The notes beneath the pieces were generated by a model that was not told the DNA's origin, made no database searches, and saw nothing but the letters and a program-made list of their open reading frames with translations. A stretch of 47,473 nucleotides of DNA from assembly GCA_016187405.1 (NCBI GenBank), contig JACPJS010000004.1, positions 1 to 47,473 on the forward strand. Direction: 5' to 3'. This document shows, one piece after another, positions 1 to 47,473 of the stretch; position 1 is the stretch's first letter; each line of letters opens with the position of its first letter. The position numbers were made by a program, and so were the translations under genes. This stretch comes from Candidatus Aenigmatarchaeota archaeon. Lineage in GTDB: Archaea > Aenigmatarchaeota > Aenigmatarchaeia > CG10238-14 > SCSR01.

Positions 1-20
1 AGTAGTATTATCTCCAAATA

Positions 21-557
21 ATGATGAGAAGATTAATCATATTAGATCTATATGGAACTATTGTTAAAGCTGATAAAAGGGACGGAGTAGTTAGACCTGG
101 TCTACAGGAATTCTTGGATTACTATAGTGATTCTAAAAAAGTCATTTTTACTGATGGGGATATAGAAACAGTTGAAGCTGATTTGCGTCTTACTGGATTA
201 ACTGGGAAGTTTGATAGAATCTATGATCAAAGACATTGTATTGCTGAAGTTGCATATCACATGCAAAATGAAAAGTTTAGAAAAATTTTAACGAGCCGAG
301 GGAGAGGCGATATCAAAAATCTGGAACAAGCATGTAAAGATTTTTCTATTCCAAAATCTGATGCAGTATTTATCGGGGATAACTTCTATGGAAGAGATTG
401 CAAATCAGCAGAATTCCATGGAGTAAGATTTATCAGAGTACCACAGTATAGAACTAATCTCCCTGATTTGGATGAAAGAGACAAAACGGAAGGTTATGTC
501 GAATATGAAGACCCTACGAGTCCCTTTTCTTTTATGTCACTTATAGGGAAGATATGA
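21..557 (+). CDS. HAD-superfamily hydrolase
   Basis: This is a 178-aa haloacid-dehalogenase-fold protein, probably a small-molecule phosphatase, though the substrate cannot be read. Motif I is D9-L-Y-G-T, the DxYGT form with the nucleophile Asp and Tyr in place of the second Asp. Motif II is the Thr of IFTDGD (T44). Motif IV is IGDN...GRD around residues 118-126. There is almost no cap, so it is a minimal C0-like HAD. The ATG at 21 is followed directly by a second ATG at 24, and either could be used. It is tail-to-tail with Sec61-beta. The fold is clear; the function is not. Confidence 0.8.
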   Translation: MMRRLIILDLYGTIVKADKRDGVVRPGLQEFLDYYSDSKKVIFTDGDIETVEADLRLTGLTGKFDRIYDQRHCIAEVAYHMQNEKFRKILTSRGRGDIKNLEQACKDFSIPKSDAVFIGDNFYGRDCKSAEFHGVRFIRVPQYRTNLPDLDERDKTEGYVEYEDPTSPFSFMSLIGKI

Positions 558-582
558 GTAAAAAAATTACTTGTCATTAATT

Positions 583-747
583 TTACGCGACCAAAATTTT
601 GAGAAGTATCTCAACAGTAGCGAGACCAAGAACTATGAAGACAACATGCTTTGGTTTCAGTTTCAGGACTTCTTTTTCCTCTTCATTGTAACGGATCAAA
701 CCACCGATACCGCTAGGCATATACATCTTGTCTTTCTTAGACGACAT
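583..747 (-). CDS. Preprotein translocase subunit Sec61-beta
   Basis: This 54-aa ORF was found by translating the minus strand of the gap between the HAD and MFS genes. It has the Sec61-beta layout: a short basic N-terminus, the conserved MPSGIGGLIRY segment (residues 10-20), a charged EEEKEVLKLKP stretch, and one C-terminal transmembrane helix (about residues 34-53). It is the small tail-anchored subunit of the SecYE-beta protein-conducting channel in the cytoplasmic membrane. The start is ATG at 747 and the stop TAA at 583-585. Length and motif order match archaeal Sec61-beta well. Confidence 0.9.
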   Translation of the reverse strand: MSSKKDKMYMPSGIGGLIRYNEEEKEVLKLKPKHVVFIVLGLATVEILLKILVA

Positions 748-777
748 AATAATCAATTCTCATAAAGGTTCTTAAAT

Positions 778-1947
778 CTAAGACCTTGTCCTTACAAATG
801 ACTTTAGATATCCTCTGCTCCACACCCACACTACAACAAGACCAATTCCCGACAATATGTAAGGCAAGTTTATTTGGTATGTTGCTATGGCTCCTCCTAT
901 TACAGGACCCAATACTCTTGCAAGCGATCCGAAAGATTGTGATATGCCCATTACTACACCCTGCTCATCCTTTTTGGATTCCAATGATATCAATGATTGC
1001 GTATTAGGATTGATGAAACTGAATCCCAATGAAAACAAGAAGCCAGCTGCAATGACATGATAAGCCGAAGTCGCGAATCCCAGCATCAGATAACCTACGC
1101 TGAACAAAACAAGACCGATTCTAATCAAAAGCGTTTCATTGACTTTTGTGAGAAGATATCTGATGCCAAATGCCTGACTGATGAAAGATACAACTCCAAT
1201 CATTGCGAAATAATATCCAATCTGTCCTTCTGTCCATGATAGAAGTTTGTTTGCAAATAACGGGAATACACCTAACGTAAGTGCGGAACAAAAGTTTACA
1301 AGGAAGAAAAGCACCAGCAAGAAACCCATGTTCTTCGGTTGCATTATTTCTCGGGTCAGCTTGTAGTTGAAAAACTGTATCTTGACATTTTTCTTCGGCA
1401 AATGAAGAGATTCCTTGAGCAATACGAGTATCAATAGCGAATTGACAAATGAAAATATGAATGTTATTAGAAATGGTGTCTGTATGGAAAATTGTGCAGC
1501 GAAGAATCCGCCGATGAATGGACCGATTATGAAGCCGATGCCGAATACTGCACCGAACAATGCCATCAGTCTTGTTCTTTCATGCGATTCGCTTAAATCT
1601 GCGATATACGCCTGAGCGACTCCGATATTCGAACCGCCGATTCCGGAAAGTGTTCTGGCTATAAACAAAATCCAAAGGTCGTGCGAAAAGAAAATTATAA
1701 CGTATGATAACGCATTCAGCATTGAACTGACGAACAGGACAGGTTTTCTCCCGTACTTGTCAGATAGTCTTCCTAGAACAGGGCCGAAAATGAACTGGAA
1801 TAGTGAATAAGTCGCGACCAGCAATCCAACTACCAGTGCGTTCCCGCCATAATTCTCTACAAGAAAAGGAAGGAGAGGTATTATGACACCAAACCCGACC
1901 AGATCCATGAACACTACGCCAAATAAAATCCAGAGTTTCTTATCCAT
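778..1947 (-). CDS. MFS (DHA1-type) efflux transporter
   Basis: This 389-aa protein of about 12 membrane helices belongs to the major facilitator superfamily. The loop between helices 2 and 3 carries motif A (GRLSDKYGRKPVL, about residues 59-71). An antiporter-type motif C-like GPFIGG lies in helix 5, and the N-terminus has the MDLVGFGVIIPLLP pattern typical of TetA-like drug:H+ antiporters. It probably exports a small molecule or drug with proton exchange across the cytoplasmic membrane; the substrate is unknown. A TATA-like AT-rich element lies upstream near 1970-1985. The gene appears monocistronic. Confidence 0.88.
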   Translation of the reverse strand: MDKKLWILFGVVFMDLVGFGVIIPLLPFLVENYGGNALVVGLLVATYSLFQFIFGPVLGRLSDKYGRKPVLFVSSMLNALSYVIIFFSHDLWILFIARTLSGIGGSNIGVAQAYIADLSESHERTRLMALFGAVFGIGFIIGPFIGGFFAAQFSIQTPFLITFIFSFVNSLLILVLLKESLHLPKKNVKIQFFNYKLTREIMQPKNMGFLLVLFFLVNFCSALTLGVFPLFANKLLSWTEGQIGYYFAMIGVVSFISQAFGIRYLLTKVNETLLIRIGLVLFSVGYLMLGFATSAYHVIAAGFLFSLGFSFINPNTQSLISLESKKDEQGVVMGISQSFGSLARVLGPVIGGAIATYQINLPYILSGIGLVVVWVWSRGYLKSFVRTRS

Positions 1948-2030
1948 AGAAACAAAACTTTGTGCAAAAGAGTAGATAAAGTTTTATTTCTCAGTGTACC
2001 GCAATATATTCAATTCAGAAACGAAAACTA

Positions 2031-2441
2031 TTACTCCGGTCTCATATATTTTGTTAGTTCCATTCCAGATGTTCTAACAAATCCAAATTTTTCGTAGAAT
2101 GGAATGTTAGCAGGATTTTCTTCCCATGCGAATAGAGCAATAGAAGCATATCCTTTGTCCTTAACTCTGTTAATAAGCTCTTCAAGAATTTTTGCCCCTA
2201 CACCTTGACGCTGATAATCTGGATGTACTCCAATATCGTAAAACATGCACATTATCCCGTCTTCCACTATACGCCCTGTACCGATTAATCTTGTACCATC
2301 CCAACCAGTATAGAAAAAAGAAGATTTGGACAACACTTCATTCCATTTTTCCCATCCTCTTGGTTTCCAACCTATTGCAGCCCATAAATCATCTAATTGT
2401 TGGGTTTCTACATCTGTTCCTTCTTTGTATGTGACATCCAT
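2031..2441 (-). CDS. GNAT-family N-acetyltransferase
   Basis: This is a 136-aa GCN5-related acetyltransferase. The acetyl-CoA pyrophosphate loop is Q77-R-Q-G-V-G82, preceded by the beta-4 strand DIGVHPDY. The C-terminal IPFYEKFGF segment is the usual beta-6/alpha-4 signature with the conserved FYEKxGF. It transfers an acetyl group from acetyl-CoA to an amine; the substrate is not predictable. An AT-rich promoter (TTTAAATTTATT) lies just upstream at about 2450-2465. Confidence 0.88.
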   Translation of the reverse strand: MDVTYKEGTDVETQQLDDLWAAIGWKPRGWEKWNEVLSKSSFFYTGWDGTRLIGTGRIVEDGIMCMFYDIGVHPDYQRQGVGAKILEELINRVKDKGYASIALFAWEENPANIPFYEKFGFVRTSGMELTKYMRPE

Positions 2442-2473
2442 ACAATGAAATAAAATAATAAATTTAAAAAGTT

Positions 2474-2701
2474 TTACTTCTTTCTTTGCCAGAATGTGAA
2501 CGAGTTATTGTTGTATCCTAGAACAGCCAGAGAAATTATCATCAACACGAATCCAATCACAACATGCGTTTCATGAGGAGTATCTCCCAATCCGATCAAT
2601 GCACCCAGTCCACTGTGAAGTGCATGCGGCAGGAACGCGAAGAACACACCGATTACCAATCCAATCGTCCCAAGGATGTTTACGATGTCATGTGATTTCA
2701 T
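2474..2701 (-). CDS. Small two-helix membrane protein
   Basis: This 75-aa protein has two predicted membrane helices (about residues 8-25 and 45-62) and a basic C-terminus (WQRKK). No family is recognised. It begins 27 bases after the stop of the DUF4383-like gene, with an ATCAGGA Shine-Dalgarno-like element before the ATG, so the two are probably one operon. Both are membrane proteins with a similar HxxxG-rich helix style, suggesting related or cooperating products. This last point is inference. Confidence 0.65.
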   Translation of the reverse strand: MKSHDIVNILGTIGLVIGVFFAFLPHALHSGLGALIGLGDTPHETHVVIGFVLMIISLAVLGYNNNSFTFWQRKK

Positions 2702-2728
2702 AATTTTCCTGATAAGAAAGAAGAGGGC

Positions 2729-3115
2729 TTATCTCTTAAGCCCGTATGCAACACCCAGTGAAACTACTGCTATTGCCAAGTGTAAGTATGTGATTGTTGT
2801 ATTAATCGCAAATACACTGAACAATACAGCAAGTCCTTGTGGAACTAGACCGACAAGACCTACAACAGCGGCTCCGATTCCGAGACCCATGTTATATGAC
2901 TTGGCAGAACTTTTCATCCCGAACCAAAGACCCAATGCTCCTACTACGATGTGCAAAATGTTTTCGTAAGTGTTTGCTCCGAACAATGGACTAGTAGCCG
3001 AGCTTGATGCTGGCACACCAACCAATGGATTGGATACAAATCCTACAAGGCCGACCAGCACTAAAACAGCGCCGATGACCATAGCGTAAGTTTTTTGAAC
3101 TTCTATGCGTATCAC
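2729..3115 (-). CDS. DUF4383-like membrane protein
   Basis: This is a four-helix membrane protein of about 128 aa. The ENILHIVVGALGLW segment after a GFVSNPLVG loop resembles the DUF4383 family (short tetraspan proteins of unknown function). The open frame extends to 3157, but a strong TATA box (TTTATATA, 3140-3149) lies inside that extension, so transcription should start near 3117. I therefore choose the in-frame GTG at 3115, almost leaderless. The alternatives are ATG at 3082 or an ATA at 3106, which sits four bases after GGTGAT. The gene is first in an operon with the 75-aa protein. Confidence 0.6.
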   Translation of the reverse strand: MIRIEVQKTYAMVIGAVLVLVGLVGFVSNPLVGVPASSSATSPLFGANTYENILHIVVGALGLWFGMKSSAKSYNMGLGIGAAVVGLVGLVPQGLAVLFSVFAINTTITYLHLAIAVVSLGVAYGLKR

Positions 3116-3139
3116 CTGAATCGTAATTGTTGGGGACGG

Positions 3140-3149
3140 TATATAAACT
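3140..3149 (-). promoter_or_regulatory. TATA box of the DUF4383-like operon
   Basis: On the minus strand this reads GTTTATATAC, a good archaeal TATA box. Its centre is about 27 bases before position 3117, which sets the likely transcript start and argues against the longer reading frame beginning at 3157. Confidence 0.6.
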
Positions 3150-3227
3150 TTCACCAAACTTGGAGATAACGAAGTTTTAATCTGATTTTATAAGTTTAGA
3201 AAACAATTTTGATTAGCGATAAAATTT

Positions 3228-4637
3228 ATGGATTTTTTTCAAGGAAACGGAGCCTATCAATTATCCGATGTTTATTTTGGAAGATACACGGATACTGACG
3301 AAGACCCGATTAAAGGTAAAAAAGCTACTTGGGGAAACGGTTTGGCAGCTTATCATTTACATGTACCTACAGCAACAGACATAACTTTCGGAGTTGTTTT
3401 TAACTTTGGTTCGTTAAATGAAGGCCGTTTACCTGTCGAGACTGCTCATGCATGGGAACATGCGGCATTCTCAGACCAGCAAATGTTGAAATTAGCTAGG
3501 AAGTACCATGCCAGAACACCACATGATGAAGGTAGTATTTGGACAGAGCTCCATCGTATAATAGGTAGGGTCAATTGCAGTAGTCAATGGTCGCTTTTCC
3601 CTGCATTAGAATCATTGTGCAGATCTGTCTATGGTATCACAGATGAAAAGTTAGCTAGTTTTGAACAAGAAAGAATTCCGATGGAAATAGAATCCCGTGC
3701 ACACCGCAATAACGCCGACGAGTTCTTTCCTTATAGCGTTCTTGCACCAGCTGTCTTTCATGATACTTCATTAAAAGGAAGAATCGCGTATGCACGTCAT
3801 TATGGACATTATCGTTCAGGACTACAGACAAGTCATGTTACAGCATACCATCATGCAAACTTCAGTCCCGATAAAATAGTAGTTGTCGTAACTAGTCCAA
3901 ATGAGGACGACGATACTACCAAAACATTCAAAGTAGTTGATAGGGCACTGGGAAAATTAGAAATGCGTCCTACAAGAGATAGAACCTTATCGGTGTCAAC
4001 TAGGGCACAGACACAAAAACTAACAGTCGACAAAAGATACGATGCACCTCGCGTTGGTATGGGATGCAGAATTCCGAACACTTTAGATGTGGTTGCCGCA
4101 GTAGACATACTCGATTCTATGCTTGCAGATGACGGTGCAAAAAGATATTTGGAAGTTGCTAGGTCCCAAACTGGAGGGTATCCTAAATTTTCCTACCATG
4201 TATATTCAAATCGCATGACTACCGGCACAGGTACAGACGCCTATCTTGTTTTTGGACCAACACTTCCAGGGCGACATAACGAATTACGAGATGCGATATT
4301 TGAAGCATGGGATATCGGAGGTCTCGTTAGGTACAAAGAGATATTTCGTAGCGGGAAAGAGCGAGCGCTTGCCCGTCATAACGAAAATTTGCAGACTGGA
4401 TCGCAAGTGTTTTTAATGGCTAGCGATCTACATTTCGATCCAAGAGATGTTAATAATCCTGACTCATACAGGGAAAAGGTAGAAGGTTTGACATTTGAAG
4501 AAGTTTTAGACGTCCAACAAAGATACATCAGTGGTGAAAATTGTGCAGCAATAGCTGTCGCACGTCCAATCAGAAAAGGCACAATCCGGGTCACACATCA
4601 ACCATCTCGACCACAATTGAGACTAGCCGCAAGATAA
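3228..4637 (+). CDS. M16-family (inverted-zinc) metallopeptidase
   Basis: This 469-aa protein has an inverted zinc motif HxxEH at H74-A-W-E77-H78. The third zinc ligand should be a Glu at about 153-155 (PMEIES), the spacing expected for M16. The following LQTSHVTAYHHANFSPDKIVVVV segment matches the family's 'fhxxxYxPxNmxlvvxG' strand. A second inactive half-domain fills residues 230-460, as in M16B half-size peptidases that dimerise. No signal peptide is seen, so it is probably cytoplasmic. A TATA box (TTTTATAAG, about 3186-3194) precedes it. Sequence divergence is high, but the motif geometry is convincing. The substrate is unknown. Confidence 0.72.
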   Translation: MDFFQGNGAYQLSDVYFGRYTDTDEDPIKGKKATWGNGLAAYHLHVPTATDITFGVVFNFGSLNEGRLPVETAHAWEHAAFSDQQMLKLARKYHARTPHDEGSIWTELHRIIGRVNCSSQWSLFPALESLCRSVYGITDEKLASFEQERIPMEIESRAHRNNADEFFPYSVLAPAVFHDTSLKGRIAYARHYGHYRSGLQTSHVTAYHHANFSPDKIVVVVTSPNEDDDTTKTFKVVDRALGKLEMRPTRDRTLSVSTRAQTQKLTVDKRYDAPRVGMGCRIPNTLDVVAAVDILDSMLADDGAKRYLEVARSQTGGYPKFSYHVYSNRMTTGTGTDAYLVFGPTLPGRHNELRDAIFEAWDIGGLVRYKEIFRSGKERALARHNENLQTGSQVFLMASDLHFDPRDVNNPDSYREKVEGLTFEEVLDVQQRYISGENCAAIAVARPIRKGTIRVTHQPSRPQLRLAAR

Positions 4638-4707
4638 AGAATAAAGTGTGCACATCATATTTCTATACAAAAATTAAACCAAGCGGCATAATTTAATATC
4701 AGTCACT

Positions 4708-4721
4708 ATAATACGTATTAT
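4708..4721. promoter_or_regulatory. 14-bp perfect palindrome over start codon (candidate operator)
   Basis: ATAATACGTATTAT is a perfect inverted repeat whose right arm includes the ATG of the downstream winged-helix regulator. A TATA-like ATAATTTAATATC lies about 25 bases upstream (4687-4700), placing the palindrome at or just after the transcript start, where bound protein would block transcription or translation. Autoregulation by the gene's own product is inferred. Confidence 0.5.
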
Positions 4722-5583
4722 GAACAAACTCTTTACAATAGCCTTAGCCTTGATTTTAATTCTACCTACGCCCTACGCCCAAAATCTTACAAACTATTCA
4801 ATCCAAAGTCAAGAAATCAAGTTTGATATTCAAGCAGACAATTCAGTTAAACAAACCATGAAATTCACTTTCAACAACCCGATTAATACAGCTATTAACT
4901 ATACCGTGGACAACAAAGTCCACAACATCCAGGTATCAGACGGTAAGCAGTATATAGATTACAGACTGATACCTAACGCCGATTCGTATATTATCGAAAT
5001 TTTTCCGAAGGAACCTTCAACAACACTGATAATTTCATATAGAGCAGACGACGTTGTTTTTCACAGTGATTCTATCGAACACTTCTTCACAGAATTCTCA
5101 TTTGGTAATACTGTTCAAAATCTCAAAGTCCAGGTTATGCTTCCGGTAGGTTACGGTGTATATCAGAATTCATATCTCCCAATTGACGGCACGATAAATT
5201 CAGACGGCCAGAGAATAATTGTTACATGGGAAAAAACAAACGTGCAAGGGAATATTCTATTTTCAGTCAAGTTCGAAAATCTAAACTCATCGCCAAATAT
5301 TTTACCAATAGCAATCGTAATTTCAATCGGAGCCGTTGCTTACATCTATTTCCATTTCAGAAAAAAAACGAAAGAAGAATTCATCAAAGGATTCAGGGAA
5401 GATGAACAAAAAGTCATAGGTTATCTAGAACAACACAAGAAGACATTCCAGAATAGACTCCAAAAAGAATTCAATTTCTCCCGCGCGAAAGTAACAAGAA
5501 TAGTGATGGTGCTTGAGCAGAAGGGTCTGGTTAAAAAACAGAGATACGGAAGGACAAACAGACTAACCTGGTTGAAGAAATGA
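4720..5583 (+). CDS. Membrane-anchored winged-helix transcriptional regulator
   Basis: This 287-aa protein has a signal peptide (residues 1-20, ending PYAQ), an extracellular beta-rich domain (about 21-190), one transmembrane helix (about 193-213) and a basic cytoplasmic MarR/HTH-like winged helix (about 225-287: EQKVIGYLEQHKKT...KVTRIVMVLEQKGLVKK...GRTNRL). This architecture matches archaeal predicted membrane-associated transcriptional regulators (COG2512-like). It would sense an outside or envelope signal and bind DNA inside. A palindrome overlaps its own start codon. The following genes encode secreted proteins and are plausible targets. Confidence 0.8.
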   Translation: MNKLFTIALALILILPTPYAQNLTNYSIQSQEIKFDIQADNSVKQTMKFTFNNPINTAINYTVDNKVHNIQVSDGKQYIDYRLIPNADSYIIEIFPKEPSTTLIISYRADDVVFHSDSIEHFFTEFSFGNTVQNLKVQVMLPVGYGVYQNSYLPIDGTINSDGQRIIVTWEKTNVQGNILFSVKFENLNSSPNILPIAIVISIGAVAYIYFHFRKKTKEEFIKGFREDEQKVIGYLEQHKKTFQNRLQKEFNFSRAKVTRIVMVLEQKGLVKKQRYGRTNRLTWLKK

Positions 5584-5658
5584 ATGTTTCACGACTGTTT
5601 CACCACACTTACTAGCGCCTGAAACATACAAATAATTCATAATCAACGAGGTGGTTGA

Positions 5659-5877
5659 ATGCAGTTAAAAAGAACTCTTCTATTGGAATGGATTGAACCA
5701 AGTCCAAACAAAGTGGAGGATATCTACGAAGAACTAGTAAAACTTTACCGTAAGAAAACCGAACTGGCTTACGGTGCGTGCAGTAACTGTGAAAATCTAT
5801 CAACCGATCTCTCCCTAGCTGCCAACGGGTGGCTTTGCGAAGATTGTAGAGACGAAATAATGGAGGTGGACAAATGA
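5659..5877 (+). CDS. Small CxxC-CxxC zinc-binding protein
   Basis: This 72-aa protein has two CxxC pairs, C41-S-N-C and C60-E-D-C, typical of a single zinc ribbon or treble-clef-like knuckle. The start is fixed by a strong GAGGTGG ribosome-binding site just before the ATG. Its stop overlaps the next ATG (ATGA at 5874-5877), so it is translationally coupled to the secreted protein downstream. A TGTTTCA/TGAAACA inverted repeat lies in the 5584-5658 gap. No family is recognised; a DNA-binding or adaptor role is possible but unproven. Confidence 0.65.
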   Translation: MQLKRTLLLEWIEPSPNKVEDIYEELVKLYRKKTELAYGACSNCENLSTDLSLAANGWLCEDCRDEIMEVDK

Positions 5878-6674
5878 AGAAATGGTTTATAGCATTAGCA
5901 ACTTCTCTAGTATTGCTAATGCCTGTAGCAATGGCACAGCAAGCAACAACAAACGCAACATCTGTTTCATCGACAGATTTGCAATTCAAAAGATTTGGTG
6001 AATCGTTTCAGGACTTTGTCTTCAACGTCAGGCATATCCTAACTTTCAGTAATGACGCCAAACTAGAATTGCTCAAGGAAAGAAACGATGAAATGAAATC
6101 AAGGCAACAGGCTTGGTTGGACATCAAGGCTCAAGCCCTGCAAGAATTCAGATCAGGAAATCTGACTGCAGAAGAAAAACAAGCAATCGTGAGCGAACTT
6201 CAAGGTGAGCACAAAGCGATAATCAAGAATCATCTGGAAATGACATCAGAAACGAAAGATATCGAACTGAAAGCGAAAGCACACAGCAACACAGAGTTGG
6301 AGACAAAAAGCCATGAAGAAGCTGATATAGAGGAACAATCACAACTGTCATCCGGGTTGAACCTGACAGACTCAGATTTCTTCCTAGCAATTCACTCAAA
6401 TGGAAACACGACATTGACAGCTGACGAAGCTGCATCAATAGTGCAAAGAGACTTTGGTTTCAATGCGTCTCAAGTCAAAACAGAAACAAGAGGCAACACG
6501 ACATACTATGTTGTGACAGGTAACAGTACCGAATCGTCTGGTGCGTATTCACTCACAAAGAATTTCGAAGTGTGGGTTGAATCAGACACTGGTGTAGTAG
6601 CAGCTGTAAACTTGGGAACAAACATAGCTAGTAAAGTTCAAGGCCATACATTAGTTGGAGTAGGGGTGGAATAA
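5874..6674 (+). CDS. Secreted protein with PepSY-like C-terminal region
   Basis: This 266-aa protein has a clean signal peptide (MKKWFIALATSLVLLMPVAMA). A charged helical middle (about residues 55-140, Glu/Lys/Gln-rich) follows. The C-terminal beta/alpha portion (about 170-266: ADEAASIVQRDFGF ... TTYYVVTGN ... FEVWVESDTGVVAAV) resembles PepSY-type domains. NxT/S sequons suggest surface N-glycosylation. It is coupled to the upstream zinc protein by an ATGA overlap, with GGAGGTGG as its ribosome-binding site. Probably an envelope protein; its molecular function is unknown. Confidence 0.7.
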   Translation: MKKWFIALATSLVLLMPVAMAQQATTNATSVSSTDLQFKRFGESFQDFVFNVRHILTFSNDAKLELLKERNDEMKSRQQAWLDIKAQALQEFRSGNLTAEEKQAIVSELQGEHKAIIKNHLEMTSETKDIELKAKAHSNTELETKSHEEADIEEQSQLSSGLNLTDSDFFLAIHSNGNTTLTADEAASIVQRDFGFNASQVKTETRGNTTYYVVTGNSTESSGAYSLTKNFEVWVESDTGVVAAVNLGTNIASKVQGHTLVGVGVE

Positions 6675-6718
6675 CCCCAAATTTTTTATTTATAAAATAC
6701 AAAATAGAAAGTGAAATA

Positions 6719-7534
6719 ATGAGAACATATCTGATAGTCGCATTGGCAGTTTTGGGAATTTTTGTTACACCTGTTTTCGCCCAATTGGGATCTCAGGCAT
6801 TCCCTGACGTGAATTTCAGTAACGAGAACATAACAGATGCAAAGATTACCGTGGCAGAGACGGCATTTTCCAATCCTGGATTACTACCTGACAGTCCTTT
6901 GTATTTTTTCAAGAGAGTGAAGGAAAACGCCCAATTATTCTTGACTTTCAACGAGGAACAAAAAGCAAAATTACATTTGGAACTGGCTAAAACAAGGTTG
7001 TCAGAAGCCAGAGCTTTGGTTGAGAAAAACAAAACAAGAGAAGTGGAAACTGCGGTTAATGAGTTTAGTGACGAAGTCGATAAGTTAGAAGCCTCTCAAG
7101 GTATTGGAAGAAATGTTTCAGCTTTTGTCAAGGATACGAACGAAACACTTGAAAAAAGCAGAATAGTATTGGCACTCGTTCTACAGAAAGTTCCTGATCA
7201 GGCCAAACCTGCTATTGAAAGAGCTCTCAACAATACTGTTGAAAAGAAAGTCAGGATAGAAATCAATTCTAATGAGACAGATTCTGAAAAGGCAAAAATC
7301 AGAATTGAAGAGAAAACAAAAAGAGAACTAGAAAAAAATAATGAAATCAAGGACACAGTAAGAAAGATCAAGGAAAGGTCCGAATCAGAAAAGCAAAACA
7401 TAACAAGGTCGGAAACAACTCGTACAAGTGAGATTATAGAAAAAACTAAAAGCGAAACAGAACGTACTGTAAGAGAAATCAGCACTCAAACTGCGAATAG
7501 GATAGGAAAATCATTGCCTTCTATTGAAAAATAA
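6719..7534 (+). CDS. Secreted DUF5667-domain protein
   Basis: This 271-aa protein has a signal peptide (residues 1-21, ending VFAQ). The segment GLLPDSPLYFFKRVKE followed by KAKLHLELAKTRLSEA (residues 53-105) is the DUF5667 signature found in many archaeal and bacterial secreted proteins. The rest (about 170-260) is a long charged, Glu/Lys/Arg-rich helical or coiled-coil tail. Its own TATA box (TTTATAAAA, about 6689-6697) shows it is transcribed separately from the gene before it. It ends convergently against the RNase P RNA gene. The function of DUF5667 is not known. Confidence 0.78.
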   Translation: MRTYLIVALAVLGIFVTPVFAQLGSQAFPDVNFSNENITDAKITVAETAFSNPGLLPDSPLYFFKRVKENAQLFLTFNEEQKAKLHLELAKTRLSEARALVEKNKTREVETAVNEFSDEVDKLEASQGIGRNVSAFVKDTNETLEKSRIVLALVLQKVPDQAKPAIERALNNTVEKKVRIEINSNETDSEKAKIRIEEKTKRELEKNNEIKDTVRKIKERSESEKQNITRSETTRTSEIIEKTKSETERTVREISTQTANRIGKSLPSIEK

Positions 7535-7539
7535 AAAAA

Positions 7540-7793
7540 GGCGTGCTGGGCATAGCCCCTCTTCTGTTTTGGTAGCATTTATCTAAGCGCTAATGCTTGC
7601 ATCCAAGGTTATACCAGTCCGTTTCATTCTGTCACCGGCACTTCTTTTCATCATCATACTGCCGTCAACAGATTCGTTTCTGATTCTGGTTTCTGACTTC
7701 TCAGCCAGCTGCTTCCACAGCACCTTACCGGATGGAGGGAACTTCCTCAGTTTTCCTTTGACAGAAAACCGAAGCTACCTGACCAGCGTCGCC
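7540..7793 (-). ncRNA. rnpB: RNase P RNA
   Basis: A GC-richer stretch lacking a credible ORF reads on the minus strand as RNase P RNA. Near the 5' end is CTGAGGAAGTTCC, the conserved CR-I core (canonical GAGGAAAGTCC). Near the 3' side is GGTGACAGAATGAAACGG, corresponding to CR-V (ACAGAAA), which pairs with CR-I to form helix P4. The ends pair as P1 (GGCGACGCTGG with CCAGCACGCC). A TATA box sits about 25 bases upstream and a run of seven T follows the 3' end. It is about 254 nt, short for an archaeal type-A RNA. It is the catalytic RNA that removes 5' leaders from pre-tRNAs. Confidence 0.85.
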
Positions 7794-7816
7794 TAATTAC
7801 TAAGTAACAGAACTAG

Positions 7817-7824
7817 TTTATAAA
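7817..7824 (-). promoter_or_regulatory. TATA box of the RNase P RNA gene
   Basis: TTTATAAA on the minus strand is centred about 27 bases before the inferred RNA 5' end at 7793. This is the standard archaeal TATA-to-start spacing and independently supports the RNA boundary. Confidence 0.65.
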
Positions 7825-7826
7825 CT

Positions 7827-8150
7827 TTATACAAGGTCAATGACTTTTTCAATTTCACCGTACCCAATTACCAAGCTCTCCGTTGACATAACACTAAAAA
7901 GTCCGTATGTGTCCCTTTCAATATGAGCATCTTCCCATCCGGCTTCCCGATATCTTCTTGCAACTTCATATGCAACTCTTCGACTAGTGCCGTAATGTAA
8001 CAAGAAATGAACTTCTTTATGTTCAACGTCATAACGTCCAATCACCTCATTTATTCTTCCTATCTGCCAGTCAACACTAGAAAGTTCTTCGTCAGAAAGT
8101 TGTCTTAATCCTTGATATGATCTTGCAGCTTGTACAGGGGTGGTAATCAT
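7827..8150 (-). CDS. Hypothetical protein
   Basis: This 107-aa soluble protein is not recognised. It is mixed alpha/beta, with a charged central segment (RYDVEHKEVHFLLHYG) and a helix AYEVARRYREAG. Codon use looks like genuine coding sequence, and an AT-rich promoter lies just upstream. It is one of several small single-gene hypotheticals scattered through 7.8-12.3 kb and 23.3 kb. Confidence 0.6.
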   Translation of the reverse strand: MITTPVQAARSYQGLRQLSDEELSSVDWQIGRINEVIGRYDVEHKEVHFLLHYGTSRRVAYEVARRYREAGWEDAHIERDTYGLFSVMSTESLVIGYGEIEKVIDLV

Positions 8151-8212
8151 TCAAATATTATTATAGCAAGTAAAGATTTAAGTAATTAAATTCTACGAAA
8201 CCAAATAATATT

Positions 8213-8716
8213 ATGAGACTTGTTAGGACGATTTTGGAAAGCCTTGGGAAAAATTGGAAGTGGATAGTGTTCGGAGCAGTACTTTATGTTCTACCTGCAT
8301 TATACAGATATTTCACAACAAATTCACTGGTTCCGATACTTGATTACACACTTTTCCTATATCAGCAAAATTCACAGATAATTCCAGTCAATCTAGAGAC
8401 TCTTGGAGCATTATTCCTGATACAAGGTTCGCTCGGTGCAATAGTAGGCAACAGTTTCTTTGAAATGATTCTGAAAAGAAAACTTGAAGGAACTGAAAAA
8501 TATCTTGCTTATGTCCTAGGATCTGTATCGTTTGCTTTGTTATGGACGGGAGTGCAATTTGTAGGTTACAATTTCCTGAATCCGGTTGGTCCTTGGGGTA
8601 ATTCTGTATTTCCAAGTTCGAATGTATACGGTAGAAATATACTGATTTCACTTACAGTCGCACCATTGTTGCCTTATTTGATAGAACTTCTTAACAGAAA
8701 AATTAAATTACATTAA
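8213..8716 (+). CDS. Hypothetical multi-helix membrane protein
   Basis: This 167-aa protein has about four predicted membrane helices (roughly residues 17-34, 58-80, 98-120 and 143-160) and basic loops. No family is recognised. It is divergent from the 107-aa protein across a 62-base promoter region and ends 3 bases from the convergent lipoprotein gene. Confidence 0.65.
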   Translation: MRLVRTILESLGKNWKWIVFGAVLYVLPALYRYFTTNSLVPILDYTLFLYQQNSQIIPVNLETLGALFLIQGSLGAIVGNSFFEMILKRKLEGTEKYLAYVLGSVSFALLWTGVQFVGYNFLNPVGPWGNSVFPSSNVYGRNILISLTVAPLLPYLIELLNRKIKLH

Positions 8717-8719
8717 AAA

Positions 8720-9175
8720 TTATTTTTTCTCTGGATCTTCGCAGATTTTTTGGTATAACTCTGTTGCGAGTTGCTTTAAAGTTTCTTCAGTTTCGTTGCT
8801 TTCTCTAACAAATGACATACCATCTTTAGCTAAAGAGTTCGTGTAATCATGGAGTCCTTTTGGACCATCTTGATCAAAAACTCTTGCTGGATATCTGGCC
8901 AAAATTTTCCCCCCATTATCTTTAACTACGCTGCCGAAAGACCTTCCATACTTGTTCAATAAAGTTGCACATTCATTTATTCCATTTGAACTAACTACAA
9001 GCCTGTTAAGCTTTAACACCTGACCCTCAGCGTAACGTGTTACAGGTGTGACTGTTACATTGAGTTTTGGGCTTTCAGAAGCTGGTGAAGCTGGTGAAGA
9101 GGAACATGCTGATAACAATGCAGCAGCTAAAACGATGCCTCTCCCGAACCCGCTGGTTAAATAACCATTTGACAT
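8720..9175 (-). CDS. Small lipoprotein
   Basis: This 151-aa protein has an N-terminal hydrophobic segment ending in a lipobox-like LLSAC (Cys about 24), followed by a Ser/Pro/Ala-rich linker (SSSPASPASESP). The mature domain (about residues 45-151) holds two more Cys (CATLL and KICED) that could form a disulfide. No family is recognised. It is divergent from the metallopeptidase at 9228, with which it may share a promoter region. It is likely membrane-anchored on the outer face. Confidence 0.65.
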   Translation of the reverse strand: MSNGYLTSGFGRGIVLAAALLSACSSSPASPASESPKLNVTVTPVTRYAEGQVLKLNRLVVSSNGINECATLLNKYGRSFGSVVKDNGGKILARYPARVFDQDGPKGLHDYTNSLAKDGMSFVRESNETEETLKQLATELYQKICEDPEKK

Positions 9176-9227
9176 AGTTTTTATATATTCAGATAACTTT
9201 ATAAGTTTAGTACTTTTTAGTAGTATA

Positions 9228-10082
9228 ATGTCATTTCGAATAGGTCAAGTACTTCAACTAAGTCTTTTTAGTCTTGTTTTATCTTGCACAACTGGGGTAG
9301 CGCAGGCACCAAATTCACCAATACCAACAGTGCCTCCTCAAAGAGAGATAGAAATACAAAATGCTACAAAATGCGAGACACAAAAGGTTGTTAGAGGTCA
9401 TTATCAATGGAACTGGTCCGATGGAACATGCTTTTTTGTACCTGCTGTGTCAATAGATTGCAAAAATTGCAGTAAGGAAAAATTAACTGAATTACAAAAA
9501 ATATTCGATGCAGGATACGATCAAGCTTTGAAAGGCTTTGGAATGGAACCTTACGAAAATCCTCGTTTTAGAGGACTTCATGTAAAAATTCACGAAAATC
9601 ATCTACAGTTTGGTCTAAACCATAGTCCATCAGATGCTTATCGAATCTATGAAGGACCTGGAGCAATCGCACATGAGATTACTCACGAATTCGATATCTA
9701 TTTACTGGGAGATCACGGTCAATCATGGTACGCAGAAGGCTTGGCCGACTACATCGATGATGGTGTAATAAGAAAGAATGCACAGAAAGTTATCAACGAT
9801 GTTAAAAAGGATCCAGAATTCTGGACAAAATATCCTGAATGGAAGGAAGTCCATGATACAGGTGCCCTTTACTTCGGTGAATTGATAAACAAAGGATTGA
9901 CGCCAGAGAAAAACAGATTGGCTCTTAAATATCTCCATGATACACGACCGTATCAAGGGTCTAGATGGGCATCCCCAAAAATCATAAATGCCGCTTACGA
10001 AAAAGCATTGGGATTGAATTCGGGTGAACTTGATTATCTTTTAGCGCTACTGAAACCAGGGTTAGACGCAAATAGACGTTAA
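9228..10082 (+). CDS. Secreted zinc metallopeptidase (HExxH, gluzincin-like)
   Basis: This 284-aa protein has a signal segment with a possible lipobox (LVLSC, Cys20). The zinc site is H149-E150-I-T-H153, with a third ligand expected at E170 in WYAEGLADY, the gluzincin arrangement (HExxH plus a downstream Glu in a helix). A small Cys-bearing N-terminal module (C49 to about C81) contains YQWNWSDGTCFFVP. Almost the same sequence recurs in the Cys-rich protein at 43801-44754, linking this enzyme to the surface cluster 34 kb away. It probably cleaves extracellular or envelope proteins. Confidence 0.75.
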   Translation: MSFRIGQVLQLSLFSLVLSCTTGVAQAPNSPIPTVPPQREIEIQNATKCETQKVVRGHYQWNWSDGTCFFVPAVSIDCKNCSKEKLTELQKIFDAGYDQALKGFGMEPYENPRFRGLHVKIHENHLQFGLNHSPSDAYRIYEGPGAIAHEITHEFDIYLLGDHGQSWYAEGLADYIDDGVIRKNAQKVINDVKKDPEFWTKYPEWKEVHDTGALYFGELINKGLTPEKNRLALKYLHDTRPYQGSRWASPKIINAAYEKALGLNSGELDYLLALLKPGLDANRR

Positions 10083-10115
10083 CAACTGGAAATTTAACAG
10101 ATATAATTAAACAAG

Positions 10116-10186
10116 TGGGTCCGAGGAGAATTGAACTCCTGCCTCGTCCACGTCAAAGACACGTCCTACCACTAGACTACGGACCC
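10116..10186 (-). tRNA. tRNA-Val (GAC)
   Basis: A 71-nt cloverleaf: acceptor GGGTCCG/CGGACCC, D-stem GTCT/GGAC, anticodon stem TGTCT/GGACG with loop TTGACGT, T-arm AGGAG-TTCAATT-CTCCT, discriminator A. The anticodon reads GAC (Val). Oddities are G37 rather than A and two G-U pairs in the anticodon stem. CCA is not encoded. It starts 4 bases after the stop of the methyltransferase gene on the same strand, so it may be processed from that transcript. Confidence 0.78.
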
Positions 10187-10190
10187 ATGC

Positions 10191-10685
10191 TTAAACTTTG
10201 TACAGATATGAATAAAAATGTCCTGTTCTTATTTTCCTAACCTCCTTCCAGCCTTCTATAGGATGACTGGTTGAAACAATTCTAGTTCCTTTCTTCAGTT
10301 TCAACAATTTCGGTTTCAATCTCTGTGTAAGTTTGTGCGAGAGATACATCACAACCACGGTAGCATCTGATATGTTCTGTTTGAATATGTCGTTGTGGAT
10401 TATTTTTTTTCCCGGATTCTTCATACGGGACAACCAGACCATGAATCGATTTTTTTCTATCCCAATTGACTTTGCGTTGAATTCTTTTGATGCGATACTA
10501 ACAATTCTACCGTCACCTGAGCCTAAATCATATACAACATCATTTTTCTTCACATTCGCAAGTCTCAACATCTTTCTTATCGTATCTTTTGGCAAAGGAA
10601 TTGGTGGCGCTTCGTTTCTGACAAGTTCCAACCACAACCAAACAAGAAATGGAATAGGAATTAATGTCAACCAATACAAATCCAT
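10191..10685 (-). CDS. FAM173/ATPSCKMT-like SAM methyltransferase
   Basis: This 164-aa class I methyltransferase has an N-terminal membrane helix (residues 4-21). Motif I is VVYDLGSGDGRIV, binding S-adenosylmethionine, followed by the acidic SIGIEKN strand and a VVMYLS strand ending in SHKLTQRLKPKL. This order, plus the single N-terminal helix, matches the FAM173 (ATPSCKMT-like) protein-lysine methyltransferases, whose eukaryotic members methylate ATP synthase subunit c. A membrane-protein target is therefore plausible here. tRNA-Val follows 4 bases downstream. Confidence 0.75.
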   Translation of the reverse strand: MDLYWLTLIPIPFLVWLWLELVRNEAPPIPLPKDTIRKMLRLANVKKNDVVYDLGSGDGRIVSIASKEFNAKSIGIEKNRFMVWLSRMKNPGKKIIHNDIFKQNISDATVVVMYLSHKLTQRLKPKLLKLKKGTRIVSTSHPIEGWKEVRKIRTGHFYSYLYKV

Positions 10686-10712
10686 AAATAGCTTTTCGTT
10701 TATTGTTTATTT

Positions 10713-11078
10713 ATGGCAAGAGGTACTTTCCAAGGAGACGATATAAATATTTACCTAACTCCGGATGAAATAACAAATTTAGGGTTTTTGGAGATCAGGC
10801 GTGTTGGTAGTCGTGGCAGATTGGCTCATCCTCCACTTGAAGTTGAACTGGTAACCGATGGAGGATTAGTAAAAGCGACGATAGAAGTTACAAAATTGCA
10901 ACAACCTGAAAGATACAGTGACCATATAAAAGTTGATAGACGTCCAGAAGGTTTCTATATTCAAATTGATGAAATAGCCCATGACAGAATGCATTATGAC
11001 AGGCCAGATGATAGAAGGCATCCGCTTGCTGAAACTAGATACAACGGTTCTGACAAAGTAAGTTTTTGGTTAGAGTAA
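10713..11078 (+). CDS. Hypothetical protein
   Basis: This 121-aa soluble protein, rich in Asp, Arg and His (a notably charged C-terminal half around HDRMHYDRPDDRRHP), is predicted mostly beta. It is not recognised. It is divergent from the methyltransferase (27-base gap containing an AT-rich element) and convergent with tRNA-Ser, whose 3' end lies 3 bases past its stop. Confidence 0.55.
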   Translation: MARGTFQGDDINIYLTPDEITNLGFLEIRRVGSRGRLAHPPLEVELVTDGGLVKATIEVTKLQQPERYSDHIKVDRRPEGFYIQIDEIAHDRMHYDRPDDRRHPLAETRYNGSDKVSFWLE

Positions 11079-11080
11079 GG

Positions 11081-11198
11081 CGCTGAAGGCGAGATTTGAA
11101 CTCGCAAGCAGCAAGCTGCGCTGGTTTAGCAAACTTACACGATATAAGGCTTTTACACCTATACATCTCAGTGCCATACCAGGTTAGGCGACTTCAGC
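11081..11198 (-). tRNA. tRNA-Ser (GCT) with intron in the anticodon stem
   Basis: A 118-nt gene; the mature tRNA is 84 nt. Acceptor GCTGAAG/CTTCAGC, discriminator G, D-stem GCC/GGC, T-arm GCGAG-TTCAAAT-CTCGC, and a long variable arm GCAG-CTTG-CTGC that marks a type II tRNA. No anticodon stem forms in the unspliced sequence. Removing 34 nt gives a perfect stem CTGGT/ACCAG with loop TTGCTAA, anticodon GCT. The intron lies between positions 29 and 30, a non-canonical site. CCA is not fully encoded (CC then T). Confidence 0.88.
11135..11168 (-). other. 34-nt tRNA-Ser intron (position 29/30)
   Basis: The junctions fit a bulge-helix-bulge. The central 4-bp helix is GCAC/GTGT. The 5' bulge TGA is cut after TG and the 3' bulge AAG after AA. 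The inner helix is GATGTATAGG with CCTTATATC (one bulged base). The cut sites predicted from this motif are exactly those needed to restore the tRNA anticodon stem. The outer helix is weak. Confidence 0.82.
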
Positions 11199-11281
11199 AT
11201 ACATAAAAGATAACAGTTGAAATTTATAAAATGTTATTAGAATGCTTAAATCTTTAACTATCTTCTATTTGTTTAGATTAT

Positions 11282-11614
11282 ATGGTACAAAGGTATTTCC
11301 CTGAGAGTGCGATCGAACTTAGATCTCCCCTAAATGGTGAGAGAATTATTGCAGGAACAGGTGATATAATACAATTAAGAAATTCTCGAACTGGGGGTAG
11401 TGTTGCGGGTTATGTTAGAGAAATTCATGCACGCAGCGTTACTCTTTCACACGAAGATCCGTATTTTAGAACAAAATATCTATGGCATGTTGTTCTTGGA
11501 ATGCATGATTATCACAAGTTTTTTCCAGGGGATAGAAGTTATGATTTGAGAAAATTCGATGAATTTGAAGTGTTGAAAAAACATCCCAACAATGTAGCGC
11601 CTCATAATAAATAA
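11282..11614 (+). CDS. Hypothetical protein
   Basis: This 110-aa soluble basic protein is predicted beta-rich in its first half (residues 12-65). It is not recognised. Its promoter is in the AT-rich gap 11199-11281 (AATTTATAAAATG near 11219 and TTAAATC near 11245). It appears monocistronic. Confidence 0.55.
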   Translation: MVQRYFPESAIELRSPLNGERIIAGTGDIIQLRNSRTGGSVAGYVREIHARSVTLSHEDPYFRTKYLWHVVLGMHDYHKFFPGDRSYDLRKFDEFEVLKKHPNNVAPHNK

Positions 11615-11723
11615 ATTCTATCTTTTTCGTTTTGAAAATTTTTTATTATTCAGAAATATAACCTCACCATGAAAAAACAAATATTTAAACTAGTTTTACC
11701 AAATAACATAAGGTGAATGAAAA

Positions 11724-12020
11724 ATGCCAGTATCTGTAAGAGAAGTTTCTGATATGTTATCAAAGGATGTTTTCACAAACAAGGGATTTTACGTAGGTAA
11801 GATCAGTGAAATGGAATTTGATTTGACAAAATTCAAGGTAAGAGCGCTAGTTATCGAGGCAGCAAAGAGTTCGACAGTAGGAAAGATGATTGGCGGAAAG
11901 AGAGGAGTAGTAGTTCCTTATTCCATGGTGCAGTCAGTCGGAGATGTCGTGATAATGAAGCACATCAACGAGAACCTTCCTGAAGGGGAAGAGTTGGAAG
12001 CAGCTCCTGTTGGAAGATAA
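11724..12020 (+). CDS. PRC-barrel domain protein
   Basis: This 98-aa protein is a single PRC-barrel: beta-strand pattern VFTNKGFYVGKISEMEFD...FKVRALVIEA...KRGVVVPYSMVQSVGDVVIM. In euryarchaea, short PRC-barrel proteins (CdpB) sit in the divisome with SepF and CdpA. ftsZ lies only 0.5 kb away here, so a cell-division role is a reasonable inference, though the genes are not co-transcribed. An AGGTGA ribosome-binding site precedes the ATG, and a TTTAAAC box lies about 30 bases upstream. Confidence 0.82.
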   Translation: MPVSVREVSDMLSKDVFTNKGFYVGKISEMEFDLTKFKVRALVIEAAKSSTVGKMIGGKRGVVVPYSMVQSVGDVVIMKHINENLPEGEELEAAPVGR

Positions 12021-12028
12021 ATTCTAAA

Positions 12029-12304
12029 TTAACTTCTAATTTGAACAGACTTTTCTAAAGCGTCAGCAGCATCTCTCAATCCAATCCAGTATCTTGCTTT
12101 ACCTTCGACTATATATTTGTCATTTGGTTTGTAGAATCTCCCACGAAACTCTCGCCATCTTCCTTGAACAAAATCATATCCTTCGTCATCAACGCCAGTG
12201 ATAAATCCCAATAATTCATGTGCAGGATCCAATCTTTGTAGTCTTCTATAATCTTGTATAATCAACGAAATTACAGCATCGTGATCACTTGCTATGTCAC
12301 TCAT
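12029..12304 (-). CDS. Hypothetical protein
   Basis: This 91-aa soluble protein has helical ends and a central Arg/Tyr-rich segment (DFVQGRWREFRGRFYKP). It is not recognised. Its promoter (an AT-rich run about 12308-12330) is separate. It is convergent with the PRC-barrel gene, with 8 bases between the ends. Confidence 0.55.
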   Translation of the reverse strand: MSDIASDHDAVISLIIQDYRRLQRLDPAHELLGFITGVDDEGYDFVQGRWREFRGRFYKPNDKYIVEGKARYWIGLRDAADALEKSVQIRS

Positions 12305-12359
12305 AAAATTAATACTAACATTAAAGATTTAAGCATCTTAGAATTGCATAGAAAATTCT

Positions 12360-12397
12360 AAAAGGAAAAAGAGTAAAGGGGTGAAATAAATTTCACC
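12360..12397 (-). terminator. Hairpin plus T-rich tract ending the ftsZ transcript
   Basis: The minus strand has a 7-bp stem GGTGAAA/TTTCACC with loop TTTA (12380-12397), followed by pyrimidine-rich CCCTTTACTCTTTTTCCTTTT. It overlaps the stop codon of the 21-aa ORF, so the ftsZ transcript probably runs through that ORF and ends here. Confidence 0.55.
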
Positions 12398-12462
12398 TAC
12401 CCTTCTTCAAATATGTCCATTTCTTCTACTTCTTCAAACGGATCCCATATGTCGTCTTCCAT
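12397..12462 (-). CDS. Tiny acidic ORF (21 aa) downstream of ftsZ
   Basis: A 21-codon ORF with an unusually good ribosome-binding site (AAAGGGGG, spacing about 9) lies 50 bases after the ftsZ stop. The peptide starts MEDDIWDPFEEVEEMD and ends IFEEG. It is extremely acidic, with two aromatic/hydrophobic patches (IWDPF and DIF) like a short linear binding motif. A terminator hairpin begins at its stop codon. The same ACCGAAAGGGGG leader also precedes the gene starting at 40020, so the ribosome-binding site looks genuine. Whether the peptide is made is unproven. Confidence 0.5.
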   Translation of the reverse strand: MEDDIWDPFEEVEEMDIFEEG

Positions 12463-12512
12463 TTTCTTCGCCCCCTTTCGGTTAGATTAAATGTAGTAAG
12501 AGAGGCTGGGCC

Positions 12513-13664
12513 TCATCTTATTACATCAATTCCTAGAGAGTGACTGATTTCCCTTACGACAGGTGCTTCTCTCATTACCGGACCTAGGATGTACGGTGAA
12601 CGGACGCCTGTTATGATGGCTATTACTTGAACCTTGCCTTCGAACTCTGGAAGAATTCTAGCCCCCCAGAATACTTGTGCTGTTGGGTCAAGATGTCTTG
12701 CGACAGTTTCACCAATCAAGTTGACTTCGTCTAACTTGAGATCTGGTCCACCTGCAATGTGAACTAGTGCTCCTGAAGCTCCAGTGTAGTCAACTTCCAA
12801 CAATGGGTTTTGCAATGCTTTTGTAATTGCATCCTCTGCCCTGTTGCTCGAGCTGCTTTCACCTACTCCAATTGCTGCTACTCCACCTGAGTGCATCAGA
12901 GCTCTAACGTCTGCGTAGTCAAGATTGACCAGGCTTGGTAGAGTTATAGTTTCTGTGATTCCCTTTACCATGCTTGCGATTAACTCGTCAGCCACACCAA
13001 ATGCTTGTTGTACAGACAGGTTGCCTGCATATTTCAACAGTTTGTCATTTTCTATGACGATTGCAGTGTCTGATACCTGTCTTACCGCAGCCAAACCCTC
13101 TTCGGCTTTGTTTATTCTTGCCCCTTCTAGTTTGAAAGGCATTGTAACTACTGCGATGACAATCGCACCAAGTGACTTGGCGATCTCACATGCAATGGAA
13201 ACGGATCCAGTACCAGTTCCCTTTCCTAATCCAGCGATTGCGAATACAAGATCTGAACCATCAAGTTGTGCCTTGATATCATTTCTAGATTCTTCTGCTG
13301 ATTTTCGTCCGATGTCAGGAATACCTCCTGCTCCGAGGCCTCTTGTCAGTTCTCTTCCGATCAAGATTTTCTTGTCAGCTTTACCGACTGCCAAGTGTTT
13401 AGCGTCAGTGTTGATCGATACTGTATTTGCACCCTCGACTCCCATTTCTGTCAATCGAGTAACTGCGTTCTGTCCAGCACCCCCACAACCAATGACTGTA
13501 ACTTTAGCTTTCTTGACGGAGAAACCGAATTCTTGTTCTGCCAGTTTGTAGTAATCTACATTGCTGTATGTCGCACCTGAGCTTGACTCAAGTTTGAATC
13601 TATTCTGTAGAGTCTCACCCTGACCCTGGGAATTTCCCAGTACTTTTCTTACGATGCTGTCCAT
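12513..13664 (-). CDS. ftsZ: Cell division GTPase FtsZ with altered signature motif
   Basis: This 383-aa FtsZ has its nucleotide-binding core starting at VTVIGCGGAGQNAV (residues 55-68). The tubulin signature GGGTGTG is replaced by G147-K148-G-T-G-T-G153; codon GGA-AAG-GGA confirms it. The catalytic T7 loop is intact (N-L-D-Y-A-D, about 247-252). An N-terminal extension of about 50 residues precedes the core, and the C-terminus is short (ends GIDVIR) with no long tail. A strong GGAGGAG ribosome-binding site sits 6 bases before the ATG. It polymerises into the division ring. A PRC-barrel gene and an acidic micro-ORF are nearby. Confidence 0.93.
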   Translation of the reverse strand: MDSIVRKVLGNSQGQGETLQNRFKLESSSGATYSNVDYYKLAEQEFGFSVKKAKVTVIGCGGAGQNAVTRLTEMGVEGANTVSINTDAKHLAVGKADKKILIGRELTRGLGAGGIPDIGRKSAEESRNDIKAQLDGSDLVFAIAGLGKGTGTGSVSIACEIAKSLGAIVIAVVTMPFKLEGARINKAEEGLAAVRQVSDTAIVIENDKLLKYAGNLSVQQAFGVADELIASMVKGITETITLPSLVNLDYADVRALMHSGGVAAIGVGESSSSNRAEDAITKALQNPLLEVDYTGASGALVHIAGGPDLKLDEVNLIGETVARHLDPTAQVFWGARILPEFEGKVQVIAIITGVRSPYILGPVMREAPVVREISHSLGIDVIR

Positions 13665-14042
13665 GTTTTTCTCCTCCTATCTCTTGCAAAACATATTTTG
13701 CGTAATCGAAAACTCTTTATTAAGAGATTTTCAATTAATGTTACGAGAAATGGAATTGGAGAAATAGTTGTAACTTAGAATTAAACTATACGTCACACAC
13801 AAAACACACACGAGTAACAATTATTTCGTTCTGATTTATATATACTTATTGTAAATTCCATTCTATATTTTTCACAACATACATTTCAAATTTCGTCATT
13901 TTCTAGAATGTTGTAGGCTTTGTTTATTCGTCAATCAGATGCATTTTACGATTGTGCACAAAAAAAATTCATATACAACACGTTGTAATCACAATTTTTT
14001 CCTTCGAAAATGTTTAAGTTGTAGAAAAATCAAAATGATTTC
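13665..14042. other. 378-bp divergent intergenic region (ftsZ / mgtC promoters)
   Basis: No ORF or RNA was recognised. A TATA-like TATATATAAAT on the minus strand near 13835-13845 would give ftsZ a leader of about 140 nt, which contains a small CTCTT/AAGAG hairpin (about 13708-13723). For mgtC, a TTTAAG box at about 14010-14016 gives a near-leaderless start. A CA-rich repeat (ACACACAAAACACACAC, about 13793-13811) and three TTGT/ACAA inverted repeats (13952-13994) are also present. Confidence 0.55.
13952..13994. repeat. Cluster of TTGT/ACAA inverted repeats (candidate operators)
   Basis: Three inverted repeats are built from the same half-sites: TTGTGCACAA (13952-13961, perfect), TACAAC-AC-GTTGTA (13974-13987) and TTGT-AATC-ACAA (13983-13994). 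They lie just upstream of the mgtC TATA box, suggesting binding sites for a dimeric regulator. Confidence 0.4.
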
Positions 14043-14585
14043 ATGGTTTTAGATTTTTCCCCAATTCAAACTGAAATTTTATTCAAACTTTTGGTAGCCA
14101 CAGGTATAGGTGCTTTGATAGGATTGGAGAGGGAATTAAAATATAGTCCTGTTGGAATCAAGACTTATTCTATCATAGGTCTTGGTTCGTGCCTTTTCAC
14201 GATTTTATCAGGTTTGGCAAATCAGGATTTTGTCGGGGGTATCGTTACTGGTGTCGGTTTCCTTGGCGCAGGTGCAATTTTCAAGAGTGACAAGGGAGTA
14301 AGAGGTCTCACAACGGCAGCTTTGGTCTGGATATCGGCAGCCTTAGGCATGGCGATAGGTTTTGGCTACTTTACATTAGCGTTGTTCGGAACTGTGATAG
14401 TTTACGTAATTTTGATAATCATTGGTTACATCGAAAGGAAATATATTTCAAGGATAGCTCAGGAAGGCGGTCTCGATATAGAAAGGGCTAAAAGAACTAT
14501 TGACTCCCTTTCAAAGTACTTGGATGAGACTAAGAAACACATCAAAAGCCTTCATAAAAAACAAAAGAAACCATCAACCAAATGA
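14043..14585 (+). CDS. MgtC/SapB-family membrane protein
   Basis: This 180-aa protein has about five membrane helices with the family signatures GIGALIGLERE (about residues 18-28), GVGFLGAGAIF (about 76-86) and RGLTTAALVWISAALG (about 92-107). It has a basic cytoplasmic tail rich in Lys. MgtC proteins are linked to low-magnesium survival and to control of membrane energetics; they are not proven transporters. The start is near-leaderless behind a TTTAAG box. Its stop overlaps the end of the polymerase-like gene on the other strand by 12 bases. Confidence 0.87.
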   Translation: MVLDFSPIQTEILFKLLVATGIGALIGLERELKYSPVGIKTYSIIGLGSCLFTILSGLANQDFVGGIVTGVGFLGAGAIFKSDKGVRGLTTAALVWISAALGMAIGFGYFTLALFGTVIVYVILIIIGYIERKYISRIAQEGGLDIERAKRTIDSLSKYLDETKKHIKSLHKKQKKPSTK

Positions 14586-15542
14586 TAATTCCATCTGATT
14601 CTCATCTGTCTTTACTCTTCTATGCCTGACAGTCTTGTATTTTTCGAACCAATCCTTCACTTCATCGCCGAAAATAGGATGCATTACCTGACCAATCACA
14701 CCTGAAGTGCCGTCTCTGCCAAAATCTTTCTGTCTGTAATAATCTAATGCAACAATGTCAGTTCCTCCAACAAATTCGGTCTCATCTATATCAACAGCTC
14801 TACCATCTCTTATCACATAACCCCTTATCGCACGTTCACCTTTCTTTTTTTCGTATTTTTGAGCGAATTTCACTTGTTCTCTTCCCAATGCAGGTGCCGA
14901 ATACTGATGCCATTCTTTACTCATCCTTTTTATTCCACATACCAAATCTTTTCGAGGAACATCTCCTGAAAGCAATCTATCAATCTCAGTCTGTGCAAAA
15001 TTTCTGGCTGAAGAGTAATCTCTCTGAACCAGTGTCCGATTTACAAGTTGTTCAACAAAATTTCTTTCATAATTAGTTCTGTCACGAAAATGCCAATCAT
15101 ATCCGGGAGTTTTAAGATTACCACCGACGTATGCAATTACCCTTCCATCTCCAACAAGTATACATTGTCCTGTTCCCAGTTCAATCATATTTGGATATTC
15201 AGTCCCATCATTGTCAACAAAGACAAAAATACCAGCTACTGTAACTATTTTTTCCTTTTGCAATTCTTGTACAAACCTTTCTTTCGTAGTTTCTATCCAT
15301 GAATTGACTTGTTCCTTCCAAAATCCATGAATACCGTAGAAAACATTATCGTCCTTTGATTCTAGATCTTCCATTATGACTGCAGAAGCCTTTTCCATCC
15401 TTCTTGCCCAAGTTACCCTTCCAGTATTATCTTGAGGAACGTGATTGAACGTTCTGTAGAATCTGGATTTCAAATAAGGAGCAAGAGCTGTAGGGAAGAA
15501 CGGTATATGAAGAACTTTAACGTCGTATACGCCTAGATTCAT
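14574..15542 (-). CDS. Family-B DNA polymerase homologue, palm/thumb half (inactive)
   Basis: This 322-aa protein aligns by eye with the C-terminal half of PolB. A FFPTALAPYLKSRF stretch matches the fingers segment (GFIPSLLGHLLEER). NVFYGIHG (66-73) matches motif B NSFYGYYG. VDNDGTEY (109-116, D110/D112) matches motif C. The thumb follows, with RLLSGDVPRKDLV and YEKKKGERAIRGYVI. Motif A is cut: the upstream protein ends VILGMKG and this one starts MNLGVYD, together replacing VLDFxxLYPS, so the catalytic Asp is Gly and is in the other subunit. Polymerase activity is probably lost. Translation is coupled to the upstream half (ATGA overlap). Confidence 0.7.
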   Translation of the reverse strand: MNLGVYDVKVLHIPFFPTALAPYLKSRFYRTFNHVPQDNTGRVTWARRMEKASAVIMEDLESKDDNVFYGIHGFWKEQVNSWIETTKERFVQELQKEKIVTVAGIFVFVDNDGTEYPNMIELGTGQCILVGDGRVIAYVGGNLKTPGYDWHFRDRTNYERNFVEQLVNRTLVQRDYSSARNFAQTEIDRLLSGDVPRKDLVCGIKRMSKEWHQYSAPALGREQVKFAQKYEKKKGERAIRGYVIRDGRAVDIDETEFVGGTDIVALDYYRQKDFGRDGTSGVIGQVMHPIFGDEVKDWFEKYKTVRHRRVKTDENQMELSFG

Positions 15543-16780
15543 CCTTTCATCCCCAAAATCACCAGTTTCTTATCGTTCATATCGATGGAAGGCTGTCTTC
15601 TTTCACCCAAAGTCAACAGACTTCTTTGAGTTCTCACAGAATAATAATTCGTCACAGAGTTACCAGTGAAACATACTGTAGTAGGATCTGTTTCAAAATC
15701 TATAGCCTCAATTACAATCTGTGGTAAATCTAGTTGTCCTATTCGAACAGTTGTTAATGTATCCCTTGCACAATATCGTGCAATCTTAAATGCAACACCC
15801 CTGTCGTACTTTGCCCTTTCACCAAGTACGTCGAATTCATCTCCTTTGATTTCCTTTTCCATAGGTATTCCATGGTTTTGGGCTACAGTTGGTAATGTGT
15901 TGTTTGGCAATCCGAGATTATTTCTGGACCATGCAAGTGTATCTATCACAAATCTACCATCCACAACTACCTTGTCTGTTTGATTCTTCTCTTTTCCTGC
16001 TCTGAATGAATGGAAACCTGGAATGCCACCTTCAATCCTAGGTTCTGTTCCACCTATTCCAATTCTAAAATCACCACTTCTTCTCAAATGCGGTAAATCA
16101 AAATCCATCAGGTTATGTCCATAAATCCACAAAGGATCCTTTTCTATTATATCCTGCTTGACCAATTCTACCAGTCCCGGAATCGAATCAGCTCTCTCAA
16201 CTCTGAAATGATGACCATCAATATCCATCCAATCCGTACCAGTATCATAAAGTGTGAAAATCGTGTTACCTTTGCCACTGACCCCAGCAACCATGTATAT
16301 TAGCGGATTGTCGGTGTTCATACCGGTCAATTCAATGTCTAGTCCATAGAACGTATCTTGCAGAAGATGTTCAGGTCTGACCTTGCGCATTGTTACAGTT
16401 CCATTTTTTATGGCAAGCAGAGGAGGATATCTCAATTTCAACGATACTTCTGGCTTTGAAACCATTCTATATACCTTAGTCGCCTTCTTGAATTCTAAAT
16501 CAGATTTGAGCTCTCTTGGACCGTAAAGTACAACAACATACATTGATCCCGAATTGAAAATTCTCGGATTATATTGCACCAATGAGGTGCCTCTCAGAGA
16601 TTTTTCCAGTTCGTCTGCCTCGATGAAAGAGAGTCTATCACTGACGAAATGATCATCCATATCACGTTCGACTACATGAGAATGTCCTTGATAATCCCTG
16701 ACATATAACAAAGTTTTTCTACCTGAATCAGGATTCTTCACTCTGATATCTAAAAGGAAACCGTCTTTGACTTCATCCAT
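15539..16780 (-). CDS. Family-B DNA polymerase homologue, 3'-5' exonuclease half
   Basis: This 413-aa protein covers the N-terminal and DnaQ-like exonuclease domains of a PolB. Exo I is Y145-G-L-D148-I-E150. Exo II is Y-G-H-N223-L-M-D-F-D228. Exo III is Y336-C-A-R-D340. All acidic metal ligands are present, so exonuclease activity is likely kept. It ends (SIDMNDKKLVILGMKG) inside what would be polymerase motif A. Its stop overlaps the start of the palm/thumb half, so the two likely form one complex. The promoter is shared with the divergent 325-aa gene. Confidence 0.78.
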   Translation of the reverse strand: MDEVKDGFLLDIRVKNPDSGRKTLLYVRDYQGHSHVVERDMDDHFVSDRLSFIEADELEKSLRGTSLVQYNPRIFNSGSMYVVVLYGPRELKSDLEFKKATKVYRMVSKPEVSLKLRYPPLLAIKNGTVTMRKVRPEHLLQDTFYGLDIELTGMNTDNPLIYMVAGVSGKGNTIFTLYDTGTDWMDIDGHHFRVERADSIPGLVELVKQDIIEKDPLWIYGHNLMDFDLPHLRRSGDFRIGIGGTEPRIEGGIPGFHSFRAGKEKNQTDKVVVDGRFVIDTLAWSRNNLGLPNNTLPTVAQNHGIPMEKEIKGDEFDVLGERAKYDRGVAFKIARYCARDTLTTVRIGQLDLPQIVIEAIDFETDPTTVCFTGNSVTNYYSVRTQRSLLTLGERRQPSIDMNDKKLVILGMKG

Positions 16781-16799
16781 AAAGATGAATCTCTGATAA

Positions 16800-16811
16800 G
16801 GAATTTAAGCC
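16800..16811. promoter_or_regulatory. Shared bidirectional TATA element
   Basis: GGAATTTAAGCC reads GGCTTAAATTCC on the other strand, giving a TTTAA/TTAAA core in both directions. Its centre is about 25 bases from the start codon on each side (16780 minus, 16831 plus). The 50-bp gap therefore seems to hold one nearly symmetric promoter driving both leaderless units. Confidence 0.55.
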
Positions 16812-16830
16812 TTAGATTTGCTGTAGTTTT

Positions 16831-17808
16831 ATGCCACGTGTCATATCGTCGACAAGAACACTGACGAATCCAGTTTTGATAGACAGGTTGCTATTCGTAT
16901 TGTTGCCTTTGTTGGATGATAGACCATTCTTTCCATCAAGAGAAAATAAATATGCAGAAATGTTCAGGCAGTCTCAAGAAAGAGTCCAAGAAAAACCGAT
17001 AGGTGCATTGAAACTAGGACATGATTATCATGCACAGTTGAAAGACCATATTGGAGATCTTGTAGACAAAGTCGTCATTCATACGACAGGAGTTTCGGTA
17101 GATTACACACAGGGAAGATATCCTAGGCACTTGGGAATAGATCCGATGAGTGAAAGAAACAGGTTGTATGCCGAGATTCAGAGTTTGATGCACAAGATTG
17201 GTGTCGAATGGAAATATGACGGTGAATTTCCTAAAGAATTATTCGTTTGGATACCAGTTGCACATGAAGTTCATCCTCTTGTTGTAAGAAGAGATGATTC
17301 ATTACAACATGCGTTCCCAACCGCAGTGAAACATGCAAATTCTATAGCAGAAGGAGAAAACAGGAAAACTTTCGGAGATTTGAAAAGAGAACTAGGTGAC
17401 GAAGATTTCAAGAAAGGAAATTATTTATTTTCACCAGCGCTTTTCGATGTGGATGTAGCTAAAAGATTTTATCTTGATGTAGACGAGGGGCAACTTCAAA
17501 CCTCTCTAACTTTCAACAGATATCTTCTGGGAAACGCATTTGCAAAATTGATGTTGAAATATCTGGAACATGCTGATGGAATCAAAGGAATGATAAACAT
17601 CTATTCCGAACGTGGATCTTATGCATATGATGTTATGAAGATTGCTCAAACAGTTCTCAGAAGGAAATATGGTCAGATGTTTACAATAAACGATTTCGGA
17701 GGAATAATGAGGAATGCCGAGATGCCACAAGAAGCTGAAGCACACATATCTTCATTGAGAATATTGGAAGGTGCAATTAAGAGTTCAGCAAGGAAATATG
17801 CAAGGTGA
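16831..17808 (+). CDS. Uncharacterised protein of the PolB-like/nuclease module
   Basis: This 325-aa soluble protein is of unrecognised family. It is alpha/beta, with a DHIGDLVDKVVIHTTGVSVDYT segment (about residues 71-92), a FVWIPVAHEVHPLVV strand-loop (about 138-152), and a helical C-terminal half from about 225. No classical nucleotide-binding loop or nuclease motif is visible. It starts leaderless from the shared symmetric promoter and is followed 4 bases later by the Cas4/RecB-like nuclease. By association it is an accessory factor in DNA processing; that is inference only. Confidence 0.6.
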   Translation: MPRVISSTRTLTNPVLIDRLLFVLLPLLDDRPFFPSRENKYAEMFRQSQERVQEKPIGALKLGHDYHAQLKDHIGDLVDKVVIHTTGVSVDYTQGRYPRHLGIDPMSERNRLYAEIQSLMHKIGVEWKYDGEFPKELFVWIPVAHEVHPLVVRRDDSLQHAFPTAVKHANSIAEGENRKTFGDLKRELGDEDFKKGNYLFSPALFDVDVAKRFYLDVDEGQLQTSLTFNRYLLGNAFAKLMLKYLEHADGIKGMINIYSERGSYAYDVMKIAQTVLRRKYGQMFTINDFGGIMRNAEMPQEAEAHISSLRILEGAIKSSARKYAR

Positions 17809-17812
17809 TTAA

Positions 17813-18814
17813 ATGGGAGATTGTCCGTTCAAACCATATATCAGCTGTTATTTTTCCGATAGATGCCCTGGCAACAAACCAGCTCATTGTACATATGATC
17901 TTCTGTTAGCACACGGAACATCAACACTCGATAAAGATGCGATAGAAAATAATTACAAAGTCAAGCCAATTGAACAGGTTATAGATGAACTCAACAAAGC
18001 TGATAATTATGTATTTGATGAAAGCGGTAATCATAGAGATTTCACAAAGTTGCGAGCCGGCAGAAAAATAGAACCCTATCCATTCCAACCAGTTTCAGGA
18101 GACATGTATCATATCAGAGGAAGTGAGTTTGTTTCACGATCACATTTGGGGAGATTGGTGGGAAAAATGCGTTTTCCAGTTTCCTTCCCAGATCATTATA
18201 GGGATGCTGGTATTGCCATAGACGCAGTCGTCACGCATCAAGACCACGATGATTATGTTCATAATCAAACTTTGTCCAATCCAATGAACAGAAACGAATA
18301 TTGCCAGAAGGAAGTCTTTGCAGATATAGGTGGTTTGGTGTTCATGGGTCACATAGACGTTTCATTGAGAATGGGCGATACACTTGTACTATTGGATGTC
18401 AAAAGAGCAGCACAGTCAAATCCAGGACACAAAAAACAATTGTTGTCATACGCTCTTGCAGTAGACAGAGCAGGCGAGTTTGATGATTATGTTCTGGTAA
18501 ATATGAATCACGTGAATAAAATAAGTTCACGCCCGATGAATCCGAGGTTTGAAGTATTACATATTGACAAGGGAACATCAAGAATGATACCGGCATTATC
18601 AGAAGAAGCGAGAAAATCATTTACGATACAACAAAGCATGATGGCCAATCCTGATATCATGCGTGCATTGTGGGAATTAGAAAGGCCTGATGGCAAGAAA
18701 TCTCTAATATACAGAGGACTAGTTCCGTATGTCCAATATCTTTTTGATCACATGGATGAAAGGTTCGATCTTCTAGATCCCAAGTTCAGAAGAGGATTGG
18801 AATTAGCAGCTTAA
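17813..18814 (+). CDS. Cas4/RecB-like PD-(D/E)XK nuclease with N-terminal Cys cluster
   Basis: This 333-aa protein has a RecB-type nuclease core: E167 in a helix, H180 and D182 (MGHIDVSL), D195-V-K197 (VLLDVKR) and Q209-L-L-S-Y213, which is the Cas4/RecB QxxxY motif. The N-terminus has C4, C12, C18 and C26 (spacing x7, x5, x7), suggesting an Fe-S or zinc site; in Cas4 and AddB the clusters are arranged differently. No cas1, cas2 or CRISPR array is present. It is probably a DNA exo- or endonuclease working with the split PolB-like exonuclease across the shared promoter. Confidence 0.75.
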   Translation: MGDCPFKPYISCYFSDRCPGNKPAHCTYDLLLAHGTSTLDKDAIENNYKVKPIEQVIDELNKADNYVFDESGNHRDFTKLRAGRKIEPYPFQPVSGDMYHIRGSEFVSRSHLGRLVGKMRFPVSFPDHYRDAGIAIDAVVTHQDHDDYVHNQTLSNPMNRNEYCQKEVFADIGGLVFMGHIDVSLRMGDTLVLLDVKRAAQSNPGHKKQLLSYALAVDRAGEFDDYVLVNMNHVNKISSRPMNPRFEVLHIDKGTSRMIPALSEEARKSFTIQQSMMANPDIMRALWELERPDGKKSLIYRGLVPYVQYLFDHMDERFDLLDPKFRRGLELAA

Positions 18815-18851
18815 CTATTTTTATTTCAATCTACCAATTAGAAGAAGTGAT

Positions 18852-19145
18852 ATTATAACAGATTACCAGAAAGTTGACAGCGAACTGATAAAGAGAATCG
18901 CAAAGAATGCAAGACTGAATTTGTCAAGCGAAGAGATAGAAAAATTCACGAAAGAACTGAAAGATATTCTGCAAGCATTCAAAAGTCTGGACGAGATTAA
19001 TACCGATAAAGTTGAACCGTCATTTCATCCGCAAAAGATTTCTGATGTGTATAGGGAAGACAAACCTGAAAAATTCGAATGGAACCCATTAGGAAATGCA
19101 GAACATAAAGAGAAAAAATATTTCAAGGGACCGAAGATCATATGA
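18852..19145 (+). CDS. gatC: Asp/Glu-tRNA amidotransferase subunit C
   Basis: GatC is the small belt subunit of the GatCAB transamidase. Residues from LIKRIAKNARLNLSSEEIEKF through ILQAFKSLDEINTDKVEP to YREDKP match the family. The first usual start codon in this frame (TTG, 18921) would remove the conserved first helix, so the true start is upstream. No in-frame ATG, GTG or TTG exists there. ATT at 18852 or ATA at 18855, just after GAAGTGAT, is the best candidate, giving about 97 aa. A TATA-like CTATTTTTATTTC lies near 18813-18825. The stop overlaps the next ATG (ATGA). Confidence 0.78.
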   Translation: MITDYQKVDSELIKRIAKNARLNLSSEEIEKFTKELKDILQAFKSLDEINTDKVEPSFHPQKISDVYREDKPEKFEWNPLGNAEHKEKKYFKGPKII

Positions 19146-19867
19146 AGCTGAACGACAAAGTAGCAATTGTAACAGGATCCAGTAGAGGTATAGGAAGAGC
19201 AACTGCTGTAAAATTGTCAAAGGAAGGTTATAGAGTTGTAATTAATTATAATGAAGATTTGGATGGAGCTAATAAAACAAAACAATTGTGTGAAAAAGAT
19301 TCTTTAATTATAAAGGCCGATGTTAGTAAAATTGCTGAATGTAAAAAACTTGTTGATGAGACTTTGAAAAAATTCGGTCGAATAGATGTTTTGGTTAATA
19401 ATGCAGGGGTTGCAAATAAATTACTAGTTGAAGATGTTACTGAAAAAGATTGGAATTACATAATCGAAACAAATTTGAAAGCCGTATTTTTCCTTAGTCA
19501 ACTAGTTTCAAAAAATATGAAAAGTGGAAGTATAGTTAACATAAGTTCGATACGTGCTTTTGATGGCAGACCTGGAAGAAGTGTATATGATATTTCAAAA
19601 GCTGGTATTGTGAGATTAACTAAAGACTTTGCGCTTGAACTAGGCGGTAGAAAAATAAGAGTAAACTCCATTGCACCAGGATATGTAGAAACCGACATTA
19701 ACAAATCCATGACAAAAGAAATTAGAGAACAGATGACACAACAAATTCCAATGAAGAGATTTGGTGAACCTGAAGAAATTGCAAATGTTATAGCATTTCT
19801 TGTTTCTGACGAAGCAAGCTACATAAATGGCGAAGTAATTGTTGTTGATGGTGGTTTTCTGTGCTAA
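19142..19867 (+). CDS. Short-chain dehydrogenase/reductase (FabG-like)
   Basis: This 241-aa classical SDR has the TGSSRGIG NAD(P)-binding loop (about residues 11-18), NNAG (about 86-89), and the catalytic Ser (NISS), Tyr and Lys (VYDISKAG). Length and the C-terminal SYINGEVIVVDGGF are typical of 3-oxoacyl-ACP reductase-like enzymes. The substrate is uncertain. It lies inside the gatC-gatA operon with 4-base overlaps. Its codons are more AT-rich than gatA (frequent AAT, ATT, GTT), suggesting a later insertion into the operon. Confidence 0.88.
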   Translation: MKLNDKVAIVTGSSRGIGRATAVKLSKEGYRVVINYNEDLDGANKTKQLCEKDSLIIKADVSKIAECKKLVDETLKKFGRIDVLVNNAGVANKLLVEDVTEKDWNYIIETNLKAVFFLSQLVSKNMKSGSIVNISSIRAFDGRPGRSVYDISKAGIVRLTKDFALELGGRKIRVNSIAPGYVETDINKSMTKEIREQMTQQIPMKRFGEPEEIANVIAFLVSDEASYINGEVIVVDGGFLC

Positions 19868-20328
19868 ATCTGAAAAAAATAATTACAAAATATTTGAAAG
19901 AAGCTAAATTAATGCAGATAGCAACTTCTAAAAACAATAAACCATGGGTAGCAACAGTTTGGTATGTTCAAGATGAAAAATTGAATCTTTACTTTATTTC
20001 TAGAAGAAGTAGGAGACATTCGTCGGAATTAAAAGACAATCGTAATGTTGCTGGTGCGATAGTTAAACCACATACAAAAGGCAGTGGTGAAAAAGTTGTA
20101 GGACTTCAATTTGAAGGTACATCACATGATCTTACAGATGAACCAAATGAAATAAAAAAAGCTGATAGACTTTATCATAAAAAATATTCCTTAGCAGAGC
20201 ATATATCACTAAAGCAGTTAACTGATCCAAAGTGGGTAGCAACTTATTATGTAGTTCATCCAAAAGTTTTTGTTTTATGGGACGAGATTAATTTTCCCGA
20301 CAATCCACGGCAGGAGTTCAAGTTATGA
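19861..20328 (+). CDS. Pyridoxamine 5'-phosphate oxidase-like flavin-binding protein
   Basis: This 155-aa split-barrel protein has the KLMQIATSKNNKPWVATVWYV start and the RRSRRHSSELKDNRNVAGAIV segment typical of PNPOx-like FMN or F420-binding proteins. The start is GTG at 19861, overlapping the SDR end by 7 bases. The stop overlaps the gatA ATG (ATGA). It shares the AT-rich codon style of the SDR, so the two probably arrived together and may form a redox pair. The exact reaction is unknown. Confidence 0.75.
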   Translation: MLNLKKIITKYLKEAKLMQIATSKNNKPWVATVWYVQDEKLNLYFISRRSRRHSSELKDNRNVAGAIVKPHTKGSGEKVVGLQFEGTSHDLTDEPNEIKKADRLYHKKYSLAEHISLKQLTDPKWVATYYVVHPKVFVLWDEINFPDNPRQEFKL

Positions 20329-21716
20329 AGTTGGAAAAAATTTCTGTAAGGGATTTTGTAAGAGATGTTAAAGCTGGAAATATCGATTTGGAAGATTTCG
20401 CACAACATGTTGTTGAGAATTCAAAAACAATCCAGAAAAAATACAACCCGTTCATAACTCTTATCGACAAAATAAAAAAACCGAAATCATCTGGAAGACT
20501 TGCAGGATTGCCGATCACAGTAAAGGATAACATTTGTACGAATGGAATCCAAACAACCGCAGGTTCAAAAATATTGAAAGGATATATCCCGCCATTTGAT
20601 GCGACATCAGTATCAAATGTGAAAGAGGAAGGCGGATTTATTTTAGGAAAAACTGCAATGGATGAATTTGGTTTTGGTACATTCTGCACTAATTGTGCAT
20701 ATGGAGTTCCTAAAAATCCTCATGATGTAGAAAGAAGTTGCGGTGGTTCATCCGGTGGTGCGGGCTGCATAACAGCAGCAAGCGATTTTCCCACAATCGC
20801 ATTGTCAGAATCAACAGGAGGAAGCATATCAGCTCCGGCATCATTCACAGGAACAGTGGGATTGACACCTACATACGGATTGGTTTCACGATGGGGATTG
20901 ATTGATTTTGCAAACAGTCTGGATAAGATCGGGGTTATTGGAAAATCTGTCTACGATGTTGCATTGGGATTGTCTGTTATCGCCGGAAATGATAAGAAAG
21001 ATTCCACTTCACTAAATGTTCCTAAGAAAGATTATACGAAAACTCTAACAGGAAAAATAAAGGGAATGAAAATCGGAATACCAAAAGAATATTTTGATAA
21101 TGTCGATGATAAGATTTCTAAGATTGTTTGGGCTGCCATAAAGAAACTGGAAAAGGAAGGCGCAACATACAAAGAAGTTTCATTGTCACATACAAAATAT
21201 ACAATATCGTCTTACTACATAATTGCTGTATCAGAGGCTTCCACAAACCTTGCGAAATATTCTGGATTGAGATACGGATTGCAGAAGGAACTTCATGGCA
21301 ACTTTGATCAATACTTTTCTTCAGTCAGGACCGAAGGTTTCGGTGAAGAGGCAAAAAGAAGAATAATTCTTGGCACATTCGCACGTATGGCAGGTTATCG
21401 CGATGCATATTATTTGAAAGCACTAAAGGTAAGAACCAAGATAATAGAGGACTTCAAAAAAGCTTTCAAGAAGTTCGATGTATTGGCTGCACCGACTATG
21501 CCAATTGTTGCACCTAGATTTGACGAAATAGAAAAATTATCACCATTGCAGAATTATACAACTGATATTCTCACAGCCGCACCGAATCTCGCAGGTATAC
21601 CTATGATTTCTGTTCCTGTTGGTAAGATTGGGCACTTACCAGTTGGCTTCCATTTGATGGGCGATCATTTACAGGAGGAGAAGATTCTGCGTATTGCTGA
21701 TGCCATTGAGAATTGA
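20325..21716 (+). CDS. gatA: Asp/Glu-tRNA amidotransferase subunit A
   Basis: This 463-aa amidase-signature protein releases ammonia from glutamine for the GatCAB transamidase. The catalytic triad should be K67 (PITVKDN), the cis-Ser near 143 (CGGSSGGAG) and the nucleophile Ser near 167 (STGGSIS). In most GatA the last motif reads DTGGSIR; here the flanking Asp and Arg are both Ser. The C-terminus (PVGFHLMGDHLQEEKILRIADAIE) is complete but slightly short. It is coupled to the upstream gene by ATGA. gatB is 2.4 kb further on. Confidence 0.92.
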   Translation: MKLEKISVRDFVRDVKAGNIDLEDFAQHVVENSKTIQKKYNPFITLIDKIKKPKSSGRLAGLPITVKDNICTNGIQTTAGSKILKGYIPPFDATSVSNVKEEGGFILGKTAMDEFGFGTFCTNCAYGVPKNPHDVERSCGGSSGGAGCITAASDFPTIALSESTGGSISAPASFTGTVGLTPTYGLVSRWGLIDFANSLDKIGVIGKSVYDVALGLSVIAGNDKKDSTSLNVPKKDYTKTLTGKIKGMKIGIPKEYFDNVDDKISKIVWAAIKKLEKEGATYKEVSLSHTKYTISSYYIIAVSEASTNLAKYSGLRYGLQKELHGNFDQYFSSVRTEGFGEEAKRRIILGTFARMAGYRDAYYLKALKVRTKIIEDFKKAFKKFDVLAAPTMPIVAPRFDEIEKLSPLQNYTTDILTAAPNLAGIPMISVPVGKIGHLPVGFHLMGDHLQEEKILRIADAIEN

Positions 21717-21789
21717 CGCCATATCTTTCCATAATTCCCTTAACATAACCAGCTCTGTAGTATCTTTTATGCCCTTCAATAACATATTC

Positions 21790-22035
21790 TCAGTTGTCCC
21801 TTATCACAATTTGTCTTAGAGTATCCTCACTAATTTCAAGAATGAATGCAACTCTACTTAAACCAAGAAGCTCGTCATCGTTACGTAAATACGAATCTCT
21901 TTCATCTTGATCTGAAGGTTTTGCCTCTCCAATCCTAGTGAATATTATATGGCCATTGATACAATGATACTCCTCTTCATTTTTGCCAATAAGTTTACTA
22001 AAAATTTGTCCGCCACATTTAGTGCAAGTTTCCAT
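21790..22035 (-). CDS. Zinc-ribbon/HTH protein, apparently truncated by an in-frame TGA
   Basis: This is an 81-aa ORF from ATG 22035; the frame is open to 22131 but that overlaps nre. It has a zinc ribbon (CTKCGG...CINGH) and then an excisionase/MerR-like helix-turn-helix (LLGLSRVAFILEISEDTLRQI). A TGA at 21790-21792 interrupts it, yet the frame continues convincingly as EYVIEGHKRYYRAGYVKGI and on toward the gatA end, just what should complete the HTH. A TGG-to-TGA change would explain it. It is likely a recent pseudogene or a truncated regulator; readthrough cannot be excluded. Confidence 0.55.
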   Translation of the reverse strand: METCTKCGGQIFSKLIGKNEEEYHCINGHIIFTRIGEAKPSDQDERDSYLRNDDELLGLSRVAFILEISEDTLRQIVIRDN

Positions 22036-22058
22036 ATCTAAACACTTCCCAATTAACC

Positions 22059-23225
22059 TTAAGTTCTTATGAACTGGCTCAATTTTCTCTGTTGAATTGT
22101 TTCTCTTAATAAATTGCTCTGCTTTATCCATTCTTTCATAGGAGTCTTTACTCTTGTCCCAACATATTCAAGCACCGTATTTATAGAATCGAATTTCTTA
22201 GGCTGTTTCTTCATGGCTTCTCTGACATTCTCTCTAACATTCCAGACACCCAATGGGATATATCCGGGATACGCTTCCCTGAATATTATCACAGCAGCCT
22301 GTCTCTTTTCATTCTCAAGTAATTCATTCACAGCCAGTCTTGCAGAATAATACGCTCCTCCTATAGACGCATAACCTTTCTTACCATCGAACCTTTCATA
22401 ATCAGATCCAACCTCCAATTTGTCACCAATTATATTGGGGAACCAAACCTCCATGCTCTCATAAAACCATCTCATCGGAAGCAACATTATTACGAACTTG
22501 TTGTTGATATTTTCAGATTCGTAAACACGATACCCTTCTATCATTGGGTATGATTTTATTTTTTCCAAAAGATGCAGTGACAACATATCGTCTACTGCGG
22601 TTATGCTCCATTTTGTAGGTACGAGTTTTCTATTTTTCTCCAAACCGAATGCACCAACGCTCAAAGCCTTTTGAATCGCAGATACCACCAATCCATTATT
22701 GTATAAATTTACAACCGCTTCTTTTGATTTCAAGTCGGTGTCATAATAAAATTTTTCCATATGGCGTTCCATCTTGCCTGATGTTACTCTCATCTCCTTC
22801 AATTCTGCACTAGGACCAAACGGTTGGATATCCTCGTTGAAGAACACGCCTCTCGGTTTCTTTGTGAATTCAGCTTCAAGCTCCAGAGAATTTTTAGCAA
22901 GTGCGATCTCCTGTAATTTCAACGCAGTCTTGCTCTGGACGTCTTTTATATCCAAAGTCTCCTTTCCACGAACTAGTGACAGCCTGAAATTGATTACATC
23001 TTCCACTGTCTTGTTTGTCTTGAACCATTCCTCCGGCAAGTCCATCATCATCGTATCTCCATGAACGGGAGGAATCAACGGGCCTACAAAAACCTTAGGA
23101 TAACCTTCTTTACCAATGAAGACTGAAGGTGGCGATGCACCAGAAACACTCTCCCCTACCTCGATTGTTTTGAAATTAAATCTCGAATACAGGTGGTTAA
23201 GATAGGTAGCTTTACCTTTTATCAT
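22059..23225 (-). CDS. Nre-family DNA repair protein with PIP box
   Basis: This 388-aa archaeal Nre protein has the conserved block PPSVFIGKEGYPKVFVGPLIPP...GDT...DLPEEWF...VEDVINFRLSLVRG (about residues 32-89) and a C-terminal Nre domain (about 200-370). It ends in QRKLSQF (379-385), a PCNA-interacting motif, as in NreA, which acts in DNA damage repair with PCNA. The N-terminal Cys cluster found in many Nre proteins is absent; the protein starts directly at MIKGKATYLNHLYSRF. It is divergent from the 257-aa gene at 23322. Confidence 0.82.
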   Translation of the reverse strand: MIKGKATYLNHLYSRFNFKTIEVGESVSGASPPSVFIGKEGYPKVFVGPLIPPVHGDTMMMDLPEEWFKTNKTVEDVINFRLSLVRGKETLDIKDVQSKTALKLQEIALAKNSLELEAEFTKKPRGVFFNEDIQPFGPSAELKEMRVTSGKMERHMEKFYYDTDLKSKEAVVNLYNNGLVVSAIQKALSVGAFGLEKNRKLVPTKWSITAVDDMLSLHLLEKIKSYPMIEGYRVYESENINNKFVIMLLPMRWFYESMEVWFPNIIGDKLEVGSDYERFDGKKGYASIGGAYYSARLAVNELLENEKRQAAVIIFREAYPGYIPLGVWNVRENVREAMKKQPKKFDSINTVLEYVGTRVKTPMKEWIKQSNLLRETIQQRKLSQFIRT

Positions 23226-23321
23226 AATTTAATAGAATGATTAGTGTTAGAAATAGTTATTGGAGGTTCATTTCCCACATCTTTCAAAACGTTTAAGTTC
23301 TTTTCTATACTTTAATTAATC

Positions 23322-24095
23322 ATGGTGGTAGCAACTCAAGAGTTTCAATATCAAAAAGTTCCACAAATAGGACTATACGTAGCTGCAACCAAAGCTTTAG
23401 ATGAAACAGGAAGACCGCTTGAAACAGGAAAACCACTAGTTGGAATAAAATGGTATCCTACTAAAGAATGGGTTCAACATGCAGGATTAATTCTGCCAAC
23501 ATCAAACCAATGGTCTATATCAAGAGATTATTTTCAAATAGCCCACCCTGAAATAGCGGACGACATGAGTACTAGTCCAGCAGAATGGACTGATTCACTG
23601 CTTGCACATCCAAGAGATGGGAAATACGCATCAAATCTAAACAATTCAAGAATTCCAGCCAAATGTAAATACATACTATTGATTGAAGGATCGACTGTGA
23701 TCCTAGATAAAAAACGAGGTTACGTTGTTGACGGTGGAGAAGTGACAGAACTGCCAAACTTTCCAAAGAAATCAGATTATCCAGAACAACCTATTCCAGA
23801 ATTGGGACTGATTGAAGGAGTTTACTTGATAAATTCAGATTTCAGTTCTGAGGAAGGTCTAAGACCTGTCGTTCGTGGGCGTAACTGGGGTGGCCCCATT
23901 GAACATTTGGACGCGATTGCGCTCAGTAGACCTTCAGTTTCAGATCTGAATATTGGCTTCCGTCCGGCACACAGAAGACTGGTCGAAACAGAACCTGAAA
24001 ATGATCAAGACTTTGTTAGAGTTCCTCGAAGTGAATACGAAAGTTTGCTAGGAGACTCTGTAGCATTGAAAAAGGTTGGACAAACTTTAGGTTAA
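23322..24095 (+). CDS. Hypothetical protein
   Basis: This 257-aa soluble, Pro-rich protein is not recognised. Its beta-rich pattern and a short helical end (RVPRSEYESLLGDSVALKKVG) are all that can be seen. It has no signal peptide or membrane helix. A TTTAAG/TATACTTTAAT promoter lies in the 96-bp gap shared with nre. Coding character looks genuine (even codon use, no internal repeats). Confidence 0.55.
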   Translation: MVVATQEFQYQKVPQIGLYVAATKALDETGRPLETGKPLVGIKWYPTKEWVQHAGLILPTSNQWSISRDYFQIAHPEIADDMSTSPAEWTDSLLAHPRDGKYASNLNNSRIPAKCKYILLIEGSTVILDKKRGYVVDGGEVTELPNFPKKSDYPEQPIPELGLIEGVYLINSDFSSEEGLRPVVRGRNWGGPIEHLDAIALSRPSVSDLNIGFRPAHRRLVETEPENDQDFVRVPRSEYESLLGDSVALKKVGQTLG

Positions 24096-24157
24096 ACAAT
24101 AATTATTTAGCGATGAAATACTACCCTATAAAAATTCCTGTGTACATAGTAAATATT

Positions 24158-25552
24158 ATGAAAGCTATAATGGGTTTGGAAATACACGTTCACCTACTAA
24201 GTGAGACCAAACTATTCTGCAGTACGTCTACCGATTATGAAAACAAGGAACCGAATGAGAACACTTGTCCGATATGTCTGGGATTCCCAGGTTCCAAGCC
24301 GCAGTTCAACAAGAAGATACTCGAATATGCATTGATGGTATCAAAAGCATTGAATTGTGAAATATCACCGGAGATGTTCTTCTCAAGGAAATCTTATTTC
24401 TATCCAGACATGCCGAAGAACTTTCAAATCACACAATATGAAATCCCAATCGCAAAGAACGGGCATTTGATAGTAGGCAACAAGAAAATCCGAATAAGGC
24501 GTGTGCAGATTGAGGAAGATCCTGCAAAGATTGTTCATGTCGGCGGTGGCATTACGAATGCACAATATACGTTGATAGATTACAATCGTTCTGGTGCGCC
24601 GATGGTGGAGATAGTTACAGAACCTGATTTTGAGAACACTCAACAAGTTAGAGAATATTTATCCAAACTACAATCTATACTGGAACATCTTGAGGTTTAC
24701 GATTCTGGTAAGGAAGCGTCATTGAGAGTCGATGCAAATGTTTCGATTGAAGGAAGCAAGAGGGTTGAAGTCAAGAACATTACAGGATTTGTGAATGTCG
24801 AAAAGGCGTTGAACTATGAAGTCATTCGACAGAAGAATCTTTTGCAGATGGGAATAAAAATTGAACAGGAAACAAGACATTTTGACGAGACTACAAAAAC
24901 AACCGCATCATTGAGAAAGAAAGAAACTGAAGATGACTATGGATATATTTTCGAACCTGACTTACCAAGATTTACAATTTCTTCCGCGACGATCAAATCA
25001 ATAGAAAAACTTATGCCAGAGCTTCCGGATGCGAGAGTTGCAAGATTCGTGAAGAAATACAAAATAGCAGAGAACCAAGCACAAGTTCTCGTTTATGGGG
25101 ACAAGGCACTAGCTGATTTCTTTGAAGACTGTGTTATGGATTTCAAGAAGCCAGAATTCGTCTCACGATGGATAATTACCGATTTGTTGAAGATATTGAA
25201 CTGGAATAGTCTGACGATAAGAAAATCCAAATTAACCCCAAAGAATTTTATAGAATTTCTGAGAGCAATGGGCAAAGGAGAAATAACAGAGAGATTAGGT
25301 AAAGAGTTAATAAAAGAATTAGTACCTACAGGAAAATCCGTAAAGGAATTAATGAAAGAGAAAAAGGTTCCACAGAAAATTGATTTGAAGTCCGTAGTGA
25401 ATGAAGTGATAAAAGAAAATAAGAAAGCTGTTGATGATTACAAATCTGGAAATGAGAAAGCATTACAATTCTTAATAGGACAAGTGTTGAGAAAAACGAA
25501 GTCTGCTGCAGATCCGAACAAGATTAAGGAACTATTGACGAAGATGCTATAA
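24158..25552 (+). CDS. gatB: Asp/Glu-tRNA amidotransferase subunit B
   Basis: This 464-aa GatB binds the misacylated tRNA and activates the side chain with ATP. The cradle domain starts MGLEIHVHLLSETKLFC, with the zinc-site region NTCPICLGFPG and the hallmark DSGKEASLRVDANVSI. The C-terminal GatB/YqeY tail reaches the end (LIGQVLRKTKSAADPNKIKELL). The frame opens at 24113, but a TATA-like CCTATAAAAATT (about 24125-24134) lies inside that extension and the family starts at MKAIMGLE, so I use 24158. The end overlaps the convergent LysM gene by 6 bases. Confidence 0.93.
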   Translation: MKAIMGLEIHVHLLSETKLFCSTSTDYENKEPNENTCPICLGFPGSKPQFNKKILEYALMVSKALNCEISPEMFFSRKSYFYPDMPKNFQITQYEIPIAKNGHLIVGNKKIRIRRVQIEEDPAKIVHVGGGITNAQYTLIDYNRSGAPMVEIVTEPDFENTQQVREYLSKLQSILEHLEVYDSGKEASLRVDANVSIEGSKRVEVKNITGFVNVEKALNYEVIRQKNLLQMGIKIEQETRHFDETTKTTASLRKKETEDDYGYIFEPDLPRFTISSATIKSIEKLMPELPDARVARFVKKYKIAENQAQVLVYGDKALADFFEDCVMDFKKPEFVSRWIITDLLKILNWNSLTIRKSKLTPKNFIEFLRAMGKGEITERLGKELIKELVPTGKSVKELMKEKKVPQKIDLKSVVNEVIKENKKAVDDYKSGNEKALQFLIGQVLRKTKSAADPNKIKELLTKML

Positions 25553-26449
25553 AAGTTTTGGCATGTAGTTCAAAAATTGTTCTAGATTTCTTAGAGTCAG
25601 TTGAACTTTGTCAGGGTCCGATAAAACTCCTGCAAGTCTATAAACTTCATGAGCTACAGTAGTAATTGTTGTCGCTACTACACCCACTTCTGCAATCCTT
25701 TCTCCTCTTCCGTTAGAAAACAAACGCCTAAGACCTTTCCCTATGCAGAATATACTTCCAATTAATGCAGCACCGATAAGTGCACCGTATAGTGCATAAT
25801 TGATATCGTAAGTTGTAACTTGCACAGGGTATGGAAAATGTTCAGTACCTGCAGGTACAGGTTTTGTACCTACAAGTTCCCTAACCAAATAAAATGGTTC
25901 CTTATCCGTAACAGGCACTCTCACACTTACAGTTTTTGGCACTTCTGGTAGAATCAAAGGCCTTCCAGGGTATATCTCATCACCCAATATACCATCTGGC
26001 GCATTTACAACCCTACCGTTTACGACAGATTTTGTGTCAAGTACAATTTCAGGATTTGCTTTAACGTTCGGGGTATAAGTTGCAATTACATTGACTTGTT
26101 TTGCAGTTTCCTGATCAGTCTTTAAATCAAGATAGCGTTCTTCCGTAATCCGCCAAAGAGTCTGATTTGGTCGTATTGTTATATTTTCATCTTTTTTTAC
26201 AGTTTGTGGAACAAAGATTTCTCCATGTTTATCCTCAAACTTATAACCAACAATTAATCCTGGGCCGGTATATTCCAAAGGTTTCACCACGGTCGTGTCG
26301 CTATATACAGATTCTTCTCTTGTCGTAGGTCTTTCACCGTCTCTAGTCTCAGTGCGATACCCTTCAGAAGCTGCATATCCTATTATACCACCGACTCCCG
26401 CACCAGCAGAAATACTAGCCACATTAACAGCAGCTTTAATCAGTTTCAT
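25547..26449 (-). CDS. Membrane protein with LysM-like extracellular domain
   Basis: This 300-aa protein has an N-terminal Gly/Ala-rich helix (residues 5-27, with GAGVGGIIGYA) and a second membrane helix (about 218-238). Between them, ITIRPNQTLWRITEERY...YTPNVKANPEI...DEIYPGRPLILPE (about 90-190) resembles a LysM repeat (TVxxGDTLWxIA ... GxxLxIP). LysM domains bind N-acetylglucosamine glycans, so it may hold the envelope to surface sugars. The middle is stretched relative to canonical LysM, so this is tentative. Confidence 0.6.
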   Translation of the reverse strand: MKLIKAAVNVASISAGAGVGGIIGYAASEGYRTETRDGERPTTREESVYSDTTVVKPLEYTGPGLIVGYKFEDKHGEIFVPQTVKKDENITIRPNQTLWRITEERYLDLKTDQETAKQVNVIATYTPNVKANPEIVLDTKSVVNGRVVNAPDGILGDEIYPGRPLILPEVPKTVSVRVPVTDKEPFYLVRELVGTKPVPAGTEHFPYPVQVTTYDINYALYGALIGAALIGSIFCIGKGLRRLFSNGRGERIAEVGVVATTITTVAHEVYRLAGVLSDPDKVQLTLRNLEQFLNYMPKLL

Positions 26450-26575
26450 TAAAAATCAATGATAGTATAGTAATCCAGTAATTATTTATCCTTGAACAAG
26501 GTTTAGACAGTATTTAAACTTTTTTTAAAAGAATTTCCAAAAGCTATTTAAGTTTCTTTCAGATATTCTATTAAT

Positions 26576-26661
26576 GCCTCATTAGCTCAGTAGGTAGAGC
26601 AGCACGCTGTTAAGTTTCTGCAGATACGTGAAGGTCCGCGGTTCGAGTCCGCGATGGGGCG
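26576..26661 (+). tRNA. tRNA-Asn (GTT) with 13-nt intron
   Basis: Acceptor GCCTCAT/ATGGGGC, D-stem GCTC/GAGC, anticodon stem GCACG/CGTGA (27-43 is a G-A mismatch), T-arm CGCGG-TTCGAGT-CCGCG, discriminator G. The loop reads CTGTTA-A after splicing, anticodon GTT. The intron is between 37 and 38. A TATTTAAG box lies about 28 bases upstream. This is the tRNA that the linked AspRS and GatCAB would charge with Asn by the indirect route. Confidence 0.9.
26613..26625 (+). other. 13-nt tRNA-Asn intron (position 37/38)
   Basis: The intron is AGTTTCTGCAGAT. A bulge-helix-loop motif forms: anticodon-loop CTGT pairs with intron GCAG, the 5' bulge is TA^A, the 3' bulge AT^A, and only six bases close the hairpin. 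It is close to the smallest intron that can still form the splicing helix. Confidence 0.82.
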
Positions 26662-27291
26662 CTATTTACTAATCACGTACAAGTCAACTTCAATCTCTTT
26701 CTTTGGCTTGTCATGGAACTTGAACATATGCTGAATAGGAAACTTGTACGGAATGATTTTTTCCACTTGTCCTCCACGATCCTCTATGAATTTCGTCAGG
26801 AACTGAACAGTTTTTTCATAACCATCCTTGTGCAACGAATAGATTTTATTTCCACATTCCAATGCCTTTTCTAAAAATATTCTATCGGCATGTTCTTTCT
26901 GTATTCCAAATGGCGGATTTTGTATTACAGTGTCACATTTACCAGAGAATTTCTTCAGATCAGATTTGATAAACTTGATTGAACCCTTCACAGCAATATT
27001 GTTCGTTATAATGAATTCCATGTTTTGTTCTGCGACATTAAGGACTTGATCGTCTATGTCAACTGCAATCACTTCCTTTGCCCCGAGTATTAGTGCACCT
27101 ATGGCAAGTCTACCACTGCCACATCCAAGATCGTACACAACCTTACCTTCAATGTCACCAGACATATATGCCTGATGCAGTATATCAGCAGCGAGTTCTC
27201 CTGGAATTGTATACTGTTCCAATGATGGCTTAGGAGTTTCTATTTGTTTCAGTTTAGAAAGAGTTATCTCGAGCTGTTTCTTGGAATGCAT
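26662..27291 (-). CDS. METTL5-like RNA adenine N6-methyltransferase
   Basis: This 209-aa class I methyltransferase has motif I VVYDLGCGSGRLAIGA (about residues 51-66), an acidic AVDID strand and the catalytic NPPFG motif (about 125-129), characteristic of N6-adenine methylation. Length and the TIPGELAADIL lead-in match the archaeal METTL5/COG2263 family; human METTL5 methylates 18S rRNA. rRNA is the likely substrate here. Its stop is immediately next to the tRNA-Asn 3' end on the other strand. Confidence 0.82.
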   Translation of the reverse strand: MHSKKQLEITLSKLKQIETPKPSLEQYTIPGELAADILHQAYMSGDIEGKVVYDLGCGSGRLAIGALILGAKEVIAVDIDDQVLNVAEQNMEFIITNNIAVKGSIKFIKSDLKKFSGKCDTVIQNPPFGIQKEHADRIFLEKALECGNKIYSLHKDGYEKTVQFLTKFIEDRGGQVEKIIPYKFPIQHMFKFHDKPKKEIEVDLYVISK

Positions 27292-27313
27292 AATTATTGA
27301 TTGGATTGGATAT

Positions 27314-28591
27314 TTATTTTCTTGAATTGATAGCCAGTCTCAATGAACTTTCCATAAACATTGCACCATCTCTCATAAAGTATACATTATGTTCATCAAC
27401 CACTTTACCATGTTCATCAACAACACCCTCTTTATAAAAAACTTCTTCCATCGTTATAATTTCTAATGGAATTCCATGCGAATACAAAATAGGATTGACG
27501 AACTCACCATGACGCAATAGAACTTGTAGAAGTGGAAAAGTCGCTGGTAAACTGAATAGATATGTGCTATTTCCATATGCTGTACTAAGTGTGCCGTTTG
27601 TCCCAGCCCTATAAGTCGGTGTTCCTGAGAAGAAATCCCCTACATTAGCCAAAGTCTCTACATAAGGTCCGCCATCAGAGAAAACCCTACGATAATCCAC
27701 ACTTGTTATTCTTGAAATAACCGATGAGTTTACCCCCATATCAAGAATTGCAGGAGGCAGAATTCTATTCTTGACTTGACTCAAATCTATATCTTTTATC
27801 TGACTCAGGTCTATATTTTTAATATTGTTTATGTCTATTTTTTTAGGATCGATTTTAATATTTTTTATCTGACTCAAATCCATATTTTTGATCTCGTACA
27901 GGTCTACACAAGGGTATACCTGACTTAGTACATCCTTCTCCCATTCAATTCCATGAACAGGACTGTTTATCGTGACTATACTGTGGATTCTACCTTTCAG
28001 CTCAGGATATTGTGCAAGCGCATAAAGCGCAACTATACCGCCTTGACTATGTGTAATTAGATCGACTGGAGTTTTTGATTTCAGAATGAAATTTCTCAGA
28101 TTCTCAGCGCTACCACCATTACCATCAATAGATTTCATTGTTTCTAGAACATCGTATCTGTCTCCAGATAATCCTCCTGCTTGATAGTTGAAATAATAGA
28201 AATCGGAGCTGGTGTATTTCAGGTCTCTGGAAAGCCAAGTTGTAATTTCACTAAATGTATTTCTAGGATTTCCATCACACATTCCAGAAACGTAAACTAT
28301 TGGATTTCTTGTTGGAGATTGTGTCTGTCTGACTGTAGGTGAAGGTTCTGGCTGTGGAGTCGGAGTGTTAGTTTTTAAAATTGTTGGAGAAGGTGATTGT
28401 GTTCTCTGCACTGGAGTAGGTGCTACTGTCGGCTCTGATGTGCTTAGAGTTGTCGGAGAAGACTGTACACTCGAAATTTCTGGTTTATGTGTCTCAGGAT
28501 TGTATGTGGCATTCGATATGTCAATTGGTTGCTGGCATGCAGTTAGTGCGAGTGTTAATCCAAGTTCAAACAATTTCCTACGAATCGACAT
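27314..28591 (-). CDS. Lipoprotein lipase/esterase (alpha/beta hydrolase)
   Basis: This protein of about 425 aa has a lipobox (LALTAC) at its N-terminus, then a long Pro/Thr/Ser linker with repeated QTQSP/RTQSPSPT units, then an alpha/beta hydrolase domain. The nucleophile elbow is THSQGG, preceded by the PIVYVSGMCDGNP oxyanion loop. Inserted in the domain is a short repeat array (DLSQIKNI / DINNIKNI / DLSQIKDI). I use ATG 28591 because a TTTAAA promoter lies at about 28610-28620 and the longer frame begins with TTG. It is membrane-anchored, facing outward, and probably hydrolyses lipids or esters. Confidence 0.8.
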   Translation of the reverse strand: MSIRRKLFELGLTLALTACQQPIDISNATYNPETHKPEISSVQSSPTTLSTSEPTVAPTPVQRTQSPSPTILKTNTPTPQPEPSPTVRQTQSPTRNPIVYVSGMCDGNPRNTFSEITTWLSRDLKYTSSDFYYFNYQAGGLSGDRYDVLETMKSIDGNGGSAENLRNFILKSKTPVDLITHSQGGIVALYALAQYPELKGRIHSIVTINSPVHGIEWEKDVLSQVYPCVDLYEIKNMDLSQIKNIKIDPKKIDINNIKNIDLSQIKDIDLSQVKNRILPPAILDMGVNSSVISRITSVDYRRVFSDGGPYVETLANVGDFFSGTPTYRAGTNGTLSTAYGNSTYLFSLPATFPLLQVLLRHGEFVNPILYSHGIPLEIITMEEVFYKEGVVDEHGKVVDEHNVYFMRDGAMFMESSLRLAINSRK

Positions 28592-28615
28592 TAATTTTAT
28601 TTTGTAGAACAAAGT

Positions 28616-29176
28616 TTAAACTCTAATTACTAATGTACCAGTAAGAGTTTCTGTTGTTTGTTGTGGCAACATATCTGAATTATCCACTACATTATCAAAA
28701 ACTGATTGGTCGTATATATCAATGCCATACAGCTTTTCGAATAATCCTCTAGATTCTTCATCTTTCATTTGAATTAATCTCATCATTTCTTCTACAGTAA
28801 ATGGTTTTTGCGTTCGCGAAGAATATGCAATTCTTGCTCTAGTTTCAAGCCTCGCTGCTAAATAAATTCTAAATAAATCAGCCCCTTCGTATAACCATGG
28901 TAAAGTCCACGAGTCAAAAATAACATTATCTCTACTCCTCGCTATTTCTAGAATCGTTTCATCAGTTCGTCTATCAATGGTCGGATCACGTACTCTTCTT
29001 CCTGTCAACTCTCTACCTGATCGTAACCAATAGTGGACTTCATCTTGAGGTGAAACTCCTGCATACCGCAATAAAACTTCAGAACCACTTATATAATCTA
29101 GACCGAACCTTTCAGCTAATTTCTTGGCTTGGTATGTCTTTCCACTGGCAGTTAATCCTGCTATAGCCAATTTCAT
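28616..29176 (-). CDS. Cytidylate/adenylate kinase-like P-loop protein
   Basis: This 186-aa P-loop kinase starts MKLAIAGLTASGKTYQAKKL. GLTASGKT is the Walker A loop, followed by RFGLDYISGSEVLLRYAG, which resembles archaeal cytidylate kinase (AexLGLxxVSAGxxFRxxA). RIAYSSRTQKP looks like the LID region with Arg residues. The frame extends to 29209, but that N-terminus (MYLFFYYYPF) is atypical and the family starts at MKLAI, so I use 29176. The precise nucleotide is unproven; divergence from Cmk is considerable. Confidence 0.7.
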   Translation of the reverse strand: MKLAIAGLTASGKTYQAKKLAERFGLDYISGSEVLLRYAGVSPQDEVHYWLRSGRELTGRRVRDPTIDRRTDETILEIARSRDNVIFDSWTLPWLYEGADLFRIYLAARLETRARIAYSSRTQKPFTVEEMMRLIQMKDEESRGLFEKLYGIDIYDQSVFDNVVDNSDMLPQQTTETLTGTLVIRV

Positions 29177-29222
29177 GATGAAAGGATAATAATAAAAGAA
29201 TAAATACAACTTTAGTTTTCAT

Positions 29223-30152
29223 TCACGCTCTAACAGCCTGGTCCCAGTTCAACATAGGAATCTCGTATCTTTCAGTATCGTCTGTCCCGACACGTGGACA
29301 TGTGGTGTTGATAAGAAAATCCAATTTCAATCCAAGTATTTTCTCTTGTGTTAGCTCATCACCAGCAAGGATGTAAGCCTCTTTACCCATCTTCTCAAGA
29401 TGTTTCTTTATCGTATAAGGCAAGACTAACTGTCCTTTCTTCCACGTTACCAATATACCAACCTTCCTTGCATCTTTGAATAACGATTTGTTCCACGCGA
29501 TTATTTTGTGTATTCTCTTCTTCTCGTCATCGACATTCGTCAATTTCTTAGCTTCCACATCAACAGTCAACATAGGCTTGTCTGTATTCAAAACCAATCC
29601 TACGCCATAAAATTTCGCAGCGGATACCACAAGGAAAACATCAACCTTGCCTTCAATAACTTTCCCAGCTTTCAATCTGCATCCTAGAATCTGTCCAGGA
29701 TATTTCACACCCTCTACTTCTGCGATGAAAACTTTCTTTCCCTTACTCTCAAGATATTTCTTCACTTCAGGCAATTTATCCATATACTGTATGGAACCAA
29801 CCAATCCGATTTTCTTGTATTTGCCTATCTTGCCTAATTCTTTTTCGATAATAGGAACAGGATCCGAACCTATGAAATATTCCCAGTAAACAACTGGAAT
29901 CTCAGGTTTCACGCCAAAATCAACATGGCCAACATGGAGTATGACATCACATTTCATCCTCTTAGCTTCCATATCCCTCACATCGCATGCGCCATAAGTC
30001 CTTTCAACACATAGAACACATTCAAACCCTTCTTTCTCTAGAGATTTTGCAATCTCTTGTATCTCTTTGCTCTTCAATCCTTCTGGGAACTGGATGAACA
30101 CACGCTTTCCAGCTTTCTTTAGTTCACCTATGATGTGTTTCGGTATTTCCAT
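29223..30152 (-). CDS. dph2: Diphthamide synthase Dph2
   Basis: This 309-aa archaeal Dph2 is the non-canonical radical-SAM enzyme that makes the first C-C bond of diphthamide on elongation factor 2, using a [4Fe-4S] cluster. The three cluster Cys are C56 (ERTYGACD), C158 (GQILGCR) and C285 (INTTCPRVG), one per domain as expected. QFPEGL near the N-terminus is also conserved. It is divergent from the SWIM protein gene. Confidence 0.92.
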   Translation of the reverse strand: MEIPKHIIGELKKAGKRVFIQFPEGLKSKEIQEIAKSLEKEGFECVLCVERTYGACDVRDMEAKRMKCDVILHVGHVDFGVKPEIPVVYWEYFIGSDPVPIIEKELGKIGKYKKIGLVGSIQYMDKLPEVKKYLESKGKKVFIAEVEGVKYPGQILGCRLKAGKVIEGKVDVFLVVSAAKFYGVGLVLNTDKPMLTVDVEAKKLTNVDDEKKRIHKIIAWNKSLFKDARKVGILVTWKKGQLVLPYTIKKHLEKMGKEAYILAGDELTQEKILGLKLDFLINTTCPRVGTDDTERYEIPMLNWDQAVRA

Positions 30153-30186
30153 ATCAAAGTTAAGTTAGTGTCACGTATTTATAATT

Positions 30187-30426
30187 ATGGAAAAAGTTTC
30201 AAACGAAATCATGCGCAAAGCAAGAATGCTTTTAGAATTCGGCAAAGTGCAGAAAGACATCGATACCGAAAAGAGAACTTATTATACGGTTGAAGGAGAC
30301 TCCGAAACTCATTCAGTGATATACGACAAGATAAAAAAAGAATTCCTATGTGATTGCAAATGGTCTACACTGACGAATAAGAAATGCAGTCATATGTTTG
30401 CAGTAGAACTCAAAGGAATGGAGTAA
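30187..30426 (+). CDS. Small SWIM zinc-finger protein
   Basis: This 79-aa protein ends in a SWIM motif CxCx(n)CxH: CDCKWSTLTNKKCSHMFAV. It is a stand-alone SWIM domain of the type seen in many archaea, with likely DNA or protein binding. It is leaderless or nearly so, starting 34 bases from the divergent dph2 start. The partner is unknown. Confidence 0.75.
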   Translation: MEKVSNEIMRKARMLLEFGKVQKDIDTEKRTYYTVEGDSETHSVIYDKIKKEFLCDCKWSTLTNKKCSHMFAVELKGME

Positions 30427-30481
30427 AAATAAAATCAAAAATTAAAAAATCTAGATTTTGTTATTAGAAGAAATTTTTAAA

Positions 30482-30570
30482 TTATTTCTTCTTTTTCTTT
30501 GCCACCTTAGTTACACCTCCATGGTATATACCATTTGTAATAATTATTTGTTTTTCAGTACATATATAAT
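30482..30570 (-). other. Promoter, palindrome and possible 7-codon ORF
   Basis: The 181-bp gap between the SWIM gene and aspS has its own TATA (ATTATATATG, 30561-30570), a 14-bp perfect palindrome (ATGGTATATACCAT, 30521-30534) and a strong ribosome-binding site GGAGGTG (30514-30520). These lead to GTG-GCA-AAG-AAA-AAG-AAG-AAA-TAA (30482-30505), a peptide VAKKKKK. A 9-bp hairpin AGAAGAAAT/ATTTCTTCT (30466-30492) overlaps its end. It may be a micro-ORF or a short regulatory RNA. Confidence 0.35.
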
Positions 30571-30607
30571 TAATTCTTTCAGAAAATTTTGTTTAAAATG
30601 AAAATTT

Positions 30608-31921
30608 TTATGGAATTATTCTCTGAGTGTCTCTTGGAAACAAAGTTGACTCTCTTACATTCTCCAAATCCAAAAGTTTCATCACAAATCTTTCTATTCC
30701 AAGCGAGAATCCACCCATCGTAGGCACACCATATCTGAAAACTTCTGTGAACCATTTTAGAAATTCCAGATTCATTCCCTTTTCTTTCGCCTGAGAAATT
30801 AATTTGTCATATCTGTGTTCCCTCTGCCCACCAGAAGACAATTCTGTACCTCTGAATATCATATCAATGCTTCTTGCGTATCTCGGTTCATCGTCCACTC
30901 TCATGACATAGAATGGTTTTACTGCAGATGGGAATCTGTTTACAAAAAAGAATTCGCTTTTGAATTTTTCCTTCACATAATTTCCAAGAGCTTCTTCTGC
31001 TTCTCTGTTCATATCCTCGTCTTTGCCTATAGGTTTCCCAATTTCCTTCAAGATATCATAAATTTTTGGAAATTGTAATTCTGGAAATGGTGTTTTAGGT
31101 ATTGTAATAGTTTTTCCAAGTGTCTCCAACTGCTCAGCGCAATCTTTCTTTACTTTTTCAAGAGCATGGACGACCATACCTTCTTCAACCCTCATCACCT
31201 CATGTTCGTCTTCGATAAATGCAAGCTCTGCCGCGATTGTCCTGTGTTCAGTCATGTGTCTTATTGTATGGCTCTTTTCAGCTCTCCAACTCGGTCCCAT
31301 TTCAAATATCTTTTCGAACCCACCAGCTACTAACAATTCTCGATGTAGTTGTGGGTCTTGCCTGAGGAACACTTGTCTGTCAAAATAAACAACAGAGAAA
31401 ACCTCCGAACCACCTTCTGATATACCTCCTATCAATGATGGCGTGAAAACTTTCATGAATTTCTCGCTTGATAGATATTCGTCCATTGCTGTCATTAATC
31501 TCGATTCTATTTTGAAAATTGCAAGATTTTCTGGTGAACGCAAGTCGATTGATCTCCAGTCAAGTCTCGTATCCAAATGACTCTTGGTTACTTTTCTCGG
31601 ATCTATAGGAAGAGAGGTCTCTGCTTCACTCAATCGTACTATCTCTTTAGGAATGATTTCTATCTTGCTTTTCGTCTTTGCAGTTTCTTGAACAGTTCCT
31701 TTAACTGCTATAACGTCTTCACTGTGTAAATTTTCAATCTGCTTCATTATCTTGTAAGTCGCTTTTCCTTTTTGCACCGTTATCTGAACAAGCCCTTCAA
31801 AGTCTCTCAACAAAAGGAAATTTATCCCACCTAGAAGTCTTATGTCATGAATCCAACCAGATACTATAACATCCTTCCCAACCATCTTTTTCAATTCGTT
31901 CGTATAGTGAGTTCTTTTCAT
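30608..31921 (-). CDS. aspS: Aspartyl-tRNA synthetase (probably non-discriminating)
   Basis: This 437-aa class IIb synthetase has an N-terminal OB anticodon domain (GWIHDIRLLGG) and a catalytic domain with motif 2 (RAEKSHTIRHMTE) and motif 3 (GGFSLGIERFVM). In archaeal AspRS the residue after G-W-x is Trp in discriminating enzymes and His in those that also charge tRNA-Asn; here it is His (W-I-H). With GatCAB in the window this fits Asp-tRNA-Asn formation. After motif 2 the usual SIDSEMAF reads TIAAELAF, losing the conserved Asp, which is noteworthy. The next gene (31926) is 4 bases away. Confidence 0.92.
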   Translation of the reverse strand: MKRTHYTNELKKMVGKDVIVSGWIHDIRLLGGINFLLLRDFEGLVQITVQKGKATYKIMKQIENLHSEDVIAVKGTVQETAKTKSKIEIIPKEIVRLSEAETSLPIDPRKVTKSHLDTRLDWRSIDLRSPENLAIFKIESRLMTAMDEYLSSEKFMKVFTPSLIGGISEGGSEVFSVVYFDRQVFLRQDPQLHRELLVAGGFEKIFEMGPSWRAEKSHTIRHMTEHRTIAAELAFIEDEHEVMRVEEGMVVHALEKVKKDCAEQLETLGKTITIPKTPFPELQFPKIYDILKEIGKPIGKDEDMNREAEEALGNYVKEKFKSEFFFVNRFPSAVKPFYVMRVDDEPRYARSIDMIFRGTELSSGGQREHRYDKLISQAKEKGMNLEFLKWFTEVFRYGVPTMGGFSLGIERFVMKLLDLENVRESTLFPRDTQRIIP

Positions 31922-31925
31922 ATCA

Positions 31926-32168
31926 TCACTTTAGATTGTACACTAGTATCCATGCCACCAACCATACCAAGAAATATGTCACCGCTGTTGTTGTGAGGAA
32001 TACAGATGTTTTCTTTACTTCGATGAATTTTCTAGTTACAAAATAAGAAATCCCGTACAAAACCAGTGCAAGTCCAACTTCAATCATCGTATCAATATAT
32101 ACTGACACCAATGCAACCAACACTCCTAGGATAAAATAAATTATCGTCAATTTTCTGTCGTTATCCAT
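31926..32168 (-). CDS. Small membrane protein between rnhB and aspS
   Basis: This 80-aa protein has about three short membrane helices (residues 8-24, 30-46 and 57-76) and no recognised family. It is packed between rnhB (4-base gap) and aspS (4-base gap), so the three are one operon. Confidence 0.7.
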   Translation of the reverse strand: MDNDRKLTIIYFILGVLVALVSVYIDTMIEVGLALVLYGISYFVTRKFIEVKKTSVFLTTTAVTYFLVWLVAWILVYNLK

Positions 32169-32172
32169 GAAA

Positions 32173-32853
32173 TCACTTTCTAAGAACGAACTCCATTATC
32201 TTTTTCTGCCAGTTCTTCTCCTGCATCATTTCTGTAGTCACCCATGATTTTCTTATGTAATCCGGCAAGTTTTTACCGTTTGTTTCGGCAATGATTTTCT
32301 CCATGAATTGTATTGTCAACGGGTCATGAGGATACCCTACACCAAAATCCACGCCCAAAGTCTGTTTCAACTCTGCTATCTCTCTGTCTCTTTCGACTTT
32401 AGCAATTATAGATGCTGCACCAACGACTACAACCGACTCGTCCATGTAATTATCAACAACTAAATCAACATTCTTGGTTTTAAGAAACCCACTTATCACT
32501 TCCTTGAAGCGTTTTGGATTCTGTGTCAATGCATCGACATAGAACTTGGCGTCTGGTTTGAACTCTATTATCTCTGCCATCTTCATGGCTTCAATCTTGT
32601 CAAGGTTTATCCCCATCTTCCTGTACGAATCTATCCTACATGGAGCTACTTTAAAGACTATGATGTCTCTTGCAATTTTCTGTATGTGGTCGTATAATTG
32701 TTCACGCTTCTTCGGTTTGATATCCTTGGAGTCTTTCACACCAAGTGTCTTCAATTTCTTTTCAGACTTTGGGTCGATTGTCACACCGGCTACTACCATA
32801 GGACCTATTACAGCACCACGTCCAGCCTCGTCTATTCCACCGATTAATTTCAT
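32173..32853 (-). CDS. rnhB: Ribonuclease HII
   Basis: This 226-aa RNase HII cleaves RNA in RNA:DNA hybrids and single ribonucleotides in DNA. The active-site DEAGRG is D8-E9-A-G-R-G. A further Asp is in FYVDALTQ (about residue 109), another in VVDNYMDES, and the ASIIAKVERDREI helix is conserved. First gene of the rnhB - small membrane protein - aspS operon; divergent from the nuclease gene at 32902. Confidence 0.95.
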   Translation of the reverse strand: MKLIGGIDEAGRGAVIGPMVVAGVTIDPKSEKKLKTLGVKDSKDIKPKKREQLYDHIQKIARDIIVFKVAPCRIDSYRKMGINLDKIEAMKMAEIIEFKPDAKFYVDALTQNPKRFKEVISGFLKTKNVDLVVDNYMDESVVVVGAASIIAKVERDREIAELKQTLGVDFGVGYPHDPLTIQFMEKIIAETNGKNLPDYIRKSWVTTEMMQEKNWQKKIMEFVLRK

Positions 32854-32901
32854 GACTTCACTAGAATTGTTTTATGTTTTCACTTTTATTAGTTTATTCT
32901 A

Positions 32902-33363
32902 ATGGTAGACATCTCTTCTGTAGTCAAAGAACTGGAATCTGGCAAAGATTTAGACGACATACTGCAGAAATATGACTGGAAATCATTCGAGGAGTTCGTA
33001 TCAGATGTGTTCAAAGAGAACGAGTTCTCCACAAAACTGAACTTCCGTTTCAAAACAACCAGAAGATATGAGATAGACGTGGTTGCAATCAATGGAAATA
33101 AGATATTCTGCGTCGATTGCAAGTGGTGGGGTAGCGGACGGTATAAGAAATCTGGTCTGAAGAAAGCCGTTACGATGCAAGAGAATCGTATAAAAGAATT
33201 CAGAAAATTTCTGAGAAAAAATCCAATTAACGACGTGAAAATAAAATATGAGATATATCCATTATTGGTTACTTTGCACGATGAGGACATGATAAGATTC
33301 AAAAATACATTTTTGGTTCCAGTTTGGAAGTTGAACAAAGCTTTAAATGACAACTTGCTTTAA
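32902..33363 (+). CDS. PD-(D/E)XK restriction-endonuclease-like nuclease
   Basis: This 153-aa protein has an N-terminal helix bundle and then a nuclease core: YEIDVVAINGNKIFCVDCKWW gives E-I-D...D-C-K, the PD-(D/E)XK metal site (about residues 56-74). WKSFEEFVSDVFKENEF before it is the helix typical of Mrr/HJC-like folds. It is probably a DNA repair or recombination nuclease; it lacks clear Hjc hallmarks. It sits next to rnhB and TBP in the information-processing region. Confidence 0.75.
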   Translation: MVDISSVVKELESGKDLDDILQKYDWKSFEEFVSDVFKENEFSTKLNFRFKTTRRYEIDVVAINGNKIFCVDCKWWGSGRYKKSGLKKAVTMQENRIKEFRKFLRKNPINDVKIKYEIYPLLVTLHDEDMIRFKNTFLVPVWKLNKALNDNLL

Positions 33364-33431
33364 ATTGCTTTGCGACATCTTTATAAGCAACTATATAAAG
33401 ATATTGATATAATAAATATTTCTGTGGTTTG

Positions 33432-33980
33432 ATGGTTAAAGATTTCAAAATAAGAATTGAAAATATCGTTGCTTCTGCGTCAATGAATGTCGTTATACCT
33501 CTTGAAAAAATTGTTAAAAAGATGGAAGGTATGGAGTATGAACCAGAGCAATTCCCCGGCCTTGTTTATAGAATGGAAAAACCAAAGGCAGCTGCATTAA
33601 TTTTCGGTTCGGGTAAGGTCGTATGTACAGGTGCCAGAAGCATCACGGATGTCAAAACAGTTTTCAAGAAAGTTGCAAAGATAGTCGAATCACTTCGCAT
33701 AAAGGTTCCTAGGCAATACAAGACACAGATTGAAAATATTGTAGCTAGTGCGAGGCTGGACGCGTTGTTGAATCTTGATGATATCGCATTTACGTTGGAA
33801 AATTCCGAATACGAACCAGAACAGTTCCCTGGATTGGTTTATAGGATGGAAAATCCAAAGGTTGCATTTTTGCTATTCGGATCCGGAAAGATAGTGTGTA
33901 CAGGCGGAAGAAGCATAGACGATGTGAAGATTGCGGTTGTAAAGCTACACAAGAAATTAAAATCAATCAAGGCAATGTAA
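33432..33980 (+). CDS. tbp: TATA-box-binding protein
   Basis: This 182-aa TBP is the general transcription factor that recognises the TATA boxes seen throughout this window. Two direct repeats (about residues 7-90 and 97-180) each carry IENIVASA and YEPEQFPGLVYRM...FGSGK-VCTG. The two repeats are unusually alike, with YEPEQFPGLVYRM identical in both. The start is ATG 33432, since the frame's first codon (33429) is TTG. Promoter AACTATATAAAG lies at about 33388-33402. Confidence 0.95.
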   Translation: MVKDFKIRIENIVASASMNVVIPLEKIVKKMEGMEYEPEQFPGLVYRMEKPKAAALIFGSGKVVCTGARSITDVKTVFKKVAKIVESLRIKVPRQYKTQIENIVASARLDALLNLDDIAFTLENSEYEPEQFPGLVYRMENPKVAFLLFGSGKIVCTGGRSIDDVKIAVVKLHKKLKSIKAM

Positions 33981-34072
33981 GTTGTTCTCGAATCGTAGTT
34001 ATAGATTACAAAATAGGTTTTGAAAGTTTTCAATAAAAAGAAGCATTTATATTTCTAAAAATATTCCTATAC

Positions 34073-36100
34073 ATGGATAATTCTAATCTTATTGAAAAGT
34101 TTGTAGATTTCCTAAACGAATATTACAAGGACGAACTGGTGCAGGCTGCGAATGAAGGAAAAAAATCAATTAATGTTGATTTTTCAAAGCTGGAGCAGTT
34201 TGATGTCGACATAGCAGATTATCTTTTGGAAAATCCTGCCGAGACTATACCAACTGCACAGAAGGCTGTCAAGCAAATCGATGTCGGATATCTTGATGAA
34301 GGATTCAGATTGAGATTTTTCAACCTGCCAGAGAATAGAAACATCAGAATCAGAAATGTAAGAGCGGAACATATAGGGAAATTGATTGTTGTCGACGGTA
34401 TTGTAAGACGTGCGAGTGAAGTAAGACCTGAAGTAAGCGAAGCCATATTCCAATGTGTTGAATGTGGGAGTAATATGACGATGATTCAGGTTGAAAGGAC
34501 GATTCGTCCTCCGATGGAATGCGAGAATCCTGCATGCAAGAACAGACGCGCATTCAGGCTTGTCGATCAGAGATTGTATGATGCAAGGTGGCTTGTTTTC
34601 GAAGAGCCATTCGAGATTGTTGAAAGTGAGAAACCTTCCACACTAAGGGTGTATCTGAAAGAGGATTTGACGGTTCCTAAGATGCAAAACAAGACTGATC
34701 CTGGAAACAGAATCAAGGTGACTGGAGTAATAAAACAACTTCCGGTAAGGATGAAAGGAACTGTTCAGAGACAGATGGATATTTTCTTGGATGCAAATTA
34801 TGTAGAATCTGTAGAGGCTGAATGGGATGAGGTTGAAATAAAACCTGAACAGGAGCAACAAATAATAGAACTAGCAAAAAGTCCAGATGTTTATGAAAAA
34901 CTTGTGAAGTCAATAGCGCCTACTATATACGGTCATGATCATATCAAACTTGCAATTGCATTACAGCTGTTTGGTGGAGAAAGACATATACAGACAGACA
35001 GGTCACGTGTGAGAGGAGACATACATCTTTTGTTGATTGGTGATCCATCGACTGCAAAAAGTGTATTGATGAAAGTCACATCGACATTGATTCCACGTGG
35101 AAGATACGTATCAGGCAAGGGTGTGACACAGGCTGGATTGACTGCGTCTGTTGTGAAGGATGAAGAATTTCTCGGCGGTTGGGTATTAGAAGCTGGTGCA
35201 CTTGTTCTTTCAAACAGATCAATGATTGCTATAGATGAGTTCGAAAAGATTGAAAAGACAGATCAAGTTGCATTGCACGAGGCTATGGAGCAACAGACAA
35301 TCAGCATTGCCAAGGCAACTATAGTGGCAACATTGCCTGCACAGACTGCGGTGTTGGGTGGTGGTAATCCAAAGTTGGGAAGGTTCGATCCTTATGTTCC
35401 TATCAAAGAACAGGTTGACATACCAGAAACTTTGTTGACAAGATTTGATTTGAAATTCGCATTGAGAGACATACCGAATGCCGAGCGTGACTTGAAGGTC
35501 GCAGAACATATTTTAAAGGCAAGACACTTTTCAGAAGATACTGAAGAAGTAAAACCTGAGATAGATCCAGAGTTCCTAAGAAAATATATTGCATATGCAA
35601 GAAAGAATTGCCATCCGAAATTGACACATGAATCTGCAGATGCTATAAAAAACTTTTATCTTGAATTGAGACAGAGATCCAGAGAAGATTCTCCGATTTC
35701 AATAACACCAAGACAGTACGAGGCTTTGATAAGAATGGCAGAGTCTTCGGCAAAGATACAGTTGCGCGATTTGGTTACTGTCGAGGATGCACTTCGAGGT
35801 ATCGATTTGATGAACGAGTCGCTGAGAGAGTTTGGTCTCGAGCTTGAAACAGGTGAAATAGATATAGACAAGGTTGAAGGTGCTAGTGCGACATCATTGC
35901 AAAGAAACAAGATAAGGCACATCCGTGACATAATAGATGATTTGGAAAAGAATTATGAGAAAGGCGAGATACCGAAAGATGAAATAATTCGTATATCAAT
36001 GGAACAGAATATTAAAGTTCCTGAAGAAATATTGGCAAAGATGCAATTAGAGGGGTATATTTTCTCACCAAGACCCGGAGTCATATCAAAGGTAAAGTAA
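34073..36100 (+). CDS. mcm: Replicative helicase MCM
   Basis: This 675-aa MCM unwinds DNA at the replication fork as a hexamer. The zinc finger is C128-x2-C131...C150-x4-C155. Walker A is GDPSTAKS (323-330), Walker B IAIDEF (about 385-390), sensor 1 GGGNPK (about 429-434) and the arginine finger LLTRFD (R457). A winged helix follows at the C-terminus (about 610-675). No intein is present. The OB-fold RPA-like gene begins at the very next base after its stop, so the two are co-transcribed. Confidence 0.96.
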   Translation: MDNSNLIEKFVDFLNEYYKDELVQAANEGKKSINVDFSKLEQFDVDIADYLLENPAETIPTAQKAVKQIDVGYLDEGFRLRFFNLPENRNIRIRNVRAEHIGKLIVVDGIVRRASEVRPEVSEAIFQCVECGSNMTMIQVERTIRPPMECENPACKNRRAFRLVDQRLYDARWLVFEEPFEIVESEKPSTLRVYLKEDLTVPKMQNKTDPGNRIKVTGVIKQLPVRMKGTVQRQMDIFLDANYVESVEAEWDEVEIKPEQEQQIIELAKSPDVYEKLVKSIAPTIYGHDHIKLAIALQLFGGERHIQTDRSRVRGDIHLLLIGDPSTAKSVLMKVTSTLIPRGRYVSGKGVTQAGLTASVVKDEEFLGGWVLEAGALVLSNRSMIAIDEFEKIEKTDQVALHEAMEQQTISIAKATIVATLPAQTAVLGGGNPKLGRFDPYVPIKEQVDIPETLLTRFDLKFALRDIPNAERDLKVAEHILKARHFSEDTEEVKPEIDPEFLRKYIAYARKNCHPKLTHESADAIKNFYLELRQRSREDSPISITPRQYEALIRMAESSAKIQLRDLVTVEDALRGIDLMNESLREFGLELETGEIDIDKVEGASATSLQRNKIRHIRDIIDDLEKNYEKGEIPKDEIIRISMEQNIKVPEEILAKMQLEGYIFSPRPGVISKVK

Positions 36101-36826
36101 ATGATAGCGAAGAGATTGCCTGCAATTAAAGTGAGAATATCCGATTTGGCGAATGGTAAATATTTTTACGGCAGCAAGGAAGAACTCAAAGCAGGATATG
36201 TTATCACACCATACGGGGAGAAAGTGACAAGGGTAAATGTTTTTGGGACGGTTGTTGAAAAGTTTGTGAGCGATGCTGGAAATTTCTCCTCGATAACTGT
36301 TGATGACGGGACAGACACGATAAAGGTAAAATCGTTTGAAGGTAGCACGTTTGAAAAAATAGATTTGGGTGATTTGGTACGCGTGGTAGGAAAACTGAAG
36401 GAATATAATGGTGAGTTGTATGTCAATTATGAGATTGTCAGGAAAGAGACCGATCCTAATTTTGAACTGCTTGCAAAGACAGAAGTCTTGAACAATCTGA
36501 TACAGAAGAAGAGAATCATAGACAACATAAGGGCAATGTCAGACCAGATGGATTCGGAGGAACTCAGAAATTATGTCCAAGATACTTATTCGATGGACGA
36601 AGACACATTGGGTGTGATACTGGAAGCCAAGAAGAAAGAGATCGATTACAAGCCTGTTGTTCTTGATGTAATAAAGAAACTTGATGAAGGAAACGGGGCT
36701 GAGATATCGAAGATTTTTCAAGTGATAAACTTGCCGGAGAATGTTACAGAAAGAACTGTAAATGAGCTGATAAATTCCGGTGACTTGTACGAGCCTAAGA
36801 TAGGATTTCTGAAAAAGGTTAATTAA
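36101..36826 (+). CDS. RPA-like OB-fold protein with C-terminal winged helix
   Basis: This 241-aa protein has a central OB fold (about residues 44-112: VNVFGTVVEKFVSD...FSSITVDDGTDTIKVKSF...GDLVRVVGKLKEYNGELYVNYEIV) and a C-terminal winged helix (about 175-240, EISKIFQVINLPENVTERTVNELINSGDLYEPK). This is the layout of RPA32 or archaeal RPA-associated proteins, which bind single-stranded DNA. Its zero-spacing link to mcm supports a role in replication. Confidence 0.82.
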   Translation: MIAKRLPAIKVRISDLANGKYFYGSKEELKAGYVITPYGEKVTRVNVFGTVVEKFVSDAGNFSSITVDDGTDTIKVKSFEGSTFEKIDLGDLVRVVGKLKEYNGELYVNYEIVRKETDPNFELLAKTEVLNNLIQKKRIIDNIRAMSDQMDSEELRNYVQDTYSMDEDTLGVILEAKKKEIDYKPVVLDVIKKLDEGNGAEISKIFQVINLPENVTERTVNELINSGDLYEPKIGFLKKVN

Positions 36827-36848
36827 GCTATCTGCTCAATCTATTGAC

Positions 36849-37044
36849 ATGGGTTACGAAGATTTGCTCGAATCAGCATTAGAGAAGATACCAAAGAGGG
36901 AAAGCACCAAAGACAGGTTTGAGATACCGCAGGCTCAGATAGAACCTCAGGGCAACAAGACTCTGATAAAAAATTTTGTAGATATTGCAAGCAAATTGCG
37001 AAGGGAACCAGCACACATTTCAAGATATTTGTTCAAGCAGCTTG
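36849..37044 (+). pseudogene. aIF2-beta, N-terminal fragment (interrupted)
   Basis: The first 65 codons are clearly archaeal initiation factor 2 subunit beta: GYEDLLESALEKIPK is the aIF2-gamma-binding helix, then DRFEIPQAQIEPQGNKTLI and KNFVDIASKLRREPAHISRYLF. The family continues with about 75 more residues, including a CxxC...CxxC zinc ribbon, but here homology stops at LFKQL. The frame runs on into a Nudix gene with its own ribosome-binding site. A possible remnant of the missing middle follows the Nudix gene at 37491. The surviving fragment could still bind aIF2-gamma, but cannot be a working factor alone. Confidence 0.75.
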
Positions 37045-37088
37045 TCAACATACAAACCCATTTAACTTGTACATATCATAAGGAGATT

Positions 37089-37487
37089 ATGCCTAAAAAC
37101 TATGTGGCTGTCAAGTCGTTGATAGTAAGGAATAATAGGATTTTAATAATTAAAAGAAATTCAAATGAAGATTTTTTTGCTAATGAATGGGATCTACCTG
37201 GAGGTAAAGTGTTATTTGGTGAAAATCCCTTAAATGCTCTCAAGCGTGAAGTGAAAGAAGAATGCAGGCTTGAAATTAAACCTATAAAACCTATTGATGT
37301 CTGGACATTTTTCAAAAACAATAAACAAACACAAGTTATAGGAATAACTTTTCTTTCTAAAATTATTTCCGGTAAATTGAAACTGGGTGATGAACATTCG
37401 GATTATAAATGGATAAGAATAACCGAAGTCAAGAATTATAAAATACATCATGGGATAAAAGAGACAATTAAAAAGTTCAAGGAATGA
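37089..37487 (+). CDS. Nudix hydrolase (inserted within aIF2-beta)
   Basis: This 132-aa Nudix protein has a complete Nudix box G-x5-E-x7-R-E-V-x-E-E (GGKVLFGE ... REVKEE). These enzymes hydrolyse nucleoside diphosphates linked to another moiety; the substrate is not predictable. The start at 37089 has its own AAGGAG ribosome-binding site, although the frame is continuous with the aIF2-beta fragment upstream, so a fusion of 212 aa could also be made. The gene is more AT-rich than its replication-gene neighbours, consistent with acquisition. Confidence 0.8.
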   Translation: MPKNYVAVKSLIVRNNRILIIKRNSNEDFFANEWDLPGGKVLFGENPLNALKREVKEECRLEIKPIKPIDVWTFFKNNKQTQVIGITFLSKIISGKLKLGDEHSDYKWIRITEVKNYKIHHGIKETIKKFKE

Positions 37488-37490
37488 TAA

Positions 37491-37556
37491 TTTACTAGTA
37501 AGTTTACGGAACAAGATTCTGCTGATAAAGTAATAAACTCTCCCGACGAATTATAA
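37491..37556 (+). pseudogene. Possible remnant of aIF2-beta middle region
   Basis: Right after the Nudix stop, in the same frame as the aIF2-beta fragment, the sequence reads TSKFTEQDSADKVINSP and ends at TAA. This resembles the aIF2-beta segment VxGKFTxxxIxxKI that precedes the first zinc-ribbon Cys; past the stop the frame even gives ITCS. The zinc ribbon itself is missing. The match is short, so this is suggestive only. Confidence 0.35.
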
Positions 37557-37561
37557 ATTAC

Positions 37562-38413
37562 ATGTTCAAGAAATATGGCTTATTGGGAATCTTACTGATA
37601 ATACTAGTCGAACTCAATTTTTTCTTCAAGATACAACCATTCGCCAATATTTATTTTCCGATAATATGGTTCGGATATATTCTCATAATTGACGCACTCG
37701 TTTACAAACTGAGAAAAAACTCACTGTTGAGCAACAGACTTACTTATTTCATTGGAATGGTGATAATCTCTTCTTTGATTTGGTGGGTTTTCGAATTTGT
37801 AAACCTAAGGACTGGAAACTGGAGCTATTCAGGTCTTAACGGTTTTGATACGACTGGTTTTAGTTCCAGTGTTGTGCGCAACCTGTTCGGCACATTAGCA
37901 TTTTCAACAGTCCTTCCGGCTTTGTTCGAGACAGTCGAACTCATACGCGCATTGCACCTCTTCGACAACAAGAAACTACACAAAAAATTCAGAATCTCAA
38001 AATTATTTTTACATTCGATGATAATATTAGGAGCACTGTGTTTCATTGCACCAATAGTTTTACCAGCTTTCACTTTTCCACTTGTATGGCTAAGTTTCTT
38101 TCTCATACTCGATCCGATCAACTATCTCCACGAACAACCTAGCATAATAGGCCATCTTAAAGACAGGAAGCTTGTCATACCTCTTTCATTGCTCCTTGCA
38201 GGAATTGTTCTTGGTTTCCTCTGGGAATTCTGGAACTATTGGGCCATACCTAAATGGACTTACAGCATACCTTTCGTCGGATTCTTCAAGATATTCGAGA
38301 TGCCTATACTCGGATACTTTGGATATTTCCCGTTCTCATTCGAGTTGTATGCGATGTACTGGTTCATCCGAAGTTTGTTTGTCCACAAGGAACATCTGTT
38401 GGCTGACAGTTGA
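37562..38413 (+). CDS. Polytopic membrane protein with duplicated WxFExxN motif
   Basis: This 283-aa protein has about eight membrane helices. Two related segments, WWVFEFVNLRTGNWSY (about residues 79-94) and LWEFWNYWAIPKWTY (about 220-234), suggest an internal duplication. The latter is followed by a conserved-looking FEMPILGYFGYFPFSFELY. The pattern recalls carotenoid/lycopene-cyclase-like membrane enzymes with paired acidic-aromatic motifs, but I cannot assign a family. It begins just after the aIF2-beta remnant. Confidence 0.7.
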   Translation: MFKKYGLLGILLIILVELNFFFKIQPFANIYFPIIWFGYILIIDALVYKLRKNSLLSNRLTYFIGMVIISSLIWWVFEFVNLRTGNWSYSGLNGFDTTGFSSSVVRNLFGTLAFSTVLPALFETVELIRALHLFDNKKLHKKFRISKLFLHSMIILGALCFIAPIVLPAFTFPLVWLSFFLILDPINYLHEQPSIIGHLKDRKLVIPLSLLLAGIVLGFLWEFWNYWAIPKWTYSIPFVGFFKIFEMPILGYFGYFPFSFELYAMYWFIRSLFVHKEHLLADS

Positions 38414-38454
38414 ATAAGGATTTAAAGATAACGTGATAGTTAAAATTAGATACT

Positions 38455-38772
38455 ATGGCAAAACCAAAAATTCCACCACTGTATAGTTTGGTAGACACGC
38501 TTTATCATACGGTAGTCGATAATTTGTCTGAAGAAATTCAAAAAAGGGAAGTTGCAGCTGCGAATGTTTTTGGAATTGTCGGAACTTATGTTGTTACCAA
38601 AGGATTGCATCAATTCATAGACGAAAAATATTTGATTGCCGGATTAGTAGGCATACCTATTGCTTATGCAGCAGCACAGCCAAAACGTGTCATATCAATT
38701 ATAAAGAACTATCCTGTATACACATCTGGAATGGTCGGTTGTGTCGAGGGCGGTTTGTTATCTCTACTCTAA
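38455..38772 (+). CDS. Small hypothetical membrane protein
   Basis: This 105-aa protein has two likely membrane segments (about residues 33-50 and 60-76) and a third weak one at the C-terminus (90-105). It is not recognised. A TTTAAAGATAA promoter lies about 30 bases upstream and it looks monocistronic. Confidence 0.6.
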   Translation: MAKPKIPPLYSLVDTLYHTVVDNLSEEIQKREVAAANVFGIVGTYVVTKGLHQFIDEKYLIAGLVGIPIAYAAAQPKRVISIIKNYPVYTSGMVGCVEGGLLSLL

Positions 38773-38822
38773 GTCGCTTCTATAACTTTAAGATTTAAAC
38801 CCAATGAATATACAAGATTCAA

Positions 38823-39119
38823 ATGTACTGGGCGAAAGTTTACGGCGTAAAGGACGAGATAGTAGTTGCTATATGCGATGAAGATTTGCTAGACAAGACA
38901 CTTAATTTTAAAAATAAGGTTGAAGTGAAAGTCACTAAGGGATTCTATGGCGACAGGTATATCGACGATACGGTTGCATTGAGATTGTTGGACAAGTCTA
39001 CGATCGGAAACCTGATGGGGAAGAATATCGTCAAGCTTGCGATGAAAAACGGTTTTATATCAAAAGAAAACATTATCAATATTGATGGTACTCCTCACGC
39101 ACAATTTGCTAAAATCTAG
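38823..39119 (+). CDS. DUF424 protein
   Basis: This 98-aa protein matches the archaeal DUF424 family: MYWAKVYGVKDEIVVAICDEDLLDKTL, FYGDRYIDD, the NLMGKNIVKLAMKNGFI helix, and the terminal NIDGTPHAQF. It is widespread in archaea and often near translation genes such as aIF2-beta, fitting its place here. Function is unknown. The next gene's start overlaps its end. Confidence 0.85.
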   Translation: MYWAKVYGVKDEIVVAICDEDLLDKTLNFKNKVEVKVTKGFYGDRYIDDTVALRLLDKSTIGNLMGKNIVKLAMKNGFISKENIINIDGTPHAQFAKI

Positions 39120-39489
39120 GAAAGGGCAGTTCTTCATACTTTCCGCAGTAGCTGTAGTTACGATACTGTTCTTCGTCAGCAGATGGATAGAACCGTTGCG
39201 TGTGACAGACACTTCTTCTGTAGTTTTGAGTGATGAAGCGTATGTTTTTGATAACATCAATGAAAAAACCACGAATGCAGTGAAAGGAAGTGAAAATTGT
39301 GATGAACTTGATTTCAATGTTCAGGAGTATAAGAATTTCGTAGAACGGTACGGTCTTGATCGTGGATATAAGATAACACTCGATTATTCAATTCCGTCAT
39401 GTACAGCAACAGCCACTGTCATATTTCATTTAAAATTACATTCGGATAAAGTGGATGCAGCAAGTGACTTTAGTATTGTATGGCCATGA
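39085..39489 (+). CDS. Pilin-like secreted protein
   Basis: This protein of about 134 aa has a short basic leader (NLLKSRKGQ) followed directly by a hydrophobic stretch FFILSAVAVVTILFFVS, the layout of archaeal type IV-pilin-like (class III) signal sequences. A globular domain with two Cys (SENCDELD and IPSCTAT) follows. ATG 39085 overlaps DUF424 by 35 bases. It converges with the LPEYGIEGFL protein and begins the surface-protein cluster. A related KGQ leader occurs at 43796. Confidence 0.65.
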   Translation: MVLLTHNLLKSRKGQFFILSAVAVVTILFFVSRWIEPLRVTDTSSVVLSDEAYVFDNINEKTTNAVKGSENCDELDFNVQEYKNFVERYGLDRGYKITLDYSIPSCTATATVIFHLKLHSDKVDAASDFSIVWP

Positions 39490-40020
39490 TCAAGTTTTAA
39501 TCATTTTGTTGGTTATTAAAAAGTAAATTACACCCACTGCCATCATTATAGTGAGGAATCCTTCAATTCCATATTCAGGCAGGCTAAACAGTCCGGATGT
39601 CACAGGTATGTTCACACTTTCAATCTCACACGTTGCACAATTAACAGAACTAACAGTTACAGTGATTTGACTGTCTATATCAACCAAAGAGGTGATGGAA
39701 AATTCTGTAAAAGCGATATCATCCGGGGCGACTGTTCCAGTTGTAACCTGATGCGGCACTATGTTCACAGTGTTGGGGTTTGATGATGTGATGCTCACGA
39801 TATAACTGTCCTCAGATTTTCCAATGTTTCCGACGTCTACACGAAAATAAACTGGTTTGCCTACATTAGATGTTATTGCCGCAGCAGTTCTAGTTGAAAA
39901 TTTGTAAGATGCGCTCGGGTCGACAACTTGGGACAATGCTATTTTTGAAAAAATAACCGCCCCTATCAAAACAGCCGCAAAGACAAATGCAATTTTATAT
40001 CGTGCATTAATTTCTATCAT
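39490..40020 (-). CDS. Secreted protein with LPEYGIEGFL C-terminal anchor
   Basis: This 176-aa protein has an N-terminal signal/anchor helix (about residues 7-27), a beta-sandwich domain of CARDB/NEW3 style (PVYFRVDVGNIGKSEDSYIVSI...TVTVSSVNC), and a C-terminal LPEYGIEGFL followed by a membrane helix and a basic end (NKMIKT). ATG 40020 is chosen over an upstream GTG because GGGGGTG sits at ribosome-binding distance. The same domain and anchor occur in the larger protein just upstream on this strand, so the two are paralogous at their ends. Confidence 0.72.
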   Translation of the reverse strand: MIEINARYKIAFVFAAVLIGAVIFSKIALSQVVDPSASYKFSTRTAAAITSNVGKPVYFRVDVGNIGKSEDSYIVSITSSNPNTVNIVPHQVTTGTVAPDDIAFTEFSITSLVDIDSQITVTVSSVNCATCEIESVNIPVTSGLFSLPEYGIEGFLTIMMAVGVIYFLITNKMIKT

Positions 40021-40089
40021 AAATCCCACCCCCTTTCGGTATTTCGCAAACTATCATTACCTTTGAGAATATAAAAAGAATTCAGAAAA

Positions 40090-42387
40090 TCAACGTCTTC
40101 TAAAGTTTTGTTTGGATATAGGATTATAAAATAAAAACACAGTTGCGATAAGAACGATCTGCAGAAATCCTTCAATTCCATATTCAGGCAGGTTGTAGGT
40201 TCCTGATCTTACAGGTATTGTAAATGTTTTCGGTGCGCATGTCGGGCAGTCCAACGAAGTAATAGTAAGTGAAATTGTATTGTCAACATCAACCAATGGC
40301 GTGACGGATATTATTACTGGGAATATTGCACGAGAGTTTACAGAATCTGTTGTTATGCTTGTTGAGGAAACGCTGACAAATTCAGGCGACGCGCTCGAAA
40401 TGCCAACATTGTATCTGTCGCTGAAAAGCCCATTGTTGATTATGTTCAATTCCAAAATGAATGGCTGTCCGACCGGCGTTGTTATTGTTCCTCCAGGAGC
40501 ATTTATATCAAAATCGTATGCATTGAAGTCGTGATTCACAACTGCTGTATACTGTCCTTTTCCTTGCTCAGGATCGTAAAACAAGCATTTTATTTTGTTA
40601 CCGTTCTGAGTGAAATCGTAAGCCGGATTCGTAACCGTGCAGCTTCCTTTTTTTAACGATTCAGTTCCTTGTTCGAACGGATACGGCGTACATGCTTTTC
40701 CTATTGCAGCACAGTCTTGAATCGTTGGATCACAGTTGAGCCCACATTCAACATTCATTTTATTCTCTGGAGCTGCTGTATAGTACGCGTTCCACCTCGC
40801 AGTAAATAGTTGATTGTTTCCAAAGTAATCAAATTCTGCAACGACAGGTGCTGATGGTGGCACTACAGAAAATCCAGGGTCCACCGACGTTCCGCTTGAC
40901 GATTTGATGTTGAAAGTAAGACTGCATGCTCCTCCGTTTGATTTGATATGGACTTTGAAAACATCCTGTACATTCTGCGGAGAACCTAAGCTAGTAGCAA
41001 ACGAGGATACCTTCCCTCCTGCTGTGTATGCGATTGTTCCAACTGGAAAGATTCCCGTGCTCGGATCACATTTGCCATAAGTGACGACATCAGTCAATAG
41101 ATATGTTGCAGGACATGTAACAGTAGACTCTTCTTTAGCTTTGATTATCCACGTATACTCACCGCTTTTTTTGTAAACCGCTGTCTTTGTAGGCAGATCG
41201 AAATTATCAGCTGCATTACCAGTCGGTTGAAGTGAAAATGATTGAACGCATGGAATTGGTTTACATGAGTATCCGGTTACACAGTTCTTCGAGTCAATGT
41301 TTGTTTTCAATTCTGTTCCGAACTGGCATTGAGGTTGCGTAGGTGGTGTAGGACAAGCACATGTATAACTCGTAGTACAACCGTTCGAATTTTTAATGGG
41401 TGTTGGATATCCTGTGCCGCATGTTGGTGCTGCCGGAGGAGCTGGGCAGCATGGTATCGATGGGACGCATGATCCACATGAACCGCTAGTGCATGTTTTC
41501 GTACATTGTCTGATTTGGCCATCAGGACATGTTATCGTGCCTGATCCGCATTGGTTCCCCGATATTGATTGGGCGTTTATGCACCCACGTGCATCATGAT
41601 AATCTGTCCCTGTGGGCGCGCATGCGTTTCCTGTAGGGCATGATGTTGGAGCATAACATAATGGTAGGTTTGGTCCAGGAGTGGGTACAGTTGTAACACA
41701 CGTGCTGTAGTCGACAATACAATTACTATTACATGATGGAGTTCCCGTTTTTCCCACAGATCCGCATGTATTGCCATTCAAATTGTTGCTGTCACATTGT
41801 TCACCAGGGTCTATTTGGCCGTTACCACATAATGAAGCTGGTGTTCTACCCTGGCATTGATAACTTGGTGAGCATTGATTGAAATTATTACAAACAGTTG
41901 TTTGACTACCATCTATACATGTTCCCGTTCCAGGTCCTCCAGAGCTTCCGCATGTTCCAAAACTGCCATCAGAAAAGCAGCATGTTTTATACCATTCACC
42001 TGTCGTACATTGGTCACTTCCGGTTGCGGGGCAAACACCTGGCTGAATTACATTACCCCCACCACATCTATCAAGGGCAGAGCATGATTTAATGTTCCAA
42101 TCACATGTTGCAGAACATCCTAATTCATCGAAATCCAATACAATGCCTATATAGGTATAACATGTCCACGTATTGTAATCAACGCTATTTTGAGGCTTTT
42201 CTCGGCATTGTGCTATAGCACCTACACATGATTCATCGATATTAGGTGCTTCATCCCCACGAACAACATAATTTACCGATTGGCCTGGATTATAGTTTCC
42301 GGGAACAGTAAACGATGTTGTAGTAGCTATCGAATTTTCAACAAATACGAACAAAATGAGTAAGGTTATTAATAATATATATCGCAT
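40090..42387 (-). CDS. Large Cys-rich secreted protein with LPEYGIEGFL anchor
   Basis: This 765-aa protein has a signal peptide (residues 1-21). Residues about 50-380 are very rich in Cys, Pro, Gly and Thr (many C-x3-6-C pairs, such as CGNGQIDPGEQC), probably a string of small disulfide modules. GNGQIDPGEQCDSNN resembles the myxococcal-type disulfide repeat. Beta-sandwich domains follow, ending in a CARDB-like domain and LPEYGIEGFL plus membrane helix and FRRR tail. It should be covalently or helix-anchored outside the cell: a surface adhesin or stalk-like protein by inference. Confidence 0.72.
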   Translation of the reverse strand: MRYILLITLLILFVFVENSIATTTSFTVPGNYNPGQSVNYVVRGDEAPNIDESCVGAIAQCREKPQNSVDYNTWTCYTYIGIVLDFDELGCSATCDWNIKSCSALDRCGGGNVIQPGVCPATGSDQCTTGEWYKTCCFSDGSFGTCGSSGGPGTGTCIDGSQTTVCNNFNQCSPSYQCQGRTPASLCGNGQIDPGEQCDSNNLNGNTCGSVGKTGTPSCNSNCIVDYSTCVTTVPTPGPNLPLCYAPTSCPTGNACAPTGTDYHDARGCINAQSISGNQCGSGTITCPDGQIRQCTKTCTSGSCGSCVPSIPCCPAPPAAPTCGTGYPTPIKNSNGCTTSYTCACPTPPTQPQCQFGTELKTNIDSKNCVTGYSCKPIPCVQSFSLQPTGNAADNFDLPTKTAVYKKSGEYTWIIKAKEESTVTCPATYLLTDVVTYGKCDPSTGIFPVGTIAYTAGGKVSSFATSLGSPQNVQDVFKVHIKSNGGACSLTFNIKSSSGTSVDPGFSVVPPSAPVVAEFDYFGNNQLFTARWNAYYTAAPENKMNVECGLNCDPTIQDCAAIGKACTPYPFEQGTESLKKGSCTVTNPAYDFTQNGNKIKCLFYDPEQGKGQYTAVVNHDFNAYDFDINAPGGTITTPVGQPFILELNIINNGLFSDRYNVGISSASPEFVSVSSTSITTDSVNSRAIFPVIISVTPLVDVDNTISLTITSLDCPTCAPKTFTIPVRSGTYNLPEYGIEGFLQIVLIATVFLFYNPISKQNFRRR

Positions 42388-42421
42388 GTATAATTATTTG
42401 TATTTTTAGTTAAATAATTCT

Positions 42422-43132
42422 TTATCTGAAATCTTCTACAAAAACATCTTTATAGGGTGTTTCAATATACGATTTTATTTCTTGAAAACCTCTGACTTTA
42501 TCAGGAAAATACTTTAATCTAACTGCCACATTAGAATCTCCACTTAATGTATCAATATGTTCACCGGCTATAGCCACTTTTTGACCTCTCTTAATTTCTA
42601 CCGGTCCTTGAGGCACTAAAATACTGCCTTTGCTCACTAGATAAGAAATAGCATATCCAGAATTATCAAATATTGTCAGTTCATCTGCTGTAGCACCAGA
42701 CCCGTATGATACATAATAACCATTTTCTCCAGAATAAATAATGTTTGATCCTCTAGAAAGAGTAATCTCAACTATGTTATACCCAGCTTGCAATTTACGG
42801 TTCGTCAAATTGCAGTTGACACAGGGTGAACTCAAATAAAAGCTTCCAAATCTCGATTGATATGGCGTTGGACTTGGAGATTGCGAAGCAACGACAGGTG
42901 CAGTTACTTGAATTGTTGGTGTAGGTATGGGAATGGGTGTTGGTGTAACAATCAAAGGTGTCGTTTGAATCGTCGGTGACACACTAGGAGCAACTGTTTG
43001 TGTTGCCACAGCATTTGTCTGAACTGGCTGTGTTGGTGTAGCACTATTGTTTCTATTACTAGCTATCCCAAAATAAAGTCCAAGAGTCAAGAGTGCAGAT
43101 GCCCCAACACCCACAATAGTACGTCTTCTCAT
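42422..43132 (-). CDS. Surface protein with Pro/Thr linker and M23-like domain
   Basis: This 236-aa protein has a basic start (MRRRTIVGVGAS) and a hydrophobic signal/anchor, then a Pro/Thr-rich linker (about residues 30-92). The beta-rich domain that follows (ENGYYVSYGSG...LVPQGPVEIKRGQKVAIAGEH) resembles the non-catalytic scaffold of M23/LytM peptidases (xxVxxGQxVxxGE), but the His/Asp zinc ligands are missing. It may be a binding rather than an enzymatic protein. The linker is similar in style to those at 27314-28591 and 46608-46943. Confidence 0.6.
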   Translation of the reverse strand: MRRRTIVGVGASALLTLGLYFGIASNRNNSATPTQPVQTNAVATQTVAPSVSPTIQTTPLIVTPTPIPIPTPTIQVTAPVVASQSPSPTPYQSRFGSFYLSSPCVNCNLTNRKLQAGYNIVEITLSRGSNIIYSGENGYYVSYGSGATADELTIFDNSGYAISYLVSKGSILVPQGPVEIKRGQKVAIAGEHIDTLSGDSNVAVRLKYFPDKVRGFQEIKSYIETPYKDVFVEDFR

Positions 43133-43178
43133 TTACCACACCTAAGTAACAAATATCTTAACTTACATATAAGCTTTT

Positions 43179-43796
43179 CTATACTGCAAAGTAGCTTGGC
43201 TTGTCGTTTGCCCAGTAATATGTATAACCAGAATGCTTTTCGAGATACAGTTGAACCGGAAACGGCGATGTAGACACGTTATCGAAAGCGCCGGCTACCT
43301 CCAATCTGAGCATTGCGTCAGTTCCATTTATAGAAAAAGGAATTTTCACTATTGCTACATTTTGGCCGCGATTAATTGAGTCATCCACCTTAACCAGCAG
43401 ATTGGAAGTATTGGCTACGACATAAACGGCGTAAATGTTGGCAGTGGGATGTTTAATGTAGATGTAAGTAATGTTATAATTCATCGAATTGTAGATATTC
43501 GTTACACGTCCAGGCGCTACCGCAGTCAGCATAGTGTTACTAGGTAAGTTAAAATCGACGTAAACGAAATTATTTGCAATCGGTGTCTCTTTTACGCTAT
43601 AGTTAATGCCATTTTCAAATGGAAGTGTAAATCCCTTGAACTCCTTAGCATCACCGTCCACACCGCCGAAATACTTGATTTCCAAGATGTTTTTTTCCGA
43701 TTCTGCTATCTTCTGGTTGCTGAGGATTAGATATGAAATCCATATTGCTACGGAAACCAAAAGCAAGATGATCAGAAACTGAACTTGACCTTTCAT
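43179..43796 (-). CDS. Membrane-anchored protein with degenerate M23-like fold
   Basis: This 205-aa protein has a KGQ-type pilin-like leader and one helix (MKGQVQFLIILLLVSVAIWI), followed by a beta domain. Within it, MLTAVAPGRVTNIY...YIYIKHPTANIYAVYVV...VKVDDSINRGQNVAIVKI follows the M23/LytM strand order (AxxxGxVxxxxxxx...VxxGQxVxxx), without the catalytic HxH or HxxxD. It probably is a structural or glycan-binding surface protein. It starts 4 bases after the end of the next gene upstream, so they are co-transcribed. Confidence 0.6.
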   Translation of the reverse strand: MKGQVQFLIILLLVSVAIWISYLILSNQKIAESEKNILEIKYFGGVDGDAKEFKGFTLPFENGINYSVKETPIANNFVYVDFNLPSNTMLTAVAPGRVTNIYNSMNYNITYIYIKHPTANIYAVYVVANTSNLLVKVDDSINRGQNVAIVKIPFSINGTDAMLRLEVAGAFDNVSTSPFPVQLYLEKHSGYTYYWANDKPSYFAV

Positions 43797-43800
43797 CCTA

Positions 43801-44754
43801 TCACGGTGCTTTGCAGCAAGATGCTACACATGTAGTTCCCACTTGGACAAGTCTTCCATTGTCACATCGCCACGTTATTGACTGGCCAGTTCCAGGCTGG
43901 TTTTCACACCCAGACAGCGTGCCTAGACATGTGGTTTTAGTGCCCGCTCCCGATTGAAGCGTCGTAGTGCCATCGGTAGCCACACTCGGCAATGTGCACG
44001 TTGGCAGTGGAACAAAGAAGCATGTATGGTCGTTCCAATTCCATTGATAATATCCACCGGATACAGTCTGCGCTTCACAAGATTGAGCGCTTTGTGATTC
44101 CGAATTGGATCTGCATTGATTCAAGAACGATTTATATGATGTTCCAGAGCAACATTGCTGTGTGCCACTGGGTGTTTGGCCATTACCAGCGCATGTGGGG
44201 CATGCCGGACATGTACTCGAAATAGTATGCTGGCAGTTATCTTGGCATCCTACAATCTGTCCGCAAGTTGATGCTGTGCATTGTGAATTGCAGCTCGTTA
44301 TCGTAGGAGTGCATTGAAAAGTAGGGCATGGGGCGCATGTTCCGGGCTTGTTACGATTACCACAATTATCAACGCATGTAGTTGGTTGTCCGCACGTCAC
44401 AGCAGTGCATACAGGCTCGCAAGATACGGCTACACTAGGAACACAACCTCCTCCGCCAGACGATGCTGGTTGTTGCACAGGCTGTTGAACTGGGGGTCGC
44501 TGTTGTGGCTCTTGCGTCGGGGCATTAGTCGGGTTCTCTCTGGTCCCCGGTCTTTCTGCAACATGTGTAAAGCCGGATGTTACAAGCTCTTTTTGTGCAA
44601 GATTCTGATTGATGGTGTCCGCAGATGCACCAAATCGTATCATTTCCCTTATCATCATGTCGAATAATTCATTAGCAGTCAGCAGCGCATATGCAGGGAC
44701 AATCAACAATCCTACAACGACGATGGCGATTAACAGTGCAAATTTGCTACCCAT
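43801..44754 (-). CDS. Cys-rich secreted protein with YQWNW module
   Basis: This 317-aa protein has a signal or anchor helix (residues 5-25), a Pro/Gln-rich linker (about 68-97), then a domain with about 35 Cys in repeating C-x3-C / CxxC units. Near residues 230-250 it has YYQWNWNDHTCFFVP flanked by Cys, nearly the same as in the HExxH metallopeptidase at 9228. Multiple disulfides imply an extracellular structural or adhesive role. It is in operon with the 205-aa protein. Confidence 0.68.
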   Translation of the reverse strand: MGSKFALLIAIVVVGLLIVPAYALLTANELFDMMIREMIRFGASADTINQNLAQKELVTSGFTHVAERPGTRENPTNAPTQEPQQRPPVQQPVQQPASSGGGGCVPSVAVSCEPVCTAVTCGQPTTCVDNCGNRNKPGTCAPCPTFQCTPTITSCNSQCTASTCGQIVGCQDNCQHTISSTCPACPTCAGNGQTPSGTQQCCSGTSYKSFLNQCRSNSESQSAQSCEAQTVSGGYYQWNWNDHTCFFVPLPTCTLPSVATDGTTTLQSGAGTKTTCLGTLSGCENQPGTGQSITWRCDNGRLVQVGTTCVASCCKAP

Positions 44755-44790
44755 AAACTAAATTACCTCGCGATTGTAATAAACTCATAC

Positions 44791-45318
44791 TCAACACTGC
44801 TTGCTGTCTTTCGGTTCCTTGCATATTGTAAAACGTGTATAGTTTGAAATTACAACAGACCAGTAAGTCTTGCTGGAGATGTCATTATCGCTTCTTTGGC
44901 AAGTCAGATACCCACCTATGCTGTCCAGATACGCGCATTTCCAGTCTGTATTGTGCACATCCGCAGTAGTGAAGTAAACATCCAACAGTGCAAAACTCTC
45001 ATTGACGGAATTCGTCGGAGTTAGTACGAAAATTTGGTAAACTGGCTGTGTGCCGGGATTTGACAGATATGCACCGAAACGTGTTTGGTTAACCATACGG
45101 CTGTCGTTAACATCCCACTGTGCAAAATATAACGATGAATTAACTTTAGTCACGGTCATGTTTTGTGTGAACTCACTATTCAGATTCATTGATATGAAAT
45201 TCGCCAATTTCTCTTCTGGGGCTAGTTGATTGGACAAGAAATCATTTACAAGCAAATATGCAATCGCTACAGTTGCGATGAAAAGTACGATATAGGCGAA
45301 ATAGTTGGGCAATTCCAT
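44791..45318 (-). CDS. Pilin-like secreted protein
   Basis: This 175-aa protein (ATG 45318; the frame is open further but the upstream part is basic and unlike a signal) begins MELPNYFAYIVLFIATVAIAYLL, a single N-terminal helix, followed by a globular domain with several N-glycosylation sequons and Cys pairs (WKCAYL, LTCQR, FTICKEP). The overall design is like the other single-helix proteins in this cluster. Its exact family is not known. Confidence 0.6.
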   Translation of the reverse strand: MELPNYFAYIVLFIATVAIAYLLVNDFLSNQLAPEEKLANFISMNLNSEFTQNMTVTKVNSSLYFAQWDVNDSRMVNQTRFGAYLSNPGTQPVYQIFVLTPTNSVNESFALLDVYFTTADVHNTDWKCAYLDSIGGYLTCQRSDNDISSKTYWSVVISNYTRFTICKEPKDSKQC

Positions 45319-45386
45319 ATTGAATTTAATTTGTTTTTTGGGGAATATATAGATTTTAGAGACTCTTTTCAAGTGAGACAACTCTT

Positions 45387-45533
45387 TTATTTCAGCATTA
45401 TAAAAATAACTATCGGATATTGGTATCGTAATAATTTGCGATACATCTCCTTTTTAGAAACAGCAACAACCACGATTATGAATCCTAAAGATACACCAAT
45501 GCAGAACCCAATTCCATATAGGATATTGAGCAT
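45387..45533 (-). CDS. 48-aa membrane micro-protein containing an rfcL-like segment
   Basis: This 48-aa ORF was found by reading the gap between the two flanking genes. It has one hydrophobic helix (LYGIGFCIGVSLGFIIVVVAV), followed by SKKEMYRKLLRYQYP. That last part is nearly the same as SKNEMYRKFSRYQYP in the clamp-loader large subunit encoded 1.6 kb upstream, and the DNA matches at 43 of 56 positions by hand count. It appears to be a duplicated rfcL scrap joined to a membrane helix. Start ATG 45533, stop TAA 45387-45389. Confidence 0.5.
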   Translation of the reverse strand: MLNILYGIGFCIGVSLGFIIVVVAVSKKEMYRKLLRYQYPIVIFIMLK

Positions 45534-45549
45534 TTATTAATTATAGATT

Positions 45550-46611
45550 TTATTGCTGTTGCGCTCTCCAGCTCAGATTACCGTAAAATGAAGTTGGTTT
45601 TATCAATGCATTTGATGATGAATAAATATTTTTGAGCGAGTCAAAACCTGCAGTAAACTTTGCATAATCTTCTTCTGCCGATTTGACTTTAATGTCAACC
45701 CATGATGAAGGATCGTGTATCGTGGATATTAGTGATCTCAAATTGTCATAATTGCTCGATAATCTATCAGCATTGTTGATGTATACACCACGTTCATCTT
45801 TAGATAAAGAATCAAACCTAGTGACAGGATAGACAGTTTCAACAGGTTTTGTTATTCCGAACGAGTCTGACCCCAAATCTGTTGCGGGTGAAACCCTGAA
45901 ACTTATAGCAATTGGTATTGCATCTGGAAACGTTGAAGGTATTTTAGTCAAACTATCCTTGTCGATTCTCCACAATCCCCTTTCAGGATTGACAGTACTC
46001 AATTGTATTGTATAATGCAAAACAGCAACAGCTTCTTCTTTCCCCTGTGGCGACACCTGATATAAACGTACAGAATCTATGTTAGAGACTTTACTTCCGC
46101 TTAATTTGTATAAAAGTTGCAAGAGACTCGATCCAGTATTTATCAAATCACTTCTTCTGACGCCACTGTAAACTACCAAGTCACCATTGTAAACCGGCAC
46201 ACCATTTATGACTTCTATGTAACTTTGAGAGAACGTTCCATTGAGTTTATTGTCAAATACCCAACCATAGAATCGATTGTCTCTGCCACCTATTGTTTTA
46301 TCATCGGAACTAGCCAAGTTATATCTGACAATGCTTTGCTCTACAGATAATGGATCTATAGTTCCAGTTTTTAATACATTGATTGGTTCTGGTATGTTCG
46401 CACTGAAATTCAACGAGTTAGGTCCTGAACCGATACGATAAGTACAATTTGGAGACGATGCTGTTGTCTTACAATTTTTATCTGTGATCGTAAACGTTTC
46501 ACCAGGTTTAAACTGTCCTGAAATTACTGATATTCCGGATGCATCCCCTCCCGATAATTTAGCAATCTCAAGTGAGCCACAATTAACAGTATTGTTATCT
46601 TGCGGTTTCAC
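45550..46611 (-). CDS. Extracellular domain of a probable frameshifted lipoprotein
   Basis: This 353-aa beta-rich protein without its own signal peptide starts at GTG 46611, overlapping the stop of the lipobox ORF (GTGA). The frame is open further upstream and reads KFIRIPISFETGKCTVKPQ, which flows well into the protein, suggesting that this is the body of a single lipoprotein and that a one-base shift separates it from its lipobox and linker. The C-terminal half is helical (IKVKSAEEDYAKFTAGFDSL). No family is recognised. Confidence 0.55.
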   Translation of the reverse strand: MKPQDNNTVNCGSLEIAKLSGGDASGISVISGQFKPGETFTITDKNCKTTASSPNCTYRIGSGPNSLNFSANIPEPINVLKTGTIDPLSVEQSIVRYNLASSDDKTIGGRDNRFYGWVFDNKLNGTFSQSYIEVINGVPVYNGDLVVYSGVRRSDLINTGSSLLQLLYKLSGSKVSNIDSVRLYQVSPQGKEEAVAVLHYTIQLSTVNPERGLWRIDKDSLTKIPSTFPDAIPIAISFRVSPATDLGSDSFGITKPVETVYPVTRFDSLSKDERGVYINNADRLSSNYDNLRSLISTIHDPSSWVDIKVKSAEEDYAKFTAGFDSLKNIYSSSNALIKPTSFYGNLSWRAQQQ

Positions 46612-46943
46612 AGTACATTTTCCAGTTTCAAATGATATGGGGATACGGATGAATTTCTTACTCTGATACCAAGACTAAAATGACTTGTCAGCCCATAATC
46701 AACTAGACTAAATGTGAGATTTGCTGTAGGTGAAGGTATTGGCGATTGAGTGCGTGGTGCGATAATTAATGGTGTTGATGTAGGAGTAGGAGCAACAGTA
46801 CGTATTGGTGTAGGTGCAACTGTCGGTGCATTTGTTCTCACTGGAGTGTTTTGTGGTGAGGGAATTGACTGTGTAGGTGAGCATGCTACAGCACTTATTA
46901 ATACAATTTTTCCAACATCGAAAAGTCTGTCAACCAGTTTCAT
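46608..46943 (-). CDS. Lipobox and Pro/Thr linker (N-terminal part of lipoprotein)
   Basis: This 111-aa ORF has a signal peptide with lipobox (ISAVAC, Cys21), then a Pro/Thr/Ser linker with repeated APTP and a RTQSP unit nearly identical to the one in the lipase at 27314-28591. Its C-terminal 30 residues (FSLVDYGLTSHFSLGIRV) look like the first strands of a beta domain that is then cut short. The 353-aa ORF follows in a different frame. It is either a frameshifted gene or two coupled genes. Confidence 0.55.
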   Translation of the reverse strand: MKLVDRLFDVGKIVLISAVACSPTQSIPSPQNTPVRTNAPTVAPTPIRTVAPTPTSTPLIIAPRTQSPIPSPTANLTFSLVDYGLTSHFSLGIRVRNSSVSPYHLKLENVL

Positions 46944-46979
46944 AATCCAATTAAGACAATAAACTTTTTAAGGTTTATT

Positions 46980-47473
46980 TTATGCCGAGAATTTTATATA
47001 CGGCAGAAATTCCTTTCGAATTTTTCTAGTCGAACAGTGCAACTCTTTCGATAGTTCCAATAGTTTTTCTTTCTCTTCCTTCCTCTCAAACTTGCTTCCA
47101 CCAAGCACGATCATATTGTTCGGATATTGATATCTAGAAAATTTTCTGTACATCTCATTTTTGGATACAGCAACCCCGCCAGTCATCAAATCTATCATGT
47201 ATGCAAGGAACTTCCAGTTCTGTCTCGACCTTATCCTCTGTCTGAACATATCAGCCTTGCTCAATACATCATACGCGCGTGCAATCTCCTCTGGTTTCTC
47301 ATATTCATTCGGAATGTTGTTTTCAATCCACCAGAATATTTCCTCAGGATCCTTGTCAACGTTGTTTATCGCAAGTTTGGCTGCAAGCGCAGTTTTGGTT
47401 TTGAATATCATCATCAATGCATTGAAAATACTCTGCTCCTTCTCACGAGACGTTACAGAATCCAAGTCATTTT
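46980..47473 (-). CDS. rfcL: Replication factor C large subunit (C-terminal part, cut by window end)
   Basis: The frame runs past the window end; at least 164 codons are visible. WWIENNIPNEYEKPEEIARAYDVLSKADMFRQRI, then a RQNWKFLAYMIDLMTGGVAVSK helix and the ending LHCSTRKIRKEFLPYIK match the C-terminal collar domain of archaeal RfcL, the clamp-loader subunit that places PCNA on DNA. No C-terminal PIP box is seen (ends YIKFSA). It is a strong archaeal marker, and the source of the repeat in the 48-aa ORF downstream. Confidence 0.88.
   Translation of the reverse strand, partial: NDLDSVTSREKEQSIFNALMMIFKTKTALAAKLAINNVDKDPEEIFWWIENNIPNEYEKPEEIARAYDVLSKADMFRQRIRSRQNWKFLAYMIDLMTGGVAVSKNEMYRKFSRYQYPNNMIVLGGSKFERKEEKEKLLELSKELHCSTRKIRKEFLPYIKFSA

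Follow-up and report, generated by a model that had tools for sequence, protein, structure and literature searches.

Gene content and order around the fragment

The window, which is the whole stretch of DNA that was analysed (47,473 nt, the entire contig C15), belongs to an uncultivated archaeon with a 440-kb genome in 16 contigs that is only partly complete (73%) and may mix strains, and whose nearest named relatives are groundwater Candidatus Aenigmatarchaeota genomes. At the end of the window lies the 3' part of rfcL (46980-47473, minus strand), which encodes residues 210-372 of the replication factor C large subunit (best family, NF003229) and is cut by the contig end. Directly downstream of it comes a putative lipoprotein (46608-46943) and then a 353-aa ORF without a confident family (45550-46611), both on the minus strand. 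The subject of this analysis, a 48-aa ORF at 45387-45533, also on the minus strand, is found between the 353-aa ORF and a 175-aa protein (start at 45318) that has a hydrophobic segment at its N-terminus. All but rfcL lie in a minus-strand block of genes, mostly for predicted exported proteins (38414-46979), that separates rfcL from its conserved convergent partner cluster -- MCM, an OB-fold protein and an eIF2B-domain/Nudix protein (34073-37487, plus strand).

Several other features of this region were noted in passing. A Peptidase M23 domain protein is encoded at 43179-43796 within the exported-gene block, and the proteins encoded at 39490-40029 and 40090-42387 have a common LPEYGIEGFL motif near the C-terminus, followed by a hydrophobic stretch; a 30-nt repeat (39554-39583 and 40163-40192) underlies this pair of motifs. 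The motif may be a sorting signal, since an exosortase/archaeosortase-family gene (PF09721; C1:8819-9265) is present in the genome. The protein encoded at 36849-37487 has a stretch of eIF-5/eIF-2B domain and, after it, a Nudix domain. In relatives the similarity covers only about 51-70 of its residues, so that a fusion is possible.

Two versions of rfcL

A second, complete rfcL has been identified on contig C8 (6766-7884), where it follows rfcS as in the relatives of the genus; with NF003229 it reaches 409 bits, the cut-off being 280. The window and C8 genes are 98% identical at the amino acid level and 89% at the nucleotide level. The 106 nt at the contig end (47368-47473, minus strand) are identical to C8 rfcL, all that is visible of the identical side given the truncation of the window gene, and beyond them there are 53 mismatches in about 380 nt (~14%), nearly all at third codon positions. 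The contig ends where the two versions become identical, from which we infer that the assembler met a strain bifurcation there. The window rfcL and the 3' half of the C8 gene appear to be alternative alleles at a single locus, not paralogues, and the gene order agrees: in relatives, rfcL lies beside the MCM cluster, as it does in the window. That the window gene is an out-of-place second copy was considered and set aside in view of this position and of the allele bifurcation at the contig end. The right end of C8 matches no other contig of the genome.

On C8 (locus L003), a VanW-like gene (PF04294, 7922-8577) is apparently split into two frames, through either a frameshift or an assembly error. 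The putative lipoprotein at 8617-9612 of the same contig has a near-identical leader, MKLVDxLFDVGK, and upstream DNA in common with the window lipoprotein (46608-46943; tblastn E=3e-15), DNA 46875-46972 being 85% identical to C8 8586-8688; the mature parts of the two proteins are unlike.

The rfcL-derived block

Within the 48-aa ORF, a 55-nt block (45413-45467, minus strand) corresponds to rfcL codons 309-326, VAVSKxEMYRKxxRYQYP. It encodes VAVSKKEMYRKLLRYQYP, the RfcL counterpart being VAVSKNEMYRKFSRYQYP, and it matches window rfcL at 47120-47174 in 44 of 55 nt (80%; blastn E=2e-8), in the same orientation and 1707 nt away. An earlier note, made from the sequence alone, had placed this match at 45414-45469 and 47121-47176, with 43 of 56 positions identical and a spacing of 1.6 kb; the match is real, with coordinates that were off by one or two bases and an actual spacing of 1.7 kb. 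Chance similarity of AT-rich DNA, which the same note had raised against its own reading, is ruled out: the best ungapped 55-nt match between the 231-nt gap region and rfcL is 44 for the window copy and 49 for the C8 copy, as against a maximum of 34/55 in 1000 dinucleotide shuffles of the gap region compared with either rfcL, and nothing above 34/55 was obtained with other pieces of the window. An assembly artefact is an unlikely source, because the fragment differs from both known rfcL alleles (at 6 and 11 of the 55 sites). The derivation of the block from rfcL is supported by these sequence comparisons.

The archaeal replication factor C large subunit (NF003229) is the source of the 18 codons, out of 372 in rfcL, which are too few for RfcL function; they form an internal piece of the gene that has none of the ATPase domain and cannot serve as a clamp loader. 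The homology ends sharply at both borders of the block. A gapped alignment to window rfcL had looked suggestive of homology extending into the flanks, but anchored extension there scores no better than shuffles, and no rfcL homology was detected in either flank.

Sharp borders, flanks without homology and an internal piece of rfcL are all consistent with a templated patch, in which some 55 bases would have been copied from an rfcL allele as filler during double-strand break repair, in a single event that displaced no gene. This is the main rival to the interpretation given below, and it needs fewer steps for the fragment itself; it leaves the mosaic of rfcL's own alleles unexplained.

Allele of origin

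The fragment is identical to C8 rfcL at 49 of 55 nt and to window rfcL at 44. Several sites have a state that is common to the fragment and C8 and differs from the window copy and most relatives, notably a CGY arginine codon, the corresponding codons of relatives being nearly all AGR or AAR. In a tree of the 55 nt the fragment groups with C8 (bootstrap 92), and its union with the window copy is rejected by the AU test (p 0.011); once the rest of rfcL is added, the alternative topologies are not rejected at 5% (AU p 0.09). The assignment depends on few sites in a fragment of only 55 bases. The fragment is nearer to C8 rfcL, and the adjacent window rfcL is probably not its source. The proposal that a segment of rfcL had been copied downstream is supported as regards the gene, and disfavoured as regards the neighbouring copy of it.

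A plain tandem duplication of the neighbouring rfcL that later decayed would agree with the shared orientation and the 1.7-kb spacing, and would be feasible if the adjacent gene had been replaced afterwards; with the fragment nearer to the C8 allele and the AU values just given for joining it to the adjacent copy, we regard this origin as highly improbable. The same affinity bears on the templated patch, whose source must be a C8-type or third allele instead of the adjacent gene, and which would therefore have been copied from another strain or before an rfcL replacement. Such a patch is judged unlikely.

The 48-aa frame

The ORF at 45387-45533 exists as first described, and its hydrophobic stretch is real (Kyte-Doolittle 19-residue maximum 2.65). 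Residues 1-22 are hydrophobic, residues 23-40 are rfcL-like (15 of 18 identical to RfcL) and residues 41-48 are unrelated, so the rfcL-like part is the middle of the protein, not the whole C-terminal half as had been thought. The codon score of the frame, -0.05, falls in the off-frame range (coding mean 0.27, 5th percentile 0.10), with the limited power that a short frame allows. No TATA-like box lies at -25 to -30 and no Pfam or NCBIfam match was found; in four genus relatives only rfcL itself was matched, plus one weak match with a stop. Viral contigs contained no relative of the protein, and a viral carrier was discarded as a candidate. When the flanks were shuffled with the block held fixed, a frame of at least 48 aa arose in 7% of cases, and one with a similar helix and 40 aa or more in about 1%.

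A young micro-gene has been suggested for this frame; it would encode a short membrane protein with its rfcL-derived tail facing the cytoplasm, and would be transcribed with the surrounding surface genes. The frame is open in the frame of rfcL, a basic segment follows the hydrophobic helix, and such a helix is uncommon among the shuffles. Of the six differences from C8, three are amino acid changes, a number too small to show decay. Against a micro-gene are the low codon score, the lack of an upstream signal and the lack of relatives, other than rfcL, in the genus or the viral contigs. The helix signal is mild and was chosen after the fact, and a young gene is therefore possible but quite unlikely. 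That a replication-gene fragment fused to a membrane helix would constitute a very young gene, in a surface-gene island of a small-genome Aenigmatarchaeota archaeon, is in our estimation very doubtful.

The rfcL-MCM interval

In G012, G013, G015, G033 and G025, which belong to the same family or order as the window's genome, rfcL converges on the cluster of eIF2B-domain protein, OB-fold protein and MCM, and is only ~2-4 kb away from MCM; where the sequence extends far enough, RNase HII and a class II tRNA synthetase come after the cluster. The window keeps the same gene order from 30.6 to 38.4 kb; its MCM-rfcL distance is 10.9 kb, and the exported-gene block inside it is absent in several family- and order-level relatives. 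Within the genus the interval measures 11 kb in the window, 15 kb in G003, 22 kb in G004 and 69 kb in G002. The enlarged intervals hold different genes, many of them encoding predicted exported proteins, and simple rules assign lipoprotein-like or hydrophobic N-termini to many of the ORFs that follow rfcL in C8, G003, G004 and the window. Immediately past rfcL the members of the genus have no DNA in common, except that G001 and G002 share genes farther away; the rfcS-rfcL side, in contrast, is conserved across the genus. The expansion of the interval, the unshared downstream genes and the conserved rfcS side together point to the rfcL 3' end as an insertion hotspot, used recurrently by exported-protein genes in this Aenigmatarchaeota genus.

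The earlier note had also proposed that the fragment is a scar that shows where surface genes were inserted, and had advised looking at the locus in relatives. The comparison supports the proposal, the interval being short in several relatives and expanded with exported genes here.

MCM itself contains a long insertion that looks intein-like in G004 (C2:708514-713184) and G015 (L115, 4255-7410); in G004 it keeps an open frame (1582 aa).

Proposed origin of the fragment

It appears rather likely that an rfcL allele left these 55 bases behind as a non-functional relic in the insertion hotspot at the rfcL 3' end, and that the 48-aa frame around them is a chance frame. Incoming DNA, with another strain's rfcL 3' end and surface genes, would have recombined with the resident rfcL, presumably of the C8 type, through homology inside the gene, and at its other end the joining would have been independent of homology; the 3' end of the resident gene would have been pushed downstream and later mostly deleted, leaving 55 bases. 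The match far beyond chance, the closer relationship to C8, the mosaic of rfcL (106 identical nt, then ~14% divergence), the order-level rfcL/OB/MCM arrangement kept around the insert, the non-coding-like codons of the 48-aa frame, and downstream genes that vary in the genus beside a constant rfcS-rfcL side are all consistent with such a relic. Against it are the helix, expected in about 1% of cases by chance, the AU p of 0.09 with rfcL context, and the lack of a second rfcL fragment beside rfcL in 46 other loci, where nothing was seen but the rfcS paralogue and short matches due to chance. Its weak point is that no remainder of the rfcL 3' end is detectable beyond the fragment, though a one-sided exchange should leave some, so that an extra deletion is needed.

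Homology-facilitated illegitimate recombination (PMC3240628) joins one end by homology and the other without it, and remnants of the resident gene may then stay next to the insert. The allele mosaic of rfcL on the homologous side and the fragment beside the insert resemble this; the process is described there in bacteria, whereas here it would be deduced from sequence in an archaeon, and nothing else of the displaced rfcL end is left. In the T6SS clusters of Vibrio cholerae, effector modules are displaced sequentially and relics of the displaced genes lie downstream (PMC5361080). The likeness is in the conserved upstream anchor, the variable modules beside it and the relics downstream; here, in contrast, a housekeeping replication gene serves as the anchor, exported proteins make up the cargo, and only 55 bp, less than a whole gene, persist as the relic.

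The fragment is minor, and its setting is more informative: a hotspot anchored by a highly conserved replication gene would let strains exchange surface genes.
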